A DNA stretch of 64,000 bases. Origin: Cellvibrionales bacterium. GTDB lineage: Bacteria; Pseudomonadota; Gammaproteobacteria; Pseudomonadales; JAHEIH01. The stretch covers positions 62,001-126,000 of the forward strand of contig JAHEIH010000004.1 of assembly GCA_024639455.1 (NCBI GenBank). Reading direction: 5' to 3'. The notes beneath the pieces are model-generated. The model was not told where the DNA came from, ran no database searches, and saw only the letters and a program-made list of their open reading frames with translations. Positions 1 through 64,000 of this stretch are shown piece by piece; the stretch's first letter is position 1, and each line of letters begins with the position of its first letter. A program made the translations under genes and the position numbers.

Positions 1-221
1 ACCAAAACATCAACAGGATCGCCATCGCCACACAGAGTGTGGGGGATGTAGCCGTAGTTGCAGGGGTAGTGCATGGCGGTACCCAACATGCGGTCAACGA
101 AGATAGCGCCAGAATCTTTGTCCACTTCGTATTTGATTGGATCGCTGTTCATGGGGATTTCGATGATGACATTCACGTCATCGGGCAGGCTCTTGCCCGC
201 AGATACTTCATTCAAGCTCAT
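1..221 (-). CDS. ppa: Inorganic pyrophosphatase (N-terminal part, cut by window edge)
   Basis: This is the first 73 codons of a soluble family I inorganic pyrophosphatase, which hydrolyses PPi to two phosphates in the cytoplasm and drives biosynthetic reactions forward. The start [15 protein letters not shown], followed by [37 protein letters not shown] and [10 protein letters not shown], follows the E. coli Ppa N-terminus almost residue by residue. It includes the substrate-binding Lys, the Tyr of the NYGYI segment and the first Asp of the DPVDV metal motif. The remaining metal ligands lie beyond base 1. The gene stands alone and is divergent from the GIN-domain gene. Confidence 0.96.
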
Positions 222-256
222 TGTGAGGCCCTTACGTAGTGTTTCAGAAAGACGCA

Positions 257-265
257 ACTATAGCA
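257..265 (-). promoter_or_regulatory. Candidate extended -10 promoter of ppa
   Basis: The minus strand reads TGCTATAGT here, an extended -10 element (TG-n-TATAGT) that would start transcription about 30 bases before the ppa start codon. I see no good -35 box, as is normal for extended -10 promoters. The assignment rests on sequence and position only. Confidence 0.4.
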
Positions 266-383
266 CAAGCGACTTTGATGGCACATATTTTGAACTTATT
301 GTGAGTGTTTCAAAAAAAATGCTAATGACCTGCATCTAAATGGCAATGTCTGGGCGTCAGATAGAAAACAAAAGGAGTAAATC

Positions 384-1091
384 ATGTTTTCACGAGTATT
401 TATTGGAGCTGCCCTACTGTCCTTAGCCGCCTTGGCGAGTGCCGACACTGTGACTAAAACCCTAGACGTCAAAGACTTTAATGGGATTGAATTAAGCGGC
501 GCCTCATCGGTAACGTTTGTCAGGGGAGATACACCAGGTGTCAGTGTCAAAATTGAGCGCGACTATCTGCCGCGTGTGCGCGCCGAAGTGAGTCGTCGAG
601 GCCGCTTGGAACTAGATGTGCATGAAAAAGGTTGGTTCGGCGGCTCAGCGATAGGGAGTTTTACCGTGACGGCCCCGACCTTGAATTACATCGAGGTGTC
701 GGGTTCTGGCTCAGTTCGAGGCGATCGCTTGGACGCTGACGAGGTACGTATCGAAGTCAATGGCTCGGGTGATGTGCGCTTTGACGAAATCAATGGCCGC
801 GAGATTCGTATTGAGTTGGCCGGTTCCGGCGATGTGGCCATTGCCGCTTTAACCGCTATGACATTGCGCACTGAGATCATGGGCAGTGGCGATGTGATCG
901 TTGCCGGTGCTGCGGCGAGGGTTGATGTCGAGATCATGGGGAGTGGTGACTTTGATGGTCGCGAGTTAGATACTGAGGTGACCCGAGGTGAGGTGTTGGG
1001 ATCTGGAGATATCGTGGTGAAATCGGCGGCCAGTTCCAATTTTGAAGCGATGGGTTCCGGCCGCGGTAAAGTGCTTAAGGAGCGTCCTTAA
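384..1091 (+). CDS. Exported GIN-domain (DUF2807) protein
   Basis: This 235-residue protein has a clear signal peptide (hydrophobic core about residues 4-17, cleavage after ALASA). The rest is a run of short repeats with the signature GSG(D/S)V: VSGSGSV, VNGSGDV, LAGSGDV, IMGSGDV, IMGSGDF, VLGSGDI, AMGSGRG, spaced about 19-21 residues apart. That is typical of the putative auto-transporter adhesin head GIN domain (DUF2807), a right-handed beta-solenoid. Such proteins are periplasmic or surface-located; their function is unknown. A strong ribosome site (AAAGGAG) precedes the ATG. The gene ends 17 bases inside the convergent DUF2959 gene. Confidence 0.85.
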   Translation: MFSRVFIGAALLSLAALASADTVTKTLDVKDFNGIELSGASSVTFVRGDTPGVSVKIERDYLPRVRAEVSRRGRLELDVHEKGWFGGSAIGSFTVTAPTLNYIEVSGSGSVRGDRLDADEVRIEVNGSGDVRFDEINGREIRIELAGSGDVAIAALTAMTLRTEIMGSGDVIVAGAAARVDVEIMGSGDFDGRELDTEVTRGEVLGSGDIVVKSAASSNFEAMGSGRGKVLKERP

Positions 1092-1725
1092 GCGAATCAA
1101 TAAAGCGCTGCGATTCGGTGATCGAGCGTTGCATACTGGCGGTGAGTTGTTCCACTTCGCGATCGATGTTGGCCAGCTCTCCGCGCAAACTGCCCACTGC
1201 ACGTGCGTTCAGATTGTGTTTCAAGAACAGGACGTTGTCTCGCAGTATGGCTAACACAGGAGCAACGGCTCGTTCCGACTGACGCATCGCCCCAAGAATC
1301 TGCCGATAGCGCTGCTTGGTGTCTGCCAATTGGCGTTCGCTGGAGCGCCGTAACTTGGCGTTCTGGTATTGGCTCAATTCATCTTGCCATTCGGCAAATA
1401 GCGCGCTTGCGACCGATTCAACGCTGTCGATGTGCTCGATGATATCGTTAGCTGCTTCTTCGCAGGCCTCGTATTCGTCGTTAAATTTATTGTACATGCG
1501 CTCTAGCTCGCCACCGTCGAAGGCGACCACGCTACGGAATTGTTCTAACGCCGACTGAAATTGTTCCTGACCGTCACTTTGTGCGTCTTGAGTATCCTCA
1601 ATGCGGTCGATCAATATGTCACGTTTGTGAATGCCCACTTTCTCCAATGCGCTGTATTTGACGCTCTCACAGCCGGCAAGCGTGATGGCAAAGCAACATA
1701 GTGCGATTTTAAATAGTTGCTGCAT
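1075..1725 (-). CDS. DUF2959 family lipoprotein
   Basis: This 216-residue protein begins with a lipoprotein signal (MQQLFKIALCCFAITLAGC, lipobox LAGC with Cys19). The mature part is almost wholly charged and helical, with long heptad-like stretches (DRIEDTQDAQSDGQEQFQSA, LANIDREVEQLTASMQRSI), so it is probably a coiled coil in the periplasm. Length and pattern match the DUF2959 family ("DNA repair ATPase-like" in old annotations, without experimental support). No enzyme motif is visible. The gene is single, and its 3' end overlaps that of the convergent GIN-domain gene by 17 bases. Confidence 0.8.
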   Translation of the reverse strand: MQQLFKIALCCFAITLAGCESVKYSALEKVGIHKRDILIDRIEDTQDAQSDGQEQFQSALEQFRSVVAFDGGELERMYNKFNDEYEACEEAANDIIEHIDSVESVASALFAEWQDELSQYQNAKLRRSSERQLADTKQRYRQILGAMRQSERAVAPVLAILRDNVLFLKHNLNARAVGSLRGELANIDREVEQLTASMQRSITESQRFIDSLKDAP

Positions 1726-1861
1726 AGCTCCTCCAAATGTTGATTGAAGTGTAGCACCTCATTTCTGCGGTGGCGGGTCAATGTTGGCAAACTGTTGTCA
1801 GGGTAATGTGTCGCTGCCGGTGATTGGGTATGATAGTTGTTTTAATCATCAAGGCACCACA

Positions 1862-3220
1862 ATGGAACTTCTCAATAGCTGGGCAGCGGCGTTTAACAAT
1901 TTTGTGTGGGGCAACAGCATGCTAGTGCTGCTGGTTGGCGGTGGATTGTTTTTTACCATTTACTCGCGATTAACCCCATTCCGCTATTTAAAGCATGGCT
2001 TCGATTTGCTTACTGGGCGCTACGATGACAGCCATGCGCGCGGCGATATCAGCCATGCACAGGCGCTATCGACAGCACTGGCTGGCACTGTGGGGATGGG
2101 TAATATCGCGGGTGTGGCGCTGGCAATAACCGCCGGCGGTCCTGGGGCGGTGTTTTGGATGTGGGTTTCAGCGCTGGTCGGTGTTTCGACCAAGTTCTTT
2201 ACTTGTACCTTGGGGGTTATGTATCGCCGCACCGATCCCGATGGGCATGTTCGCGGTGGCCCGATGTACGTGGTGATGGAGGGGTTAGGCAAACGTTGGA
2301 AGCCGCTTGCGGTGCTGTTCGCTACGGCGGGTTTATTTGGCACCATGCCGGCTTTTCAAGCTAACCAGTTAACGGCCGTCGTGCGGGAAGAGTTGCTGCC
2401 TAATTTTGCCATGGTAAGTTCTCCGGTGGTGAATTGGGGGATGGCGGTAGTGCTTTCTATCGTCGTCGGGGCGATTTTGTACGGTGGTCTTACCCGGGTC
2501 GCAACGGTGGCTTCGCGGCTAGTTCCTAGTATGGCAATCCTGTATTTGGCGATGACTGCCTTTGTTTTGGCGCAGCACCTGCCTGAACTACCCGGACTAT
2601 TTGCCGCCATCTTTAACGAAGCATTTAACCCGAAGGCCGTGGCGGGTGGCTTGGCGGGGGTGATGCTGATTGGTATTTCTCGCGGCGTGTTTTCCAATGA
2701 AGCTGGTATTGGTACCGAGGTGATGGCGCACGGTGCGGCTAAAACCGACCAGCCAGTGCGCGAAGGATTGGTGGGTATGCTTGGTCCCATCATTGATACC
2801 ATCATTATTTGTACCTGTACCGCGCTAGTGATTCTGGCGTCGGGCGCATGGCAGCACGCCGAGGGGATGCAGGGGGTGGAGTTGACCATGGGTGTGTACC
2901 GCAATGAACTTGGGGTGGTGGGTCAAATTCTATTGTCGATCCAGGTACTGCTGCTAGCGAGCACCACGATGTTTACCTACGGCTACTATGGCGAGCGCTG
3001 TTTCGCCTTCCTTTTTGGCGAGGACGCCGCCAAGCACTACAAGTACTTCTATATCGCAATGATCGCGGTGGGGTGTACGTTTACGCTTGATTTCGTATTC
3101 AATGTGATGATGGGCATGTACGCACTGATGGCGATTCCTACCATGCTGTCGGCGCTGATTTTAGCGCCCAAGGTGATGGCTGCCGCACGGGAGTATTTTG
3201 CTGGCCTCGAGCGGGGTTAG
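1862..3220 (+). CDS. Alanine/glycine:Na+ symporter (AGCS family)
   Basis: This 452-residue inner-membrane protein imports alanine, glycine or a related amino acid with sodium. It has about ten hydrophobic segments and the AGCS family signature GTVGMGNIAGVALAITAGGP followed by WMWVSALVGVSTKF. Other family segments are RGGPMYVV and GVFSNEAGIGTEVMAHGAA. I chose the ATG at 1862 (MELLNSWAAAFNNFVWG) because the 27 extra codons upstream lack membrane character and do not resemble the family. The substrate cannot be read from sequence. The gene is followed by a gene-free hairpin block. Confidence 0.9.
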   Translation: MELLNSWAAAFNNFVWGNSMLVLLVGGGLFFTIYSRLTPFRYLKHGFDLLTGRYDDSHARGDISHAQALSTALAGTVGMGNIAGVALAITAGGPGAVFWMWVSALVGVSTKFFTCTLGVMYRRTDPDGHVRGGPMYVVMEGLGKRWKPLAVLFATAGLFGTMPAFQANQLTAVVREELLPNFAMVSSPVVNWGMAVVLSIVVGAILYGGLTRVATVASRLVPSMAILYLAMTAFVLAQHLPELPGLFAAIFNEAFNPKAVAGGLAGVMLIGISRGVFSNEAGIGTEVMAHGAAKTDQPVREGLVGMLGPIIDTIIICTCTALVILASGAWQHAEGMQGVELTMGVYRNELGVVGQILLSIQVLLLASTTMFTYGYYGERCFAFLFGEDAAKHYKYFYIAMIAVGCTFTLDFVFNVMMGMYALMAIPTMLSALILAPKVMAAAREYFAGLERG

Positions 3221-3228
3221 TACTGGTA

Positions 3229-3247
3229 CCTTGTTCGCAGAACAAGG
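3229..3247. repeat. Short perfect hairpin (8-bp arms), copy 1
   Basis: CCTTGTTC-GCA-GAACAAGG is a perfect 8-bp stem with a 3-base loop. The same 20 bases occur inverted at 3414-3432 in the loop of the central hairpin. It lies nine bases after the symporter stop codon but has no following T-run, so it is not a standard terminator. A weaker stem (ATGAATT/AATTCAT, 3252-3276) follows. Confidence 0.7.
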
Positions 3248-3284
3248 GAATATGAATTCTAGTTGGCTAAATTCATGAAACTTT

Positions 3285-3384
3285 AATCACGGAAACACTT
3301 CGCCGGACCGCCGTGAATACATCCATTTAGGCTAAACGGCAGCATCCATGCTGCCGATTTCCGTCTTAAGTGTTTGCCGTGATT
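3285..3384 (+). repeat. 100-bp double-stem palindromic unit, copy 1 (forward)
   Basis: The outer arms AATCACGGAAACACTT (3285-3300) and AAGTGTTTGCCGTGATT (3368-3384) pair with a one-base bulge. Inside come GCCGGA, the conserved segment CGCCGTGAATACATCCAT plus TTAGGCT, and an inner hairpin CGGCAGCAT-CC-ATGCTGCCG with 9-bp arms. The same plan and length recur at 3462-3561, 30737-30836 and 30895-30994. The element is non-coding and its function is unknown. Confidence 0.85.
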
Positions 3385-3385
3385 T

Positions 3386-3461
3386 TTGAAACATCGTGCC
3401 AGGTCTTAATTTTCCTTGTTCTGCGAACAAGGTCCCAAAGAGGCTTGGCACAATGTTTCAA
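3386..3461. repeat. Central hairpin between two palindromic units, locus 1
   Basis: TTGAAACATCGTGCCAGG (3386-3403) pairs with CTTGGCACAATGTTTCAA (3444-3461) over 18 positions with one or two mismatches. The loop contains the perfect CCTTGTTC/GAACAAGG stem (3414-3432), followed by TCCCA. The hairpin abuts the 100-bp units on both sides, so the whole 3285-3561 block is three consecutive hairpins. The corresponding spacer at the second locus starts with the same TTTTGAAACATCG. Confidence 0.8.
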
Positions 3462-3561
3462 GATTCAGAAATAAAGTGAAAGCCGACCGTCTCGAGACAG
3501 GATGTCGAGAGCGAGCCTACAGGGATGTATTTACGGCGTGTCGGCGTACTTTTTCTGAATC
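3462..3561 (-). repeat. 100-bp double-stem palindromic unit, copy 2 (reverse)
   Basis: The outer arms run from GATTCAGAA (3462-3470) through GCCGAC (3482-3487) and pair with GTCGGC (3540-3545) to CTGAATC (ending 3561). Read on the minus strand, the conserved segment is CGCCGTAAATACATCCCTGT plus AGGCTCGCTC, followed by the inner palindrome around GTCTCGAGAC. It has the same design as copy 1 but a different stem sequence. Between this unit and purD nothing else is recognisable. Confidence 0.85.
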
Positions 3562-3593
3562 AATAGCGCGAGATGAAAAGCAAGAGCCAGAAA

Positions 3594-4877
3594 CTAGCCC
3601 TGCTCTCTAGCCACCGCGCGATAACCAATATCATCGCGGTAGTACACATCTTTCCATGTCACCGCGTGCGTCAGCTCATAAGCTTTGGCTTGTGCTTCTG
3701 CTACGGTGTTGCCAAGGGCGGTGGCGCACAGAACGCGGCCGCCATTGGTGGTTACGTCGCCATCGACCAATTTGGTGCCGGCGTGGAAGACTTTGGCATC
3801 CGTGATCTGGGTGTCTAGGCCGCTGATCACGTCGCCTTTGTTGTAGGCGTTTGGGTAGCCGCCAGCGGCCAGTACGACACCCAGCGCAGCGCGTGGATCC
3901 CACTCGGCGGTGCATTCATCCAGACGTTTATCGAGTGCGGCGTTGCACAAGGCTACCAAATCAGATTGCAGGCGCATCATGATGGGCTGTGTTTCGGGGT
4001 CGCCAAAACGGCAGTTGTATTCGATAACTTTTGGATTGCCTACGCCATCGATCATTAGGCCTGCATACAGAAAGCCGGTATAGCAGTTGCCTTCCGCCGC
4101 CATCGCGTTGACGGTGGGGTAGATCACGCGCTCCATGACCTTTTGGTAGACGCTGTCGGTTACCACGGGGGCGGGTGAGTAAGCACCCATGCCGCCAGTG
4201 TTGGGGCCTTGGTCGCCGTTATCGCGGGCTTTATGGTCTTGGCTGGTGGCCATTGGTAATACGTTGCTGCCGTCGACCATGACGATGAAGCTCGCTTCTT
4301 CGCCACTTAGGAACTCTTCTACAACAACGCGGCAGCCGGCATCGCCAAAGGCATTGCCAGACAGCATATCTTCCACCGCGTCGCGGGCCTCTTGTTCGGT
4401 CATGGCTACGATGACACCTTTACCTGCGGCTAAGCCATCGGCTTTTACCACGATGGGTGCGCCTTTGTCACGAATGTAGGCAAGAGCGGGCTCAACCTCG
4501 GTGAAGTTTTGGTATTCGCCGGTAGGAATGTTGTTTCGAGCCAAGAAATCCTTGGTGAACGCCTTGGAGCCCTCCAATTGCGCTGCGCCTTGACTTGGAC
4601 CAAAGGCGCGCAAGCCTTCGCTGGCAAAACGGTCGACAACACCTTCTACCAAGGGGGCTTCAGGGCCAACGATGGTTAGGGCGATATTTTCCGCTTTGGC
4701 AAAGGCGACGAGGCCGTCGAAATCCAGGACGTCGATATCGACGTTGCTGACCTTCTCTTCCAGCGCGCTGCCGGCGTTGCCAGGAGCAACGTATACGTGT
4801 TCAACACTCGCTGACTGGGTCGCTTTCCAAGCCAATGCGTGTTCGCGACCGCCTGAACCGATAATCAAAATCTTCAT
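3594..4877 (-). CDS. purD: Phosphoribosylamine-glycine ligase (GARS)
   Basis: PurD joins glycine to 5-phosphoribosylamine with ATP in the second step of purine synthesis. The 427 residues cover the whole family: N-domain (MKILIIGSGGREHALAWK), the ATP-grasp core (VKADGLAAGKGVIVA, about residues 144-158), and the conserved QDHKARDNGDQGPNTGGMGA and EYNCRFGDPETQ with its metal ligands. It lies 16 bases after purH on the same strand and is the last gene of a long minus-strand series. Confidence 0.98.
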   Translation of the reverse strand: MKILIIGSGGREHALAWKATQSASVEHVYVAPGNAGSALEEKVSNVDIDVLDFDGLVAFAKAENIALTIVGPEAPLVEGVVDRFASEGLRAFGPSQGAAQLEGSKAFTKDFLARNNIPTGEYQNFTEVEPALAYIRDKGAPIVVKADGLAAGKGVIVAMTEQEARDAVEDMLSGNAFGDAGCRVVVEEFLSGEEASFIVMVDGSNVLPMATSQDHKARDNGDQGPNTGGMGAYSPAPVVTDSVYQKVMERVIYPTVNAMAAEGNCYTGFLYAGLMIDGVGNPKVIEYNCRFGDPETQPIMMRLQSDLVALCNAALDKRLDECTAEWDPRAALGVVLAAGGYPNAYNKGDVISGLDTQITDAKVFHAGTKLVDGDVTTNGGRVLCATALGNTVAEAQAKAYELTHAVTWKDVYYRDDIGYRAVAREQG

Positions 4878-4893
4878 GGTGACTCCTAGTCGT

Positions 4894-6477
4894 TTAGTGT
4901 CGGAAGTGGCGCATACCGGTGAATACCATCGCCATGCCGTGTTCGTCGGCGGCGGCGATCACTTCGTCGTCGCGCATTGAACCACCGGGCTGGATGACGG
5001 CCTTAATACCTACGGCCGCGGCGTTGTCGATGCCGTCGCGGAAGGGGAAGAAGGCGTCGCTAGCCATAACCGCACCCGCCACTTCTAGGCCAGCGTGCTC
5101 GGCTTTGATGGCAGCGATACGGGCTGAATTCACGCGACTCATTTGGCCGGCGCCTACACCGATGGTGCGACCATCTTTGGCGTAGATGATAGCGTTTGAC
5201 TTAACCATTTTGGCCACTTTCCAAGCGAACAGCAGGTCGTTCATTTGAGCATCGCTAGGAACGTTTTTGGTGACGACGTTCAAGTCGTCCTTGCTGACCA
5301 TACCTGCATCACGATCTTGTACCAATAGGCCGCCAGTGACACGCTTGTAGTCCAAGCCGCTTACTTTGCTGTCTTTCAGGCTGCCGCACGCCAGTACGCG
5401 AACGTTTTGTTTATCAGCCAAGACGTGCTGGGCATCGCGGGTAATGCTTGGCGCGATGATGACTTCAACAAATTGGTGATCAACGATGGCCTGTGCGGTG
5501 GCCACGTCTAACTCGCGGTTGAAAGCGATAATGCCGCCGAAGGCTGATTCGCTATCGGTGGCGAAGGCGAGGTCGTAGGCCGTTTTGATGTCGTCGGCGA
5601 CGGCCACACCACAGGGGTTGGCGTGTTTAACGATGACGCAGGCGGGCTGATCAAATTGCTTAACGGTTTCTAGTGCAGCATCGGTATCCGCCACATTGTT
5701 GAACGACAATTCCTTGCCCTGCAATTGCTTGGCGGTAGACACGCTCGCGTCACCTGGCTTGCGCTCCACGAAGAACGCTGCTTTCTGGTGGGGGTTCTCG
5801 CCGTAACGCATGGTTTGTGCTAGTTCATATTGCGCGTTAAAGGTGTCCGGGAAGGCGCGCTTCTCGCCTTCGCAGTTCATGGCGCCCAAGTAATTAGCAA
5901 TCATGCCGTCGTACATGGCGGTGTGTTCAAACGCTTTAACTGCCAACTGGTAACGTGTTGCCAAGCAGGTGGCGCCATTGTTTTGCATCATTTCGTCCAG
6001 CACGCTTTGGTAGTCGCTAGCGTTGACCAAAATGTTTACGAACTGATGGTTTTTAGCGCTCGAACGAACCATAGTGGGACCGCCGATATCTATGTTTTCA
6101 ATCGCCGTTGGCAGGTCGCAGTTGGGTTTAGCTACGGTCTCTGCAAAGGGGTATAAGTTGACGACCACCATGTCGATAGGCGCGATGCCGTGCTCTTCCA
6201 TAACATTGTCATCAGTGCCGCGTCGGCCGAGGATGCCGCCGTGAATTTTGGGGTGGAGGGTTTTTACACGGCCATCCATCATTTCAGGGAAGCCGGTGTA
6301 ATCAGACACCTCGGTTGCTTCAACGCCTTCTTCGACCAGCAGTTTAAAAGTGCCGCCTGTCGACAGAATTTCTACGCCAAGACTGCGCAATGCGCGGGCA
6401 AAGTCAACGATGCCAGTTTTATCAGAAACACTGATCAGGGCGCGTCGAACGGGGAGGTAATCGCTTAAATCACTCAT
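4894..6477 (-). CDS. purH: Bifunctional AICAR transformylase/IMP cyclohydrolase
   Basis: PurH performs the last two steps of IMP synthesis: formylation of AICAR with 10-formyl-THF, then ring closure. The N-terminal cyclohydrolase domain ([41 protein letters not shown]-like [14 protein letters not shown]) and the C-terminal transformylase domain with the catalytic [10 protein letters not shown] and [10 protein letters not shown] are intact. The length of 527 is normal. It sits between fis and purD on the minus strand. Confidence 0.98.
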
Positions 6478-6514
6478 AGTTGTGTCGTCTTTCGTTTTGG
6501 TTGTAAAGTCAGGG

Positions 6515-6811
6515 TTATAGTAGGTCGTACTGCTTTAATTTTTTGCGCAGTGTGCCGCGGTTCAAACCAAGCATCTGTGACGCTTTGGTTTGGTTGTTGC
6601 GGGTATAGCTCATGACTGCTTCCAGCAGTGGTGCTTCTACTTCGTTCATGACCATTTGGTAAACGTCTACCGCCTCTTGTCCATCGAGGTGGTGGAAGTA
6701 GTTCGCCATGGCTTGTGCCACGCTTTCGCGCAGAGTTTTACTCTCATTTATGCTTGCGGCAGTCTGTGCGTTGGCGATAGAAGAATTGATGTACGAGTCG
6801 TCGATGTTCAT
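6515..6811 (-). CDS. fis: DNA-binding protein Fis
   Basis: Fis is a 98-residue homodimeric nucleoid protein that bends DNA, activates rRNA promoters and affects recombination. The C-terminal half is the family's invariant region: [20 protein letters not shown] and the helix-turn-helix [19 protein letters not shown]. The N-terminal part is variable, as in other species. Its start codon overlaps the end of dusB by 4 bases (the classical dusB-fis operon), so its expression is probably tied to dusB by translational coupling. Confidence 0.97.
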
Positions 6812-7794
6812 GCGGCCTCTTTTTGGAAGGATGGGGTGTTGAAATAATGTTGCAGTAACTGGAACTGCTCTGCGGGGGTTTCGACGCGGTTGAACGCGGC
6901 GCGAGCCTTGCTACTTTGGGGGTCGAACTGCATATACCAGCCGACATGTTTACGAGCAATTCTCACACCGAGGTGCTCGCCATAAAAATCATGGATGGCG
7001 CCAACGTGATCGAGAATGATGGACGCGCGTTCAGCAGCGGAGGGGGGCAGGAGGTGCTCACCGTGCTGCAAAAAGTGATTAATTTGCTGGAAAAGCCAGG
7101 GCTGTCCCTGAGCTCCACGGCCTATCAGTAGGCCAGCCGCGCCTGTGGTTTGTAAAACCTGCAGTGCTTTGTCTGGGGTGGTGATGTCGCCGTTGGCAAA
7201 GACCGGGATGTCGGCGTGCTTAACGACCTGAGCAATGGTGTCGTACTCGGCGCAACCATTAAAACGATCAGCGCGGGTGCGGCCGTGGATGGCCAGTGCC
7301 TGTATGCCAGCCTGCTGAGCAATGTCGGCGATGCGTAAGGCGTTGCGATTTTCGCTGTCCCAGCCGGTGCGAATTTTTAGCGTGACAGGTACGTTTACTG
7401 CACTTATCACGGCTTGCAAGATGTCTTGAACAAGCCCTTCATCGCGCAGTAGCGAGGAGCCGGCAGCTTTTTTGCAGACTTTTTTGGCAGGGCAGCCCAT
7501 GTTTATGTCAATGATATCGGCGCCGCGTGCGGCATTCGCGGCAGCGGCTTGCGCCATTTGCTCGGGTTCGCTGCCAGCAATTTGAACCGAGATGGGACCG
7601 GGTTCGTCACCCATCGTAAGGCGCTGTTGCGACTTACGGCTATGCCACAAATCGATGTCCGATGTGATCATCTCAGACACTGCCAAGCCAGCACCAAAAC
7701 GACGACATAGTTTGCGAAAAGGCAGGTCGGTGATGCCGGCCATAGGGGCCAGAATCAGCGGCGACGGCAATGTGTACTGTCCAATTCGGGTCAT
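6808..7794 (-). CDS. dusB: tRNA-dihydrouridine synthase B
   Basis: DusB is an FMN enzyme that reduces uridine to dihydrouridine in the tRNA D-loop. Family segments seen are [18 protein letters not shown] (start of the TIM barrel), [20 protein letters not shown] with the catalytic Cys, [20 protein letters not shown] and FANGDI. I chose the ATG at 7794 ([12 protein letters not shown]) because it matches the usual DusB N-terminus. An in-frame ATG at 7824 adds ten residues and has a slightly better ribosome site, so it remains possible. The gene is upstream of fis and overlaps it. Confidence 0.95.
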
Positions 7795-7930
7795 CGTAAA
7801 TTCTGCAAAAAGCCATGCATTCACGCCATTCCCAAATGGGGCGCGAAGAACATGGGATGTCGATTTAAGAGGCGCGTATTCTAAACCTTCGGGGGGCGGT
7901 TTTAAAGGAAATTGGTTTAATTTTGATCAA

Positions 7931-8602
7931 TTATTTTTGTTGACAACACAGCGCTAAGGTAAAACGCTTGATATCTTCGCTGCGCCGGTCGATATCGATA
8001 TAAAACTGGCTTTGACGTTGGGCGGCCAGTTTGTCAGCCTTGCGAACAATGCGTTGGGCTGGAATATGTTCAGATATTTGTTCACCGCTTGTTAACCACA
8101 GGGTGAGCTCAACGTCTGGCGCAGGTTGCGGGTATTGGCTTTGGTTGACCAATATGCCTTGAATACGCAGCGTCTCGCTGTTTTCGCTTAATGGCTGGGC
8201 GACATAGTGGCCTAGTGTAAGGGTTGACCAGTCGATGGCAAGTGGTGCGCTCAGGCCAAGTTGTTGGTAGGTCCACTGGCGCAAGGGCTCGAGTTTAGGC
8301 CATGCTTGAATGTCAGATGGGTGCAGGTGAAACCAGAAGGAAATAGCGGCCATGGTGCTAACAATAAGGCTGAGCCCAAATGCAAGGCCTCGCGAGCCGG
8401 GCGTTTTGCGTTGCTTAAGTTCGATGGCTGGGCGCTCAAAATCAAGCTCGGCGTCATCGAATTCGGCTACCACCCAGTAATCGGCGGCGCTAAAGGTATG
8501 TTTGCATACCCCGCAGCGCACCTTGCCCTTCGCGCTAGCCAGTTGCTTGTGGGCAATGTTGAAGGCGGTTTGGCACGATGGGCAGCGGGTGATGCCGTGC
8601 AT
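7931..8602 (-). CDS. Zinc-ribbon membrane protein (MJ0042 finger plus DUF3426)
   Basis: This 223-residue protein starts with a zinc ribbon of the MJ0042 type (RCPSCQTAFNI, then RCGVCKHTF; four Cys ligands). An acidic linker follows, then one transmembrane segment at about residues 74-92 (GLAFGLSLIVSTMAAISFW) and a C-terminal periplasmic DUF3426 domain. This architecture is common just downstream of prmA in Gammaproteobacteria; its function is unknown. It is 3 bases from prmA and probably cotranscribed. A 136-base gap to dusB could hold a further promoter. Confidence 0.85.
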   Translation of the reverse strand: MHGITRCPSCQTAFNIAHKQLASAKGKVRCGVCKHTFSAADYWVVAEFDDAELDFERPAIELKQRKTPGSRGLAFGLSLIVSTMAAISFWFHLHPSDIQAWPKLEPLRQWTYQQLGLSAPLAIDWSTLTLGHYVAQPLSENSETLRIQGILVNQSQYPQPAPDVELTLWLTSGEQISEHIPAQRIVRKADKLAAQRQSQFYIDIDRRSEDIKRFTLALCCQQK

Positions 8603-8605
8603 GGC

Positions 8606-9481
8606 TTAGCGTTTGCGGCCTGTAATGCACACCCATTCTTCCGTAACAGTGGGTGGGTCAATATCAAACCACTGGCTGTAACACTCGGCGATGTCGTTGG
8701 CCTGTGTGTCGAGAATGCCGGATAGGGCCAATAGTCCACCCGGTTTACAGAGAGCTGCAATGCCTTCGCTGAGAGCCACCAGAGGGCCGGCCAAGATATT
8801 GGCAACCACCACATCTACTGGCTCGGCATCTTTCGGAGCCCCCAAGATAAGGTTTAACTTTTCATCTGCAATGCCGTTGCGTTGAGCGTTGTCCCTGCTG
8901 GCGGTGAGCGCCTGCGGATCGATATCGTTACCGGTGGCCGTTGTAGCGCCAAGCAAGAGTGCGGCGATGGCCAAGATACCTGACCCGCAGCCGTAGTCCC
9001 ATACGGCTTTGCCAGCGAGATCTTGTCGATCGAGCCAGCGCATGCACATCGCCGTCGTTGGATGGGTGCCAGTGCCGAAGGCCAGTCCTGGGTCGAGCAT
9101 CAGGTTGACGGCTTCGGGCTTGGGTGGTTCGCACCAGCTAGGGCAGATCCACAGTCGCTCCCCAAATTGAATAGGGTGGTAGTCATCCATCCATGCCCGC
9201 ACCCAGTCCTTATCCTCTAGGATTTCAAACTTTAGCAGCTCGCTAGGTTGCAGCGCTGCGTTGATGTGCTGGGTAGCTGTGGCCACATCGATGTCGGCGT
9301 TGAATAGGCCGACGACAGTGGTGTCATGCCACAGGGGGGTGGTGCCAATGGGCGGTTCGAACAGCGGCTGGTCGCCGCTGTCTTCGAGCGTCACTGCCGC
9401 GGCGCCAGCGGCGAGAAGGATATCCTCGACCGCGTCGGCCTCGGCGGCACTGCTACGGACTTTAAGTTGCAGCCAAGCCAT
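8606..9481 (-). CDS. prmA: Ribosomal protein L11 methyltransferase
   Basis: PrmA trimethylates lysines and the N-terminus of ribosomal protein L11 using SAM. The 291-residue protein has the small N-terminal substrate-recognition domain ([20 protein letters not shown]) and a Rossmann methyltransferase domain with motif [17 protein letters not shown]. It also has the PrmA signature DPGLAFGTGTHPTT and the VVANILAGPL segment. Its start overlaps the accC stop by one base (TAATG), indicating translational coupling. Confidence 0.96.
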   Translation of the reverse strand: MAWLQLKVRSSAAEADAVEDILLAAGAAAVTLEDSGDQPLFEPPIGTTPLWHDTTVVGLFNADIDVATATQHINAALQPSELLKFEILEDKDWVRAWMDDYHPIQFGERLWICPSWCEPPKPEAVNLMLDPGLAFGTGTHPTTAMCMRWLDRQDLAGKAVWDYGCGSGILAIAALLLGATTATGNDIDPQALTASRDNAQRNGIADEKLNLILGAPKDAEPVDVVVANILAGPLVALSEGIAALCKPGGLLALSGILDTQANDIAECYSQWFDIDPPTVTEEWVCITGRKR

Positions 9482-10821
9482 TACATGCCCAGTTTCTTCT
9501 CGAGGTAGTGAATGTTGACGCCGCCAATGCGGAAGCCTTCATCGCGTACCAGGTCTTTTTGCAGTGCGATATTGGTGCGAATACCGTCAATCAACAGCTC
9601 GTCAAGTGCTTGGCGCATACGGTTGAGGGCGATTTCGCGGTCGTCGCCATAGGCGATAACTTTGCCAATCATCGAATCGTAGTTCGGCGGTACGGTGTAG
9701 CCACTGTACAGGTGTGAATCAATACGAATGCCGAGGCCGCCTGGCGCGTGGTAATGCTTGACCAAGCCTGGGCTGGGCATGAAGGTTTTGGCGTCTTCCG
9801 CGTTGATGCGGCACTCAAAAGCGTGACCTTTGATTACGACGTCTTCCTGTGTGATCGATAGTGGTTGTCCGCCGGCAATCAGCAGTTGTTCGCGAATGAT
9901 GTCGATGCCCGTTACCATTTCGGTGACGGGGTGCTCTACCTGCACGCGGGTATTCATCTCGATGAAGTAGAACTCGCCATTTTCATAGAGGAATTCGAAG
10001 GTGCCTGCGCCACGGTAGCCAATGACTTTACAAGCATTGACGCAGCTTTCCGCCACGCGTTGGCGAATGTCCTCGGGAATGCCTGGAGCGGGAGCTTCTT
10101 CCAGTACTTTTTGGTGGCGGCGCTGCAGCGAGCAGTCGCGATCACCTAAGTGAATGGCGTTACCTTGGCCGTCAGCCAGTACTTGGATTTCCACATGGCG
10201 TGGATTTTCCAAGAACTTTTCCAGGTACACAGTGGCGTCGCCAAAAGCCGCTTTCGCTTCAGATTGTGTCACGTAGATGGCATTCAGCAGGGCCGCCTCG
10301 GTTTTTACGACGCGCATGCCGCGGCCACCGCCGCCAGCAGCAGCCTTAATAATCACGGGGTAGCCGATGCGGCGCGCGATTTCCAAAGTACGGTCGTTGT
10401 CGTCGGTCAATGGGCCGTCAGAACCGGGTACGGTGGGTACGCCAGCCTTTTTCATGGCTTGAATAGCCGAAACTTTGTCGCCCATCAGGCGAATGACGTC
10501 GGCTTTAGGGCCGATAAATACAAAACCGCTCTGTTCCACTTGCTCGGCAAAATCGGCGTTTTCCGCCAGGAAGCCATAGCCGGGGTGAATAGCTGTTGCG
10601 TCGGTAACTTCGCAGGCAGCGATCAGGGCGGGGACGTTCAAGTAACTTTGCGGTGAAGGGTTGGGACCGATACACACCGATTCGTCAGCCAGTTTTACGT
10701 GCATCAAATCGCGGTCAACCACAGAGTGGACGGCCACGGTTTTGATGCCGAGTTCTTTACAGGCACGCAGAATGCGGAGGGCGATCTCACCGCGGTTAGC
10801 GATAAGGACTTTATCCAGCAT
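9481..10821 (-). CDS. accC: Biotin carboxylase subunit of acetyl-CoA carboxylase
   Basis: AccC carboxylates the biotin on AccB with bicarbonate and ATP, the first half of malonyl-CoA synthesis. The 446 residues include the N-domain ([20 protein letters not shown]), the glycine-rich ATP lid ([13 protein letters not shown]), [32 protein letters not shown] and the C-terminal domain. It follows accB after 11 bases and overlaps prmA by one. Confidence 0.98.
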
Positions 10822-10832
10822 GAGGCTACCTA

Positions 10833-11282
10833 TTAAATGATGGTGAATAGGGGTTGATCGAATTCCAGAGGCTGGCCGTCTTCGACTAAGATCTTGCCAA
10901 TGGTGCCGGACTTGTCAGCTTCGATTTGGTTCATCATTTTCATCGCTTCTACAATGCACAATACATCGCCAGCGTTGACGCTCTGACCTTCTTCGACAAA
11001 CGCTTTAGCGCCTGGCGACGGAGAGCGGTAGAAGGTGCCAACCATGGGTGAGCGAAGGATGTGGCCTTCAGGCTCTGCCGCAGCAGCGGGTGCCTCGACA
11101 GGGGCAGCGGCGGGTGCGGGTGCAGGAACTGCAGCGTATACTGGGGCGGCAACAGGTGCAGCGGCTACGCGGCCAGAATTACGGCTGATGCGAACGGATT
11201 CTTCACCTTCGTGAATTTCCAGTTCGTCGATGTTCGATTCCTCGAGCAGTTCGATCAATTTTTTAACTTTGCGAATGTCCAT
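10833..11282 (-). CDS. accB: Biotin carboxyl carrier protein of acetyl-CoA carboxylase
   Basis: This 149-residue carrier has the N-terminal helical segment ([20 protein letters not shown]) and a Pro/Ala-rich flexible linker at about residues 40-75. The C-terminal biotinyl domain has the biotin lysine in [16 protein letters not shown]. The domain also keeps the thumb typical of the enterobacterial form ([19 protein letters not shown]). It lies between aroQ and accC, 13 and 11 bases away respectively, so the three genes form one unit. Confidence 0.98.
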
Positions 11283-11295
11283 GGGATATAGGCTC

Positions 11296-11736
11296 CTAGT
11301 GCTGTAGTGTTTTTATGGCCGACTGCAATGCGAGTTCATAGCCTTGTGGGCCTAACCCGCAGATGACGCCGACAGCGATATCTGAAAAATAAGAGTGATG
11401 ACGGAAGGGTTCCCGAGCGTGTACGTTAGAAATGTGGACTTCAATGAAGGGTATGTCACTGGCCAATATGGCGTCGCGCAAGGCAACGCTGGTGTGCGTG
11501 AATGCCGCTGGATTGATGATAATGAAGTCGATGTTTTCTCGGCGCGCCTCGTGCAACCGGTCGATGAGTTCGTACTCGGCATTGCTCTGCAGGTGCGCAA
11601 GGTGATGGCCGGCGGCGCTAGCTTGTTCGAGCAGACGCTGATTGATCTCTTCCAGCGTGGTGCTGCCGTATTTTTCAGGCTCGCGCTGCCCAAGCATGTT
11701 TAAGTTCGGGCCATGAATAACCAGAATGCTCGCCAT
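11296..11736 (-). CDS. aroQ: 3-dehydroquinate dehydratase, type II
   Basis: AroQ converts 3-dehydroquinate to 3-dehydroshikimate in the shikimate pathway; the type II enzyme is a dodecamer. The 146 residues show [16 protein letters not shown] with the catalytic Tyr and the flexible loop Arg. They also show [17 protein letters not shown] and the catalytic His segment [27 protein letters not shown] lies 5 bases before the ATG. It heads the aroQ-accB-accC series, an order common in Gammaproteobacteria. Confidence 0.97.
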
Positions 11737-11767
11737 GTGTCCTTCCGTTCTAGTTCACAACGAGTGC

Positions 11768-11797
11768 ATTGTGCATGAAATGCCGCGAAGTTGTCTA
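11768..11797 (-). promoter_or_regulatory. Candidate sigma-70 promoter of aroQ-accBC
   Basis: On the minus strand, TAGACA (11792-11797) and CACAAT (11768-11773) are 18 bases apart, placing a transcript start about 25 bases before the aroQ ATG. The rest of the 11737-12005 gap is AT-rich. It also carries a short, weak hairpin (11980-11994) with a T-run on the minus side that may end dsbD transcription. Confidence 0.4.
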
Positions 11798-12005
11798 ACT
11801 TTTTGTACGTTATCTGCAAGATCGAAGAAATTTAGCGCAGAGCTCGGTTTTTTTTAAGCATTTTTTTAAATTAAGGGTGCGTCATAATATGCTTTTTTGG
11901 CACGTTAGGTGCTGTTCGGTGGCAAAATAGCCGCTAATGTTGTGATTTTGTGGAAGTTGTGAAATTTTGTAGTAAAAATGCCGCAAACGTCGGCGAAAGA
12001 GGTTG

Positions 12006-13685
12006 TTACTTGCCAAATGCCTCTAAAACCATCCCTGCACTCAGGATTTGCGGTAGTACTTCGACGCGGTTTTGGTGGTATGCCACATAGAGAGGGACGC
12101 CATCGCGTTGATGTTTATTGAGGTAGGCGGTAATGGTTGGGTCAGGACGTGTCCAGTCTCCTTTTAGATATACAACGTCATTGCTGGCAAAGAGCGCCTC
12201 TACTTCATCGTCACCGAGCGCGTTGCGCTCGTTAACCAGGCAGGTGATGCACCAGTCGGCCGTGATGTTGACGAATACCGAGCGCCCCGTGGCGAGTTCT
12301 CGTTCTACGCGAGCTTCGCTGAAATTGAAGCTGTCACGTCGATCTGTTTGCGTATTCATGAAGGGGCTAAATAGCGTGGCAATGGCTGTGGCTAGACTGG
12401 CCATGGCCAAGTATTTACGCCAGCTGCCCGCACGCCAAAGCCACAGCGCAAAAGCGATGGCAATAAGGCCGAGCATCACCATGGCCGCCCCGTCGCTGCC
12501 AGCTTGGTTGCTGATAATCCATAACAGCCAGACGCATGTGATGTAGAGCGGGAAGGCGAGGAATTCTTTCAGCGTCACCATCCATTGGCCTGGTTGTGGC
12601 ATTTTTTCCGCCAGTTTCGGGAAGGCGGTTAATGCTAAAAATGGCAGGGCTAAGCCGGCGCCCAGGGCGGCAAATACACTGAGTGCCACGGCGCTGGGTT
12701 GGGTGAGTGCGAAAGCCAGTGCGGTGCCCATAAACGGGGCTGTGCAAGGGCTGGCGACCACGGTAGCAAGTACGCCTGTCGCAAAAGAGGCGCCAAGGCC
12801 GTTGCCGCGGGTTAGCGAATCACCGCCACCGACAGAGACTTGCCACTCGAATAGTCCCGAAAGATTGAGTGCCAAAATAAAAAATATATAGGCCAGAATA
12901 GCGACAAATATAGGTGACTGCAGTTGGAATCCCCAGCCAATGGCCGCACCAGCCTGGCGCAGGCCGATTAATATCCCCGCAATAAGTACAAAGCTAAGGA
13001 TCACGCCGGCGCTGTAGGCAAGGCCATGGTGAAAGGGATGGCTTTCGTGACGCTGCATTAGGCTCAGTGCCTTAAGTGACAGGATTGGGAACACGCAGGG
13101 CATCAAGTTGAGGATCATGCCGCCTAGAAGAGCAAATAACACTGCCGATAGCCAGCTGACATTGCTAGCGGGGGGGGTGTTGTTAGCACTGGGCTCGGTG
13201 GGTATGTCGGTCGGTGTGAATTGGCCGCTGCTGGGGTCCCATCGTGCGGCAAAGGTCTCCGGCGGATAGCAAAGCCCAGCATCTGCGCAGCCTTGGTAGC
13301 TGATTTTAATGACGCTGGGTTGATCACTTGGCAATTGTGTGAGTGCAATGGTCTGGGTGGTGAACTGGTAGTAAACCTCGACGTCGCCAAAGTATTCATC
13401 GGTTTTAGCGAGTCCTGGCTTGATATCCCATTCGAGCGGCTGGTCGTCGGCGGTTTGCACGGCGAAACGGTGTTTGTACAGGTAGTAACCGGGCTCGATT
13501 AGCCATTCTACATTGAGGAGATTGTCGCTTCGGTCAAGTTGGTATTGATAGGCCTCCTCTACTGGGAGGAAGTCGACTTGAGGCATCTGTCCAAGCGCGC
13601 GCTGCAGACTGTCTTGGGCGCTTGCCCAGGCGGTGAGCATCATCAATAAAACGAAGGTTATTGCGCGCGATGTGTGAGTCAGCAT
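12006..13685 (-). CDS. dsbD: Thiol:disulfide interchange protein DsbD
   Basis: DsbD carries electrons from cytoplasmic thioredoxin across the inner membrane to periplasmic partners such as DsbC and DsbE. All three parts are present in 559 residues. They are a signal peptide and N-terminal domain with the reactive pair in YQGCADAGLCYPPE, an eight-helix core with MPCVFPILSLK and VVASPCTAPFMG, and a C-terminal thioredoxin domain with DWCITCLVNE. I chose the ATG at 13685 because MLTHTSRAITFVLLMMLTAW is a normal signal peptide; the longer reading adds 25 residues that spoil it. Confidence 0.95.
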   Translation of the reverse strand: MLTHTSRAITFVLLMMLTAWASAQDSLQRALGQMPQVDFLPVEEAYQYQLDRSDNLLNVEWLIEPGYYLYKHRFAVQTADDQPLEWDIKPGLAKTDEYFGDVEVYYQFTTQTIALTQLPSDQPSVIKISYQGCADAGLCYPPETFAARWDPSSGQFTPTDIPTEPSANNTPPASNVSWLSAVLFALLGGMILNLMPCVFPILSLKALSLMQRHESHPFHHGLAYSAGVILSFVLIAGILIGLRQAGAAIGWGFQLQSPIFVAILAYIFFILALNLSGLFEWQVSVGGGDSLTRGNGLGASFATGVLATVVASPCTAPFMGTALAFALTQPSAVALSVFAALGAGLALPFLALTAFPKLAEKMPQPGQWMVTLKEFLAFPLYITCVWLLWIISNQAGSDGAAMVMLGLIAIAFALWLWRAGSWRKYLAMASLATAIATLFSPFMNTQTDRRDSFNFSEARVERELATGRSVFVNITADWCITCLVNERNALGDDEVEALFASNDVVYLKGDWTRPDPTITAYLNKHQRDGVPLYVAYHQNRVEVLPQILSAGMVLEAFGK

Positions 13686-13748
13686 GTATAATCCCGGTTG
13701 ATAACGTACGTTATATACGCATTTCATCTTATATAGGGTTAGTTTAGC

Positions 13749-14486
13749 GTGTACCATCAAAGAGTGACAGCGCCAACGTGGTGTGGCGGCGCGAAATACC
13801 GCCTGTTGTGGTGGGCATTGTTGGGTCTAGTGTCGGGCTGTGGTTCTACTCCTGGGGTGCCGTCAGCGCCAGTAGTCGCTGAACCTGTACCTGAAGTAGT
13901 GGTCCAACAAGCGCCGGTGCGAGATGTGCTTAAAGAGCTGTTGTTTGCCGGTTTGACCGCGCTCGATAACGATCATCTCACTGAGCCGCGTGAAGGGTCG
14001 GCGGCGGACTATTTTGGGCAAGTGCTCGACGTAGCTCCTGATAATGCGATTGCCTTGGATGGTATGCGACGCTTAGTGGCGCGCTACGTGTCGCTTGCTG
14101 AGCAGGCCTTCCGCAATGGTGCGCGCGACGCAGCAGAAGGTTATTTGCGCAGAGCGGAGCCCTATGCGTTACCCGCTGATGGTTTGGACCAAACACGTCT
14201 GCGTTGGTCGAGTGTCACGGCGACAAAGACAGCGGCGGAAAATGAATATTTATTAGACGTTGCGGCACTTGATGCGCGTGGCGAGGATGTCACTTGGCGT
14301 TTGACCGAAATTGCTGTGAAAGCCATGCGCGCCGAATCGCGTATAACCATTGTGTCACGCAGTGATGCCGAGGGTCGTTGGATTTACCAGCAGATGCGTG
14401 AAGTATTGGCGGAGTATCGCTTGCGCGGCAACATCGTGCAGGGGCAAGTGCCGAAAGTCATCCTGATTGACCTACCCCAAACATAG
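13749..14486 (+). CDS. TPR-like lipoprotein, candidate PBP1b activator (LpoP-like)
   Basis: This 245-residue protein begins (GTG) with a signal ending in the lipobox LVSGC. A proline/valine-rich linker follows, then a helical segment at about residues 60-140 (DYFGQVLDVAPDNAIALDGM, SLAEQAFRNGARDAAEGYLR) with the size pattern of tetratricopeptide repeats. The last third is unassigned. It is the first gene of a five-gene series with gaps of 2-19 bases ending in PBP1b. In Pseudomonas a TPR lipoprotein, LpoP, activates PBP1b, so I infer the same role here. Sequence similarity to LpoP was not tested. Confidence 0.6.
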   Translation: MYHQRVTAPTWCGGAKYRLLWWALLGLVSGCGSTPGVPSAPVVAEPVPEVVVQQAPVRDVLKELLFAGLTALDNDHLTEPREGSAADYFGQVLDVAPDNAIALDGMRRLVARYVSLAEQAFRNGARDAAEGYLRRAEPYALPADGLDQTRLRWSSVTATKTAAENEYLLDVAALDARGEDVTWRLTEIAVKAMRAESRITIVSRSDAEGRWIYQQMREVLAEYRLRGNIVQGQVPKVILIDLPQT

Positions 14487-14505
14487 AACTATTGAGGACG
14501 AAACG

Positions 14506-14934
14506 TTGAAAAAAACACTGTTAGCCACCATCTTTATGTTAAGCAGTCAGGTATTTGCCCAGGGTGTTATTGATGATGCCTATGTGCGAGATTTGATTCC
14601 GGGGCGTGCAATGAGTGCGGGTTTTTTTGTGTTCAGCAACACTGGTGACACACCGATTGTATTGCTGGCAGCCACGAGCCAGGCTGCGGAAAGTGTCGAA
14701 ATGCACACCCACGTACACGAGGGGGGCATGATGAAAATGCGCCAGATGGATAGCCTGACCGTAGCGCCTGGCGAAGAGGTTTTGTTCGAACCCGGCGGCA
14801 ATCATTTGATGTTGTTCGACTGCGATGCGGCTGCCTTTAAGGCGGGTGACGTTGAGTTGGTATTAACCGATGCAGAGGGCAACGAATACCGTGCGCGAGC
14901 GGAGGTGCGTTCGCCACACCAAATGCACCACTAA
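14506..14934 (+). CDS. Periplasmic copper chaperone of the PCu(A)C family
   Basis: This 142-residue secreted protein belongs to the PCu(A)C/DUF461 family, periplasmic Cu(I) carriers that help load the CuA site of cytochrome oxidase. The family ligand pattern is visible: MSAGFFVFSNTGD, then SVEMHTHVHEGGMMKMRQ (Met and His ligands) and GGNHLMLFD. I chose the TTG start at 14506 because GAGGA sits 7 bases before it and LKKTLLATIFMLSSQVFA is then a standard signal peptide. The His-rich tail (SPHQMHH) may bind metal too. It lies inside the PBP1b operon, with no obvious partner there. Confidence 0.85.
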   Translation: MKKTLLATIFMLSSQVFAQGVIDDAYVRDLIPGRAMSAGFFVFSNTGDTPIVLLAATSQAAESVEMHTHVHEGGMMKMRQMDSLTVAPGEEVLFEPGGNHLMLFDCDAAAFKAGDVELVLTDAEGNEYRARAEVRSPHQMHH

Positions 14935-14946
14935 ATGGAATAAGCG

Positions 14947-15993
14947 ATGAAAGCGATGGGGAAGCGCCTGCAGGAACGCTGGCAAAATATGCTCGATTAC
15001 AGTGCTGAGTTTGTCGGTAAAACTTGGCTGTTGGTCCTGGTGGTTGTCTATTCGGTTGCGGCCGCTGTAGTCGGGGTGCTGTGGAGCGATGAGCCGGGGC
15101 GTTTTGATGTTCAGCGCGCGGCGCTGCAGAGTGCTGAGGCGAGTGGCGCGCCACTTGTCACCGGCAGCATTACCACGTCAACCCTTATTCAAACCGCCGA
15201 ATTGTTGCTCGACAAGCGCGGTGGTTTTCTCAGTAACGATATCTTTCCTCCCGGTGTTTGGCTCGATAACATTCCTAACTGGGAGTACGGGGTGCTGATA
15301 CAGGTGCGCGATTTAAGCCGAGCCATGCGCGAAAGCTTCAGTCGCTCGCAGTCGCAATCGAAAGAAGATCCGGACTTGGCGCTGGCTGAGCCGCGCTTCA
15401 ATTTCGATAACCAAAGTTGGATTGTCCCTGCCTCTGAGTCGGAGTATCGCGAGGGTATTGACTTCCTGAAGCGCTACCTCGATAGGCTGGAAGAAGGTGA
15501 TGAAACTAACGCCCAGTTTTATGCCCGTGCCGACAACTTGCGCTATTGGTTGGGCATTGTCCAAAACCGCCTCGGTAGCCTTTCGCAGCGTTTGACTGCC
15601 AGTGTGGGGCAGCGACGCATCAATACCGACTTAGCTGGCGATGAGGCGGCGGTTCAATCCACCCGAGCGCCCGGCGAAATTGATGTAAAGACCCCGTGGT
15701 CTGAATTGGACGATGTGTTTTATGAAGCCCGAGGTACCACGTGGGCGTTGCTGCAGTTCTTGCGTGCGATTGAAATGGATTTTGCCGATGTGCTGCAGAA
15801 GAAAAATGCACTGATCAGCCTGCGGCAAATCATTCGTGAGTTGGAGTCCTGTCAGGATGACATTGCCAGCCCATTGATTTTGAATGGCACAGGTTTCGGT
15901 CTATTCGCTAATCACTCATTGGTCATGGCGTCTTATATCTCGCGCGCAAACGCGGCGATTATTGATTTGCGCGACTTGATGGCAAGGGGCTAA
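14947..15993 (+). CDS. DUF2333 family membrane-anchored protein
   Basis: This 348-residue protein matches the DUF2333 family found in Pseudomonas and relatives. It has one N-terminal membrane anchor at about residues 26-46 (WLLVLVVVYSVAAAVVGVLW) and a large, mostly helical periplasmic part. Recognisable family segments are LLDKRGGFLSNDIFPPGVWL, WEYGVLIQVRDLSRAMR and the C-terminal ANAAIIDLRDLMARG. No enzymatic motif is visible and the function is unknown. Its place just before the lipoprotein and PBP1b genes suggests an envelope role. Confidence 0.8.
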   Translation: MKAMGKRLQERWQNMLDYSAEFVGKTWLLVLVVVYSVAAAVVGVLWSDEPGRFDVQRAALQSAEASGAPLVTGSITTSTLIQTAELLLDKRGGFLSNDIFPPGVWLDNIPNWEYGVLIQVRDLSRAMRESFSRSQSQSKEDPDLALAEPRFNFDNQSWIVPASESEYREGIDFLKRYLDRLEEGDETNAQFYARADNLRYWLGIVQNRLGSLSQRLTASVGQRRINTDLAGDEAAVQSTRAPGEIDVKTPWSELDDVFYEARGTTWALLQFLRAIEMDFADVLQKKNALISLRQIIRELESCQDDIASPLILNGTGFGLFANHSLVMASYISRANAAIIDLRDLMARG

Positions 15994-15995
15994 GT

Positions 15996-16544
15996 ATGTG
16001 GCGAGTGTTGATGTTGGTAGGGCTTGTCCTGCTAACCGGTTGCGCTAGTCAGGCGCCCATTAAGGAAGTGCGCCCCGAAGTGAATTATCAGGAGCTCGAT
16101 ATCGGTCGCGGTCGTGCCGTGTATTTGGCTGTGATCGATGCAGAGCACGCTGAGTTGTATGAAAAGGGCTTGTTAGATGCCGATTTTGTGTTGGCCATGG
16201 AGCTGAAACGCGAGGTGAGAGCGGCCCTTTTCAATTTTGGCTTTGCCACTGCTCACAGCGTAGATGAGGCCGACATGGTGTTGCAGGTGGCCGTTGATGA
16301 GTTGTTGTTTGTCGCCGGCGAAGATCCAGTATTTACCCCCGTATTTATGCGTAATGGTATTCGCTTTGTATTGCAAAAGGGCTTGGTTACCCACACGTTT
16401 AGCTATGCAACTCTGCGCACGCATAAGCTCCCTCTGGCGCCGTCGGTAGAGAAAAGTCGCGAGTTGATCAGTGATATCTTGACTGATACCTTGCAGCGTG
16501 CCGTGCAGGATAGTGCCTTTATTGCCGAGTTAAGCGCAGAATAA
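15996..16544 (+). CDS. Small lipoprotein of unknown function in the PBP1b operon
   Basis: The 182-residue product has a lipoprotein signal (MWRVLMLVGLVLLTGCAS, lipobox LTGC). The mature part alternates strands and helices (AVYLAVIDAEHAELYEKGLL, EADMVLQVAVDELLFVAG), a plan reminiscent of YajG or LpoB-like lipoproteins, but I cannot assign a family by eye. It lies 2 bases after the DUF2333 gene and 3 bases before mrcB, so it is almost certainly cotranslated with PBP1b. It may be a second outer-membrane partner of that enzyme. Confidence 0.7.
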   Translation: MWRVLMLVGLVLLTGCASQAPIKEVRPEVNYQELDIGRGRAVYLAVIDAEHAELYEKGLLDADFVLAMELKREVRAALFNFGFATAHSVDEADMVLQVAVDELLFVAGEDPVFTPVFMRNGIRFVLQKGLVTHTFSYATLRTHKLPLAPSVEKSRELISDILTDTLQRAVQDSAFIAELSAE

Positions 16545-16547
16545 ACG

Positions 16548-18800
16548 ATGCATGCCCCTCGCCGCTATTTGCTAAAACTGGTGTTGGTGGCCGCCGTGGC
16601 AGGCGTGTTTGTCCTTGCCTATCTTGATGCCGTGGTACTGGAAAAGTTTAGCGGAAGCAAATGGCAGGTGGCTACTCAAGCCTATGCCCGGCCCTTGGAA
16701 TTGTTCGAGGGCAAGGGAGTGTCTAGTGATCATTTGCAGTTCGAGCTCGAAAGTCTTTCTTACGTGCCGGTGCAACAGCCGCGCACGCCCGGTCAGTACC
16801 ACCGTCGCGGAAATCGCTTCGATATCTACGTGCGAGGCTTTGAATTCTTTGATGGTTTCTCTCCTAGCCGATTGATCAGTCTTAACATAACTAATTTGCA
16901 GATCAGTGAATTACGCAGTGGTGGTCAGCGCCTGTCAAATCAGCGACTCGATCCACTCATGATTGGTAGTTTCCAGTCGGGGCTTTATGAGGACCGCCAT
17001 ATCATCAGTTTGGACAAGGTGCCCCCGGCGCTAATCCAAATATTGCTGGCGACCGAGGACCGCAACTTCATGCATCACCACGGTATTTCACTGCGCGGTA
17101 TCGCGCGTGCCATGGTGGCAAATATTCGCGCCGGTGGATTTGCCCAGGGTGGCAGTACGCTGACGCAACAATTGGTGAAAAACTTCTTCCTAACCCAAGA
17201 GCGCTCGCTTATTCGCAAGTTGTTGGAAATCCCCATGGCCTTGCTTATGGAGCTGCACTTCAGCAAGGAAGAGATTCTGGAAGCCTATATTAACGAAGTG
17301 TTTTTGGGTCAGGATGGCGCCCGTGCTATCCATGGCTTTGAATTGGCGTCACAGTTTTATTTTGGTGTCCCCTTGCAGCAAACCACGACGGCCCAGCAGG
17401 CATTGCTAGTGGGGATGGTGAAGGGCGCGTCCTTTTATAATCCTCGTCGCCACCCGCAACGCGCCTTGGAGCGTCGCAACCTAATCCTCGATAGTATGGC
17501 TAGCAATGGTTTTTTAGCGTCCGACAAGACTGATCGGGCCAAGGCTGAAGAGTTGCTGTTAGCTGGCGCCCAGTCGCCCAGTGCACAGAAATTTCCCGCC
17601 TTTATGGACTATCTGCGTCGTCAGTTGCGCTATTCGAATATGCACGCGGCGCTTGAAAATGGCTCCAACGTGCGCGTGTTTACCACCCTTGATCCCTATG
17701 TTCAGCGCAGTGCTGAGTTGTCGATGATCAAGGAGTTGGCGCGCGTGGAACGTTGGCGCGGTATCGACAATGGCCAGTTGCAAGGCGCCTTGGTCGCTGT
17801 GCATCCCGCGACGGGGGCGGTATTGGCCATGGTGGGGGATAGGCAGGTTAAATATCAGGGTTTTAATCGCGCTCTCGATGCAAAACGCCCGGTGGGTTCC
17901 CTGCTCAAACCGGCGGCTTATTTGGCTGCGCTGGATAGCGGCCGCTACCATCTGGCATCGATGTTGAGTGATGCGCCGGTGAGTGTGCCGCTGGATAAAA
18001 AGCGCCATTGGCAGCCACGCAACTACGACAAGCTCAACCACGGCGATATTCAAATGGTTGAAGCGCTTCGACGCTCCTACAACCAGGCGCTGGTGCGGAT
18101 GGCAATGGATGTTGGGTTGTCAGCGGTGGTCGATACTATCAAGCAGCTCGGTGTGCGTGAGGATATTGGCAGCAACCCATCGCTGTTGTTGGGTGCGGTA
18201 GCGCTTGCCCCGATTGATATGGCGGCGATGTACGGCAATATTGCCAGTCTTGGACGGTTACAGAAGCTGCGCGCCATCGATGCCATCAAGGTGGCAGAAG
18301 ACAAGGCCACCTTCTTTAGCTCCGCTGGCCGGCCTGCCATTGATCCTGCCTCGCTGTCGCTTTTGCAATTTGGCTTGGCGGAGGTCGTGCGCGCGGGTAC
18401 GGCGGTGCAGCTCAACAACATCCTGCCGCCGCGTTTGAAGGCGGCGGGCAAAACAGGTACCAGTGATGATGGGCGAGACAGTTGGTTTGCCGGTTTTACC
18501 GGTGATATTGCCGCCGTTGTATGGATCGGGCGTGACGATAATGCAGAGATCGGTCTGTCAGGGAGCGCTGGGGCGATGCAGGTGTGGGGAGATTTCGTGG
18601 CAGATGTCAGCTATAAACCACTGCAAATCAAACCCTTGCCTGGGGTAGAAACCCTGTGGGTAGATGATCAGGGGCGCTTGAGTGGCGAAGGTTGTCCTGC
18701 GGCGGTGCAAATGCCGTTTACTCGGGCGCGACCTGAGGTTGACGCCAGTTGTGCTAATCGCAAGCGCGATCCTTGGAAGTGGTTGCGCGATATTTTCTAA
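16548..18800 (+). CDS. mrcB: Bifunctional penicillin-binding protein 1b
   Basis: PBP1b polymerises lipid II and cross-links peptides in the periplasm. In 750 residues there is a short cytoplasmic tail and one transmembrane helix at about 9-28. The UB2H-type domain follows, then the glycosyltransferase domain (EDRNFMHHHGISLRG with the catalytic Glu, GGSTLTQQLVKNFFL). The transpeptidase has all three penicillin motifs: SLLK (Ser-X-X-Lys), SYN, and KTGTSDDGRDSWFAG. It is the last gene of the operon, and its stop overlaps the convergent murU gene by 4 bases. Confidence 0.95.
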   Translation: MHAPRRYLLKLVLVAAVAGVFVLAYLDAVVLEKFSGSKWQVATQAYARPLELFEGKGVSSDHLQFELESLSYVPVQQPRTPGQYHRRGNRFDIYVRGFEFFDGFSPSRLISLNITNLQISELRSGGQRLSNQRLDPLMIGSFQSGLYEDRHIISLDKVPPALIQILLATEDRNFMHHHGISLRGIARAMVANIRAGGFAQGGSTLTQQLVKNFFLTQERSLIRKLLEIPMALLMELHFSKEEILEAYINEVFLGQDGARAIHGFELASQFYFGVPLQQTTTAQQALLVGMVKGASFYNPRRHPQRALERRNLILDSMASNGFLASDKTDRAKAEELLLAGAQSPSAQKFPAFMDYLRRQLRYSNMHAALENGSNVRVFTTLDPYVQRSAELSMIKELARVERWRGIDNGQLQGALVAVHPATGAVLAMVGDRQVKYQGFNRALDAKRPVGSLLKPAAYLAALDSGRYHLASMLSDAPVSVPLDKKRHWQPRNYDKLNHGDIQMVEALRRSYNQALVRMAMDVGLSAVVDTIKQLGVREDIGSNPSLLLGAVALAPIDMAAMYGNIASLGRLQKLRAIDAIKVAEDKATFFSSAGRPAIDPASLSLLQFGLAEVVRAGTAVQLNNILPPRLKAAGKTGTSDDGRDSWFAGFTGDIAAVVWIGRDDNAEIGLSGSAGAMQVWGDFVADVSYKPLQIKPLPGVETLWVDDQGRLSGEGCPAAVQMPFTRARPEVDASCANRKRDPWKWLRDIF

Positions 18801-19480
18801 CTGAGGTCGGTATTCAATGCCGCTAGCCGTTCTGGCGTGCCAATATCGCGCCAATCGCCGCGGTAGTGTTCGCCGCTGATGCGATCGTCTTGCATGGCCT
18901 TGTCTAGCAGAGGCCGCAGTGGGCGGTAGCCCTTTGGGTAGTTTTCAAACAACGCTCTGGTGTAAAGCCCAATGCCGCTGTACGTGAGTCCAAGGCTGTC
19001 TCGAGTGGGTTTTGCTTGCAAGCGAGTGTTCTGCAAGCGGAAGTCTCCGAAGGGGTGTTGGGTCGGATTGTCGACCATCACTAGGTGGGCTAGGTCTTGG
19101 CCAAGTTCGCGGTCAAAAAGTGGTTGCAGCGAGTGGTCGCACCAGACGTCGCCGTTGATGACCAAGAATTTCTCGGCGTCGATCAGCGGAAGTGCTTGAA
19201 TGATTCCGCCAGCAGTTTCTAGTGCCTCATCTTCGTGGGAGTAGCGGATGTCCAGCGCGAATCTTTCGCCATTGCCCAGCGCGGCTGGCAGTTGTTCGCC
19301 GAGGTAGGCGCAATTGATGATCACGCGACCACAGCCCGCCTTGGTAAGGCGTTGCAAGGTGTATGAAATTAGCGGTTGGCCAGCGACATTTAGTAACGGC
19401 TTGGGTGTGTGGTCAGTGAGTGGTCGCATACGCTCGCCGCGGCCGGCGGCAAGGATTATGGCTACCTTAGCGTCGGCCAC
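18797..19480 (-). CDS. murU: N-acetylmuramate alpha-1-phosphate uridylyltransferase
   Basis: MurU makes UDP-MurNAc from MurNAc-1-phosphate and UTP in the cell-wall recycling route that bypasses MurA, the fosfomycin target. The 227 residues form a nucleotidyltransferase fold with the signature ILAAGRGERMRPLTDHTPKP, then GQPLISYTLQRL, VINGDVWCD (metal Asp) and YSGIGLYT. The upstream neighbour amgK, overlapping by 14 bases, supports MurU over other sugar nucleotidyltransferases. Confidence 0.92.
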   Translation of the reverse strand: MADAKVAIILAAGRGERMRPLTDHTPKPLLNVAGQPLISYTLQRLTKAGCGRVIINCAYLGEQLPAALGNGERFALDIRYSHEDEALETAGGIIQALPLIDAEKFLVINGDVWCDHSLQPLFDRELGQDLAHLVMVDNPTQHPFGDFRLQNTRLQAKPTRDSLGLTYSGIGLYTRALFENYPKGYRPLRPLLDKAMQDDRISGEHYRGDWRDIGTPERLAALNTDLS

Positions 19481-20483
19481 GTGACCACTCCTGTATCGCG
19501 ATGATAGGGCTCAATCGCCGTGTAAACCAGGCGTGAAACTCATTCATGATTGGGTAGTCGGTTGCCAGTAGTCGGGCGGCTTTGAGTGTGTAGTCAATCA
19601 CCAGTGGCAGGTCGAGAAGGTAACCGTGCTTGCCGTCGCGCAGCGACAATCGAGCAAAGATCCCGAGTACTTTGATATGGCGCTGTAGGCCCATGGCGTG
19701 GAAATCGCGCAGGGTTTGCGTAAAGGGTATCTCGGCCGCGATAGTGCCGTGCTCGAGCAGGGCGCAGTGAAAATCTTCCAGCCACTGTTCGACGCGAGCG
19801 TTTGGCCAGCTAACGTAGCAGTCTTTTAGCAGCGAGACGGCGTCGTAGGTAATGGGGCCGTGAACCGCGTCTTGAAAGTCGATGGTGGCCAGTTCGTCGT
19901 CGAGGCAGAGGATGTTGCGCGAGTGAAAGTCGCGGTGTACCAGTGCCTGCGGTTGCGCTGTGGCGATATCTTGCAGGCAGTCGAAGACCGTTTCGATCAT
20001 GGCGCTTTCTTCAACGCTCAATGTCACGGCAAGCAGTTGCGGCATGAACCACTCGCTGAAAAGTGCCATCTCGCGGCGCAGCATGGCGCCATCGTAGTGG
20101 GGTAACCCTTGGCTGTCAGCGGTTTGCATTTGCACAATGAGGGCGAGGGCGCGGGCGTAATGGTCATCTACGTTGTCGTTGTTCAGCTGGTCGAGCAGTA
20201 GGTTGTCACCGAGATCGCTTTGCAGTAAGAATCCACGCGGGTAATCAACGCCGATAATCTCGGGAACAGTCACGCCCACCGCAGCGAGGCGTTTGGCGAT
20301 GTCGACAAAGGCGTGATTGTCGATATGTTCCACTGGTGCATCGGTGGCGATGAAGGATTTCTCCCCTAGGTGGAGGCGATAGTAACGGCGAAAACCGGCG
20401 TCTCCGCCGAGTGCGACCGCCTTGAGCTGATCGCTCGGGCAGTGAAGGGTTTGGGCGCACCATGTATGTAAGGTGTTTTTCAT
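19467..20483 (-). CDS. amgK: N-acetylmuramate/N-acetylglucosamine anomeric kinase
   Basis: AmgK phosphorylates MurNAc (and GlcNAc) at C1, feeding MurU. The 338-residue protein is an aminoglycoside-phosphotransferase-like kinase with ALGGDAGFRRYYRL near the N-terminus and the catalytic loop LVHRDFHSRNILC. The metal segment is LATIDFQDAVHGPITYD. I chose ATG 20483 (MKNTLHTWCAQ), which matches the family; the longer frame adds 60 residues covering the lptD promoter region. It is divergent from lptD, as in Pseudomonas. Confidence 0.93.
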   Translation of the reverse strand: MKNTLHTWCAQTLHCPSDQLKAVALGGDAGFRRYYRLHLGEKSFIATDAPVEHIDNHAFVDIAKRLAAVGVTVPEIIGVDYPRGFLLQSDLGDNLLLDQLNNDNVDDHYARALALIVQMQTADSQGLPHYDGAMLRREMALFSEWFMPQLLAVTLSVEESAMIETVFDCLQDIATAQPQALVHRDFHSRNILCLDDELATIDFQDAVHGPITYDAVSLLKDCYVSWPNARVEQWLEDFHCALLEHGTIAAEIPFTQTLRDFHAMGLQRHIKVLGIFARLSLRDGKHGYLLDLPLVIDYTLKAARLLATDYPIMNEFHAWFTRRLSPIIAIQEWSRGRR

Positions 20484-20653
20484 GGCTCGATTCTCGTCGT
20501 AACGTGTTAATAAAGTGGTGTAAAGATTAACAATTCGGCGCTGTTGTTGTCGCAGCAAGCCGAGCATTTCGATACAATGCAACGCATTATTGTCCGCTTT
20601 GCTGCTGCGTCGGGCAAGACCTGTGGCCATAAGTATGGAAGGAATTTGAACGC

Positions 20654-23071
20654 ATGATGACACCTCGCAAGACCCAGCTTCGCTTGGCCTTGCTGTTCTG
20701 CTTGGGCTTTGTGGCCAACGCAGAGGCGCAAATGCTCAATGTGTCTGATGCCCCGGTGGCCCAATGTCAGCATCCTTCGCTGCAACAAGCCCTTGATTCT
20801 GAAAGCAACCCCCATGCCCGTTTAAGTTGGATTCCCAACGCGCTGTTGAGCGAAAGTCAGCGCGGCGAGTGCTACAACGGCTTGTGCTCTGGGTTCTATT
20901 ACAACCCGCCATTGCCTGCAGTGCCAGGGTTGCCGGTCGATGCCATTCATGTGTTGGCTGACAGTTCGCGTTTGACCAGCGATGGACGTACCGAGATGCT
21001 TGGTAGTGTGCGTATTCGCGATGGCGAACGCCTGCTTGAGGCGGATCGCGCGCTGCTCAATAGCGAGCGCACCCAGCTTACTCTGGAGGGCAACATCCGT
21101 GTGCAGGAACCGGAGGTGCTGTTCCTCGGGGATCGCGCCATTCTCGATACGATCAAGACGACCGCCGATCTACAGGGTGTAGAGTACGTGGTATTTAGCA
21201 GTGGCATTCACGGTAACACTGACCGCTTGCAGCGATTTGATAGCGGTTTGACCCGCATGACCAATACCCAGTTCAGTAGTTGTGAGCCTGGCTCGCTGGT
21301 GTGGCAAATGTCAGCAGACGAGTTCTCTATCGACCAATCCAGTGGTTGGGGCGAGGCGCGTGGTGCCACTGTGACGGTGGCAGATATCCCCTTTATTTAC
21401 GTGCCGTATCTGCGCTTTCCGATCGATAAACGTCGCATGTCAGGTTTTCTTTGGCCGACGATAGGGTTGAGCGATCGCAATGGTGTAGAGCTTGCCGTGC
21501 CCTATTATTTTAACTTGGCACCCCACTACGACTTAACCCTGACGCCGCGCTATATGAGTGAACGTGGCCCGATGCTGGAAGGGCAGTTCCGCTACTTGAT
21601 GGATCTTGGGCTTTGGGACGTAAGTGCAGCCTACCTACCGGGCGATAATGCCTTCGCGCGTAGTAACCCAGAGCAAAGCGATAACCGCTGGTTTGCGCAG
21701 TTGCGCCATGAAGGTGGTTTTGGTGAGCGCTGGAGTAGTGCGGTTGACTTCACCCGTGTGAGTGATATCGATTATCTGCGCGACATCAATTCCAGTTCGA
21801 TTCAGGTGAAGCGCAACGCCCACCTACAGCAGCGTGGTGAGATTCGCTACAGCGACCCGAACTGGTTGGTTAGCACCCAAATGCGCGGTTATCAAGTACT
21901 GCGAGAAGGCCTAGTGGAACCTTATCGGATGTTACCTCGCATAAGTGCCAGCCACCTAGCGTCGCGCCCAAATCGCATCAATACGCTGTTTACCGCCGAT
22001 CTCGTCGGTTTCGATCACGATCAGAAAGTTCGTGGTGCTAGGCTTTATCAAGAGTATGGTTTTAATTTGCCGCTGGCTTCAGCGGGTGGATTTATTACCC
22101 CCACCGTGAAATACAAGCAACTTAGCCAGCGCTTGCGGGGAACTGACCAGCAAGATCTGTTGTCTGTTAATGCGCCCAGTGTTAGTTTGGACGCCGGATT
22201 ATTTTTTGACCGCCAGCTAAATTGGGGCGGTAAACAACTTAACCAAAGCTTCGAACCTCGCATGTTCTACCTGTACACGCCGTTCCGTGATCAGTCAGAG
22301 TTTGCCAGCTTCGATGCGACGGCCATGACATTTAATTATCAGCAGTTGTTCCGTGAGCGTCGCTCGACCAGTTTCGATAGGTTGGAAGACGCAAAGCAGC
22401 TGAGCTTAGGTTTTACTTCGCGTATCAACGACGAGGCGACTGGACGTGAGCTCCTTCGTTTGAGTTTGGGGCAGATTTACCATTTCCAGCCGCCACAGGT
22501 GTTGGCCAATCAGCAAATTTTTGTCGACACAACCAGTCGCTCGGATTACGCTGCTTCGTTTGATTACATGGTCGGCCCGCATTGGCGCCACCATGTGAAT
22601 ATGGTGGTAGACTCGGCGGATCAGCAAATCAGTAACGCCCAGTGGCGCAGCCACTACAGTGCAGGTGAAACCCTTTATAACTTGGGTTATAGCGTACGGC
22701 GCGATGTACCGCAGCGAATCGATGGTGAACTGCTGAATCGCCGCGTCGAGCAGATAGACCTGTCAGCCATGGCACCTATCGATGAGCGCTGGAAGTTGAT
22801 GGGGCGCTGGCAGTACGATCTATTTAACAAGCGCTCAGCCGACAAAATGATCGGTTTTGAGTACGACAGTTGTTGCTGGAAAACACAGTTATTGTTGCGC
22901 GATTATACCGAGCAGCTTTTCGACGGTAGTCTGAGGAAGGACACCGGCGTATTTGTTTATTTCGAGCTGAAGGGCCTTGGTGGTTCTGGCGGTTCATTAC
23001 AAAATGTACTGGGCGAAAATATTTACGGTTTCCGCCCGATAGAACAGGAGCAGAGATTAAGTGGTTGGTAA
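20654..23071 (+). CDS. lptD: LPS-assembly outer-membrane protein LptD
   Basis: LptD, with the lipoprotein LptE, inserts lipopolysaccharide into the outer leaflet. The 805 residues comprise a signal peptide (cleavage after NAEA), a periplasmic OstA/LptA-like jellyroll at about residues 100-230 and a C-terminal 26-strand barrel. Cysteines for the long-range disulfides are visible at FSSCEPGS and the tandem pair DSCCWKTQ near the C-terminus, as in E. coli LptD. Its end overlaps surA by 11 bases, which fits the chaperone's role in folding this barrel. Confidence 0.97.
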   Translation: MMTPRKTQLRLALLFCLGFVANAEAQMLNVSDAPVAQCQHPSLQQALDSESNPHARLSWIPNALLSESQRGECYNGLCSGFYYNPPLPAVPGLPVDAIHVLADSSRLTSDGRTEMLGSVRIRDGERLLEADRALLNSERTQLTLEGNIRVQEPEVLFLGDRAILDTIKTTADLQGVEYVVFSSGIHGNTDRLQRFDSGLTRMTNTQFSSCEPGSLVWQMSADEFSIDQSSGWGEARGATVTVADIPFIYVPYLRFPIDKRRMSGFLWPTIGLSDRNGVELAVPYYFNLAPHYDLTLTPRYMSERGPMLEGQFRYLMDLGLWDVSAAYLPGDNAFARSNPEQSDNRWFAQLRHEGGFGERWSSAVDFTRVSDIDYLRDINSSSIQVKRNAHLQQRGEIRYSDPNWLVSTQMRGYQVLREGLVEPYRMLPRISASHLASRPNRINTLFTADLVGFDHDQKVRGARLYQEYGFNLPLASAGGFITPTVKYKQLSQRLRGTDQQDLLSVNAPSVSLDAGLFFDRQLNWGGKQLNQSFEPRMFYLYTPFRDQSEFASFDATAMTFNYQQLFRERRSTSFDRLEDAKQLSLGFTSRINDEATGRELLRLSLGQIYHFQPPQVLANQQIFVDTTSRSDYAASFDYMVGPHWRHHVNMVVDSADQQISNAQWRSHYSAGETLYNLGYSVRRDVPQRIDGELLNRRVEQIDLSAMAPIDERWKLMGRWQYDLFNKRSADKMIGFEYDSCCWKTQLLLRDYTEQLFDGSLRKDTGVFVYFELKGLGGSGGSLQNVLGENIYGFRPIEQEQRLSGW

Positions 23072-24356
23072 ACAGCGTTTAGGTGCCCGATGGGCCCGCG
23101 GGGTGGTGATGAGTGCCACCGTTTTGCTGGCGTCTTTCAGTCAGGCGGAAGTGGAAGTCATTGATCGAATTGCCGCCATTGTGGAAGACGATGTGGTGAT
23201 GGTGAGCGAGTTGGTAAACCGGACCGAAATGATTCGCGAGCAAGCGCGTGCCAGCGGCAAGTCGGTTGGTAGCGATGAAGAGTTGCGTGCCGGTGTGCTC
23301 GATAATCTAATTCTTGAAAGCCTGCAGATGCAAATGGCACAGCGCGCTGGGTTCTATATCGACGACAACCGTTTGAACCTTGCGATGTCAAATATCGCGC
23401 AGCAAAATGGCATGGAGCTCAATAGTTTTGTGCAGGTGCTTGAGCAAAACGGTCAGTCCTATGCCATGGTGCGTGAGCAAGTGCGCAAAGACATGATTTT
23501 GCAAGAAGTGCAGCGAGGCAATATCAATCACCGCGTACAGATTACCGAAGATGAAATTGAAAACTTTTTGGTGTCGCCAGAAGGCAAGGCTTTGACCGAA
23601 GTTTTCAACCGTGTTGATCACTTGTTGGTACCCGTAGCATCAGACGCAGACACCGCCGCTGAAGCGACGTTGCGCAATATCGCTGAAAACATTCAGCGCG
23701 CGGCTAAAGACGGCGAAGCATTGGCACAATTAGCTGTTGATAACGCCGATGCGGGAGCAAGCCGCAGTGATCTGGGCTGGCGCAACGAAGAGCAGATGCC
23801 GGAGATTTTTCGCGCCACAGTCGATGCAATGGCTAAGGGCGATGTCGAAATTGTACGCAGCCCAAGCGGCTTTCACGTGATCCAATTGACAGATCGCCGC
23901 GGTAACGAAGCCACTATCGTACCGCAGACCAAGCTGAGTCATATTTTGATTAAGCCGACCGAGGTATTAACCGACGAGGAGGCCAAGGTCAAAATTGAGA
24001 GCCTGTTGCAGCGCGCTAAAGACGGCGAGGACTTTGCCGAGTTGGCGAAGGAATACTCGGATGATATCGGCACCGCTCAGCGCGGTGGTGATTTGGGTTG
24101 GAGCAACATGGGTACCTTCGTACCGGAGTTTGAGCAGGCTATGATCGCCACGCCAGAGGGCGAATACAGTGAGCCTGTGAAAACCCAATTTGGTTGGCAC
24201 GTGCTTAAAATTGAAGGTCGTCGCGATGAAGATGTGAGCGACATCGTGCTGCGCAACCGTGCGCGCGGTATTATCCACGATCGCAAGTATCAAGAAGAGT
24301 TAGAAATCTGGCTGCAGAAAACACGCGACGAGGCCTATGTCGACATCAAAATATAA
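23061..24356 (+). CDS. surA: Periplasmic chaperone and peptidyl-prolyl isomerase SurA
   Basis: SurA escorts outer-membrane proteins, LptD among them, to the Bam complex. The 431 residues have a signal peptide (cleavage after FSQA) and the N-domain starting VEVIDRIAAIVEDDVVMVSE. Two parvulin domains follow (about 180-280 and 290-390; the second has LSHILIKP, EDFAELAKEYSDD and GGDLGWSNMGTFVPEFE). The GTG at 23061 has AGGAG about ten bases ahead; an ATG 16 codons downstream would also leave a workable signal. Confidence 0.96.
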   Translation: MVGKQRLGARWARGVVMSATVLLASFSQAEVEVIDRIAAIVEDDVVMVSELVNRTEMIREQARASGKSVGSDEELRAGVLDNLILESLQMQMAQRAGFYIDDNRLNLAMSNIAQQNGMELNSFVQVLEQNGQSYAMVREQVRKDMILQEVQRGNINHRVQITEDEIENFLVSPEGKALTEVFNRVDHLLVPVASDADTAAEATLRNIAENIQRAAKDGEALAQLAVDNADAGASRSDLGWRNEEQMPEIFRATVDAMAKGDVEIVRSPSGFHVIQLTDRRGNEATIVPQTKLSHILIKPTEVLTDEEAKVKIESLLQRAKDGEDFAELAKEYSDDIGTAQRGGDLGWSNMGTFVPEFEQAMIATPEGEYSEPVKTQFGWHVLKIEGRRDEDVSDIVLRNRARGIIHDRKYQEELEIWLQKTRDEAYVDIKI

Positions 24357-25365
24357 CGATGTTGTCCGCTTGGGGCTAACCATTGGTGAGCCCGCGGGCA
24401 TTGGCCCAGACCTGGTTGTTCGTGCCGTACAAGCGGCGCAATCAGACCGACAATTAATCGCCATTGGCGACCCCTCTGTGTTGCAAACGCGCGCCGACAT
24501 GCTCGGTCTGCCGTTGCATGTGACGCCCTTTGACGCCTCGCAGCCCGCGCGAAGTAATGCGGTCGCTGAATTGTTTATCTCGGCCGTTAATGCGGTAGAG
24601 CCTGTGGTGGCAGGTCGCTTAAATCCCAGTAATGGTAGCTATGTGTTGGCTACCCTCGACCGTGCGGTTCAACTCTGCCAGTGTGGCGCCATTGATGCGA
24701 TGGTGACGGCCCCTGTGCACAAAGGGGTCATCAACGAAGCGGGCGTTGCGTTCAGTGGTCATACCGAATACCTCGCCGAGACCACGGGTACTGACACAGT
24801 GGTGATGATGTTAGCTACTGAGGGGTTGCGGGTGGCGTTGGCGACCACGCATATTCCCTTGGCTAAGGTGGCTGGCGCGATTAATTACACCGATTTAACC
24901 CGAGTGTTGCGCATCGTCGACGCTCAAATGAAACGGGATTTCGCGTTGCCTACGCCCAATATTTTAGTGTGTGGGCTCAACCCTCACGCGGGTGAAGGTG
25001 GCCATATGGGGCGTGAGGAGATTGATGTCATCAATCCTGTTATCGCCGCCTTGCAAGGCGCGGGCATGAATATTAGTGGGCCCTATCCTGCGGATACGGT
25101 ATTTACGCCCAAGCACATGGCGCAAGCTGATGTGATCGTGGCGATGTACCACGACCAGGGGCTGCCGGTACTAAAATACAAGGGCTTTGGTGCGGCGGTA
25201 AATATTACTCTCGGTCTGCCCATTATTCGAACATCGGTCGATCACGGAACAGCGCTTGATTTGGCAGGCAGTGAGGGCGTGGACTGTGGCAGTATGGCGG
25301 TGGCGCTTGATGTTGCCGCACAAATGGCGCGTGGGCGTCGAGGTGAGGTTACCCATGAGTTTTGA
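24337..25365 (+). CDS. pdxA: 4-hydroxythreonine-4-phosphate dehydrogenase
   Basis: PdxA oxidises 4-phosphohydroxy-L-threonine in the DXP-dependent route to pyridoxal phosphate. The 342 residues show TIGEPAGIGPDL at the N-terminus. The metal-binding histidines lie in FSGHTEYLAE, LNPHAGEGGHMG and AMYHDQGLPVLKYKGF. It starts 20 bases inside surA and ends 11 bases inside rsmA, the usual gammaproteobacterial cluster. Confidence 0.97.
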   Translation: MSTSKYNDVVRLGLTIGEPAGIGPDLVVRAVQAAQSDRQLIAIGDPSVLQTRADMLGLPLHVTPFDASQPARSNAVAELFISAVNAVEPVVAGRLNPSNGSYVLATLDRAVQLCQCGAIDAMVTAPVHKGVINEAGVAFSGHTEYLAETTGTDTVVMMLATEGLRVALATTHIPLAKVAGAINYTDLTRVLRIVDAQMKRDFALPTPNILVCGLNPHAGEGGHMGREEIDVINPVIAALQGAGMNISGPYPADTVFTPKHMAQADVIVAMYHDQGLPVLKYKGFGAAVNITLGLPIIRTSVDHGTALDLAGSEGVDCGSMAVALDVAAQMARGRRGEVTHEF

Positions 25366-26176
25366 TCATCGCGCAGCCGAGAAGCAGCATACGGCGCGTA
25401 AACGTTTTGGCCAGAACTTTCTGATCGATCACAGTATTATCGATAATATTGTCGCCTCGGTGCGGCCTAAGCCAAGTCAGACGGTGGTCGAAATTGGCCC
25501 CGGTAAAGGCGCGATTACTGAGGGGTTGGTGCACAGTGGCGCCCGCCTGCACGTGGTGGAGTTGGACCGCGACCTTCACCCCATTTTGAATGCTAAATTT
25601 GGCGATAATCCGCTGTTTACCCTGCACGCTTTCGATGCGCTAAAATTTGATTTTAGTGAGTTGGTAGAAAATGAGCAGCCACTGCGGGTAGTGGGTAATT
25701 TGCCATACAATATATCTACCCCGTTGATTTTTCACCTGTTGTCCTTTCATCCGCGCATTGCGGATATGCATTTTATGTTGCAGCGCGAGGTGGTGCGGCG
25801 TTTGGTCGCGGAACCTGGTAGCAAAGCCTACGGTCGATTGAGCGTAATGGCACAATACTTTTGCCGGGTACAATCCCTGTTCGATGTGCCTCCCGGTAGC
25901 TTTGATCCGCCGCCCAAAGTGCAGTCTGCCATCGTGCGTTTGGTGCCCCATGTAGAGCTCCCCATTGTTGCGAAGGATTACAAATTGTTTGATCGCGTGG
26001 TGGTTGCCGCGTTCTCCCAACGCCGTAAAACCTTGCGCAACACCCTGCGCGATTGGGTCAGCGAAGCCCAATTTGAACGTCTGGGGATCAATCCCAGTGC
26101 TCGCGCTGAAACGCTTACCGTCACCCAATTCGTGACCATGGCTAACTTGCTGAGCGAGGCGGGGGTGACGGCGTGA
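25355..26176 (+). CDS. rsmA: 16S rRNA dimethyladenosine transferase
   Basis: RsmA (KsgA) dimethylates two adjacent adenines near the 3' end of 16S rRNA late in small-subunit assembly. The 273 residues show KRFGQNFLIDHSIIDNIV, the SAM motif VVEIGPGKGAITEGLV, the catalytic NLPYNISTPLIFHLL and the C-terminal helical domain with FSQRRKTLRNTL. I chose ATG 25355 (MSFDHRAAEKQ) because GAGGT precedes it and family proteins begin just before ARKRFGQ. Confidence 0.97.
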   Translation: MSFDHRAAEKQHTARKRFGQNFLIDHSIIDNIVASVRPKPSQTVVEIGPGKGAITEGLVHSGARLHVVELDRDLHPILNAKFGDNPLFTLHAFDALKFDFSELVENEQPLRVVGNLPYNISTPLIFHLLSFHPRIADMHFMLQREVVRRLVAEPGSKAYGRLSVMAQYFCRVQSLFDVPPGSFDPPPKVQSAIVRLVPHVELPIVAKDYKLFDRVVVAAFSQRRKTLRNTLRDWVSEAQFERLGINPSARAETLTVTQFVTMANLLSEAGVTA

Positions 26177-26553
26177 GTGAGCACAAACACTTTGTCGATG
26201 TCGAGGTTGTTGCCCACTACCAAGAAGCGCAGTCCGACGAGGAAGTGGGGCGCTTTGTGTTTGTCTATAACGTCACCATCACCAATTGCAGCACCGAGCC
26301 TGTACAACTGTTATCGCGCCACTGGGTCATCACCGATGGCAATGGCGAGGTGCGAGAAGTGCGTGGTGAGGGGGTGGTGGGATTACAGCCCACGCTGCAG
26401 GTGGGCGAGGTCTACCAGTACACATCGGGTGCTGTGCTCGCCACTGAAGTGGGTACCATGGAGGGTAGTTACAGCATGATTTCTGCCTCGGGCGAGGTAT
26501 TTGACGCGCCCATTCAGCCGTTTTTATTGGCGCGCAGGAAGGCGCTGCACTAA
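26173..26553 (+). CDS. apaG: ApaG protein
   Basis: This 126-residue protein is a single fibronectin-III-like ApaG domain with the signatures FVFVYNVTITNCSTEPVQLL, RHWVITDGNG and EGVVGLQPTLQVGEVYQYTS. ApaG is widespread beside apaH; its exact role is not established, although related domains occur in eukaryotic F-box proteins. It starts with a GTG that overlaps the rsmA stop (GTGA) and ends directly against apaH. Confidence 0.96.
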   Translation: MSEHKHFVDVEVVAHYQEAQSDEEVGRFVFVYNVTITNCSTEPVQLLSRHWVITDGNGEVREVRGEGVVGLQPTLQVGEVYQYTSGAVLATEVGTMEGSYSMISASGEVFDAPIQPFLLARRKALH

Positions 26554-27381
26554 ATGGCAACCTACGCCGTTGGTGACCTTCAGGGTTGTCTGGCCCCGTT
26601 GCAGTGTTTGTTGCGTGAGGTCGACTTTGATCCCGCTAAGGATAAGCTTTGGCTAGTGGGCGATTTGGTTAATCGAGGCCCCCAGTCACTGGAAACGCTG
26701 CGTTTCGTCAAATCCCTCGGCGACAGTGTCGTGGTGGTGCTGGGTAATCACGATCTGCATCTATTGGCTATTTACTTTGGTGTGCGCCAGCCTTCGCGTG
26801 GGCTGCTGGAGATTATCGGCGCCCCTGATGTCGATGAGCTAATGTCTTGGCTGCGGCAACAGCCACTGTTACACGTCGATCGACAGCTCAACGCGGCGAT
26901 GAGCCATGCCGGCATACTGCCCACGTGGTCGCTCGCCAAGGCGCAACAGTTTGCGCAAGAGGTTGCCGCGGTGCTGCGTGGTCCGCGTTCAGAGTTGCCG
27001 GCCTTTTTTAGATCCATGTACGGCAATGAGCCGGCGCGTTGGCGCGAAGCATTGGTTGGTGACGATCGATTGCGCGCTATCGTCAACGCCTTCACGCGTA
27101 TGCGTCTTTGTACCGTTAAAGGCAAGCTAGATCTTGAAACGAGTTATAGTGCGGTGTCTAGCAATCCTAAATACGCGCCCTGGTTTAGCTATCCCAACCC
27201 CGGTCTTGAGGGGGTGGAGCTGATCTTCGGTCACTGGGCAGCGCTGCAGGGCGTGGTCGATGTGCCTGGCATCTACGGCCTTGATACAGGTTGTGTTTGG
27301 GGTGGTGCTATGACCATGCTGCGGCTAGAGGATAAACAGCGCTTTAGTTGTCGTTGTAGCGAGAGTGGTGAGCCGTTGTGA
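26554..27381 (+). CDS. apaH: Bis(5'-nucleosyl)-tetraphosphatase, symmetrical
   Basis: ApaH splits Ap4A into two ADP and also removes Np4 caps from RNA. The 275-residue metallophosphatase shows the complete motif set: VGDLQGC, LVGDLVNRGPQSLETL, VVLGNHDLHLLA, and later SHAGI and FGHWAAL. The start codon directly follows the apaG stop, and the end overlaps cca by 4 bases. Confidence 0.97.
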   Translation: MATYAVGDLQGCLAPLQCLLREVDFDPAKDKLWLVGDLVNRGPQSLETLRFVKSLGDSVVVVLGNHDLHLLAIYFGVRQPSRGLLEIIGAPDVDELMSWLRQQPLLHVDRQLNAAMSHAGILPTWSLAKAQQFAQEVAAVLRGPRSELPAFFRSMYGNEPARWREALVGDDRLRAIVNAFTRMRLCTVKGKLDLETSYSAVSSNPKYAPWFSYPNPGLEGVELIFGHWAALQGVVDVPGIYGLDTGCVWGGAMTMLRLEDKQRFSCRCSESGEPL

Positions 27382-28610
27382 AGACCTATCTGGTCGGCGG
27401 CGCTGTGCGCGATCAACTGTTGGATTTTCCTTTCCATGAGCGGGATTGGGTGGTGGTTGGCGCGACGCCAGAAGAGATGTTGGCGGCGGGTTACCAGCAG
27501 GTCGGAAAAGATTTTCCGGTGTTTTTACATCCGTTAACTAAAGAAGAATACGCACTGGCGCGGACCGAGCGCAAGCAGGGTAGAGGTTACACTGGCTTTG
27601 CTGTGCATGCCGACCCGAATGTAACCTTAGAGGAAGATTTGCTGCGCCGCGATCTCACTATCAACGCCATGGCGTTGGCGGATGATGGCGCCATCATTGA
27701 TCCCTACGGCGGTCAATGTGACCTAGCCGCTCGGCGTTTGCGACACGTTTCTCCCGCTTTTGTGGAAGACCCCCTCCGGGTGTTGAGGGTGGCGAGGTTT
27801 GCTGCGCGCTACGCCCATCTGGGCTTTTTTGTGGCCCCTGAAACCATCGCTTTAATGGCTGAAATTGTGGCTGCAGGCGAATTACAGACCTTGAGTCCCG
27901 AGCGAATTTGGCGTGAAACCGAGCGTGGGCTCAGCGCTGCCTCGCCCGAGGTGTATTTCGACGTATTGCGAGAGTGTGGTGCGCAGGCGGTATTGTTGCC
28001 CGAATTGGACGCCCTGTTTGGCGTGCCTCAGTCGCCGGCTTCGCACCCAGAGATCGATTGTGGATTGCACAGCATGATGGTGTTACAACAAGCTGCCGAG
28101 TTAAGTCACGATAGCGCGGTGCGCTACGCAGCCTTGGTGCACGATCTCGGAAAGGCTCAGACCCCTGCAGCGGATTTGCCACGCCACCCTGGGCATGAGG
28201 TGCGTACCCTGCCTTTGCTAGAGGCGGTGCAACAGCGTTTAAAAGTACCCAATCGCCACGCCCAGTTAGCCCATTTGGTGGCTAAGTGGCACACCTCCTT
28301 GCACGGTATGGCAAAGCAAACACCCGATAATATCTTGGCGATGCTCACCGAATTGGGTGTTTTTCGTCAGGGCGGTTTATTGGCGGAGTTTGTCCTTTGC
28401 TGCGAAGCCGATAGCCGTGGCCGGTTGGGGTTTGAGCACCAAGACTACCCGCAAGCGGCGCACATTATCGACCTTTCTGAGTTGTGCTGTAATATCAGTG
28501 CGGCCGCCCTCCTGGCCAATGGTGTGGAGGGTAAAGCTATCGGTGAAGCCTTGCGCCATCAGCGTTTGGCGAAAATTGAATCTTTCTTAAATGGTCTCGC
28601 AACGGGCTAA
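27378..28610 (+). CDS. cca: CCA-adding enzyme with HD domain (multifunctional CCA protein)
   Basis: Cca adds or repairs the 3' CCA of tRNAs. The 410 residues begin with the class II nucleotidyltransferase core (YLVGGAVRDQLLDFP, ERDWVVVGATPEEM). The family motifs RRDLTINAMA and EDPLRVLRVARFAARY follow, then the C-terminal HD phosphohydrolase domain (AALVHDLGKAQTP), giving the 410-residue form of E. coli type. Translation starts at GTG 27378, overlapping the apaH stop. Confidence 0.96.
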   Translation: MKTYLVGGAVRDQLLDFPFHERDWVVVGATPEEMLAAGYQQVGKDFPVFLHPLTKEEYALARTERKQGRGYTGFAVHADPNVTLEEDLLRRDLTINAMALADDGAIIDPYGGQCDLAARRLRHVSPAFVEDPLRVLRVARFAARYAHLGFFVAPETIALMAEIVAAGELQTLSPERIWRETERGLSAASPEVYFDVLRECGAQAVLLPELDALFGVPQSPASHPEIDCGLHSMMVLQQAAELSHDSAVRYAALVHDLGKAQTPAADLPRHPGHEVRTLPLLEAVQQRLKVPNRHAQLAHLVAKWHTSLHGMAKQTPDNILAMLTELGVFRQGGLLAEFVLCCEADSRGRLGFEHQDYPQAAHIIDLSELCCNISAAALLANGVEGKAIGEALRHQRLAKIESFLNGLATG

Positions 28611-28692
28611 GTTTTACTCGCACTCGCTGCCTTAGCCTGTTAAAATGCGTCTCTTTTTGACCCCCCCCAAGCTATTTGCAATAGGGAGACCG

Positions 28693-30594
28693 ATGTTGGC
28701 AAACATTCCAACCATTATTGGATTCGGCGGCGTAAATGCATGCGGCCGCAGTTCTGGCCACCAAGCCTACCGCCGTCAGGTGATCGATTCATTGCAGGCG
28801 AATGACGCGGCAGAAACCTATGCGGCCCTGGCCAGTATGATGGGGTTGGTTGTCGCTGTAGAGGGCGCCTTGGCCGACGCCGTCACCGGGGAGACCTTGA
28901 GCTATGCCGATATCGCTGCCAAATATGGTCAGTGGATTAAAGACAATACCCTGATTCGCCAGTTGGAAGACAATCTTTTCGATCGCAATGCCATTCCCGT
29001 GCACCGCGAAGCTACAGCTGTTGCCGGTGATCAACCAGTGCAATTCGTCATTAAAAAGACCCAGTTAATGTCTACCGTGCCAGCCTCGTGGCAGGTAGAA
29101 GAATTGCGTGGAGGCAGCGTGCGTGTCACTGTGGCTAGCGATACCATTGTTTTGCTGCCCGACCTGCGTCGCTCGCTGGTACAAGCGGCTGGTCAACTGC
29201 CCACGGGCTTTAACCCCGAAGATTTATACAACTCTCGCAGCCATCCTCGCGGTTTGCAGTTGGCGGTGTATGGAGCGTCGGATGCCTTGCACTCGCTAGG
29301 TATCGACTGGGAAGTGATTCGCAGCAAACTATCGCCTGATGAAATGGCGGTTTACGCTGGCAGTTGCATGGGGCAGCTCGATTTTAATGGCGCGGGCGGC
29401 ATGCTGCAATCCAACTTCATGGCTAAACGCGTCAGTGCCAAGCAGTGCGCCCTGAGTTTGGCGGAGATGCCAGCAGATTTTATAAATGCCTACCTCATCG
29501 GAGGTATGGGGGGAGCTGGAGGCACTATCGGGGCATGCGCCACCTATTTGTACAATGTCCGTATGGGGATCAATGATATTCAGAGTGGCCGTCGTCGCTT
29601 GGTGATTGTGGGTAGCGCCGAAGCCCCCATTACTCCCGAGGTGATGGAGGGTTATCGCACTATGGGGGCGCTAGCGGAAGACGAAGCCATCATGGCGCTT
29701 GACCCCGGCCGTGATACCCCCGACTACCGTCGTGCCGCGCGTCCCTTCTCCAACAACTGTGGTTTTACCCTAGCGGAAGGTGCGCAGTTTTTAGTACTAT
29801 GCGACGACGCCCTTGCCTTGGAATTGGGTGCCAATATTTTGGGTGCCGTAGCGGACGTATTCGTTAACGCCGACGGCTTCAAGAAGTCGATTCCTGGCCC
29901 AGGGGTTGGTAACTATTTGACCATGGCGCGCGCCGCGGCAGTTACCCGCGCCATCATTGGTGAGGAAGGACTTCGCGAACGCACTTACGTGCACGCACAC
30001 GGCACGAGCACCCCGCAAAACCGCGTCACCGAGTCAGAAATTATCAACGAAATCGCCAAGACCTTCGGTATTGAAAAATGGCCCGTAGCGGCGGTGAAGT
30101 CTTATTTGGGTCACACCTTAGGCCCCGCCGGTGGCGATCAGATCGCCTCGGGGTTGGGGGTATGGAAATACGGCATTATCCCCGGTATCAAAACTGTGGA
30201 GACTATCGCCGACGATGTGGCGCAGTCGAACATCAACTTCCTACTGCAAGACACTCACGTGGGTGTTACCGGTATGGATGCGATGATCATCAACTCTAAG
30301 GGCTTTGGTGGCAACAACGCTTCGGCCAGTATTCTGGCGCCACACGTAGTGAAGGATATGCTGACCCGCAAATACGGGGCGCAAGCGATGGCGGAGTACG
30401 CGGATCGCAACGTGGCCGTCGCGGCGCAAACCGAGCAAAACGATCGCGATATTATTGAAGGCAAGTTGAAGCCAATCTACCTGTTCGACAATGGTGTGCT
30501 GGATGGCGGTGATCTGGAACTGACCGATACGTCGATTGGTGTGAAGGGGTATCAGCATAAGGTAAGCCTGGAGATTACCAACCCCTACGAGTAG
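28693..30594 (+). CDS. fabY: FabY-type beta-ketoacyl synthase
   Basis: This 633-residue ketosynthase is about 200 residues longer than FabB/FabF. Its length and opening (PTIIGFGGVNACGRSSGHQA) match FabY of Pseudomonas aeruginosa, which condenses acetyl-CoA with malonyl-ACP to start fatty acid synthesis. The thiolase-fold triad is visible: Cys in GGTIGACATYLYNV, His in YVHAHGTSTPQNRVTESE and His in KSYLGHTLGPAGGDQ. I chose ATG 28693 because GGGAG precedes it. It is monocistronic and followed by the second hairpin block. Confidence 0.83.
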   Translation: MLANIPTIIGFGGVNACGRSSGHQAYRRQVIDSLQANDAAETYAALASMMGLVVAVEGALADAVTGETLSYADIAAKYGQWIKDNTLIRQLEDNLFDRNAIPVHREATAVAGDQPVQFVIKKTQLMSTVPASWQVEELRGGSVRVTVASDTIVLLPDLRRSLVQAAGQLPTGFNPEDLYNSRSHPRGLQLAVYGASDALHSLGIDWEVIRSKLSPDEMAVYAGSCMGQLDFNGAGGMLQSNFMAKRVSAKQCALSLAEMPADFINAYLIGGMGGAGGTIGACATYLYNVRMGINDIQSGRRRLVIVGSAEAPITPEVMEGYRTMGALAEDEAIMALDPGRDTPDYRRAARPFSNNCGFTLAEGAQFLVLCDDALALELGANILGAVADVFVNADGFKKSIPGPGVGNYLTMARAAAVTRAIIGEEGLRERTYVHAHGTSTPQNRVTESEIINEIAKTFGIEKWPVAAVKSYLGHTLGPAGGDQIASGLGVWKYGIIPGIKTVETIADDVAQSNINFLLQDTHVGVTGMDAMIINSKGFGGNNASASILAPHVVKDMLTRKYGAQAMAEYADRNVAVAAQTEQNDRDIIEGKLKPIYLFDNGVLDGGDLELTDTSIGVKGYQHKVSLEITNPYE

Positions 30595-30610
30595 GGCGGC
30601 GACACCGCCC
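30594..30610 (+). terminator. Weak hairpin at the end of fabY
   Basis: GGGCGG-CGACA-CCGCCC starts on the last base of the fabY stop codon and is followed by CTCTTGTCT, a poor T-tract. It could end fabY transcription weakly; the palindromic units downstream might add to this. Confidence 0.35.
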
Positions 30611-30625
30611 CTCTTGTCTGCCTTG

Positions 30626-30649
30626 CGTCCCATCCATGGGGCTCCCTCT
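30626..30649 (+). repeat. Decayed fragment of the palindromic unit family
   Basis: CGTCCCATCCATGGGGCTCC matches the conserved internal segment of copy 3 (CCCATCCATGGGGGCTTGC) but lacks the outer arms. It looks like a worn remnant. A separate nested stem follows at 30664-30698 (TTATTCA/TGAATAA around ATCGT/ACGAT). Confidence 0.5.
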
Positions 30650-30736
30650 GAAGGGGTAACTTGGTTATTCAGCATCGTTCCCGACGATTTTGAATAACGA
30701 AGATCAGGGGAACCTAATTGAACAATTCTTGTATTT

Positions 30737-30836
30737 ATGCCGCCTTATTCCACGCGGACACGCCGTGAACCCATCCATGGGGGCTTGCTCTCGACATCCT
30801 GTCTCGAGACAGTCCGCTTAGGAATAATGTCGACAT
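30737..30836 (+). repeat. 100-bp double-stem palindromic unit, copy 3 (forward)
   Basis: The outer arms run from ATGCCGCC through TTATTCC to GCGGAC (30754-30759) and pair with GTCCGC (30812-30817) through GGAATAA to CGACAT (30836). The conserved segment is ACGCCGTGAACCCATCCATG plus GGGGCTTGCTC. The inner part carries TCTCGA/TCGAGA and the perfect 14-base palindrome CTGTCTCGAGACAG (30799-30812). The inner sequence is that of copy 2, but the outer stem is GCGGAC/GTCCGC rather than GCCGAC/GTCGGC. Confidence 0.85.
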
Positions 30837-30894
30837 TTTGAAACATCGCACAAGTGTCTATTTTGGATTGCTCTAATGACGCCCGTTGTTTCGA
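30837..30894. repeat. Central spacer hairpin, locus 2
   Basis: TTTGAAACA at the left pairs with TGTTTCGAAA at the right. The left side shares TTTTGAAACATCG with the central hairpin of locus 1. It is shorter (58 bases), and its loop does not contain the CCTTGTTC stem. Confidence 0.65.
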
Positions 30895-30994
30895 AATCCC
30901 AGCAAATACAGTGGCCGGAAAGCGGCAGCATGGATGCTGCCGTTTAACCTATAGGGATAAATTTACGGCGGTCCGGCGTTGTGTTGCCGGGATA
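30895..30994 (-). repeat. 100-bp double-stem palindromic unit, copy 4 (reverse)
   Basis: ATCCCAGCAA through GCCGGA pairs with TCCGGC through TTGCCGGGAT. On the minus strand the conserved segment reads CGCCGTAAATTTATCCCTAT plus AGGTT, followed by the inner hairpin CGGCAGCAT-CC-ATGCTGCCG, identical to copy 1. A CCTTTGTC-TTC-GACACAGG stem (31021-31039) followed by TCCCA lies downstream and resembles the CCTTGTTC stem and TCCCA of locus 1. No gene is visible in 30595-31056. Confidence 0.85.
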
Positions 30995-31056
30995 GTAAAT
31001 CCTGGGTTTTATGCTCAATTCCTTTGTCTTCGACACAGGTCCCACAGGGTGGGGAG

Positions 31057-31515
31057 CTAGAAGCCGACCGCCTTTTTAAGGCTGTCTAAGTCCTGTGGGC
31101 CGACCAGTGTTTTCACGAGCTTGCCCTCGGAGTCTAGGATAAACGTCGTCGGCAATACCTCCGGTTTTTTCTGACCCAACAAGCCGCTGATATCTTCCAC
31201 CACGACATCGAACTCGATGTTCAGTTGCTCCGCTTGCTCGACGAGCTTGTCGCCGCGAATGCCATCCCAGTTAATTGCCACAATCGCCGCTTTGTCCGCG
31301 TAAGTGTGAGCGAATTCATTGAGCTCCGGAATTTCCTTAAGGCAGGGTTTACACCACTCGGCCCAGTAATTAATTAGCAGGTATTTACCGCGGTAGTCCT
31401 CTAAGCGGCCACCACTGCCATCGGCGAAGTGGAACTCAGGGGCGGGCGAACACGCTAATAACAGCGTACAAATAAAAGTGAGAGCGGCGCGTTTAGCCAG
31501 TGTTAAACGGTGCAT
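31057..31515 (-). CDS. TlpA/ResA-like thioredoxin lipoprotein
   Basis: This 152-residue protein starts at ATG 31515 (MHRLTLAKRAALTFICTLLL, lipobox LLAC), so it is anchored in the periplasm. It carries a thioredoxin fold with the reducing motif YWAEWCKPCLKEIPEL and the cis-proline region LPTTFILD. TlpA-type proteins reduce apo-cytochrome c or other periplasmic disulfides. The target is not indicated by neighbours: it is divergent from arsC with 42 bases between starts. Confidence 0.88.
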   Translation of the reverse strand: MHRLTLAKRAALTFICTLLLACSPAPEFHFADGSGGRLEDYRGKYLLINYWAEWCKPCLKEIPELNEFAHTYADKAAIVAINWDGIRGDKLVEQAEQLNIEFDVVVEDISGLLGQKKPEVLPTTFILDSEGKLVKTLVGPQDLDSLKKAVGF

Positions 31516-31557
31516 GGGGTTCCTATGTCTATGTATAATGCCCAAAAAGGAGTTGAT

Positions 31558-32498
<941 letters not shown>

Positions 32499-32506
32499 AA
32501 GGCATC

Positions 32507-32878
32507 ATGATGAATGTTGGTGAATTGTCGATTCGTTTGACCTATGCAAGTTACATGGCGCTGTTGGTGCTATTTACTGTGGTGACGATGGTGGTGCCGC
32601 CGGAGGGCAAGTCGCCCAATTGGGCGGTGTGGTTGGTGCTGGTAGCGCCGTTGTTGATTTTCTTTAACGGCGTTCGCAAGCGCAACAAACGCACGTTGGC
32701 CTATCTGTGTTTTGCCATCCTGCTGTACTTCGTAATAGCCGTTAACAACGCCTTTAGTCCGGTAGCGCGGGTATTTGATTATCTCGAAGTGGCGCTAATT
32801 GTACTAATGTTTACTTCAGCAACCGTTGCGATTCGTTTTTACAAACCCATCAGTCAGCAGGAGGAACGCCATGACTGA
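32507..32878 (+). CDS. DUF2069 small inner-membrane protein
   Basis: The 123-residue protein (ATG 32507) has four hydrophobic segments: ASYMALLVLFTVVTMVV, WAVWLVLVAPLLIFFNGV, TLAYLCFAILLYFVIAV and VALIVLMFTSATVAIRF. They are separated by short charged loops (RKRNKR). It fits the DUF2069 family, which lies next to wrbA and arsC in many Gammaproteobacteria; its function is unknown. Its end overlaps sppA by 8 bases. Confidence 0.85.
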   Translation: MMNVGELSIRLTYASYMALLVLFTVVTMVVPPEGKSPNWAVWLVLVAPLLIFFNGVRKRNKRTLAYLCFAILLYFVIAVNNAFSPVARVFDYLEVALIVLMFTSATVAIRFYKPISQQEERHD

Positions 32879-34694
32879 CGCTAAACCCGGTCTTTTTCGC
32901 CGCTTTTTTGGTGGTGTTGGCCGAGCCATAAGTTGGCTGCGGGTGGTCTTCATCAATCTTGCCTTTGTGGTGTTTTTGGTGGTGTTTTTAACCGCTATTT
33001 TTAAGAGTGCACCGGTGATTGACGTACAAGAGGGCAGTGCCCTGTTGATCGCGCCGAACGGTGTCATCGTTGAGCAGAAAACTGTGCTCGACCCTCTCAC
33101 CACCCTTATGCAAAACGCCGCCGAGGAAGATAGCGAGACTCGCCTGTGGGATATCGTCGACGCGATCAACGAAGCCACCGCTGATAATCGCATCAGTGCG
33201 CTTATCTTAAAGCTCGATGGCGTTGTGGGTTTGGGGCTAGTGAAGGCTGAAGAAATCGCCCGTTCAGTGCAAGCTTTTAAAGCCACTGGCCGCCCAGTCA
33301 TTGCCTACGGTGAATACTACAATCAATCGACCTATCGCTTGGCCAGTGAGGCCGACGAGGTGTACATGCACCCCATGGGGGTGGTGTTCATGAGTGGCTT
33401 TGATGTTTTCCGCAACTACTACAAAGAATTACTCGACACGTTATTGATCGATTTTCACATTTTTCGTGTCGGTGAGTACAAGTCGGCGCTAGAGCCCTAC
33501 ATGCGCAACGACATGTCGCTTGAGGCCAAGCAGGCCAACCAGCACTGGTTGACAAGCTTGTGGACGCGCTACACCAACACGGTGAGTGAAAAGCGTGGCT
33601 TGAAAGAAGGTCGCTTGCAGCAATTGATCGACAATGTCGATAGAGAATTGGCGCAAACCGAAGGTAATGCCGCGGCGATGGCCGTGCGTGTCGGGCTGGT
33701 TGATGAGGTGTTATCGCGCCCCGAGATGGAAGATATGCTGCAGGAGCGCTTTGGTGAGTCCCTCGACGGTGGTGCCAACTTGATCCACATGGACATCTAC
33801 CTGCAAGAGCGTCGCATGGCGCAATTGCCCAGTGAAGCGGCGCGTATAGGTGTTGTTATAGCGCAGGGTGAGATAGTTGATGGAGATAGCGTGCCCGGCG
33901 CAGTGGGTGGCGATACGCTGGCCTACCAAATTCAACGTGCGGAAAGCGACGACAGCGTCAAAGCATTGGTACTACGGGTAGACAGCCCTGGTGGCTCGGT
34001 ATTCGCTTCAGAAGTGATTCGCGAGCAGTTGCTGCGCTTCCAGGCGAGTGGCAAGCCCTTGGTGGTGTCGATGTCCTCGTTGGCCGCTTCCGGTGGCTAC
34101 TGGATCTCTGCTAACGCGGATAAAGTGTTTGCCGCTGAGCAGACCCTCACTGGATCTATCGGTATTTTCGGCGCTATGCCAACCATCCAGCGCGGTTTGG
34201 GCCATATTGGAGTAAGCACTGACGGTGTGGGTACTACCCAAATGGCCGGTGCAGGCCGCATAGATCTGCCTATGAACCCAGTGGCGGCAGCCAGTATTCA
34301 GCAAAGTATCGAATTTGGTTACCGTCGTTTCTTGGAGATCGTGGCAGAAGGGCGAGGCATGACTACCGATCAGGTGGATGGCCTGGCCCGTGGTCGCGTG
34401 TGGACCGGCGCGGATGCCCTTGAGAAAGGATTGGTCGATGCGACCGGCGGACTCAATGATGCGTTAGCCGCGGCTGCAGAATTGGCTGAACTAGAGGCCT
34501 ATGATGCGAAGTGGATTCAGCCTGAGATGTCATTTCTTGAGTCATTGGCCCACGTGTTTAATGTGCGCCAAGCCGACGTATTTGATAGTTTGCTCGGTCG
34601 ATTGGGTGTGCAGTGGGCGGCCTTGCAAACGCCCTATCTATTAATCGACCCTCGTCAGCAATTCGCGTTGTGCACGGAATGCGCTACGCCTTAA
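32871..34694 (+). CDS. sppA: Signal peptide peptidase SppA, 67 kDa type
   Basis: SppA degrades cleaved signal peptides in the inner membrane, facing the periplasm. The 607-residue protein has one N-terminal anchor (about residues 23-45) and two tandem ClpP-like domains. The catalytic Lys is in FRVGEYKSALEPYMRND of the first domain and the catalytic Ser in VSMSSLAASGGYWIS of the second. I chose ATG 32871 because of the strong CAGGAGGA site. The end overlaps the lytic transglycosylase start by 16 bases. Confidence 0.95.
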   Translation: MTDAKPGLFRRFFGGVGRAISWLRVVFINLAFVVFLVVFLTAIFKSAPVIDVQEGSALLIAPNGVIVEQKTVLDPLTTLMQNAAEEDSETRLWDIVDAINEATADNRISALILKLDGVVGLGLVKAEEIARSVQAFKATGRPVIAYGEYYNQSTYRLASEADEVYMHPMGVVFMSGFDVFRNYYKELLDTLLIDFHIFRVGEYKSALEPYMRNDMSLEAKQANQHWLTSLWTRYTNTVSEKRGLKEGRLQQLIDNVDRELAQTEGNAAAMAVRVGLVDEVLSRPEMEDMLQERFGESLDGGANLIHMDIYLQERRMAQLPSEAARIGVVIAQGEIVDGDSVPGAVGGDTLAYQIQRAESDDSVKALVLRVDSPGGSVFASEVIREQLLRFQASGKPLVVSMSSLAASGGYWISANADKVFAAEQTLTGSIGIFGAMPTIQRGLGHIGVSTDGVGTTQMAGAGRIDLPMNPVAAASIQQSIEFGYRRFLEIVAEGRGMTTDQVDGLARGRVWTGADALEKGLVDATGGLNDALAAAAELAELEAYDAKWIQPEMSFLESLAHVFNVRQADVFDSLLGRLGVQWAALQTPYLLIDPRQQFALCTECATP

Positions 34695-35253
34695 TTGCCC
34701 TATGTTTCCTCGCCGAGTTGGCGGCCGCCGCGAGCATGTATCGCTACCGCGGCCCCAACGGTGAGGTGATGTTCTCTGATCGCAAGATTGACGACCCCCG
34801 CTATACCCTGCTGAGTCACAGCCGCGACGGCAAATACCTTGGTAAACTGTCAACGCCAGCAACGGCTGTATCGCGCCAACAAATCGAGGCCTTTATTTCC
34901 TCGGCGGCGCGTCGCTACAGTGTCGATGCCAAGCTGATAACCGCCATTGTCTACGCCGAGTCGGCATTTAATCCCTACGCCATGTCCAAGGCAGGCGCTG
35001 TTGGCTTGATGCAGTTGATGCCCGATACCGCCGCGGGATACGCCATCACCGACGTGATGGACCCTCAGGCCAATGTCGATGCCGGAGTGCGCCATGTGGC
35101 GAATTTGTTACGCGAATTTGAAGGCAACGTAGAGTTGGCCGTGGCTGCCTATAATGCGGGTGCCGGTGCCGTGAGGCGCCACGGGGGGTGCCACCATACC
35201 GCGAGACCCAGCGCTATGTGGCTAAGGTGCTCGCGTATTGGCGAGCTAATTAG
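34679..35253 (+). CDS. Lytic transglycosylase (SLT domain) with an apparent C-terminal frameshift
   Basis: The product has a signal peptide (MRYALIALCFLAELAAAAS), a short DUF4124-like segment (YRYRGPNGEVMFSDRKID) and an SLT catalytic domain. That domain shows AIVYAESAFNPYAMSKAGAV with the catalytic Glu, GLMQLMPDTA and LAVAAYNAGAGAV. It cleaves peptidoglycan between MurNAc and GlcNAc. After RRHGG the reading frame gives an unrelated tail ending at 35263. Shifting -1 within the six-G run at 35183-35188 gives VPPYRETQRYVAKVLAYW and a stop at 35253, exactly the family C-terminus. Confidence 0.82.
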
Positions 35254-35990
35254 ATGCTGCTGAAACCACCGTCAACGGCAATGGCCTGACCGTTAAGGTA
35301 GCTGCTGCTCGGGTCGAGCATGGCGACCATCACATTGACGATTTCTTCCACGGTACCCATGCGCTTCATAGGGTTCTGCGATGTGAAACCCTCCAGTTTT
35401 TTGGGCTCGGCGATGTCCATTACCAAAGGTGTTGGAACAAAAAACGGGCAGATGGCATTGACCCTTACACCCATGGCGCCAAATTCTATAGCAGCGGTTT
35501 TTGTTAGCCCAACCACGGCGTGTTTGGCGGCACAGTAAGCGCCGATACCGGGGGCGGCGTTGAGGCCAGCCATTGAGGCAACGTTTAACACAATGCCGCC
35601 ACCGCGCTGCAACATAACTGGGATGGCGTGTTTCATACCAAACAGCACACTCTTGGTGTTCACCGCGAAATAGCGATCCATGTCTTTCTCGGTGGTTTCA
35701 ATGATGCTGCGGATGGGACCACCCACGCCGGCATTGTTGACGATGGCATCAAGGCGACCATAGTGCTCGACACAGGCTGTAATCGCTTCGGCAAAGTCGG
35801 CTTCGCTGCTCACATCAAAGGTAAGACATTGCGGCTCCCCCACAAGCATGGCGGCGGTTTCCTGCAGCGCGGCGCCGTTAATATCCGTTAAGCAAAGGCG
35901 ATCCCCTTTGGCATCAAGCGCCTGCGCTAGGCCGCGGCCAAAGCCACTGCCGGCACCGGTGATAAAAACAACGCGAGATTTTTCGCTCAT
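35250..35990 (-). CDS. Short-chain dehydrogenase/reductase (first of two)
   Basis: This 246-residue classical SDR has the cofactor motif TGAGSGFGRG, DAIVNNAGVGG and the catalytic Ser in NVASMAGLNA. The YxxxK pair is in YCAAKHAVVG, and the usual C-terminus is YLNGQAIAVDGG. The Asp-containing LTDIN after the second strand suggests NAD(H). The substrate is unknown. It is 9 bases from the second SDR and last in a minus-strand series that starts with cysC. Confidence 0.88.
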   Translation of the reverse strand: MSEKSRVVFITGAGSGFGRGLAQALDAKGDRLCLTDINGAALQETAAMLVGEPQCLTFDVSSEADFAEAITACVEHYGRLDAIVNNAGVGGPIRSIIETTEKDMDRYFAVNTKSVLFGMKHAIPVMLQRGGGIVLNVASMAGLNAAPGIGAYCAAKHAVVGLTKTAAIEFGAMGVRVNAICPFFVPTPLVMDIAEPKKLEGFTSQNPMKRMGTVEEIVNVMVAMLDPSSSYLNGQAIAVDGGFSSI

Positions 35991-35999
35991 GGGTATCTC

Positions 36000-36773
36000 C
36001 TATAGGTTGCTGACGGTCATGCCACCATCGACTACGATGGTCTCGCCAGTCACATAGCTGCTCGCCGACGACGCTAAAAACAACACTGCACCTGCCATTT
36101 CATCGGGCTCGGCATGGCGGTGCATGGGGATTTTGGCCATCGCAGCCTTGTAAATGTGCTCATTGGTAAACAGCGCGCCGGCAAATTTGGTTTTAGTGAG
36201 GCCGGGGGCAATGGCATTACAGCGTACGCCCTGGTCGGCACACTCGAGTGCAAAGGCCTGGGTCATACTGATCACCGCCGCCTTGGTGATCGAGTAAATA
36301 CCTTGCATATTGCCCGGCATCAAGCCATTCACTGACGCTGTGTTGATGATACTGCCACCGCCATGGGCGGCCATCAGTTTGGCGCCGCCCTGCGACATCA
36401 AAAAGTAGCCGCGTATATTCACGTCTAGGGTTTTACTTAAGCTGCCTAGGTCGGTGTCTAAAATGTGGCCGAAGTAGGGGTTGGTGGCGGCGTTATTGAC
36501 CAGAATGTCGAGGCGCCCATGTTTTTCTTGCAAGAAACTGTGGCAGGCTTCTATTTGGCCGATATCGCCAATATGGCAAGCAAAAGCCTCAGCGCTATCG
36601 CCGGTGGCATTTATCTCATCGGCTACGCGTTGGCAGTCATCGATTTTTCGAGAACTCACAATAACGTGGGCGCCTTGCTGCGCAAGAAGTTTGGCGATAG
36701 CTTCGCCTATGCCTCGGCTGGCACCCGTGACGAGGGCAATCTTGCCCTCAAGATCAAATAGTTGGGTTTTCAT
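36000..36773 (-). CDS. Short-chain dehydrogenase/reductase (second of two)
   Basis: The 257-residue classical SDR shows [26 protein letters not shown], the catalytic Ser in NTASVNGL and the pair in [10 protein letters not shown]. The C-terminus is [14 protein letters not shown]. An Arg in VSSRK after the second strand fits NADP(H). Together with its neighbour it may act on one substrate in opposite directions, but no substrate is indicated. It lies 28 bases after the DHH gene, so it is probably cotranscribed with it. Confidence 0.88.
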
Positions 36774-36801
36774 TATTCTTCCCTAGTTCGAAAATAGGGA
36801 A

Positions 36802-37764
36802 TCAGTGTGAGTAAAATTCGCTGAACTTGTCAATGAAGGCTTGTAAATCTGGCGCGCTTAGATCGTTAATGCCGGCCGCTGCGGCGCGTCCGCCCCCCGT
36901 GGGGAATTGGCGGCAAAGGTCGACGGCGCCCTGTTTGTTGCTCAGCGGAGCGCGAACGCTTACCAAGTAGTTGCCATTGTCTTTTTCGGTCAACACAGCG
37001 TGTGCTCTTTCCGGAAATTGCGTGGTGAGGTCATTACTGTAAACACCGCTCACGCGGCGTGCCCAGGCTTCGTTGGGTAGTATGAATAGAGCGACCGAGT
37101 CGTTGGCGTGCAGCGGCTGTAGTTCGGCCGCCTGTGCCATGTCTTGTTGATAGCCGCGCTCTAGCTGCTTGAAGTCTTCGCTGTCTTGAATAAAGGTCAG
37201 CGCTGAGGGGGACGCGTAAAGGCGGCGGTAGAGATCGGCAGGGTCAAAGTGCAAATCTTCGAGGCTGGGGCCGTAGCCGTTGTAGTTGATATAGGTGCCA
37301 AGCGCCTCTAGTGCGTCGATATCGGTGTCGCAGAGCGTGGTTGTCGCCGCCAGTGCACGGGCGGTTTTATGCAGATTGTCACCAAAGGCGCCGGCAATCG
37401 CCCAGTCAATGTGGGCGCTTTTCAACAGTCCGTTGACCAGTACGCTGGTACAAGTGTCGGTATGTTCGTTGATGACCGCGCGCAATTGCGGGTGCTGGGG
37501 GATATCGCCGGGGAAATGGTGGTCGACATACAGAACGTCGGCGCCGGTGGCTAAAATTCGCTGCAGGTCGGCGTTGTTTTTGTCCATCGAAATATCCAGC
37601 GCGGTAACGAGGTCACCAGCGTTGGCGTCAACCCGCGACAGCAGGTTGATATCGCGCTTCACCCCGGTGACTAAGGTGCTGTCACGGGGTTCGGCTTTGC
37701 GTAGTTGGATCAGCGCACAGATGCCATCAGCATCGCCGTTAAATACATCGAAACTGTGGCTCAT
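36802..37764 (-). CDS. DHH-family phosphoesterase, possible pAp phosphatase
   Basis: This 320-residue protein carries the DHH superfamily metal motifs: FNGDADGICAL (about 8-18), LDISMDKN, the DHH motif itself in YVDHHFPGD, and GAFGDN. The C-terminal DHHA1 signature is FPTGGGRAAAAGIND. The family includes NrnA, which degrades nano-RNA and 3'-phosphoadenosine 5'-phosphate (pAp). The gene lies 12 bases after sat and downstream of cysC, the genes that make PAPS. Removal of pAp, the by-product of PAPS use, is therefore a reasonable inference; RecJ-like activity is possible. Confidence 0.75.
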   Translation of the reverse strand: MSHSFDVFNGDADGICALIQLRKAEPRDSTLVTGVKRDINLLSRVDANAGDLVTALDISMDKNNADLQRILATGADVLYVDHHFPGDIPQHPQLRAVINEHTDTCTSVLVNGLLKSAHIDWAIAGAFGDNLHKTARALAATTTLCDTDIDALEALGTYINYNGYGPSLEDLHFDPADLYRRLYASPSALTFIQDSEDFKQLERGYQQDMAQAAELQPLHANDSVALFILPNEAWARRVSGVYSNDLTTQFPERAHAVLTEKDNGNYLVSVRAPLSNKQGAVDLCRQFPTGGGRAAAAGINDLSAPDLQAFIDKFSEFYSH

Positions 37765-37776
37765 GCGCGTCTCCTA

Positions 37777-38973
37777 TTAGCCCGCTTTGGCGTCGAGGGC
37801 TTGGTAGTAATCCGACAGGATCTTAGCGACCTCGGGGCGAGAAAACTCGGGCGGTGGGGCAATGCCTTGGCCGAGCATTTCGCGCACTTTGGTGCCCGAC
37901 AATAACACAAAGTCTTCTTTGCTGTGGTCGGGGGCGTCTTTCATCATCACTACCTTGTCCAGCTTTTTGCTGTAAGCGGTGTGGTCGGCTTTGAAAATTT
38001 CTAGCTGCAACGCGCCAGCGGGGACTTTCTCGTCGAAGATAGTTTGGGCATCGAAGCCGCCATAGTAGTCGCCGACGCCGGCGTGGTCGCGACCCACGAT
38101 TAAGTGTGTGCAACCGCTGTTTTGGCGGAAAACAGCGTGCAAGACGGCTTCGCGTGGGCCGGCGTAGAGCATGTCAAAACCATAGCCAGTCACCATGACG
38201 GTGTTGGCGGGGAAGTACAGTTCTACCATCTTGCGGATAGACGCGTCGCGCACGTCGGCGGGGATGTCGCCGGGTTTCAGCTTGCCTAATAGCATATGGA
38301 TAAGGATACCGTCCGCCTCGAGCTGTTCCATCGCCATGCGGCACAGCTCTTCGTGTGCGCGGTGCATGGGGTTGCGAGTTTGGAAGGCCACCACTGTTTC
38401 CCAGCCTCGCTCGGCGATTTCGGCACGAATGTCAACTGCGGTGCGGAAGGTGTCGGGGAATTCGCTGGCAAAGTAGGAGAAGTTGAGTACCTGGATGGGG
38501 CCTGATACCAGCTTGCGGCCGAGCCCTTTAAAGGTGGCTACGCCGGGGTGGTTACCGTCTAAGGTGCCGAAAATATTGATCGCCATGAGGTCGATCTGCT
38601 CTTCGCTCACCTCTTCCACAGCGTTAACCTCCATCACGGCAAGCACGGGGTGGCCCTCTACATTAGGGTCGCGCAACGCGATGCGGCTGCCCGCGGAAAC
38701 ACTGTTGTCTTCGGTCAAGTTGACAATCGGAACGGGCCAAAACAGACCGTCGCTGGTTTTCATCTCGATAGACACCGACATGGCGTCGGCCAAATTCATG
38801 TAGCCGGTAAGCGGGTTGAAATAACCGCCCGCCAACATTACCGCATTGGCGGCCGCAGCTGAATTCAACAACAGCGAAGGAAGTTGTTCGGCCTCGGCTT
38901 CAAGAGCGCTGCGTTGCGCATCATCAGCCACAAAAAGAGGGTTCAGTTGGTCGGAACCGTAAGGCTTTATCAT
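37777..38973 (-). CDS. sat: Sulfate adenylyltransferase (single-chain ATP sulfurylase)
   Basis: Sat makes adenosine 5'-phosphosulfate from ATP and sulfate. The 398 residues are the homo-oligomeric type. They show an N-terminal PUA-like domain with LNPLTGYM-like YFNPLTGYMN, the catalytic FQTRNPMHRAHEELCR, VGRDHAGVGDYYGGFD and a C-terminal LLSGTKVREMLGQG. Many Gammaproteobacteria instead use the two-subunit CysD/CysN enzyme. The gene lies between cysC (14 bases) and the DHH gene (12 bases), so its direction here is surely sulfate activation. Confidence 0.95.
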   Translation of the reverse strand: MIKPYGSDQLNPLFVADDAQRSALEAEAEQLPSLLLNSAAAANAVMLAGGYFNPLTGYMNLADAMSVSIEMKTSDGLFWPVPIVNLTEDNSVSAGSRIALRDPNVEGHPVLAVMEVNAVEEVSEEQIDLMAINIFGTLDGNHPGVATFKGLGRKLVSGPIQVLNFSYFASEFPDTFRTAVDIRAEIAERGWETVVAFQTRNPMHRAHEELCRMAMEQLEADGILIHMLLGKLKPGDIPADVRDASIRKMVELYFPANTVMVTGYGFDMLYAGPREAVLHAVFRQNSGCTHLIVGRDHAGVGDYYGGFDAQTIFDEKVPAGALQLEIFKADHTAYSKKLDKVVMMKDAPDHSKEDFVLLSGTKVREMLGQGIAPPPEFSRPEVAKILSDYYQALDAKAG

Positions 38974-38987
38974 AGCGTTCTCCGAGT

Positions 38988-39602
38988 TTATTGAATAATG
39001 CCGCGCACGCGCAGGGCAGATAAGATAAGTTCGATTTCTTCTTCCAGGCTCATTTGGTCTGTGCGAATGTGGACTTCGGGTGAAGTGGGCGCCTCGTAGG
39101 GGTCATCGATGCCAGTGAAGTTTTTGATTTCGCCTGCGCGGGCTTTTTTATACAGACCTTTGGGATCACGGCTCTCGGCCGCTTCTAGTGAGCAGTCGAC
39201 GAACACTTCAATAAAGTCCATGCCTGCCGTTTCGTGCAGTGCGCGCACAGCATCGCGGTCTTCGCGGTAGGGGCTGATAAAGCTGCTTAGGGTAACAATA
39301 CCTGCATCGACAAAAAGCTTGGCACATTCACCGACGCGACGGATGTTTTCGGTGCGATCGGCAGCTGAAAAACCGAGGTTTTTGTTAATGCCCATGCGCA
39401 CGTTGTCGCCATCTAGACGGTAAGACAGTACGCCCATTTCGTTCAAGATGCCTTCCAGTTCAACCGCAACGGTACTCTTACCGCTACCAGAAAGGCCGGT
39501 GAACCACAGGGTAGCCCCTTTGTGGCCAAGTAATTTAGCGCGGTGTTCGCGGGTGATATCGCCTTCGTGCCAGTGTACGTTGGTGGCTTTTTGTTCGGCC
39601 AT
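38988..39602 (-). CDS. cysC: Adenylylsulfate kinase
   Basis: CysC phosphorylates APS to PAPS. The 204-residue kinase shows the P-loop [16 protein letters not shown], the APS-binding [18 protein letters not shown] and [17 protein letters not shown]. It also has [20 protein letters not shown] and DDPYEAP. It is the first gene of the minus-strand series cysC-sat-DHH-SDR-SDR. The promoter must lie in the 105 bases shared with the divergent LysR gene. Confidence 0.97.
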
Positions 39603-39707
39603 GCTTTCTTCCTCGGTTGTTGCCTTTAATGGATTGGAGTGTAGCGCTTGTTTGGAAAAGGTAAAATAGGATAATATCGATAATTATTACAGGTAAAACC
39701 GATAGCT

Positions 39708-40592
39708 ATGCGATATACCCTACGCCAATTACAGATATTCAGCGAAATCGCCCGCCACCAGAACGTCTCTAAGGCGGCTAAGCGACTGCATATTTCGCAG
39801 TCGGCGGCCAGTGAGGCGTTGCACAATTTAGAGCGTTCCTTTGATCTGGCGCTGTTTGAACGGCGTGGCAACCGCCTAGTCCTAAATGCCAACGGCGAGC
39901 GCGTATTGCGCGAAACCGATGCCATTATTAGTCAGGCCCAGGAGTTTGAGGATCGGTTGTTGGGGATCAAACCCGTACCTGATATTGTGGTCGGTGCCAG
40001 TTTCACGATAGGCAATCATCTAGCCACTAAGATAATGGCTCGCTATTTAGATGCCCAACCAGAGGCCGACGTGTCGTTGGATATCGCTAGCACGCCGGCG
40101 ATTATCGACAGTTTGCTTGAGGGGCGTATCGATATTGGCATGGTGGAGTGGCCTCTTAGCCATCCCGAGGTGCAGTTGATGCCTTGGCGTGAGGATGAGT
40201 TGGTGATTTTTTCCGCGGCCGATCACCCTATGGCAAGCCATGGTGAGTTGTCGGAGCGAGATATATTGACGGCACGCTGGATTGTCCGCGAGGAGAATTC
40301 GGGCTTGCGGCGCGGGTTCGATATGGCGATGGCGCGCTTTGACAAAGATTTAAATATCTTTTTAGAGTTGCGTCACAACGAAGCGATTAAAACCGCGGTT
40401 TTGTCAGGGTTGGGCCTGGGTTGCTTGTCGCGCATGGTGGTGGCACGCGAAATTAGCTATGGTGATCTAGTGCCTTTGACAATCCCTGATACCGATATGC
40501 GTCGCCAGTTTTATTTCGCGCTGCGCAAAAATTCGCCGCCTTCGGCCGCCTTGTCGCTGTGGATGCAATTGTGTGATGAAGTGGTCACTTAA
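39708..40592 (+). CDS. LysR-family transcriptional regulator, divergent from cysC
   Basis: The 294-residue protein has the LysR winged helix at the N-terminus (LRQLQIFSEIARHQNVSKAA, then RLHISQSAASEALHNLERSF). An effector-binding domain follows (IVVGASFTIGNHLA, GRIDIGMVEWP, VLSGLGLGCLSRMVVA). Its position back-to-back with cysC-sat suggests that it regulates sulfate activation, although it is shorter and different from CysB. The intergenic region has a small ATCGAT-centred dyad (39675-39682) and a palindrome ATAGCTAT at the start codon. Confidence 0.9.
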   Translation: MRYTLRQLQIFSEIARHQNVSKAAKRLHISQSAASEALHNLERSFDLALFERRGNRLVLNANGERVLRETDAIISQAQEFEDRLLGIKPVPDIVVGASFTIGNHLATKIMARYLDAQPEADVSLDIASTPAIIDSLLEGRIDIGMVEWPLSHPEVQLMPWREDELVIFSAADHPMASHGELSERDILTARWIVREENSGLRRGFDMAMARFDKDLNIFLELRHNEAIKTAVLSGLGLGCLSRMVVAREISYGDLVPLTIPDTDMRRQFYFALRKNSPPSAALSLWMQLCDEVVT

Positions 40593-40623
40593 TTTGTTAT
40601 GGTGTCAAAGATGGTCATTTTTG

Positions 40624-40653
40624 TTGGACAATTCTCGACCATTCGCGTAAAAT
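40624..40653 (+). promoter_or_regulatory. Candidate sigma-70 promoter of the carAB leader
   Basis: TTGGAC (40624-40629) and TAAAAT (40648-40653) are 18 bases apart, giving a start near 40660. The resulting leader of about 160 bases would contain the hairpin and terminator described next before carA. Confidence 0.5.
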
Positions 40654-40744
40654 CCCGCACCACTTTAGGTTGCCTCTAAGGCTTTGGTTCGGCAGGTATT
40701 TTTCGTTGCAAGAACCTTAGACCAAATACATTCATTCGATTTGC

Positions 40745-40780
40745 AAAAGCGAGATGAGGCCCTCTTCATCTCGCTTTTTT
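40745..40780 (+). terminator. Intrinsic terminator in the carA leader (attenuator candidate)
   Basis: AAAAGCGAGATGA pairs perfectly with TCATCTCGCTTTT across an eight-base loop and ends in a T-run. Only 41 bases separate it from the carA start codon, too few for a separate promoter and leader. Upstream, TCTAAGG..TTC (40675-40690) can pair with GAACCTTAGA (40712-40721). The same strand region can alternatively form TTTGGT/ACCAAA. It may instead simply end the LysR transcript. Confidence 0.75.
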
Positions 40781-40821
40781 ACGAGTGAACCCCATTAATC
40801 TTCTTTGACTGGAGAGTTATT

Positions 40822-41955
40822 TTGACCCAGCCCGCAATTCTCGTTCTTGAAGATGGCAGTATTTTTCGTGGAGTCTCTATAGGCTGCGAAGGTGAGTCTG
40901 TTGGTGAGGTGGTATTTAACACCGCCATGACAGGCTACCAAGAAATTCTTACTGACCCCTCGTATTCAAAGCAAATCGTCACCCTGACCTATCCTCACAT
41001 CGGCAATACCGGTATCAACAGTGAAGACGTTGAATCTGATTCTGTGCGTGTAGCGGGTTTGGTCATTCGCGATCTGCCGCTGCTTGCCTCGAGCTTCCGC
41101 AACGAGCAAAGCCTCGACGCCTATTTGCGCGACAAGAACATTCTCGGCATTGCCGATATCGATACCCGACGCCTGACACGTATTTTGCGAGAGAAAGGTG
41201 CTCAGAACGGCTGTATCATGGCAGGCCCAGTGATCAACGAAGCTCGCGCATTGCAGTTGGCGCAGGGGTTCGCCGGTCTTAAAGGTATGGATTTGGCGCA
41301 GGAGGTCACTACCTCGGAGAGCTACCAGTGGCGTCAAGCAAGCTGGGAATTGGGTGTAGGTTACACCGAGCGCGCGGATGCCGATCTGCCCTTCCACGTG
41401 GTGGCTTACGATTACGGCGTGAAATTGAACATCCTGCGTATGCTTGTCGACCGTGGTTGTCGCGTCACTGTGGTCAACGCCAAGATGCCCGCTGCAGACG
41501 TGTTGGCAATGAACCCAGATGGTATTTTCTTGTCAAACGGCCCTGGCGACCCAGAGCCCTGTGACTACGCTATCGCCAACATTCAAGACGTGTTGAAAAC
41601 TGATATCCCTGTGTTTGGTATTTGTTTGGGTCACCAGTTATTGGGTCTGGCTAGCGGTGCTAAAACAGTCAAGATGAAGTTTGGCCACCACGGAGCCAAC
41701 CACCCCGTGCAAAATGTTGAAGACGGCACGGTGATGATTACCAGCCAGAACCACGGTTTCGCGGTGGATGAAGCGAGCATGCCGGATTGCCTGCGAGTGA
41801 CACATAAGTCGCTATTCGACGGTTCGTTACAGGGTATTCACCGCAACGACAAGCCCGCGTTTAGCTTCCAGGGCCACCCTGAAGCGAGCCCTGGTCCACA
41901 CGACGTGGCGCCCCTGTTTGATCACTTCATCGAATTGATGCAAGCAGCGAAGTAA
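40822..41955 (+). CDS. carA: Carbamoyl-phosphate synthase small subunit
   Basis: CarA hydrolyses glutamine and channels ammonia to CarB for carbamoyl phosphate, needed for pyrimidines and arginine. The 377 residues include the N-terminal domain ([30 protein letters not shown]) and a class I amidotransferase with the catalytic Cys in [13 protein letters not shown] and the His/Glu of [11 protein letters not shown]. It starts with TTG preceded by GGAGAG; no nearby ATG fits. carB follows after 55 bases. Confidence 0.98.
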
Positions 41956-42010
41956 GTAAGCGTAGAGATTGACGTCAGCCTAGCTGACATGACGACTTGG
42001 ATTGTGATTC

Positions 42011-45000
42011 ATGCCAAAAAGAACCGACATTAAAAGTATTTTGATCCTAGGCGCTGGTCCCATCGTGATCGGTCAAGCCTGTGAGTTCGACTACTCGGGT
42101 GCCCAAGCCTGTAAAGCTCTGCGCGAAGAAGGTTATCGCGTGATCTTGGTGAACTCTAACCCCGCGACTATTATGACTGACCCGGTCATGGCCGATGCTA
42201 CCTACATCGAGCCAGTGGTGTGGAGCACCGTTGAAAAAATTATTGAGAAAGAGCGCCCCGATGCGATTTTGCCCACCATGGGTGGCCAAACCGCACTGAA
42301 CTGTGCCCTCGACCTCGAGCGCGAAGGCGTGTTGAAAAAGTATGACGTCGAATTGATCGGTGCTACCGCAGACGCCATCGATAAAGCGGAAGACCGCGAG
42401 CGCTTCGATAAGGCGATGAAGTCAATTGGCTTGGAGTGTCCTCGTGCCGGTATTGCGCACAGCATGGACGAGGCTTTTGATGTTCTCGAGACGATTGGCT
42501 TCCCCTGTATTATTCGCCCCTCGTTCACCATGGGTGGCTCAGGTGGTGGTATCGCGTACAACCGCGAAGAATTTGTCGAGATCTGTACCCGCGGCCTAGA
42601 CCTGTCGCCCACTAACGAACTGCTGATCGACGAGTCATTGATCGGTTGGAAAGAGTTCGAAATGGAAGTGGTGCGCGATAAAAAAGACAACTGCATCATC
42701 GTTTGTTCTATTGAAAACTTTGATCCCATGGGGGTTCACACTGGCGACTCTATTACGGTAGCGCCTGCACAGACCTTGACCGACAAGGAATACCAGATCT
42801 TGCGTAACGCTTCTCTGGCGGTTCTGCGCGAAATCGGAGTTGAAACCGGGGGTTCTAACGTTCAGTTTGGCCAGTGCCCCAACACCGGTCGCTTGGTGGT
42901 CATCGAAATGAACCCCCGCGTAAGCCGTTCTTCTGCGTTGGCGTCAAAGGCCACGGGTTTCCCAATTGCAAAGGTCGCCGCTAAACTGGCGATTGGATAC
43001 ACCCTCGACGAATTGCAAAACGACATTACTGGCGGTGCGACCCCCGCATCATTCGAGCCCGCCATCGACTACGTTGTCACCAAGATTCCTCGCTTTACTT
43101 TCGAGAAATTCCCCGCCGCTGATTCGCGTTTGACCACACAGATGAAGTCTGTGGGTGAGGTAATGGCCATTGGTCGCACCTTCCAAGAGTCAGTGCAAAA
43201 AGCCCTGCGTGGTTTGGAAGTGGGCCGTACAGGCTTTGACCCTCTGTTGGATCAAAGTGCCGAAGACGCCAAAGCGACCTTAATTGCCGATCTGAAGACG
43301 CCTCGCGCTGACCGTATTTGGTACGTGGCGGACGCCTTTCGTATGGGTATGACCCTCGATCAAGTGTTTGAATACACCAATATCGATCGCTGGTTCTTGG
43401 TGCAGATCGAAGATATCGTGAAAAGCGAGCAGGCCATCGCAGGTAAGTCGCTCCAACAAATCGAGCATGACACACTGTTCCGTTTGAAGCGCAAAGGTTT
43501 CTCTGACCAGCGTCTAGCAGACATCCTTGGCACCAGCCAAGGCGAGGTCCGCGCGCACCGTCAAAATCTGAATATTCGCCCCGTGTACAAGCGTGTTGAT
43601 ACCTGTGCCGCTGAGTTTGCTACGAGCACCGCGTACATGTATTCCACCTACGAAGAAGAGTGCGAATCGCAACCTTCGCAGCGCGATAAGATCCTAGTAC
43701 TCGGCGGTGGCCCAAACCGTATCGGCCAGGGTATTGAATTCGACTACTGTTGTGTACACGCCGCATTGGCGATGCGCGAAGACGGTTACGAAACCATCAT
43801 GGTGAACTGTAACCCCGAAACCGTATCGACTGACTACGACACCTCTGATCGCTTGTACTTCGAGCCCGTGACGCTGGAAGACGTGTTGGAAATCGTGGCC
43901 GTAGAACAGCCCAAAGGTGTGATTGTACAGTTCGGTGGACAGACACCGCTGAAACTGGCGCGCGATTTGGAAAAAGCCGGTGTGCCTATCATTGGTACTA
44001 CTCCCGACGCGATCGATCGCGCAGAAGACCGTGAACGCTTCCAGAAAATGATTCAAAAATTAGGTCTGCTTCAGCCGCCTAATACCACGGTTCGCTCTAT
44101 CGACGAAGCTGTCGCTGCGGCCGAAACTATTGGCTACCCTTTGGTCGTCCGCCCATCCTACGTACTGGGTGGTCGCGCCATGGAGATCGTCTACAGCGAG
44201 CGTGAATTGCTGCGCTACATGAATACCGCGGTATCGGTGTCTAATGATTCGCCCGTACTGCTCGATCACTTCTTGAGCGCCGCCATTGAAGTCGACATCG
44301 ATGCTGTGTCAGATGGCAAAGAAGTCGTGATTGGTGCGATTATGCAGCACATCGAACAATGTGGTGTGCACTCGGGTGACTCGGCCTGTTCACTGCCGCC
44401 CTACAACTTGGCGAGCAATGTTCAAGACGACATGCGCGACATGGTCAAACGTATGGCGACCGAGTTGGGGGTTGTTGGTCTCATGAACGTACAGTTGGCC
44501 TACCAAGGCGGCGAGATTTACGTCATCGAGGTGAACCCTCGCGCATCACGCACCGTGCCTTTCGTATCGAAGTGCATTGGCCAGTCATTGGCGAAGATTG
44601 CTGCGCGTTGTCAGGCGGGTACTTCTCTGGCGGAGCAAGGTTTCACCAGTGAAATCGTACCGCCTTATTACAGTGTCAAAGAAGCGATCTTCCCCTTCAA
44701 TAAATTCCCTGGTGTTGACCCCATTCTCGGCCCCGAGATGAAATCCACCGGTGAAGTGATGGGTGTGGGTGATTCGTTTGCTGAAGCCTTTGCTAAGGCC
44801 AACAAGGGTTCTGGCGAAGTGGCACCCAAAACGGGTACGGCTTTCTTATCCGTGCGTGACGCCGACAAGGAGGGTATTGTCCAAATCGCGCGCGAGTTGT
44901 TAGATCATGGCTATAATCGCATTTTAGCAACCAGTGGTACGGCGAAGTGCTTGGCAGATGCTGGCGTTGCCGTGGAGCAGATCAATAAGTTCCAAGAAGG

Positions 45001-45235
45001 TCGTCCGCATATTATCGACGCGCTGAAGAACAATGAGATCGATCTGATCGTAAATACCACTGAGGGCACAAAAGCGATCGCTGATTCGGCGGCCATTCGT
45101 TACACCGCTCAGCAGCACAAGGTATTCTATACCACCACCTTGGCAGCCGGTTTTGCTGTGTGCGAGGCGTTGAAGTTCGGTGAAGAGCGTACCGTGCGTC
45201 GTCTACAAGATTTACACAAGCTAGGAGCAGCCTAA
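42011..45235 (+). CDS. carB: Carbamoyl-phosphate synthase large subunit
   Basis: CarB makes carbamoyl phosphate from bicarbonate, ammonia and two ATP. The 1074 residues show two homologous ATP-grasp halves: the first from [20 protein letters not shown], the second from [22 protein letters not shown]-terminal allosteric MGS-like domain follows ([33 protein letters not shown]) that binds UMP and ornithine in E. coli. The length is normal. Its stop overlaps the greA start (TAATG). Confidence 0.99.
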
Positions 45236-45708
45236 TGCCAATTCCGATGACTGTAGAGGGAGAGCGCCTGTTACGCGAAGAACTCAACCGTCTGAAGACT
45301 GTTGATCGTCCTCGTATCATCACTGCTATTGCCGAAGCTCGCGAGCACGGCGACTTGAAAGAAAACGCTGAATATCACGCCGCTCGTGAACAGCAGGGTT
45401 TTTGCGAAGGTCGTATTCAAGAGATCGAAGGTAAATTGTCTGATGCGCGTGTGATCGATGTCACCGCACTGCCGAAGACTGATAAGGTGATTTTCGGCGT
45501 GACGGTGACCATTATCAATATGGATACTGAAGAGAGTAAAACCTACAAGATTGTGGGTGACGACGAAGCTGACATTAAACAAAAAAAAATTTCGGTCAGT
45601 TCACCCATCGCTCGCGGCTTAATTGGCAAGGAAGTGGGCGATGTCGTTATCGTCAAAACCCCTGGCGGTGATGTTGAATACGAAATTGATGAAGTGCTTC
45701 ATCTATGA
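45235..45708 (+). CDS. greA: Transcription elongation factor GreA
   Basis: GreA enters the RNA polymerase secondary channel and stimulates cleavage of backtracked RNA. The 157 residues include the N-terminal antiparallel coiled coil with the acidic tip ([20 protein letters not shown]). The C-terminal FKBP-like globular domain shows [18 protein letters not shown]. Its start overlaps the carB stop by one base, and a strong terminator follows it. Confidence 0.98.
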
Positions 45709-45710
45709 TG

Positions 45711-45737
45711 AAAAGCGGGCCTAGCCCGCTTTTTTTT
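45711..45737 (+). terminator. Intrinsic terminator after carAB-greA
   Basis: AAAAGCGGGC pairs perfectly with GCCCGCTTTT around a three-base loop (CTA) and runs into eight Ts. It closes the carA-carB-greA unit just before the YihY gene. Confidence 0.93.
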
Positions 45738-45753
45738 GCTGCAAGGATTCGCT

Positions 45754-46545
45754 GTGTTACATCATCTCAAATTATTCATCAGGCTCTCGGCTCAACATGA
45801 TATTCGTGCCCGTGCTGCAGCGCTGGCGTTTACAAGTTTATTTGCCATTGTCCCGATGATGACATTGGCCTATACCATCATGAGTTTAGTGCCCCAGTTG
45901 GCGGGCACAGAACGACAGTTGGAAGACTTTATTTTCTCCCATTTTGTCCCCGAATCCGGACAGGAAATACGCACCTATTTGACAAATTTTAGTGCCCAAG
46001 CGCAAAGCCTCACGGTGCCCGGTTTGGTCGCGTTGTTGGTGACAGGCTATTTACTCATAAAAAATGTCGAGCAAGACTTTAACCATATTTGGCAGCAAGA
46101 TGCCGCGCGTCGCACCTGGCTAAGCGTATTGATTTATTGGGGTATCATTCTGTTTGGCCCGATGACACTCGCCGCCCTAAGTATTGCCGCGACATATATA
46201 TTGTCGTTTAACGTAATATTTGAACCCCTTGGACTGGTCGACCTGCGCATCTACGCGCTGAAATTGGCGCCACTGTTCATTTCTGGTGGCTTGATTGCGC
46301 TCGCTTATTGGGCATTGCCCAATACTAAAGTAGGTTTTAAACATGCCATGATTGGCGGTATTTGCGTGTCGTTGGTGCTTCTGGGTGGCGTAAAATTGTT
46401 CGGTATTATCATGGCTTATACTAGTTACCAATTCGTCTACGGCACCTTTGTTTCGATTCCACTATTCTTGTTGTGGCTCTACATCGGTTGGTTTGTTTTG
46501 CTGCTCGGCGCCGAGTTGGTCAGTTATCTCGATCAAATGGAGTAG
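45754..46545 (+). CDS. YihY/BrkB family inner-membrane protein
   Basis: The 263-residue protein has about six transmembrane segments and the family pattern RAAALAFTSLFAIVPMMTLA near the N-terminus. Further segments are GTFVSIPLFLLWLYIGWFVLLLGAELVS at the C-terminus (in shorter pieces VSIPLFLLWLYIGW and LLGAEL). The family was once called ribonuclease BN, a label since moved to another gene; its true role, perhaps transport, is unknown. I chose GTG 45754 because AAGGA precedes it by six bases. The longer TTG frame begins inside the terminator. Confidence 0.85.
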   Translation: MLHHLKLFIRLSAQHDIRARAAALAFTSLFAIVPMMTLAYTIMSLVPQLAGTERQLEDFIFSHFVPESGQEIRTYLTNFSAQAQSLTVPGLVALLVTGYLLIKNVEQDFNHIWQQDAARRTWLSVLIYWGIILFGPMTLAALSIAATYILSFNVIFEPLGLVDLRIYALKLAPLFISGGLIALAYWALPNTKVGFKHAMIGGICVSLVLLGGVKLFGIIMAYTSYQFVYGTFVSIPLFLLWLYIGWFVLLLGAELVSYLDQME

Positions 46546-46554
46546 TTTGCGACA

Positions 46555-48012
46555 ATGTCTATCGCTCATCTAGCACCCCAGCCACTTTGGCAGCATTTTC
46601 AGGCGCTTTGCGACCGCCCCCGTCCATCTAAGCACGAGCAGTTAGTGGTTGATTACTTACGTGATGTTGCCGTCCAGTATGGTCTGACGTTTCTGCAGGA
46701 TGAGATCGGCAATGTGGTGCTTAAGAAGCCCGCTACTATGGGCATGCAAAAAGCACGCACGATTGCCATGCAATGCCATATCGATATGGTGCCACAGAAG
46801 CGCAATGACGTGGCGCATGACTTTTTTAAAGACCCGATCCTTCCCGTGGCCGATGGTGATATCGTGCGTGCCCAAGGCACCACGCTGGGGGCAGACAATG
46901 GGATTGGCGTTGCAGCTATGCTGGCAGTCATGCAGTCCAATGACATTGCCCATGGTCCGCTAGAGGCGTTGTTTACCGTTGATGAAGAAGCGGGTATGTC
47001 TGGGGCGAAAGGGCTTGATAGTCAAATCTTGGATGCCGAGATTCTATTTAACCTCGACTCTGAAGACGAAGGGGAGCTCTATGTGGGGTGCGCCGGCGGC
47101 GTGGATGTGACCATTGATTGCCCCATCAGCACTTTGCCTACTTACGGTGAGGTGAGCAGCCTAGAGCTTCATTTGTCGGGGCTGCGTGGCGGTCACTCCG
47201 GTATTGATATACACCTTGGTCGAGGCAACGCCAATATTATGCTGTCAGCGCTGTTGCTAGAGCTACGTGCACGCTACGACATTGGGGTGGCGCATTTTCA
47301 TGGCGGCACCCTGCGCAACGCTATACCCCGTGACGCCCGTGCCATTATCGTTGTGCATTCGCGACTGATTGAAGCTGTGCAGCGTTACGCCGAGAGCTTT
47401 TTGGAAATGCAGAAGATTGCCTTCGAAGCCACCGAGCCGTCTCTGGCGTTGGCGATTAATCCCTGCCCATTAGCACCGCGCTGTTATGATCCCAGTCAGT
47501 TGGACGATCTGTTGAAGTCTCTCTTGGCAACGCCCAACGGCGTGTTAGAGCGCCATCCACAGCATCAAGATATTATCCAGACATCGAGCAATCTGGCCAT
47601 TGTGAAGAGTGTCGATGGTGGTGTGCAGGTGCAGTGTTTGGTTCGCTCAGCTGATAATCCCGCTAAGTATCTGGCCGGTCGTGACATCGCTGCAATGTTT
47701 GATGATTTGTCTCCGGCCGTTATCGTTGATGGTGCCTATTCTGGTTGGCGCCCTAATATGGATTCCCCTGTACTAGCGACCATGAAAGCTCTCTACGCAC
47801 GTGACCATGGCAGAGAACCGGCGGTCAAAGTCATTCACGCCGGATTGGAGTGTGGCATTTTGGGCGGCATTTACCCCCACATGGATATGATTTCATTTGG
47901 GCCGACGATTCGCTGCGCTCATTCACCCGATGAGTATGTTGAGATAGCCTCTGTAGCGCGCTTTTGGGACTATTTGTGTGCCGCGCTCACCGAAGTGGCG
48001 AGTCAGGCATAA
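46555..48012 (+). CDS. pepD: Cytosol non-specific dipeptidase (aminoacyl-histidine dipeptidase)
   Basis: PepD is an M20-family zinc peptidase that cleaves dipeptides such as carnosine-like Xaa-His in the cytoplasm. The 485 residues show the metal ligands in MQCHIDMVPQK, GADNGIGVAAML, the catalytic Glu pair in FTVDEEAGMSGAKGLD and FNLDSEDEGELYVGCAGG. They also show GHSGIDIHLGRGNA and the C-terminal IHAGLECGI. It lies ten bases after the YihY gene. Confidence 0.95.
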   Translation: MSIAHLAPQPLWQHFQALCDRPRPSKHEQLVVDYLRDVAVQYGLTFLQDEIGNVVLKKPATMGMQKARTIAMQCHIDMVPQKRNDVAHDFFKDPILPVADGDIVRAQGTTLGADNGIGVAAMLAVMQSNDIAHGPLEALFTVDEEAGMSGAKGLDSQILDAEILFNLDSEDEGELYVGCAGGVDVTIDCPISTLPTYGEVSSLELHLSGLRGGHSGIDIHLGRGNANIMLSALLLELRARYDIGVAHFHGGTLRNAIPRDARAIIVVHSRLIEAVQRYAESFLEMQKIAFEATEPSLALAINPCPLAPRCYDPSQLDDLLKSLLATPNGVLERHPQHQDIIQTSSNLAIVKSVDGGVQVQCLVRSADNPAKYLAGRDIAAMFDDLSPAVIVDGAYSGWRPNMDSPVLATMKALYARDHGREPAVKVIHAGLECGILGGIYPHMDMISFGPTIRCAHSPDEYVEIASVARFWDYLCAALTEVASQA

Positions 48013-48036
48013 AAAGGCGCCATCAACGATGGCGCC
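48011..48036 (-). terminator. Intrinsic terminator of uvrA (minus strand)
   Basis: GGCGCCATC/GATGGCGCC (48016-48036) is a perfect 9-bp stem with a three-base loop. On the minus strand it is followed by TTTTT (48011-48015), so it ends uvrA about 30 bases after its stop. On the plus strand no T-run follows. Confidence 0.85.
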
Positions 48037-48066
48037 CTGCGTGTCTAACATTGGTTATGATAGCGC

Positions 48067-50898
48067 TTAACCACGTTCCAATAACGGTTTCAAGAAACGA
48101 CCGGTATGCGACAGTTCGCTCTCGGCGACCTCTTCTGGTGTGCCGCTAGCGATAATCTGCCCTCCGCCACTGCCGCCCTCGGGCCCTAAGTCTACCAGCC
48201 AGTCGGCGGTCTTGATCACATCGAGATTGTGTTCAATAACCACCACAGTGTTGCCGTGATCGCGCAGGCGATGTAAGACGCCCAACAATTGCTCGATGTC
48301 GAAGAAGTGTAAGCCAGTGGTAGGCTCGTCGAGAATATAAAGCGTGTCACCGGTATCGCGCTTAGATAGCTCGCGCGACAGTTTTACGCGCTGAGCTTCA
48401 CCGCCCGACAGGGTGGTGGCAGCTTGGCCCAAACGGATGTAAGACAGTCCAACATCCATGAGGGTTTGCAGTTTCTTGGCGATAGCCGGGACGGCTTTAA
48501 AGAATTCCAACGCGTCTTCTACCGTCATGTCGAGCACTTCGTGGATCGACTTGCCCTTGTAGGTAATTTCGAGTGTTTCGCGGTTGTAGCGTTTGCCTTT
48601 ACATACGTCGCAAGGGACGTAAATATCTGGCAAGAAGTGCATTTCTACCTTGGTGACGCCATCGCCTGAGCACGCTTCACAGCGACCACCCTTTACGTTA
48701 AAACTAAATCGGCCGGGCTTATAGCCGCGGGCGCGAGCTTCTTGAGTGCCCGAAAAGAGCTCACGAATGGGGGTGAATATGCCGGTGTAGGTGGCGGGGT
48801 TTGAGCGTGGCGTGCGTCCAATCGGGCTCTGGTCGATATCGATACATTTATCGACGTGTTCCAAACCGCTCATTTCGCGGTAGCTTTGAGCCTCTAGCGT
48901 GGTGGCTTTGTTGAGCACGGTGGCTGCCAATGGGTAGAGAGTGGCATTGATAAGCGTCGATTTTCCTGAGCCAGATACCCCGGTAATACAGGTCATCACG
49001 CCCACGGGTATGTGTAAATCGACATTTTGTAGGTTGTTGCCATTGGCGCCTAAGAGGGAAAGGTATTTGTCGTTCTTGGCGCGGTGGCGTGTCTTCGGTA
49101 CGCGGATGCCTCGCTCGCCAGATAAGTATTTTCCAGTAAGTGAGCGATCACATCCGATAATGTCAGCCTCGGTACCGACGGCAATAATTTCACCGCCATG
49201 GACGCCGGCTCCTGGGCCAATATCAATAATGAAGTCGGCGCTGCGAATGGCATCTTCATCGTGTTCAACCACGATCACCGTATTGCCCAAATCACGCAGA
49301 TGGGTAAGGGTGTTGAGCAAGCGTTCGTTGTCGCGTTGGTGAAGACCAATGGAAGGTTCGTCGAGAATGTACATCACCCCAACAAGACCGGCGCCAATCT
49401 GACTGGCTAAACGAATACGTTGTGCCTCACCACCAGAGAGCGTGTCGGCGCTTCGATCAAGGGTCAAATAATTGAGGCCTACATCGACCAAGAAACCGAG
49501 TCTTGCACAAATTTCTTGCAAAATCTTGCCCGCAATCTCGCCGCGGCGACCGGGTAGATTAAGCGTTTGGAAATAGTCTAAGGCGTCACCTACCGGCAGT
49601 GACGTTAGCGAAGGTAAGTTGCGCTCTTCGATGAAAACGTGTCTTGCGTCTTTGCGAAGGCGGGTGCCATGGCACGCCGGGCAAGCTTTAGTGCTGAGAT
49701 ATTTTGCTAGCTCCTCACGTACCGACGAAGAATCGGTGTCGTGGTACCGGCGATCCATGTTGGGAATAATCCCTTCAAAGGGGTGTTGGCGTGTCACTGA
49801 GAAGCCACGGTCGTTAACGTACTGGAAGTTGATCTCTTCCTTGCCGCTGCCGTGTAAAATGGCTTTGCGGTGATCTGCGTTTAGGGCTTCAAAGGGCGTA
49901 TCGATGTCGAAGCCATAGTGGTTGGCTAGTGACGTGAGCATATGGAAGTAGTAGAGGTTGCGCCGATCCCAGCCGCGAATAGCGCCTTCGCTCAAGCTGC
50001 TTTCTGGGAATTGAACGACCCGCGATTCGTCGAAATAGGATTTCACCCCAAGGCCGTCACAGGTGTTACAGGCACCGGCCGGGTTGTTGAAAGAAAACAT
50101 GCGGGGTTCAAGTTGGTCAATGCTATGGCCACATTGGGGGCAGGCAAACAGCGAGGAGAATACGAGGGGCTCACGCTCGGGTTCGTCCATAAAGGCAATG
50201 GTCGCGACACCGCCGGTCAATTCAATGGCGGTCTCAAACGATTCGGCAAGACGTATCTGAATATCGTCACGCACTTTAAAGCGGTCGACCACGACATCAA
50301 TGTCGTGCTTTTTGTTCTTATCTAGTTCGGGAGCTTCATCCAAGTCCACCACGATACCGTCGATGCGTGCGCGTACAAAACCCCCGGCCCGAAGCTTCTC
50401 TAGTGTATGTAAGTGTTCACCTTTACGCTGATTTACCACCGGTGCTAGCAGCATGAGCTTGGTGCCCTCTTCCAATGCTAGGGTGGTGTCCACCATTTGG
50501 CTGATGGTCTGGGCGGCTAGCGGTAGGTCGTGGGTCGGGCAGCGTGGCTCGCCGGCACGAGCAAATAAAAGACGCAAATAGTCATAAACCTCAGTGATGG
50601 TACCCACGGTTGAGCGTGGGTTGTGCGAGGTCGATTTTTGCTCGATGGAAATCGCTGGAGACAGACCTTCTATGTGGTCTAGGTCGGGCTTTTCCATCAT
50701 TGACAGGAATTGGCGGGCGTAGGTCGATAATGATTCCACGTAACGTCGTTGGCCTTCGGCGTAGAGTGTATCGAAAGCTAGCGACGATTTGCCCGAACCA
50801 GACAACCCGGTAATCACTACCAATTTATCGCGGGGGATTTCTAAGTTGACGTTTTTAAGGTTGTGGGTGCGTGCGCCGCGTATCAGGATGGTATCCAT
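48067..50898 (-). CDS. uvrA: Excinuclease ABC subunit A
   Basis: UvrA scans DNA for bulky lesions and loads UvrB. The 943 residues contain two ABC modules with P-loops [19 protein letters not shown] and [15 protein letters not shown] and signature motifs [12 protein letters not shown] and [12 protein letters not shown]. Zinc-finger cysteines lie in [22 protein letters not shown] and [19 protein letters not shown] found no clear LexA box (CTGT-N8-ACAG) in the 153 bases upstream. Confidence 0.98.
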
Positions 50899-50988
50899 GG
50901 AGTGCTGTCCGTTTGAAAAGCAAAAGCGAGATTATGACGTAATTGCCGGAGTGATCAAAGCGTTGATACGGATAAACGCCCGGGTGGG

Positions 50989-51006
50989 ATTGCGTCGCAT
51001 CGCAAT
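50989..51006. promoter_or_regulatory. Inverted repeat between uvrA and the MBL hydrolase gene
   Basis: ATTGCG-TCGCAT-CGCAAT is a perfect 6-bp dyad with a six-base spacer in the divergent region, 46 bases before the hydrolase start. It could be an operator or a short stem; no regulator is indicated. Confidence 0.35.
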
Positions 51007-51051
51007 AAATATGGATGCAAGCCCCGTATCGCCTGTGTCACAATCGCCGAC

Positions 51052-51906
51052 ATGATTAAAGATACCAACACTATTATTGCTGGCATCCCAGATGCCCTGA
51101 CGCCCCATGTTCGCCGAGTGACTGCACCTAATGGCGGCATCATGACCGGACCTGGGACCAATACCTATCTCATCGGCTGGCGCGATGTCGCCGTGATTGA
51201 CCCCGGGCCTAAGGATCAGCAGCACGTCGATGCGATCATCGAAGCAGTGGAAGCGGGTGGTGGGCGTATCCACAGTATTTGGGTAACCCATACGCATCGC
51301 GACCACTCCCCTGCCGCCGCCATGCTGGTAGAGCGTTGCGGCGCGCCTTGTTACGGCGCAATATTGCCTGATGATGGCTTCCAAGATTTGAGTTTTGCCC
51401 CCGATACCGAGCTGCATGACGGCTTAACGGTGAGCACGGATGAATGGTCATTGACGGCAATTCACACCCCTGGTCACGTTCACAACCATTATTGTTTCCA
51501 TTTTGAGCAAGATGGTTTGATGTTTGTCGGTGACCACATGATGCAGGGCACCACGGTGGTGATTATCCCGCCACACGGCGTGATGGCAGATTACATTACC
51601 TCTCTAGAAAAGATGCTGGACTACCCTATGCAGGCCATTGCCCCGGGGCACGGTTATTTGATCGAAGAGCCGCACAAAGTGGTGCAGGACACGATTGCAC
51701 ACCGCATGGCTAGGGAACGCCTGTTATGTATGAAAATGACCCACGAGTGGCAATCGCTGGAGGATCTTACACGGGCTGTCTATAAGGGGTTAGATAAGCG
51801 CTTGTTTAAATTTGCCAGCTTGTCTTTGTTGGCGCATTTAAACAAACTTGTAGCAGAGCATCGGGCTGAAACCGACGGTGCAGATAATTGGCGTCACGCC
51901 AGCTAA
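51052..51906 (+). CDS. Metallo-beta-lactamase fold hydrolase (LACTB2-like)
   Basis: The 284-residue enzyme shows the dizinc motif set of the MBL superfamily: [34 protein letters not shown] and [11 protein letters not shown], followed by a winged-helix-like C-terminal part ([20 protein letters not shown]). That arrangement matches the LACTB2 group, some of which are endoribonucleases while others are thioester or glyoxalase-II-like hydrolases. It leads a plus-strand series with NhaC and a CoA-ester lyase, so CoA thioester hydrolysis is worth considering. Confidence 0.85.
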
Positions 51907-51917
51907 GGAGATCATTC

Positions 51918-53384
51918 GTGTCAGACACCTATCGCACACCGACATTGGGCCAAGCCCTGCTTCCTATTGTTGTTTTGGTGGTTCTATTGGTCGGTGCGAT
52001 CACCGTGTTTGGCGATAACGCCATTGTGGGCCCCAACCAGATGGCCCTGCTAATGGCTGCCTCGGTGGCGGCCATCATTGCTCGACGCAATGGTCATGCT
52101 TGGGATGAACTGACAGCCTCGATAAACGTCGGTATTCACAACGCCATGACGGCCATTGTTATTTTGTTGTCGGTCGGCTCGTTGATCGGGGTGTGGATTC
52201 TTGCAGGCACCGTGCCCAGCATGATCTATTACGGCTTGGGCCTTTTGAATCCAGAGTGGTTTTACCTGTCGGCGTGTTTGATATCGGCGGTGGTTTCTTT
52301 GTGTGTCGGTAGCTCGTGGACCACCGCGGGCACCATTGGTGTTGGGTTAATGGGCACGGCAACCACGATGGGTCTTTCACCCGCCATGGCCGCAGGCGCG
52401 ATTATATCTGGCGCCTATTTTGGCGATAAAATGTCGCCCCTATCGGATACCACTAACCTTGCGCCAGGCATGGCGGGCAGCGAGCTGTTCGATCATATTA
52501 GGCATTTAGTGTGGACCACCTTTCCCAGCTTTATCTTGGCTATTGTGTTCTTCGCCTTTGCGGGCTCTCCTTCTGGCAGTGGCGACATGGCTAATCTTGA
52601 AAACGTGCGGCAGGTACTGAGCGAACAATTTAATACTTCTTGGTATCTTTTATTGCCCTTGCCTATTTTGTTGCTGGCAGTAGCACGTCCACTGCCGGCC
52701 TTACCATCGATTTGGATAGGGATCTTTGCCGGTATTGTTTTTGCCCTCGTTTTCCAACAGGACAACATCGCTCGTTTAGCCGGCGCGGACGCGGGAGATG
52801 TCACGGCACTTTTTACCGGGCTTTGGATGGCCTTAACCGATGGTTTTGTGTCGAATACCGGTTTACCAGAAGTGGATGACCTGCTCAGTAAAGGGGGCAT
52901 GTCGAGCATGCTGAATACGGTGTGGCTAATTATGTGTGCGATGACCTTTGGGGGGCTGATGGAGCGAGGCGGCTTCCTCGAAGCCATTGTGTCACGCATT
53001 GTGATGTTTACCCGTGGCGCTCGTTCTATGATCTCTTCAGTGGTGGTAAGCGCATTTGCCTCTAACTTGATCACCTCTGACCAATATATCTCCATCGTGG
53101 TCCCTGGGCGCATGTTCCGCAACGCCTTTGAAAAGCTCAAGCTACACCCAGTGAATTTGTCGCGCGCGCTTGAAGACGGCGGTACGGTAACCTCGCCTTT
53201 GGTGCCGTGGAACAGTTGTGGTGCCTACATGGCCGCTACACTAGGTGTTGCCACGCTAAGCTATGCGCCGTTTGCTATTTTCTGTTTGGTAAATCCGGTT
53301 ATCGCCATCCTCTCCGCTATGTTCATGTTTAAAGTGATACCCTCTGACGAGTCAACGTCGGCGCAAGCCAGCAAGGAGGTGTAA
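51918..53384 (+). CDS. nhaC: Na+/H+ antiporter, NhaC family
   Basis: The 488-residue protein has about eleven hydrophobic segments and typical NhaC pieces. These are SVGSLIGVWILAGTVPSMIY, SSWTTAGTIGVGLMG, GAYFGDKMSPLSDTTNLAPG and VVSAFASNLITSDQYISIVV. It exchanges protons for sodium, or possibly for an organic ion, at the inner membrane. I chose GTG 51918 because AAGGAG lies seven bases upstream, just after the MBL gene. The CoA-ester lyase follows after 3 bases. Confidence 0.9.
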   Translation: MSDTYRTPTLGQALLPIVVLVVLLVGAITVFGDNAIVGPNQMALLMAASVAAIIARRNGHAWDELTASINVGIHNAMTAIVILLSVGSLIGVWILAGTVPSMIYYGLGLLNPEWFYLSACLISAVVSLCVGSSWTTAGTIGVGLMGTATTMGLSPAMAAGAIISGAYFGDKMSPLSDTTNLAPGMAGSELFDHIRHLVWTTFPSFILAIVFFAFAGSPSGSGDMANLENVRQVLSEQFNTSWYLLLPLPILLLAVARPLPALPSIWIGIFAGIVFALVFQQDNIARLAGADAGDVTALFTGLWMALTDGFVSNTGLPEVDDLLSKGGMSSMLNTVWLIMCAMTFGGLMERGGFLEAIVSRIVMFTRGARSMISSVVVSAFASNLITSDQYISIVVPGRMFRNAFEKLKLHPVNLSRALEDGGTVTSPLVPWNSCGAYMAATLGVATLSYAPFAIFCLVNPVIAILSAMFMFKVIPSDESTSAQASKEV

Positions 53385-53387
53385 TCT

Positions 53388-54248
53388 ATGCAAGTACTAC
53401 GCAGCGTTCTATACATGCCAGGCTCAAACGCTCGCGCCTTGGAAAAAGCCCGGTCCCTGAGCGCTGATGCGGTTATTTTTGATTTGGAAGATGCGGTGGC
53501 GCCGGCCGGTAAAGTTGATGCGCGCCACAACATCGTCGCCGCGATAAAGCAGGGTGGGTATAGCAATCGAGTGGTGGTGCGTATCAATGGGCTTGATACC
53601 CCTTGGTGGCGCGATGATATCGAAGCCCTAGCGGGCCTCTCGTTTAGTGGCGTATTACTACCCAAACCCAATTCACCAGAGGATGTGCTGACGTGTGTTG
53701 AGGCCATCGATGCCGTCGGATTACCTGATATTTTGCCTATCTGGTTGATGGCTGAAACCCCGCGCTGCATTGCCGATGCCGAAGCAATATTTGGCGCTCA
53801 TCCGCGAGTAAAAGTCATCGTGATGGGAACTTCTGATTTGGCCAAAGATTTACGCTTGCCCCACGACCCTGATCGGCAGGGCCTACAGTATGCTTTGGGG
53901 CGATGCCTCAATGCCGCACGTATGCATGGCTTGGATATCATCGATGGCGTGTTTGGCGAACTGCACGACGATGACGGCTTTGCGCGCCAATGCGAACAGG
54001 GGCGACAATTGGGCTTCGATGGCAAGTCTTTGATTCATCCTAATCAGATTCACGAGGCCAATGCTTGTTTTGCGCCAACACCCGAGCAATTAGAGCAAGC
54101 GGCTGACGTTGTTGAGGCATGGCGTGAAGCTGAGCAAAAGGGTAGCGGTATCGTGGTGGTCAACGGGCGCATGATCGAGGCGCTGCATGTGCAGGAGGCT
54201 TTGCGCGTGTTAGCGATGGCCGATTTTATTCAGCGACGCAACGATTGA
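53388..54248 (+). CDS. CoA-ester lyase of the CitE/HpcH family
   Basis: The 286-residue TIM-barrel protein shows RSVLYMPGSNARALEKAR, the metal/substrate segment FDLEDAVAPAGK, VRINGLDTPWW, LPKPNSPEDV and IWLMAETPRCI. These are followed by GFDGKSLIHPNQI. Family members cleave malyl-CoA, citramalyl-CoA or methylmalyl-CoA, or act as thioesterases. The exact substrate cannot be read from sequence, and a full citrate lyase operon is absent. The stop overlaps the methyltransferase start (TTGA). Confidence 0.85.
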   Translation: MQVLRSVLYMPGSNARALEKARSLSADAVIFDLEDAVAPAGKVDARHNIVAAIKQGGYSNRVVVRINGLDTPWWRDDIEALAGLSFSGVLLPKPNSPEDVLTCVEAIDAVGLPDILPIWLMAETPRCIADAEAIFGAHPRVKVIVMGTSDLAKDLRLPHDPDRQGLQYALGRCLNAARMHGLDIIDGVFGELHDDDGFARQCEQGRQLGFDGKSLIHPNQIHEANACFAPTPEQLEQAADVVEAWREAEQKGSGIVVVNGRMIEALHVQEALRVLAMADFIQRRND

Positions 54249-54877
54249 ACTGTCCGCTTTGTCAGTACAAGGGTGCCAGCCTTTTTAATGCCGATGCATG
54301 TCGAGAATATTGGCGTTGTGATAAATGTGCGCTGGTCTTTGTGCCGCGGCGTTACTATCTGAGTCCGGAGCTTGAAAAAGCCGAATACGACAAGCACGAA
54401 AATATTATCGATGACCCCGGCTATCGGCGTTTTTTGGGGCATTTAGCCGACCCTCTACTAGCGATGATGCCGCCGGCCTGCCAGGTGTTGGAGTTTGGCT
54501 GTGGCCCTGGACCTGCGTTGGCAACGATGCTGCAGGAAGCCGGGCACGATGTTGCGCTGTACGATGCCTTTTATTACCCAGATCAGTCGGTGCTAAAGAC
54601 CGATCGCTACGATGTATTGACTGCCACCGAGGTCATCGAACACTTACACTACCCGGCACGAGAAATTTCAGCTTGGCTAGACTACCTTAAACCTCATGGT
54701 TTGCTGGGAATAATGACAAAGACCGTCATCAACGCCGAGCGCTTTGCTAAATGGCACTATAAAAACGATCAAACCCATATTTGTTTTTATAGCCCGGATA
54801 CCTTTGATTTCATTGCAAGTGAATATTCACTTACTTGGCGGCGATTGGCTGACGACGCTTTTGTATTTAGCCGTTAA
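54245..54877 (+). CDS. SAM-dependent methyltransferase with N-terminal zinc ribbon
   Basis: The 210-residue protein opens with a Cys4 ribbon (CPLCQY and WRCDKCALVF, residues 3-30), followed by a class I methyltransferase domain with VLEFGCGPGPALATML. ATEVIEHLHYP and GLLGIMTKTV follow. This matches methyltransferase family 23 proteins preceded by a zinc ribbon. The substrate is unknown. It starts with TTG overlapping the lyase stop, so it is translated in the same operon. Confidence 0.82.
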   Translation: MNCPLCQYKGASLFNADACREYWRCDKCALVFVPRRYYLSPELEKAEYDKHENIIDDPGYRRFLGHLADPLLAMMPPACQVLEFGCGPGPALATMLQEAGHDVALYDAFYYPDQSVLKTDRYDVLTATEVIEHLHYPAREISAWLDYLKPHGLLGIMTKTVINAERFAKWHYKNDQTHICFYSPDTFDFIASEYSLTWRRLADDAFVFSR

Positions 54878-54934
54878 TCTGGCTTGACAGCCAAGCAGTG
54901 GCGGACCATTATCAAGTAAAAATGGAGTGTGCCT

Positions 54935-56314
54935 ATGCAGAAGATATTTGTGCTCGATACCAACGTATTACTTCACGATCCCATGGCGTTAAACGCCTTC
55001 CATGAGCACAAAGTCGTCGTGCCAATGACTGTTCTAGAAGAGTTAGACGACATCAAAGATAGGCGCGATAAAGGTGTCAGCCGCGAAGCGCGTATCGCGA
55101 TTAACCTGATGGAAAAGGCGTTGGAAAACGCCAGTCCAAAAGAGATTCAAGAAGGCGTGTCTCTCACGTCAACCGCAACGCCTGGCGGTGTGTTTGCGGT
55201 ATTCCCCGACCAGATCATACGCGATAACAGCAACATCCCCTTCCTCGATGGCAATCCCAGCCACGCCAATGACAATCGCATCATCAATGTCGCCTTGCAA
55301 CTGCAAGACGAGCATCCCGATCAAGTCGTCTGCTTGGTGACCAAGGATATCAATATGCGTCTTAAGGCCAAAGGTTCTGGTCTGGCGCACGTTGAGGACT
55401 ATCGTAAAGATAAGGTGCTTGATGATATCGATTTATTGTCGAAAGGTTATCAAAAGATCGAGGGAAGTTTTTGGGCCGACATTGGCGAGGTGACAACCAC
55501 CAGTGGTGCGGGTGGTGCTATGCACGTGATTTCAGCTGATGCCTTACCCGATGCTCACCCGAACATGTTTATCGTCGATGGTGAGGGATTTGTCGGCTAT
55601 ATCACCAGTATCGAAGACGGTAAAATTACCCTGCGTGATCGAAGTGTCGATGGTTTGATGCACAAGCAGGTGTGGGGTCTGAGTCCACGCAATTTAGAAC
55701 AGGCGATGGCGTTGGAGTTATTGCAAGATCCCGATGTGGATCTCGTGGTGCTGAACGGCCCGGCGGGTTCAGGTAAAACATTGCTAGCGTTAGCATGTGG
55801 TTTACAGGCTATTTTGGAAGACAAGCGCTATAGCAAGATGATCGTAGCGCGTTCAACGCCACCTATCGCGGAAGATATTGGTTTTTTGCCGGGTACCGAA
55901 GAAGAGAAAATGGCACCCTGGTTGGCCGCGTTTGAAGACAACTTGGAAGTGTTGCACAGCGGCGATGATTCACCATTGAGCAGCATCGAATACGTCAAAG
56001 AGCGCGCCAATATCCAATTCAAATCACTCAATTTCATGCGTGGACGCTCGTTTAACAACACCTTCATTATCATCGATGAGGCACAGGCACTGACGCAATT
56101 CCAGTTGAAGTCGATCATTACTCGCTGCGGTGCTGATTCAAAAATTATCGTATTGGGTAACCTGGCTCAAATCGATAACAAATACATCAACCCCCTCACC
56201 AGCGGTTTGACGGCACTGGTAGAAAAGGTAAAAGGTTTTGAGCACGCAGGGATTATGCAGATCGCAGGAATCGAGCGAAGCCGTTTAGCGGCCTTTGCAG
56301 AAGAAAATCTCTAG
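54935..56314 (+). CDS. PhoH-family ATPase with N-terminal PIN domain
   Basis: The 459-residue protein joins a PIN nuclease-like domain (KIFVLDTNVLLHDP, about residues 3-140, acidic residues kept) to a PhoH-type P-loop ATPase. The ATPase shows NGPAGSGKTLLALACG, TPPIAEDIGFLPGTEEEK and the Walker B IIIDEAQALTQFQ. Such PIN-PhoH fusions (YlaK type) are considered RNA helicase/nucleases in some bacteria. ATG 54935 has GGAG seven bases upstream. It is monocistronic. Confidence 0.9.
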   Translation: MQKIFVLDTNVLLHDPMALNAFHEHKVVVPMTVLEELDDIKDRRDKGVSREARIAINLMEKALENASPKEIQEGVSLTSTATPGGVFAVFPDQIIRDNSNIPFLDGNPSHANDNRIINVALQLQDEHPDQVVCLVTKDINMRLKAKGSGLAHVEDYRKDKVLDDIDLLSKGYQKIEGSFWADIGEVTTTSGAGGAMHVISADALPDAHPNMFIVDGEGFVGYITSIEDGKITLRDRSVDGLMHKQVWGLSPRNLEQAMALELLQDPDVDLVVLNGPAGSGKTLLALACGLQAILEDKRYSKMIVARSTPPIAEDIGFLPGTEEEKMAPWLAAFEDNLEVLHSGDDSPLSSIEYVKERANIQFKSLNFMRGRSFNNTFIIIDEAQALTQFQLKSIITRCGADSKIIVLGNLAQIDNKYINPLTSGLTALVEKVKGFEHAGIMQIAGIERSRLAAFAEENL

Positions 56315-56329
56315 TCTGTAGCGCGGCCG

Positions 56330-57112
56330 CTAGTTAAGGCCGCGCGATTTCTTGATTAATTCGTAGGCGTTGGAAATGTCTTGAGACTTTTCGGTCGCGA
56401 GTTTAATCATATCTTCTGGCACCCCCTGAGCAATCAATTTGTCGGGGTGGTTTTGGCTCATTAGTTTGCGATAAGCGCGTTTAACGTCTTTATCGCTAGC
56501 GTCTTTGCTGACGCCTAGTGCCTCGTACGCATCGTCGATACTCGCCTTGCTACTCGCGCCACCATGGAAGTGCTGTTGGCCACTGGCCATGTGTAGCATT
56601 TGTTCGAACTGCTGGTCATTAAAGCCGATGTAGCGCGCGCATTCGCGCAGAATACGCTCTTCGGCGGCGTGCAAGTCGCCATCAGCAAAGGCCATGCTAA
56701 TGATGAATTGTAGGAAGGTTTGACGCAGAACTTGGTAACGGCCGCAGGTTTGCTTAAAACGCTCCATGGCGTGGTTGAGATTAAATTCTGGGCTACTTCC
56801 CTGCTTGAAAAGGGTGATGGCGCGCTGGCGGTGCTCAGCGGTGAGTCCCATTTGGTTAATCAGCGCTTCGGTGTGGGCAATTTCCGCTTCACTGACTCGG
56901 CCGTCGGCCTTGGCAATGTGGCCGAGCAACTGGAAACTGGTTTCAAAAAAGACCGTTTGCACGTTGCCTAGACTACTGCCACTAGGGGCAAATCCAGCGA
57001 TGCCGGCAAGGCTGCGGTCAAAATAGCGGCCGACAAAGTAGCCTAGAACGGCCCCAATGGGGCCTAAGATGAAAAAACCGGCAATCGCGCCTATCAGTCG
57101 TCCAAATAACAC
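56330..57112 (-). CDS. djlA: Co-chaperone DjlA
   Basis: DjlA is a membrane-anchored DnaJ partner of DnaK. The 260-residue protein has one N-terminal membrane segment (IGAIAGFFILGPIGAVLGYF) and a TerB-like helical domain at about residues 55-170. The C-terminal J domain shows DDAYEALGVSKDASDKDVKR and the invariant QNHPDKL. The typical DjlA order is complete. It is convergent with the PhoH gene, 15 bases apart. Confidence 0.95.
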   Translation of the reverse strand: MLFGRLIGAIAGFFILGPIGAVLGYFVGRYFDRSLAGIAGFAPSGSSLGNVQTVFFETSFQLLGHIAKADGRVSEAEIAHTEALINQMGLTAEHRQRAITLFKQGSSPEFNLNHAMERFKQTCGRYQVLRQTFLQFIISMAFADGDLHAAEERILRECARYIGFNDQQFEQMLHMASGQQHFHGGASSKASIDDAYEALGVSKDASDKDVKRAYRKLMSQNHPDKLIAQGVPEDMIKLATEKSQDISNAYELIKKSRGLN

Positions 57113-57140
57113 AAGTTGTCCTCAGGCGCGCTTTTGCGGC

Positions 57141-58478
57141 CTATTTACCCATGATCGACATTAAGGCGTGCACTGTGCTTTCAACAGCGGTCTTAACGGC
57201 CGGCTCGGGGGTGATTTTAAATAATGGGCTGTGGTGCGAAGGCACCGCGGGTCCACCCTTAGCAGCGGCTGCAAAAGCCTCTCTTGGGGTGCCGCCTACT
57301 GCCCAGTAAACACTAGGGATTTTGGGGTCAGTTGTAAAGTAAGGGAAGTCTTCTGCCCCCATTCCGCGCGGAGATTCTTGCATGACACGCTCGTCGCCCA
57401 TCTTGTCACGCCATACATCAGCCAATTGGTTGGCGAGTTCGGGGTTGTTTAACGTGGGAGGGGTAGAGGCTTTTAGGATAACCTCGGGCAGTTTGTCTTC
57501 CGGTATTCCTGCCGACAGTGCTTGGGCGCGCGCGATGCGCTCGACACCGTCGAGCAATTTTTTACGCGTCTCTAAACTGGCGTTACGCACGGTCAACTGT
57601 AGTACCGCCTTGTCAGAAATAATGTTGTTTTTAGTGCCCGCGTGGAACGAGCCTACGGTCACCACGCCAGGTTCATGCGGGGCGAGCTCCCGCGAAACGA
57701 GTGTTTGTAATGCCATGACAATTTGCGCACCAATGACAATGGGGTCTTTACCCGCATGAGGGCTAGCACCGTGAGCGCCTACACCGTGGACGATAATATC
57801 GACAGTATCAGAGCCTGCATAGGGGCTGGTGGGAATCACGTTTACCACGCCGTTGGGAAGCATTGAACTGACATGCAAGGCGAGAGCGACATCGGGTTTG
57901 CCAAATGTGGCCCATGGATCGGCCTCCATCATCGCTTTAGCGCCAATAATGCGTTCTTCCGCTGGCTGAACAATTAGCATCAATGTGCCCGACCACTGGT
58001 CTTTGTTGTCGGCCATGTAGCGTGCTGTGCCGACTAAGCCCGTGATATGGACATCGTGGCCACAGGCATGCATTACCGGCACTTCCATACCGGTAATGGG
58101 AGAAATTTGTGTTGTTTGAGAAGCATAGGGTAAGCCGCTGTCTTCTTTGACCGGCAGCCCATCCATGTCGGCGCGCATCATTACTAATGGACCGTCGCCA
58201 TTTTTCAAGAGCGCCACCACGCCCGTGGGTGGATTGCCATCGACGGGGACACCAACACCACGATGCACGTCAAAACCCGCGGCCGCGAGTTCTTTTGCCA
58301 TGCGGTCAGAGGTTTTATTTTCTATTAAAGAAAGTTCGGGGTTTTGATGAAAATGAACGAACAAGTCACCTAAATGTTGTTGGTAGTCTCGATTAACGGC
58401 GTCTGCCACATCGTTGGCCAAGCTGGTATGGCTGATGGCGGTGGCAAGAAAAAGACTTAGGGTGGTGGATAAACGCAT
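57141..58478 (-). CDS. Exported M20 family amidohydrolase
   Basis: The 445-residue protein has a signal peptide (LSLFLATAISHTSLA) and the M20D amidohydrolase metal motifs. These are HACGHDVHITGLVGTAR, VQPAEERIIGAKAM, ALHVSSMLPNG, and later SFHAGTKNNIISD and GAEDFPYF. Relatives cleave amide bonds of N-acyl amino acids, hippurate or auxin conjugates. Export to the periplasm suggests scavenging of acylated amino acids or peptides. It lies 28 bases upstream of djlA and is probably independent. Confidence 0.9.
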   Translation of the reverse strand: MRLSTTLSLFLATAISHTSLANDVADAVNRDYQQHLGDLFVHFHQNPELSLIENKTSDRMAKELAAAGFDVHRGVGVPVDGNPPTGVVALLKNGDGPLVMMRADMDGLPVKEDSGLPYASQTTQISPITGMEVPVMHACGHDVHITGLVGTARYMADNKDQWSGTLMLIVQPAEERIIGAKAMMEADPWATFGKPDVALALHVSSMLPNGVVNVIPTSPYAGSDTVDIIVHGVGAHGASPHAGKDPIVIGAQIVMALQTLVSRELAPHEPGVVTVGSFHAGTKNNIISDKAVLQLTVRNASLETRKKLLDGVERIARAQALSAGIPEDKLPEVILKASTPPTLNNPELANQLADVWRDKMGDERVMQESPRGMGAEDFPYFTTDPKIPSVYWAVGGTPREAFAAAAKGGPAVPSHHSPLFKITPEPAVKTAVESTVHALMSIMGK

Positions 58479-58580
58479 GTTGTTCTCCGTCGTTGAATTT
58501 TCTATTATTTGAGCGTGAAAGTCGTCGCTCTAGGAGTTCTATTTGCGCCGATATCTATTGCCATCGATAAAGGAAACCCC

Positions 58581-58931
58581 ATGGACGAGTCGAATGCCCA
58601 TCATCACCCTGCCGTTGCACCGGCTAAGATCAATTACTTTTTGTTGATGGTAAGCTTGTTCGCGGGCGTGACGGCGATTATCGCCATTATTATCGCCTAC
58701 GTTTATCGCAGTGACTGTCCTGAATGGCTGAAAAGTCATTTTGATTTTCAAATTCGCACCTTTTGGATCGGCTTTTTATATCTGCTGATTGGTGCAATGA
58801 CAGCCTTTATCGGCATTGGTGTGATCATTTTGGTGGGGGCTGCTATCTGGTTGATCGTGCGCTGTGTGAAGGGTATTAAGACCCTTGATCAACGACTGCC
58901 GCACCCCGATCCAAAGAGCTGGTGGATGTAG
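58581..58931 (+). CDS. DUF4870-like small membrane protein
   Basis: The 116-residue protein starts at ATG 58581 behind AAAGGA. After a His-rich N-terminus (SNAHHHP) it has hydrophobic segments MVSLFAGVTAIIAIIIAYVY, FWIGFLYLLIGAMTAFIGIG and VIILVGAAIWLIVR with a WLKSHFDFQ loop between them. That is the plan of DUF4870/Tic20-like proteins. The function is unknown. It is convergent with the next small gene, 3 bases apart. Confidence 0.75.
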   Translation: MDESNAHHHPAVAPAKINYFLLMVSLFAGVTAIIAIIIAYVYRSDCPEWLKSHFDFQIRTFWIGFLYLLIGAMTAFIGIGVIILVGAAIWLIVRCVKGIKTLDQRLPHPDPKSWWM

Positions 58932-58934
58932 CGC

Positions 58935-59222
58935 TTACTGAGAAACGCTCCAACTCCAGTGGTAGTCTCTGCCGTTGCTATCTAAGCTATCGGTGGTGGT
59001 GGCAAACTCCTCATGACTTGTGCGTTTGCCCACGACGACGACTTCTTCAATGATCCAGCTGCGATCGTACTCAAAGTACGCGTCATTGATTTGTTGTTCA
59101 ATTTTTGCATTCACGTGTTCGTTTAATGCGGTCTGCATTTTGTCGTTAAGGTTAACCTGAGTGTCAGCGTTAACGGCTTGGGTAAATAACATGGTAGTGG
59201 TCAGAATAATTGCGCTTTTCAT
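58935..59222 (-). CDS. Small secreted protein with a TonB-box-like EEVVVVGKR segment
   Basis: This 95-residue protein has a signal peptide (MKSAIILTTTMLFTQAVNA), then an amphipathic, Gln/Asn-rich helix (LNDKMQTALNEHVNAKIEQQ). The segment WIIEEVVVVGKRTS follows, and the C-terminus is polar. EEVVVVGKR looks like the TonB box at the N-terminus of TonB-dependent receptors, yet there is no plug or barrel. I do not recognise a family. It is oriented towards the DUF4870-like gene and divergent from the rhodanese gene. Confidence 0.65.
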   Translation of the reverse strand: MKSAIILTTTMLFTQAVNADTQVNLNDKMQTALNEHVNAKIEQQINDAYFEYDRSWIIEEVVVVGKRTSHEEFATTTDSLDSNGRDYHWSWSVSQ

Positions 59223-59350
59223 TTTAGTAGCCTCATGCTCTTGGTTGCTTGTCTATAAGACGAGGCGTGGGTTGTATTTGGATGCAGAAAGCTTCAAAAA
59301 ATTATTAATATTTAACTAAGTGCCTATTAATCATGCTCTTAGGTTTGTAT

Positions 59351-59364
59351 TAGACTTTAGTCTA
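59351..59364. promoter_or_regulatory. Perfect dyad TAGACT-TT-AGTCTA before the rhodanese gene
   Basis: TAGACT (59351-59356) and AGTCTA (59359-59364) form a perfect dyad. An extended -10 (TG-C-TATAAG, 59387-59395) lies downstream and predicts a start near 59402, so the dyad is centred near -44. That is the normal place for an activator of the LuxR/NarL kind. The rest of the 226-base gap is AT-rich with nothing else recognised. Confidence 0.45.
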
Positions 59365-59448
59365 GATGGCGGTTATGGGATGAATTTGCTATAAGAAAAT
59401 ATCACTTGTCATTTTGATAATAAAACAAATGCTTTTAAGAGGTGAGGT

Positions 59449-60045
59449 ATGAAAAAAGTCCTACTTGCTGTGCTCGGCACGCTGACATTGGGGTTAGCTA
59501 ACGTTTCTTTTGCTGGCCCAGACCACATGTGTAAACCCATCTCTGATGACGCTTTGCGCGTTATCGATACTGAGAAGTCGGTGGTCGTTCAAACCGCGGA
59601 TGGTCCTGTAACAATTACCCGTGTGATGACAGAGTGCGCCAAGAACAAAGGTTGGTTGCAGCCTTTAGTGCCAGTGCCTGGCATTACACCTGTTGCAGAA
59701 ATCGAAGTGATTGAGGCAATCAGCAACCCTGAAATTATGTTGGTCGATATGCGCACCCAAGAGTGGTACATCGAGCGCACGATTCCTGGCGCGATCAATA
59801 TTCCCTACACCGAAATGGCGATGCGTATGGAAGAGTTTGGCTGTACTAAGAATGACGGTAAGTACAACTGCGACAATGCGAAAGTAGTACTCGGCTTTTG
59901 CAATGGTCCCGTTTGCCCTCAGTCGCCTACCGGTATGAAGGCGATTATCCGCGAAGGCTTCCCCGCTGAAAATATCATGTACTACCGCGGTGGCATGCTT
60001 GACTGGGATGCGCTGGGTCTGACAACGATGCAGGGTGACCTATAA
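59449..60045 (+). CDS. Exported rhodanese-like protein
   Basis: The 198-residue protein has a signal peptide (KKVLLAVLGTLTLGLANVSF, cleavage after FAG) and one rhodanese domain at about residues 85-190: IMLVDMRTQEWYIERTIPGA, INIPYTEMAM and GGMLDWDALGL. The active-site loop GFCNGPVCPQSPTG holds the expected Cys plus a second Cys four residues on. It probably moves sulfane sulfur or reduces persulfides in the periplasm. Two more Cys pairs (MCKP, GCTKN..YNCD) are present. A strong terminator follows. Confidence 0.88.
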   Translation: MKKVLLAVLGTLTLGLANVSFAGPDHMCKPISDDALRVIDTEKSVVVQTADGPVTITRVMTECAKNKGWLQPLVPVPGITPVAEIEVIEAISNPEIMLVDMRTQEWYIERTIPGAINIPYTEMAMRMEEFGCTKNDGKYNCDNAKVVLGFCNGPVCPQSPTGMKAIIREGFPAENIMYYRGGMLDWDALGLTTMQGDL

Positions 60046-60060
60046 GATTTCTTTAGATCA

Positions 60061-60087
60061 AAAAAACCGCCTTCTGGCGGTTTTTTT
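60061..60087. terminator. Bidirectional intrinsic terminator (rhodanese and GH13 genes)
   Basis: AAAAAACCGCC pairs perfectly with GGCGGTTTTTT over a TTCT loop. It lies 15 bases after the rhodanese stop and 27 bases beyond the GH13 stop on the other strand. Runs of T on both strands let it serve both convergent genes. Confidence 0.94.
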
Positions 60088-60114
60088 ATGTTCGTTCTCT
60101 GGTCTGTAGAGAAT

Positions 60115-61791
60115 TTAAGCCAATTTCAGTATTAGCGCCTGCCAGCCCTGCAGGGTGAGATAGCCCTCCGACAGCATCAGATCGGAGTAGTTATTGATCA
60201 GTACGTCCTTCACATTCCCCACGTGAAGGTTTTGTTCATCGCAAGAGAAGTTCAACACGACCAACAATTTCTCGTCGTCTAGGCTGCGGCTGAAGACATA
60301 AAGATTCTCATCTTCTGCTAGCAGTAATTCATAGGCGCCGTAGATCAGCGTCAAATTATCACTGCGCAACGATGCCATACGGCGGAAGAAGTTCAGCGGT
60401 GAATTGGCATCATCTTCTTGGACGGCAGCATTGATGTTGGTAAAGTTCGGATTGACCTTGATCCAAGGTGTGCCGGTGGTGAAACCACCGTGTGCGGTGC
60501 TATCCCATTGCACCGGTGTACGTGCATTGTCACGCGCACATATTTTGTGTGACGCCATGAACTTGTCCAGGTCGCCACCTTCCGCCTTGGTTAGGTGGTA
60601 CCAGTTGATGGTCATCAAGTCACGGTAGTCTTCGATATTGTCGAACTTAATGTTGTTCATGCCTAGCTCATCGCCCATGTAGTAATAGGGGGTGCCGCGC
60701 ATCGACAGTAAATATGTCGTCAGCAGTTTTGATGAGGCTTCTCGCCACGGCGGTGCATCGTTGCCCCACCTTGTGACCATGCGTGGAAAATCGTGGTTGC
60801 CAAAATACACGGTATTCCAACCTTTTTGAGACAGCGCTTCGTCCCACTCGCTCATCACCTGTTTAAATTTCACCAGGTTTTGGAAGTCATCGTTCATAAT
60901 GAACCGTTCGCCCACGCCAATGTTATTGTGGTCAAAATGGTAGTTCATGTTGAGTTCTTGGCGATCCTCGTCGACGAGGTCAAGTACGTTGTGGGTGTGC
61001 GTACCTGGGCCTTCTGCCACGGTCATAATGTCGTAGTGTTGCAACACTTCACGGTTCATTTCGTGCAGGTACTCATGCAGACGAGGGCCTTCGGCGTAGC
61101 GATCGATCATTTTTGAGCCTTGGTTTTCATCACCAAAGTCCGGCCAGTCTTCGTGCTTAGAGATGAAGGTGATGACGTCCATGCGGAAGCCGTCGATGCC
61201 GTTTTTGAACCAATAGTGCATCATGTCGTAGATTTCGGCGCGCAGTTTGGGGTTTTCCCAATTTAAATCTGGTTGTTTGCGGGCAAAGTAATGTAAGTAA
61301 TAGGCGTCGGTTTGTTCGTCGTAGCGCCAGGCATTGGCTTCTTCATCGAAGTAGCTCCAGCGACGCGGTGGTGTGCCTTTTTCAGCGGGCCACCAATGGT
61401 AGTAATCGCGGTAGGGATTGTCGCGCGAGCTGCGCGATTGCTTGAACCACTCGTGCTCATCAGAGGTGTGATTAACCACCAAATCCATAACCACTTTGAT
61501 ACCACGAGCATGGAAGCCGGCCAACAGTTCTTCAAAGTCTTCCATAGTGCCAAATTCAGCCATGATGTTGCGATAGTCTGAAATGTCATAGCCGTTGTCG
61601 TCATTGGGAGACGAGTAAATAGGGTTTAGCCAAACGACCTGGACACCTAGGCTAGCGATATAGTCGAGACGGTTAATAATGCCTCGCAGGTCACCAATGC
61701 CATCACCGTTACTGTCTTGGAAGCTGCGAGGATAGATTTGGTAAACAATGGCTTCTTTCCACCACTCGCGTTTGATGTCGGCTAATTTCAT
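60115..61791 (-). CDS. GH13 alpha-glucosidase (oligo-1,6-glucosidase type)
   Basis: The 558-residue cytoplasmic enzyme (no signal peptide) shows the GH13 conserved regions. They are DLVVNHTSDEH, GFRMDVITFIS with the nucleophile Asp, TVAEGPG with the acid/base Glu and YFGNHDFPR with the third carboxylate. The N-terminus WWKEAIVYQIYPRSFQDSNG is that of oligo-1,6-glucosidase or alpha-glucosidase enzymes, which release glucose from short alpha-glucans. ATG 61791 is preceded by GAGG; the longer frame begins with TTG five codons upstream, across that site. Confidence 0.92.
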   Translation of the reverse strand: MKLADIKREWWKEAIVYQIYPRSFQDSNGDGIGDLRGIINRLDYIASLGVQVVWLNPIYSSPNDDNGYDISDYRNIMAEFGTMEDFEELLAGFHARGIKVVMDLVVNHTSDEHEWFKQSRSSRDNPYRDYYHWWPAEKGTPPRRWSYFDEEANAWRYDEQTDAYYLHYFARKQPDLNWENPKLRAEIYDMMHYWFKNGIDGFRMDVITFISKHEDWPDFGDENQGSKMIDRYAEGPRLHEYLHEMNREVLQHYDIMTVAEGPGTHTHNVLDLVDEDRQELNMNYHFDHNNIGVGERFIMNDDFQNLVKFKQVMSEWDEALSQKGWNTVYFGNHDFPRMVTRWGNDAPPWREASSKLLTTYLLSMRGTPYYYMGDELGMNNIKFDNIEDYRDLMTINWYHLTKAEGGDLDKFMASHKICARDNARTPVQWDSTAHGGFTTGTPWIKVNPNFTNINAAVQEDDANSPLNFFRRMASLRSDNLTLIYGAYELLLAEDENLYVFSRSLDDEKLLVVLNFSCDEQNLHVGNVKDVLINNYSDLMLSEGYLTLQGWQALILKLA

Positions 61792-62103
61792 CTTATAAAA
61801 CCTCAAGATTAATCGATTAAGATGGTCATTTTAACAGCGATTTTGTGAGATGTGATTGTTATGAGATCAATTAAGAAAATTAAGTTGAGATCGAAAGTGT
61901 CATCTGAATGGACGTTTCGGAAAGTATCTAGGGCAATATTATTGGTGTGAATATGGACATTTCTAAGAATACGAGCCTTTAAGTGTGAAACATTCTAATT
62001 TTCTGATAAATTAGGCTTTTCTAAAGTAATACAAAAATAAAATCTTTCCTGCCTTTGCAGGGATAAAATTGCAAAAACATTTTAAACGAGTTGAGTTATA
62101 AGC
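61792..62103. other. AT-rich divergent region between GH13 and pntAA genes
   Basis: This 312-base region holds the two divergent promoters. On the GH13 side there is the palindrome described separately and an extended -10. On the pnt side it contains runs of A and T, TAAAAT-like boxes and a small stem CCTGC/GCAGG (62048-62061). I see no gene, terminator or repeat unit in it. Confidence 0.5.
61809..61836 (-). promoter_or_regulatory. Extended -10 and 12-bp palindrome before the GH13 gene
   Basis: On the minus strand TG-T-TAAAAT (61828-61836) is an extended -10 predicting a start near 61821. Immediately downstream lies TTAATCGATTAA (61809-61820), a perfect 12-base palindrome covering about +1 to +12 and ending 17 bases before the ATG. 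Its position suits a repressor operator. The regulator is not in the window. Confidence 0.45.
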
Positions 62104-63252
62104 ATGCTAATTTGCGTACCCAAGGAAACTTCGGCTGGGGAGAATCGTGTCGCTACGATCCCTGATGTGGCCAAAAAGTTGATCCGTAAAGGTGCCGAGA
62201 TCGCTGTGGAAAGCGGTGCGGGTGCCGGTGCGGGTTACCACGACAAAGACTATATCGACGCAGGTGCGTCGGTGTTTGACAGCAGCGACCGCGCCGATAT
62301 CTTCGGCCGATCAGACATTGTGCTGCGACTGCACAAACCTTCCCTTGAGGAAGTGAAACAACTCAAGAGCGGCTGCATTCATATTAGCTTCTTGGATCCG
62401 TTCAATGAGCACGCGTTGATTGACGCCATGGCGGCGCAAGGCGTGACCTCGATTAGTATGGAAATGATTCCACGTTCTACGCGCAGTCAAAAAATGGACG
62501 CCCTGAGTTCGCAAGCGAACTTGGCCGGCTATGTAATGGTCATTAAAGCGGCCGAATACCTCGACCGTATTTTGCCCATGATGATGACACCCGCTGGTAC
62601 TTTAAAGCCCGCCAAATTATTCATTATTGGTGTGGGTGTGGCAGGCCTGCAAGCCATTGCTACCGCCAAACGGTTGGGGGCTCGTGTTACCGGTTTTGAT
62701 ACGCGTGCGGTGGTGGCCGAGCAAGTGCAATCGTTAGGTGCAAAATTTCTCGATATCGAGTTGGGTGAGACTGGCCAAACCAAAGATGGTTACGCCGTGG
62801 CTCTGACCCCTGAGCAGATGGAGATCCAGAAGCAGGGCCAAGCGGCCGAGATCGCCGAATCTGATGTGGTCATTACCACGGCACAATTGTTCGGTCGTAA
62901 ACCCCCTGTGATTGTGAATGCAGATGCCGTGGCTGCCATGAAACCAGGTTCTGTTATTGTCGATATGGCCGCTGAAAATGGCGGTAACGTTGAGGGTTCT
63001 AAGCCCGGTGAAGTGGTGATCACCGACAATGGCGTCAAAATTGTGGGTACCGGTAACTGGGCCAACGACGTCCCGCGCGACGCCAGTCAAATGTACGCCG
63101 CCAACTTGTTCAATCTGCTGGACGACAGTTGGGATGACGAGACCGGTTCGTTCGTGCTGACCTTTGACCACGATATTTTGCCCGGCTGTGTTATTACTCA
63201 CGGCGGCGAGATCGTTAACGAAACTATTAAGAATGTAAGAGCGGGGGCCTAA
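62104..63252 (+). CDS. pntAA: NAD(P) transhydrogenase alpha subunit, part 1 (NAD-binding)
   Basis: This 382-residue cytoplasmic subunit (domain I) binds NAD(H) and passes hydride to the NADP site. It shows LICVPKETSAGENRVATIPD, MEMIPRSTRSQKMDALSSQA and the dinucleotide fold KLFIIGVGVAGLQAIATAKR, then VVDMAAENGGNVEGS. The single-chain E. coli PntA is split here into two genes, as in Rhodospirillum and many marine bacteria. The second part follows after 2 bases. Confidence 0.96.
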   Translation: MLICVPKETSAGENRVATIPDVAKKLIRKGAEIAVESGAGAGAGYHDKDYIDAGASVFDSSDRADIFGRSDIVLRLHKPSLEEVKQLKSGCIHISFLDPFNEHALIDAMAAQGVTSISMEMIPRSTRSQKMDALSSQANLAGYVMVIKAAEYLDRILPMMMTPAGTLKPAKLFIIGVGVAGLQAIATAKRLGARVTGFDTRAVVAEQVQSLGAKFLDIELGETGQTKDGYAVALTPEQMEIQKQGQAAEIAESDVVITTAQLFGRKPPVIVNADAVAAMKPGSVIVDMAAENGGNVEGSKPGEVVITDNGVKIVGTGNWANDVPRDASQMYAANLFNLLDDSWDDETGSFVLTFDHDILPGCVITHGGEIVNETIKNVRAGA

Positions 63253-63254
63253 TC

Positions 63255-63566
63255 ATGGAAATGCTCGGTTTAGGGGCGGTTGATTTAACCCCCGTTTACT
63301 TGTCTTTTGTACTCATCCTGGCCGTTTTTTTGGGCTTTGAATTGATCAATAAAGTGCCTTCAACGCTTCACACGCCACTGATGTCAGGCGCCAACGCGAT
63401 TTCTGGTATCACGGTAGTGGGCGCCATCGTATACGCCGGTAACGGTAAGGGCGATATGGTCGAATGGTTGGGTTTTACCGCGGTAGTACTCGCGACGGTT
63501 AACGTGGTGGGTGGTTACATGGTGACCGATCGCATGCTGGCCATGTTCAAGAAGAGGGAGAAGTAA
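63255..63566 (+). CDS. pntAB: NAD(P) transhydrogenase alpha subunit, part 2 (membrane)
   Basis: The 103-residue membrane piece supplies helices of the proton channel. It has hydrophobic segments VYLSFVLILAVFLGFELI, ISGITVVGAIVYAG and WLGFTAVVLATVNVVGGYMV. The conserved NKVPSTLHTPLMSGANAISG is the family hallmark. It is translationally linked to pntAA (2 bases) and pntB (3 bases). Confidence 0.96.
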   Translation: MEMLGLGAVDLTPVYLSFVLILAVFLGFELINKVPSTLHTPLMSGANAISGITVVGAIVYAGNGKGDMVEWLGFTAVVLATVNVVGGYMVTDRMLAMFKKREK

Positions 63567-63569
63567 GTC

Positions 63570-64000
63570 ATGGGTCTCTTAGGTATAAATATGGCCTACG
63601 TCGTTGCGGCGGTGCTTTTCATTCTTGGTCTGAAGCGCTTGGGTTCGCCGGCTACGGCTCGCCAAGGCAATATGCTGTCATCGTTGGCGATGCTGATCGC
63701 CATCGTGGTGACCTTGGCAGATAAGGGCATCATGTCTTACCAAATGATCGGCATTGGCATCGTTGTTGGTTCGCTGATCGGTGCTTTTGCGGCTAAGCGC
63801 GTTGAGATGACCGGCATGCCAGAATTGGTGGCACTGTTTAACGGGTTTGGTGGTTTAGCCTCACTGTTCGTCGGTTGGGCGGCTATTGAACCAGGCAGTA
63901 GCGAGTTCATGGCCATTACCATCTTTTTGTCGATCTTGATCGGCGGTGTCACCTTTACCGGTTCGTTGGTGGCGTGGGCCAAGCTGAGCGAGAAGATAAG
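63570..64000 (+). CDS. pntB: NAD(P) transhydrogenase beta subunit (N-terminal part, cut by window edge)
   Basis: The first 143 codons encode the membrane part of PntB: GLKRLGSPATARQGNMLSSL, then helices around MIGIGIVVGSLIGAFAAKRV, the conserved MTGMPELVALFNGFGGLASL and ILIGGVTFTGSLVAWAKLS. Together with the two alpha parts it couples proton entry to NADPH formation. The NADP-binding domain lies past base 64000. Confidence 0.96.
   Translation, partial: MGLLGINMAYVVAAVLFILGLKRLGSPATARQGNMLSSLAMLIAIVVTLADKGIMSYQMIGIGIVVGSLIGAFAAKRVEMTGMPELVALFNGFGGLASLFVGWAAIEPGSSEFMAITIFLSILIGGVTFTGSLVAWAKLSEKI

Follow-up and report, generated by a model that had tools for sequence, protein, structure and literature searches.

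A class-wide family of three-way-junction repeats in Gammaproteobacteria, related to YPAL, with variable arms that tend to stay paired

Introduction

The closest described relative of the repeats analysed here is YPAL, an element recorded for Yersinia and Erwinia carotovora in the accessible part of PMC2229807, which describes it as having no TA ends, internal inverted repeats, duplications of 3–26 bp and targets that span or adjoin dyad symmetry, and which proposes that it might affect the stability of upstream transcripts. RU-2, the YPAL of Y. pestis, is 168 nt long and carries the core discussed below (table in the excerpt of PMC2759123). A second relative is Ysr224, one of the 20 most prevalent bacterial small RNAs listed in the accessible text of PMC9029176, where it is reported to be temperature-responsive; in Y. 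ruckeri it has several copies whose expression differs, according to the available portion of PMC12112432. REPs carry a GTAG or CGTC tag (PMC3733652, in part). No description of a class-wide family was found in the literature searched, from which subscription papers mostly fell outside.

We analysed a window of 64,000 nucleotides from a Cellvibrionales bacterium (contig JAHEIH010000004.1, positions 62,001 to 126,000), in which an initial annotation had proposed four 100-bp units with covarying outer stems. Here we describe these units, their copies elsewhere in the same genome and their relatives in other genomes. The family is real and class-wide in Gammaproteobacteria, and is kin of YPAL.

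Results

Four units in the window match R1, a covariance model whose training copies include these four units themselves. They form two convergent pairs, which corrects the unit layout given initially. Unit 1 lies at 3285–3384 on the + strand (R1 125.6 bits at 3280–3392; positions follow the columns of alignment A1), with outer arms at 3285–3307 and 3360–3384, hairpin A at 3310–3332 and hairpin B at 3337–3356. Its tail, TTGAAACATCGTGCCA, at 3386–3401 (+), was compared with other copies from the same genome by eye. The convergent partner, unit 2, at 3462–3561 on the − strand (81.8 bits at 3455–3565), has a hairpin B of the CTCGACATCCTGTCTCGAG type and a tail, TTGAAACATTGTGCCA read on −, at 3446–3461 that is largely complementary to the tail of unit 1. 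These tails face each other as inverted repeat I3, 81% complementary over 27 nt; no such inverted repeat was listed for pair 2. Unit 3 (30737–30836, +; 95.1 bits at 30732–30844) has the tail TTGAAACATCGC at 30838–30849 (+), and its convergent partner, unit 4 (30895–30994, −; 96.5 bits at 30888–30999), a divergent tail at 30884–30894 (−). Units 1–3 have in common a tail TTGAAACATYG beyond the 3' arm, in place of which unit 4 has TCGAAACAACG, read on −. Pair 1 sits between converging ORFs at 1781–3220 (+) and 3594–4877 (−), in the ORF list and by separate gene calling alike; pair 2 sits between ORFs at 28645–30594 (+) and 31057–31608 (−), converging in the ORF list and tandem by separate gene calling.

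Short palindromes of the form CCTTGTTC-NNN-GAACAAGG also occur near the units, at 3229–3247 and 3414–3432, with a looser one of this kind at ~31021–31046 and with GGGAC/GTCCC beside some of them. They may represent a further REP-like family in this genome.

Each unit is a three-way junction in which the outer arms close on hairpin A and hairpin B. Hairpin A follows the plan GCC-GTRAA-NNN-ATCCMT-NNN-GGC, with a 3-bp stem that covaries (TAC/GTA, CCC/GGG, TCC/GGA, TAT/ATA) around the loop ATCCMT; hairpin B is exemplified by CGGCAGC-ATCCAT-GCTGCCG. The initial annotation had described a conserved unpaired segment and an inner hairpin. That segment is mostly hairpin A, with its covarying stem, rather than unpaired. 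Against dinucleotide shuffles, the folds reach z-scores on the + and − strands of −6.0 and −5.7 (unit 1), −4.2 and −4.1 (unit 2), −2.1 and −3.4 (unit 3) and −3.3 and −4.5 (unit 4), and the fold of unit 3 was equalled in 4/200 shuffles on + and 1/200 on −. All four fold better than shuffles, and the proposal of one shared plan holds.

A degenerate core pattern allowing up to two mismatches gave 28 matches in the same genome, where the reversed-pattern control gave 0. We judged 25 of the 28 to be units or remnants (L029, L030 and L034 were not unit-like); R1 gives 19 at E ≤ 0.001, so that the copy number is ~19–25. Alignment A1 comprises 18 of the 25 units; L013, L014, L016, L018, L025, L028 and L032 were left out as truncated or differently built, L028 having been mis-extracted. 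In A1, 20/33 pairs show a two-sided change. Cells with two-sided changes number 100 (39.2 in shuffles, sd 4.8), 84.3% of cells are paired (69.1% in shuffles), and the covariation score is 0.414, vs. 0.164 for shuffles and 0.073–0.126 for partners slid by 1–3 columns, the latter control being lenient because the A1 structure was drawn partly from the same sequences. Further pair types were not above shuffles in A1 (38 vs. 38.5). The outer stem varies between copies and tends to stay paired, as the initial annotation had claimed from four copies, and the covariation is far above both shuffled and slid controls. That the arms are wholly different between copies is true of the four window units but not of the rest of the genome, where four groups share arms (L007/L010/L017; L012/L021; L022/L023/L031; L015/L024/L026/L027/L033; by eye). 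In 13 of the 18 A1 units the 3' arm is followed by the tail TTGAAACATCG, either exact or in a version of varying closeness, the five without it being of the L015 type (by eye). Three units form a tandem array ~205 bases apart at G000:C22:165540-166063, and five alternating units stand 112–121 bases apart at G000:C27:404780-405358, where those of the same direction are ~233 bases apart.

The further copies that the initial annotation had called for were also found outside this genome. R1 matches were obtained in 16/56 relatives, in at least 49/274 genomes drawn from the class and in at least 27/398 drawn from the phylum; the last two counts are lower bounds because filters were stricter and the best 13 and 9 candidates per genome, respectively, were scored. 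All 27 genomes of the phylum draw belong to the order or class of the window's genome, which is itself one of them; the draw's share of genomes from other classes is not stated. One genome of the class draw, G322, has an R1 match identical to one in the Methylotuvimicrobium genome G068, on which ground the class of that draw is taken to be Gammaproteobacteria. Among the genomes of 84,980 species, the exact core pattern was found in at least 119 stretches, the matches listed including Stenotrophomonas, Xanthomonas, Arenimonas, Rheinheimera, Marinobacter, Microbulbifer, Alteromonas, Saccharospirillum, Methylotuvimicrobium, Sodalis and Yersinia. Twenty named genomes, chosen for having a match, carry from 17 to at least 150 copies each, and Yersinia similis carries 76 by R1. 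No match to window-pair DNA was found among plasmids or phages, and in the viral collection the exact core pattern occurs in one contig only (L353:6230-6253). Of 5,426 E. coli genomes, five have a match to a Y. similis copy, at 74.6%; four of these five matches are on plasmids, and all five genomes are from waste water.

At gathering scores, Rfam returned no match in the window. Ysr224 (RF02770, Yersinia sRNA 224) scores 14.8 and 13.5 bits on units 1 and 2, far below its threshold of 70, with two unrelated families appearing at chance level in the scan of pair 1; units 3 and 4 were scanned against Ysr224 at the gathering cut-off only. It reaches threshold in 3 of 12 other loci, namely L145 of Y. 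similis (126.5 bits), L275 (87.6) and L139 of Sodalis (82.9), and overlaps an R1 unit in the Y. similis and Sodalis loci. The comparison with Rfam thus yields a shared core at sub-threshold score, and the earlier impression of a known gammaproteobacterial repeat was sound, since YPAL/RU-2 and Ysr224 both share this core.

Across genomes, a core of ~60 nt (hairpin A, hairpin B and the three-way junction) is conserved, and arms of ~20–35 bp are nearly free in sequence with pairing kept. An ungapped stem scoring at least 9 was found in 282 of 354 distinct units identified by pattern (median length 26 bp and median score 22 among the 282), compared with a median score of 5 and a maximum of 10 in 150 shuffled flanks; the other 72 were left out of the mismatch counts, and the 282 include no copies from the window's own genome. 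Alignment A2 (113 matches) has many arm pairs in which each of the four Watson-Crick types occurs. Genome G006 has 14 scored units with different arms (by eye) and near-perfect stems of 18–37 bp, 8 of the 14 exceeding 30 bp.

Orthologous copies record how the arms change. In 27 unit comparisons among three Stenotrophomonas genomes, which are not independent as the genomes were compared pairwise, arm positions changed on both sides in 92 cases and on one side in 48. Both counts are inflated by indels because the count is ungapped and one mirrored indel shifts several positions; a single truncated arm, present in two comparisons, accounts for 18 of the 48. The mirrored changes cluster. Two units whose first 25 nt of core are identical differ at 11 and 6 positions on both sides and at none on one side. 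The former reflects about three mirrored events including indels (CCAGC in one arm with GCTGG in the other; GAG and CTC), and its hairpin B differs. In a search of six genomes (best ~40 candidates per genome), its core alone matches many copies, and arms plus core of the G059 form fully match one other place, in G058, presumably the orthologue; therefore, no donor was found for this unit in the six genomes. The new arms of the second unit resemble those of paralogues (by eye), and whole-hairpin exchange therefore fits too. Mirrored two-sided arm changes between orthologous Stenotrophomonas copies are new here, and are what template switching or whole-hairpin exchange would give. Template switching has been proposed to create and repair hairpin stems (PMC8794818, in part).

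Near-identical copies within a genome give a mixed picture. The arm differences in G031 are one-sided in 226 cases vs. 61 mirrored, which counts against mirrored rewriting and is what plain decay of a young family predicts. Symmetric breakpoints, where both arms diverge within 1 nt, were scored as observed vs. permuted fractions of 0 vs. 0 in G031 (7 pairs), 0.40 vs. 0.19 in G051 (42 pairs), 0.75 vs. 0.32 in G030 (4 pairs), 0.80 vs. 0.51 in G059 (15 pairs) and 1.00 vs. 0.58 in G060 (7 pairs), with one pair in G056 and none in G006 or G040. Some orthologous Stenotrophomonas sites (e.g. ~L323:4221-4266 and L303:19628-19685) hold ~80 extra bases with hairpins inside the loop of hairpin A or B, and several pairs (e.g. 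L293, L296, L303) have GCAACA-type repeats and common head and tail sequences on their two sides in inverted orientation (by eye).

The mismatches that remain in the stems are unequally distributed between strands, and the stem scoring is blind to mismatch type. Read on the CGCCGTRAA strand, when each of the 86 arm clusters is represented by one randomly drawn unit (three draws), A.C numbers 65–85 vs. 10–14 for G.T, T.C 44–51 vs. 4–5 for G.A, and C.C 10–15 vs. 0 for G.G. The by-distance table locates 39 T.C mismatches 5–9 nt from the core, where they probably form a fixed internal loop. G.T, G.A and G.G are the better tolerated mismatches, and A.C, T.C and C.C become these when read on the other strand, so that in many genomes the strand that folds seems to be the complement of CGCCGTRAA. 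Counting A.C, T.C and C.C together vs. G.T, G.A and G.G, with copies not deduplicated, gives 128 vs. 11 in named loci, 143 vs. 23 in mixed other loci, 61 vs. 0 in G031, 29 vs. 3 in G051, 18 vs. 5 in G030 and 4 vs. 0 in G040. The three Stenotrophomonas genomes (S. maltophilia complex) are borderline (14 vs. 5, p 0.06), and G006 has 14 vs. 10 overall with A.C/G.T reversed (1 vs. 6). The window's own genome is without asymmetry (A.C 18, G.T 17; T.C 19, G.A 10; C.C 4, G.G 0; A1 structure, once per arm family), so the strand claim covers much of the family and not the window copies. Such an asymmetry fits folded RNA as well as single-stranded DNA.

Most units are found on the downstream side of genes, either singly or in convergent pairs. 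In a survey of 243 clusters by the strict pattern, which misses diverged partners and counts orthologues from the three Stenotrophomonas genomes separately, 184 are single units, and convergent pairing is thus not universal. The 52 two-unit clusters comprise 44 convergent, 2 divergent and 6 same-direction arrangements. Flanks were long enough for a neighbour call in 157 clusters, and the neighbouring genes (longest ORF) are convergent in 53, tandem in 83 and divergent in 15, with no call in 6. Single units between same-direction genes are oriented with the genes in 34 cases and against them in 31.

Many copies in G031 and G051 share arms and are embedded in longer elements with inverted ends, which look like MITEs. 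In G031 the ends are AATGGCACTTACTTAAG, the elements are 186–198 bp long, and both 17-bp inverted ends (≤6 mismatches) were found in 8/20 loci, 3 of these 8 having duplications of 8–11 bp (6.6% in random flank pairs). In G051 the ends are GAGGGTGTCGCAAAACC, the element is 173 bp long, and inverted ends were found in 6/17 loci, and none of the six has a duplication of at least 5 bp. In Stenotrophomonas, three chromosomal segments share most unit sites, and at 8/11 G059 sites the insert is about as long as its counterpart in the other Stenotrophomonas genomes, wherever such a site was found. At the three shortened sites most short alleles retain remnants and look like deletions; the G060 allele at site 275531 is without an obvious remnant. 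An insertion event was not established at any site.

Two kinds of candidate mover were considered. Y1_Tnp matches occur in 14/16 unit-bearing relatives (G033 below the curated cut-off) vs. 23/40 others (Fisher p 0.06), with no match in G040 or G048, which carry 18 and 6 copies. Reverse transcriptases occur in 9/16 vs. 14/40 (p 0.23), so that neither association is significant, and the window's own genome has no reverse transcriptase. It has two Y1 transposase (RAYT-like) genes, at L035 1450-1899 and L036 ~1439-1899, each flanked by its own, different GTGGG-containing repeats (partly by eye), and the loose core pattern found no unit beside either. RAYT was rejected as the mover on the weak association and the two unit-bearing genomes without Y1_Tnp, and reverse transcriptase on its p value and its absence here. 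No mobilising enzyme was identified, each of the two being absent from some unit-bearing relatives; such an enzyme may since have been lost from some genomes.

Discussion

We consider it reasonably likely that the units are a non-autonomous mobile hairpin module, widespread and related to YPAL, in which the pairing of rewritten arms is maintained. Template switching between the arms, or exchange of whole hairpins, would rewrite both arms together, and selection would favour folding of one strand, the complement of CGCCGTRAA. An enzyme may recognise the fold of the single strand, as happens with integron attC sites and REPs, and the window copies would be mobile; in two genomes the module sits in MITE-like elements with inverted ends. 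The initial annotation had left the choice between structure kept by selection and structure created by copying. Both may act: mirrored multi-base and indel changes point to copying, and the strand asymmetry of mismatches, though not in the window's own genome, points to selection on one folded strand. A bolder version, which we hold doubtful, makes the fold rather than the sequence the heritable feature: the three-way junction of one strand would be read by a single-strand enzyme across Gammaproteobacteria, with template switching rewriting 20–35 bp arms in near-perfect mirror and unrelated MITE-like elements acquiring the module independently.

Several observations could instead suggest that the family is one of structured RNAs, either small RNAs (Ysr224) or message-stabilising 3'-UTR hairpins, and that its covariation is ordinary RNA selection: RF02770 covers the same core, Ysr224 is temperature-responsive (PMC9029176, in part) with copies differently expressed in Y. 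ruckeri (PMC12112432, in part), and YPAL might affect upstream transcript stability (PMC2229807, in part). We regard this as unlikely. The even split of single units with and against flanking same-direction genes (34 vs. 31) speaks against a message-borne RNA, a transcript across a convergent pair has one unit in each sense, and the annotated strand has no G.U excess (G.T 58 vs. A.C 95 in A2; 40 vs. 230 in the stem survey), the mismatch asymmetry favouring the opposite strand. That asymmetry (128 vs. 11 in named loci and 61 vs. 0 in G031, not deduplicated, and holding per arm cluster) also argues against a cruciform, for which the two strands would be equivalent. We accordingly judge it distinctly unlikely that the units are elements of double-stranded DNA architecture, be it cruciforms, BIME-like protein sites or boundaries where genes converge, whose pairing symmetric processes maintain, even though 44/52 two-unit clusters are convergent, at gene 3' ends, divergent neighbours are few (15 vs. 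53 convergent), and neither the window's own genome nor G006 has A.C/G.T asymmetry of this direction.

The arms might also be target palindromes (terminators) with the core inserted at their tip, so that the arms of a copy would be those of the target it entered. YPAL targets lie across or next to dyad symmetry (PMC2229807, in part), three G051 copies have GTCGGG or ATCGGG on one side and CCCGAC on the other, and the Stenotrophomonas units have extra hairpins within the loops of hairpin A or B (both by eye). This origin is nevertheless improbable: the variable arms lie between the conserved core and a tail common, as variants, to 13/18 A1 units (by eye), and orthologous sites have similar flanks and different arms. 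The G006 stems of 18–37 bp, moreover, mostly exceed the usual length of terminators. The idea that the units are ordinary REP/BIME elements moved by a RAYT (Y1 transposase) seems to us very improbable; the distribution of Y1_Tnp (14/16 vs. 23/40 genomes, p 0.06) and the two such genes in the window's own genome are in its favour, but G040 and G048 carry units without a Y1_Tnp match, the genome's own Y1 genes are flanked by different repeats with no unit adjoining, and the unit size is unlike that of 20–40 bp REPs (PMC3733652, in part).

The family unites the Yersinia repeat, the Rfam 'small RNA' and numerous intergenic hairpins from elsewhere in the Gammaproteobacteria, and this suggests that a repeat element underlies many of the Ysr224 annotations. 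The arms are a natural record of stem evolution: at orthologous sites the two partners of a pair change jointly, several bases or one indel at a time. The strand asymmetry offers a testable handle on the mover, which would be a protein binding the folded complement strand.

The likeness to YPAL is one of sequence, structure and position. In the accessible part of PMC2759123, RU-2 contains agcctacatggatgtatttacggcg and gcgccaaggatggcgc, the core of the family, and by comparison of its printed sequence it shares with A1 ACATCCATGT-type and GCGCC-ATCC-GGCGC-type hairpins adjoining CGCCGTAAA. Both are intergenic, with many copies and internal inverted repeats, and both lie at gene ends, here in the window pairs and in the 157-cluster neighbour survey. 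YPAL is ~168 bp long, compared with ~100–113 bp by model plus tail for the window units, 173 bp in G051 and 186–198 bp in G031 where both ends were found. Its duplications are 3–26 bp (PMC2229807, in part), compared with 8–11 bp in 3/8 two-ended G031 copies and none of 5 bp or more in six G051 copies. In the portions of the literature available, YPAL is one sequence family plus YPAL*, with three E. coli copies in one table; unlike it, the present family has arms that vary within one genome, frequent convergent pairs and a range spanning the class. The Ysr224 consensus holds the same core, and its model comprises the 5' arm and core with other pairing and without the 3' arm (by inspection). REP/BIME elements are likewise palindromic, intergenic, arranged in inverted pairs and numerous in a genome, but differ in size and core, the present unit being ~100 bp and REPs 20–40 bp (PMC3733652, in part). 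Two unit-bearing genomes, moreover, have no Y1_Tnp match. In a looser analogy, the family may be likened to integron attC sites, which are recognised as a folded single strand and have arms free in sequence with conserved structure.
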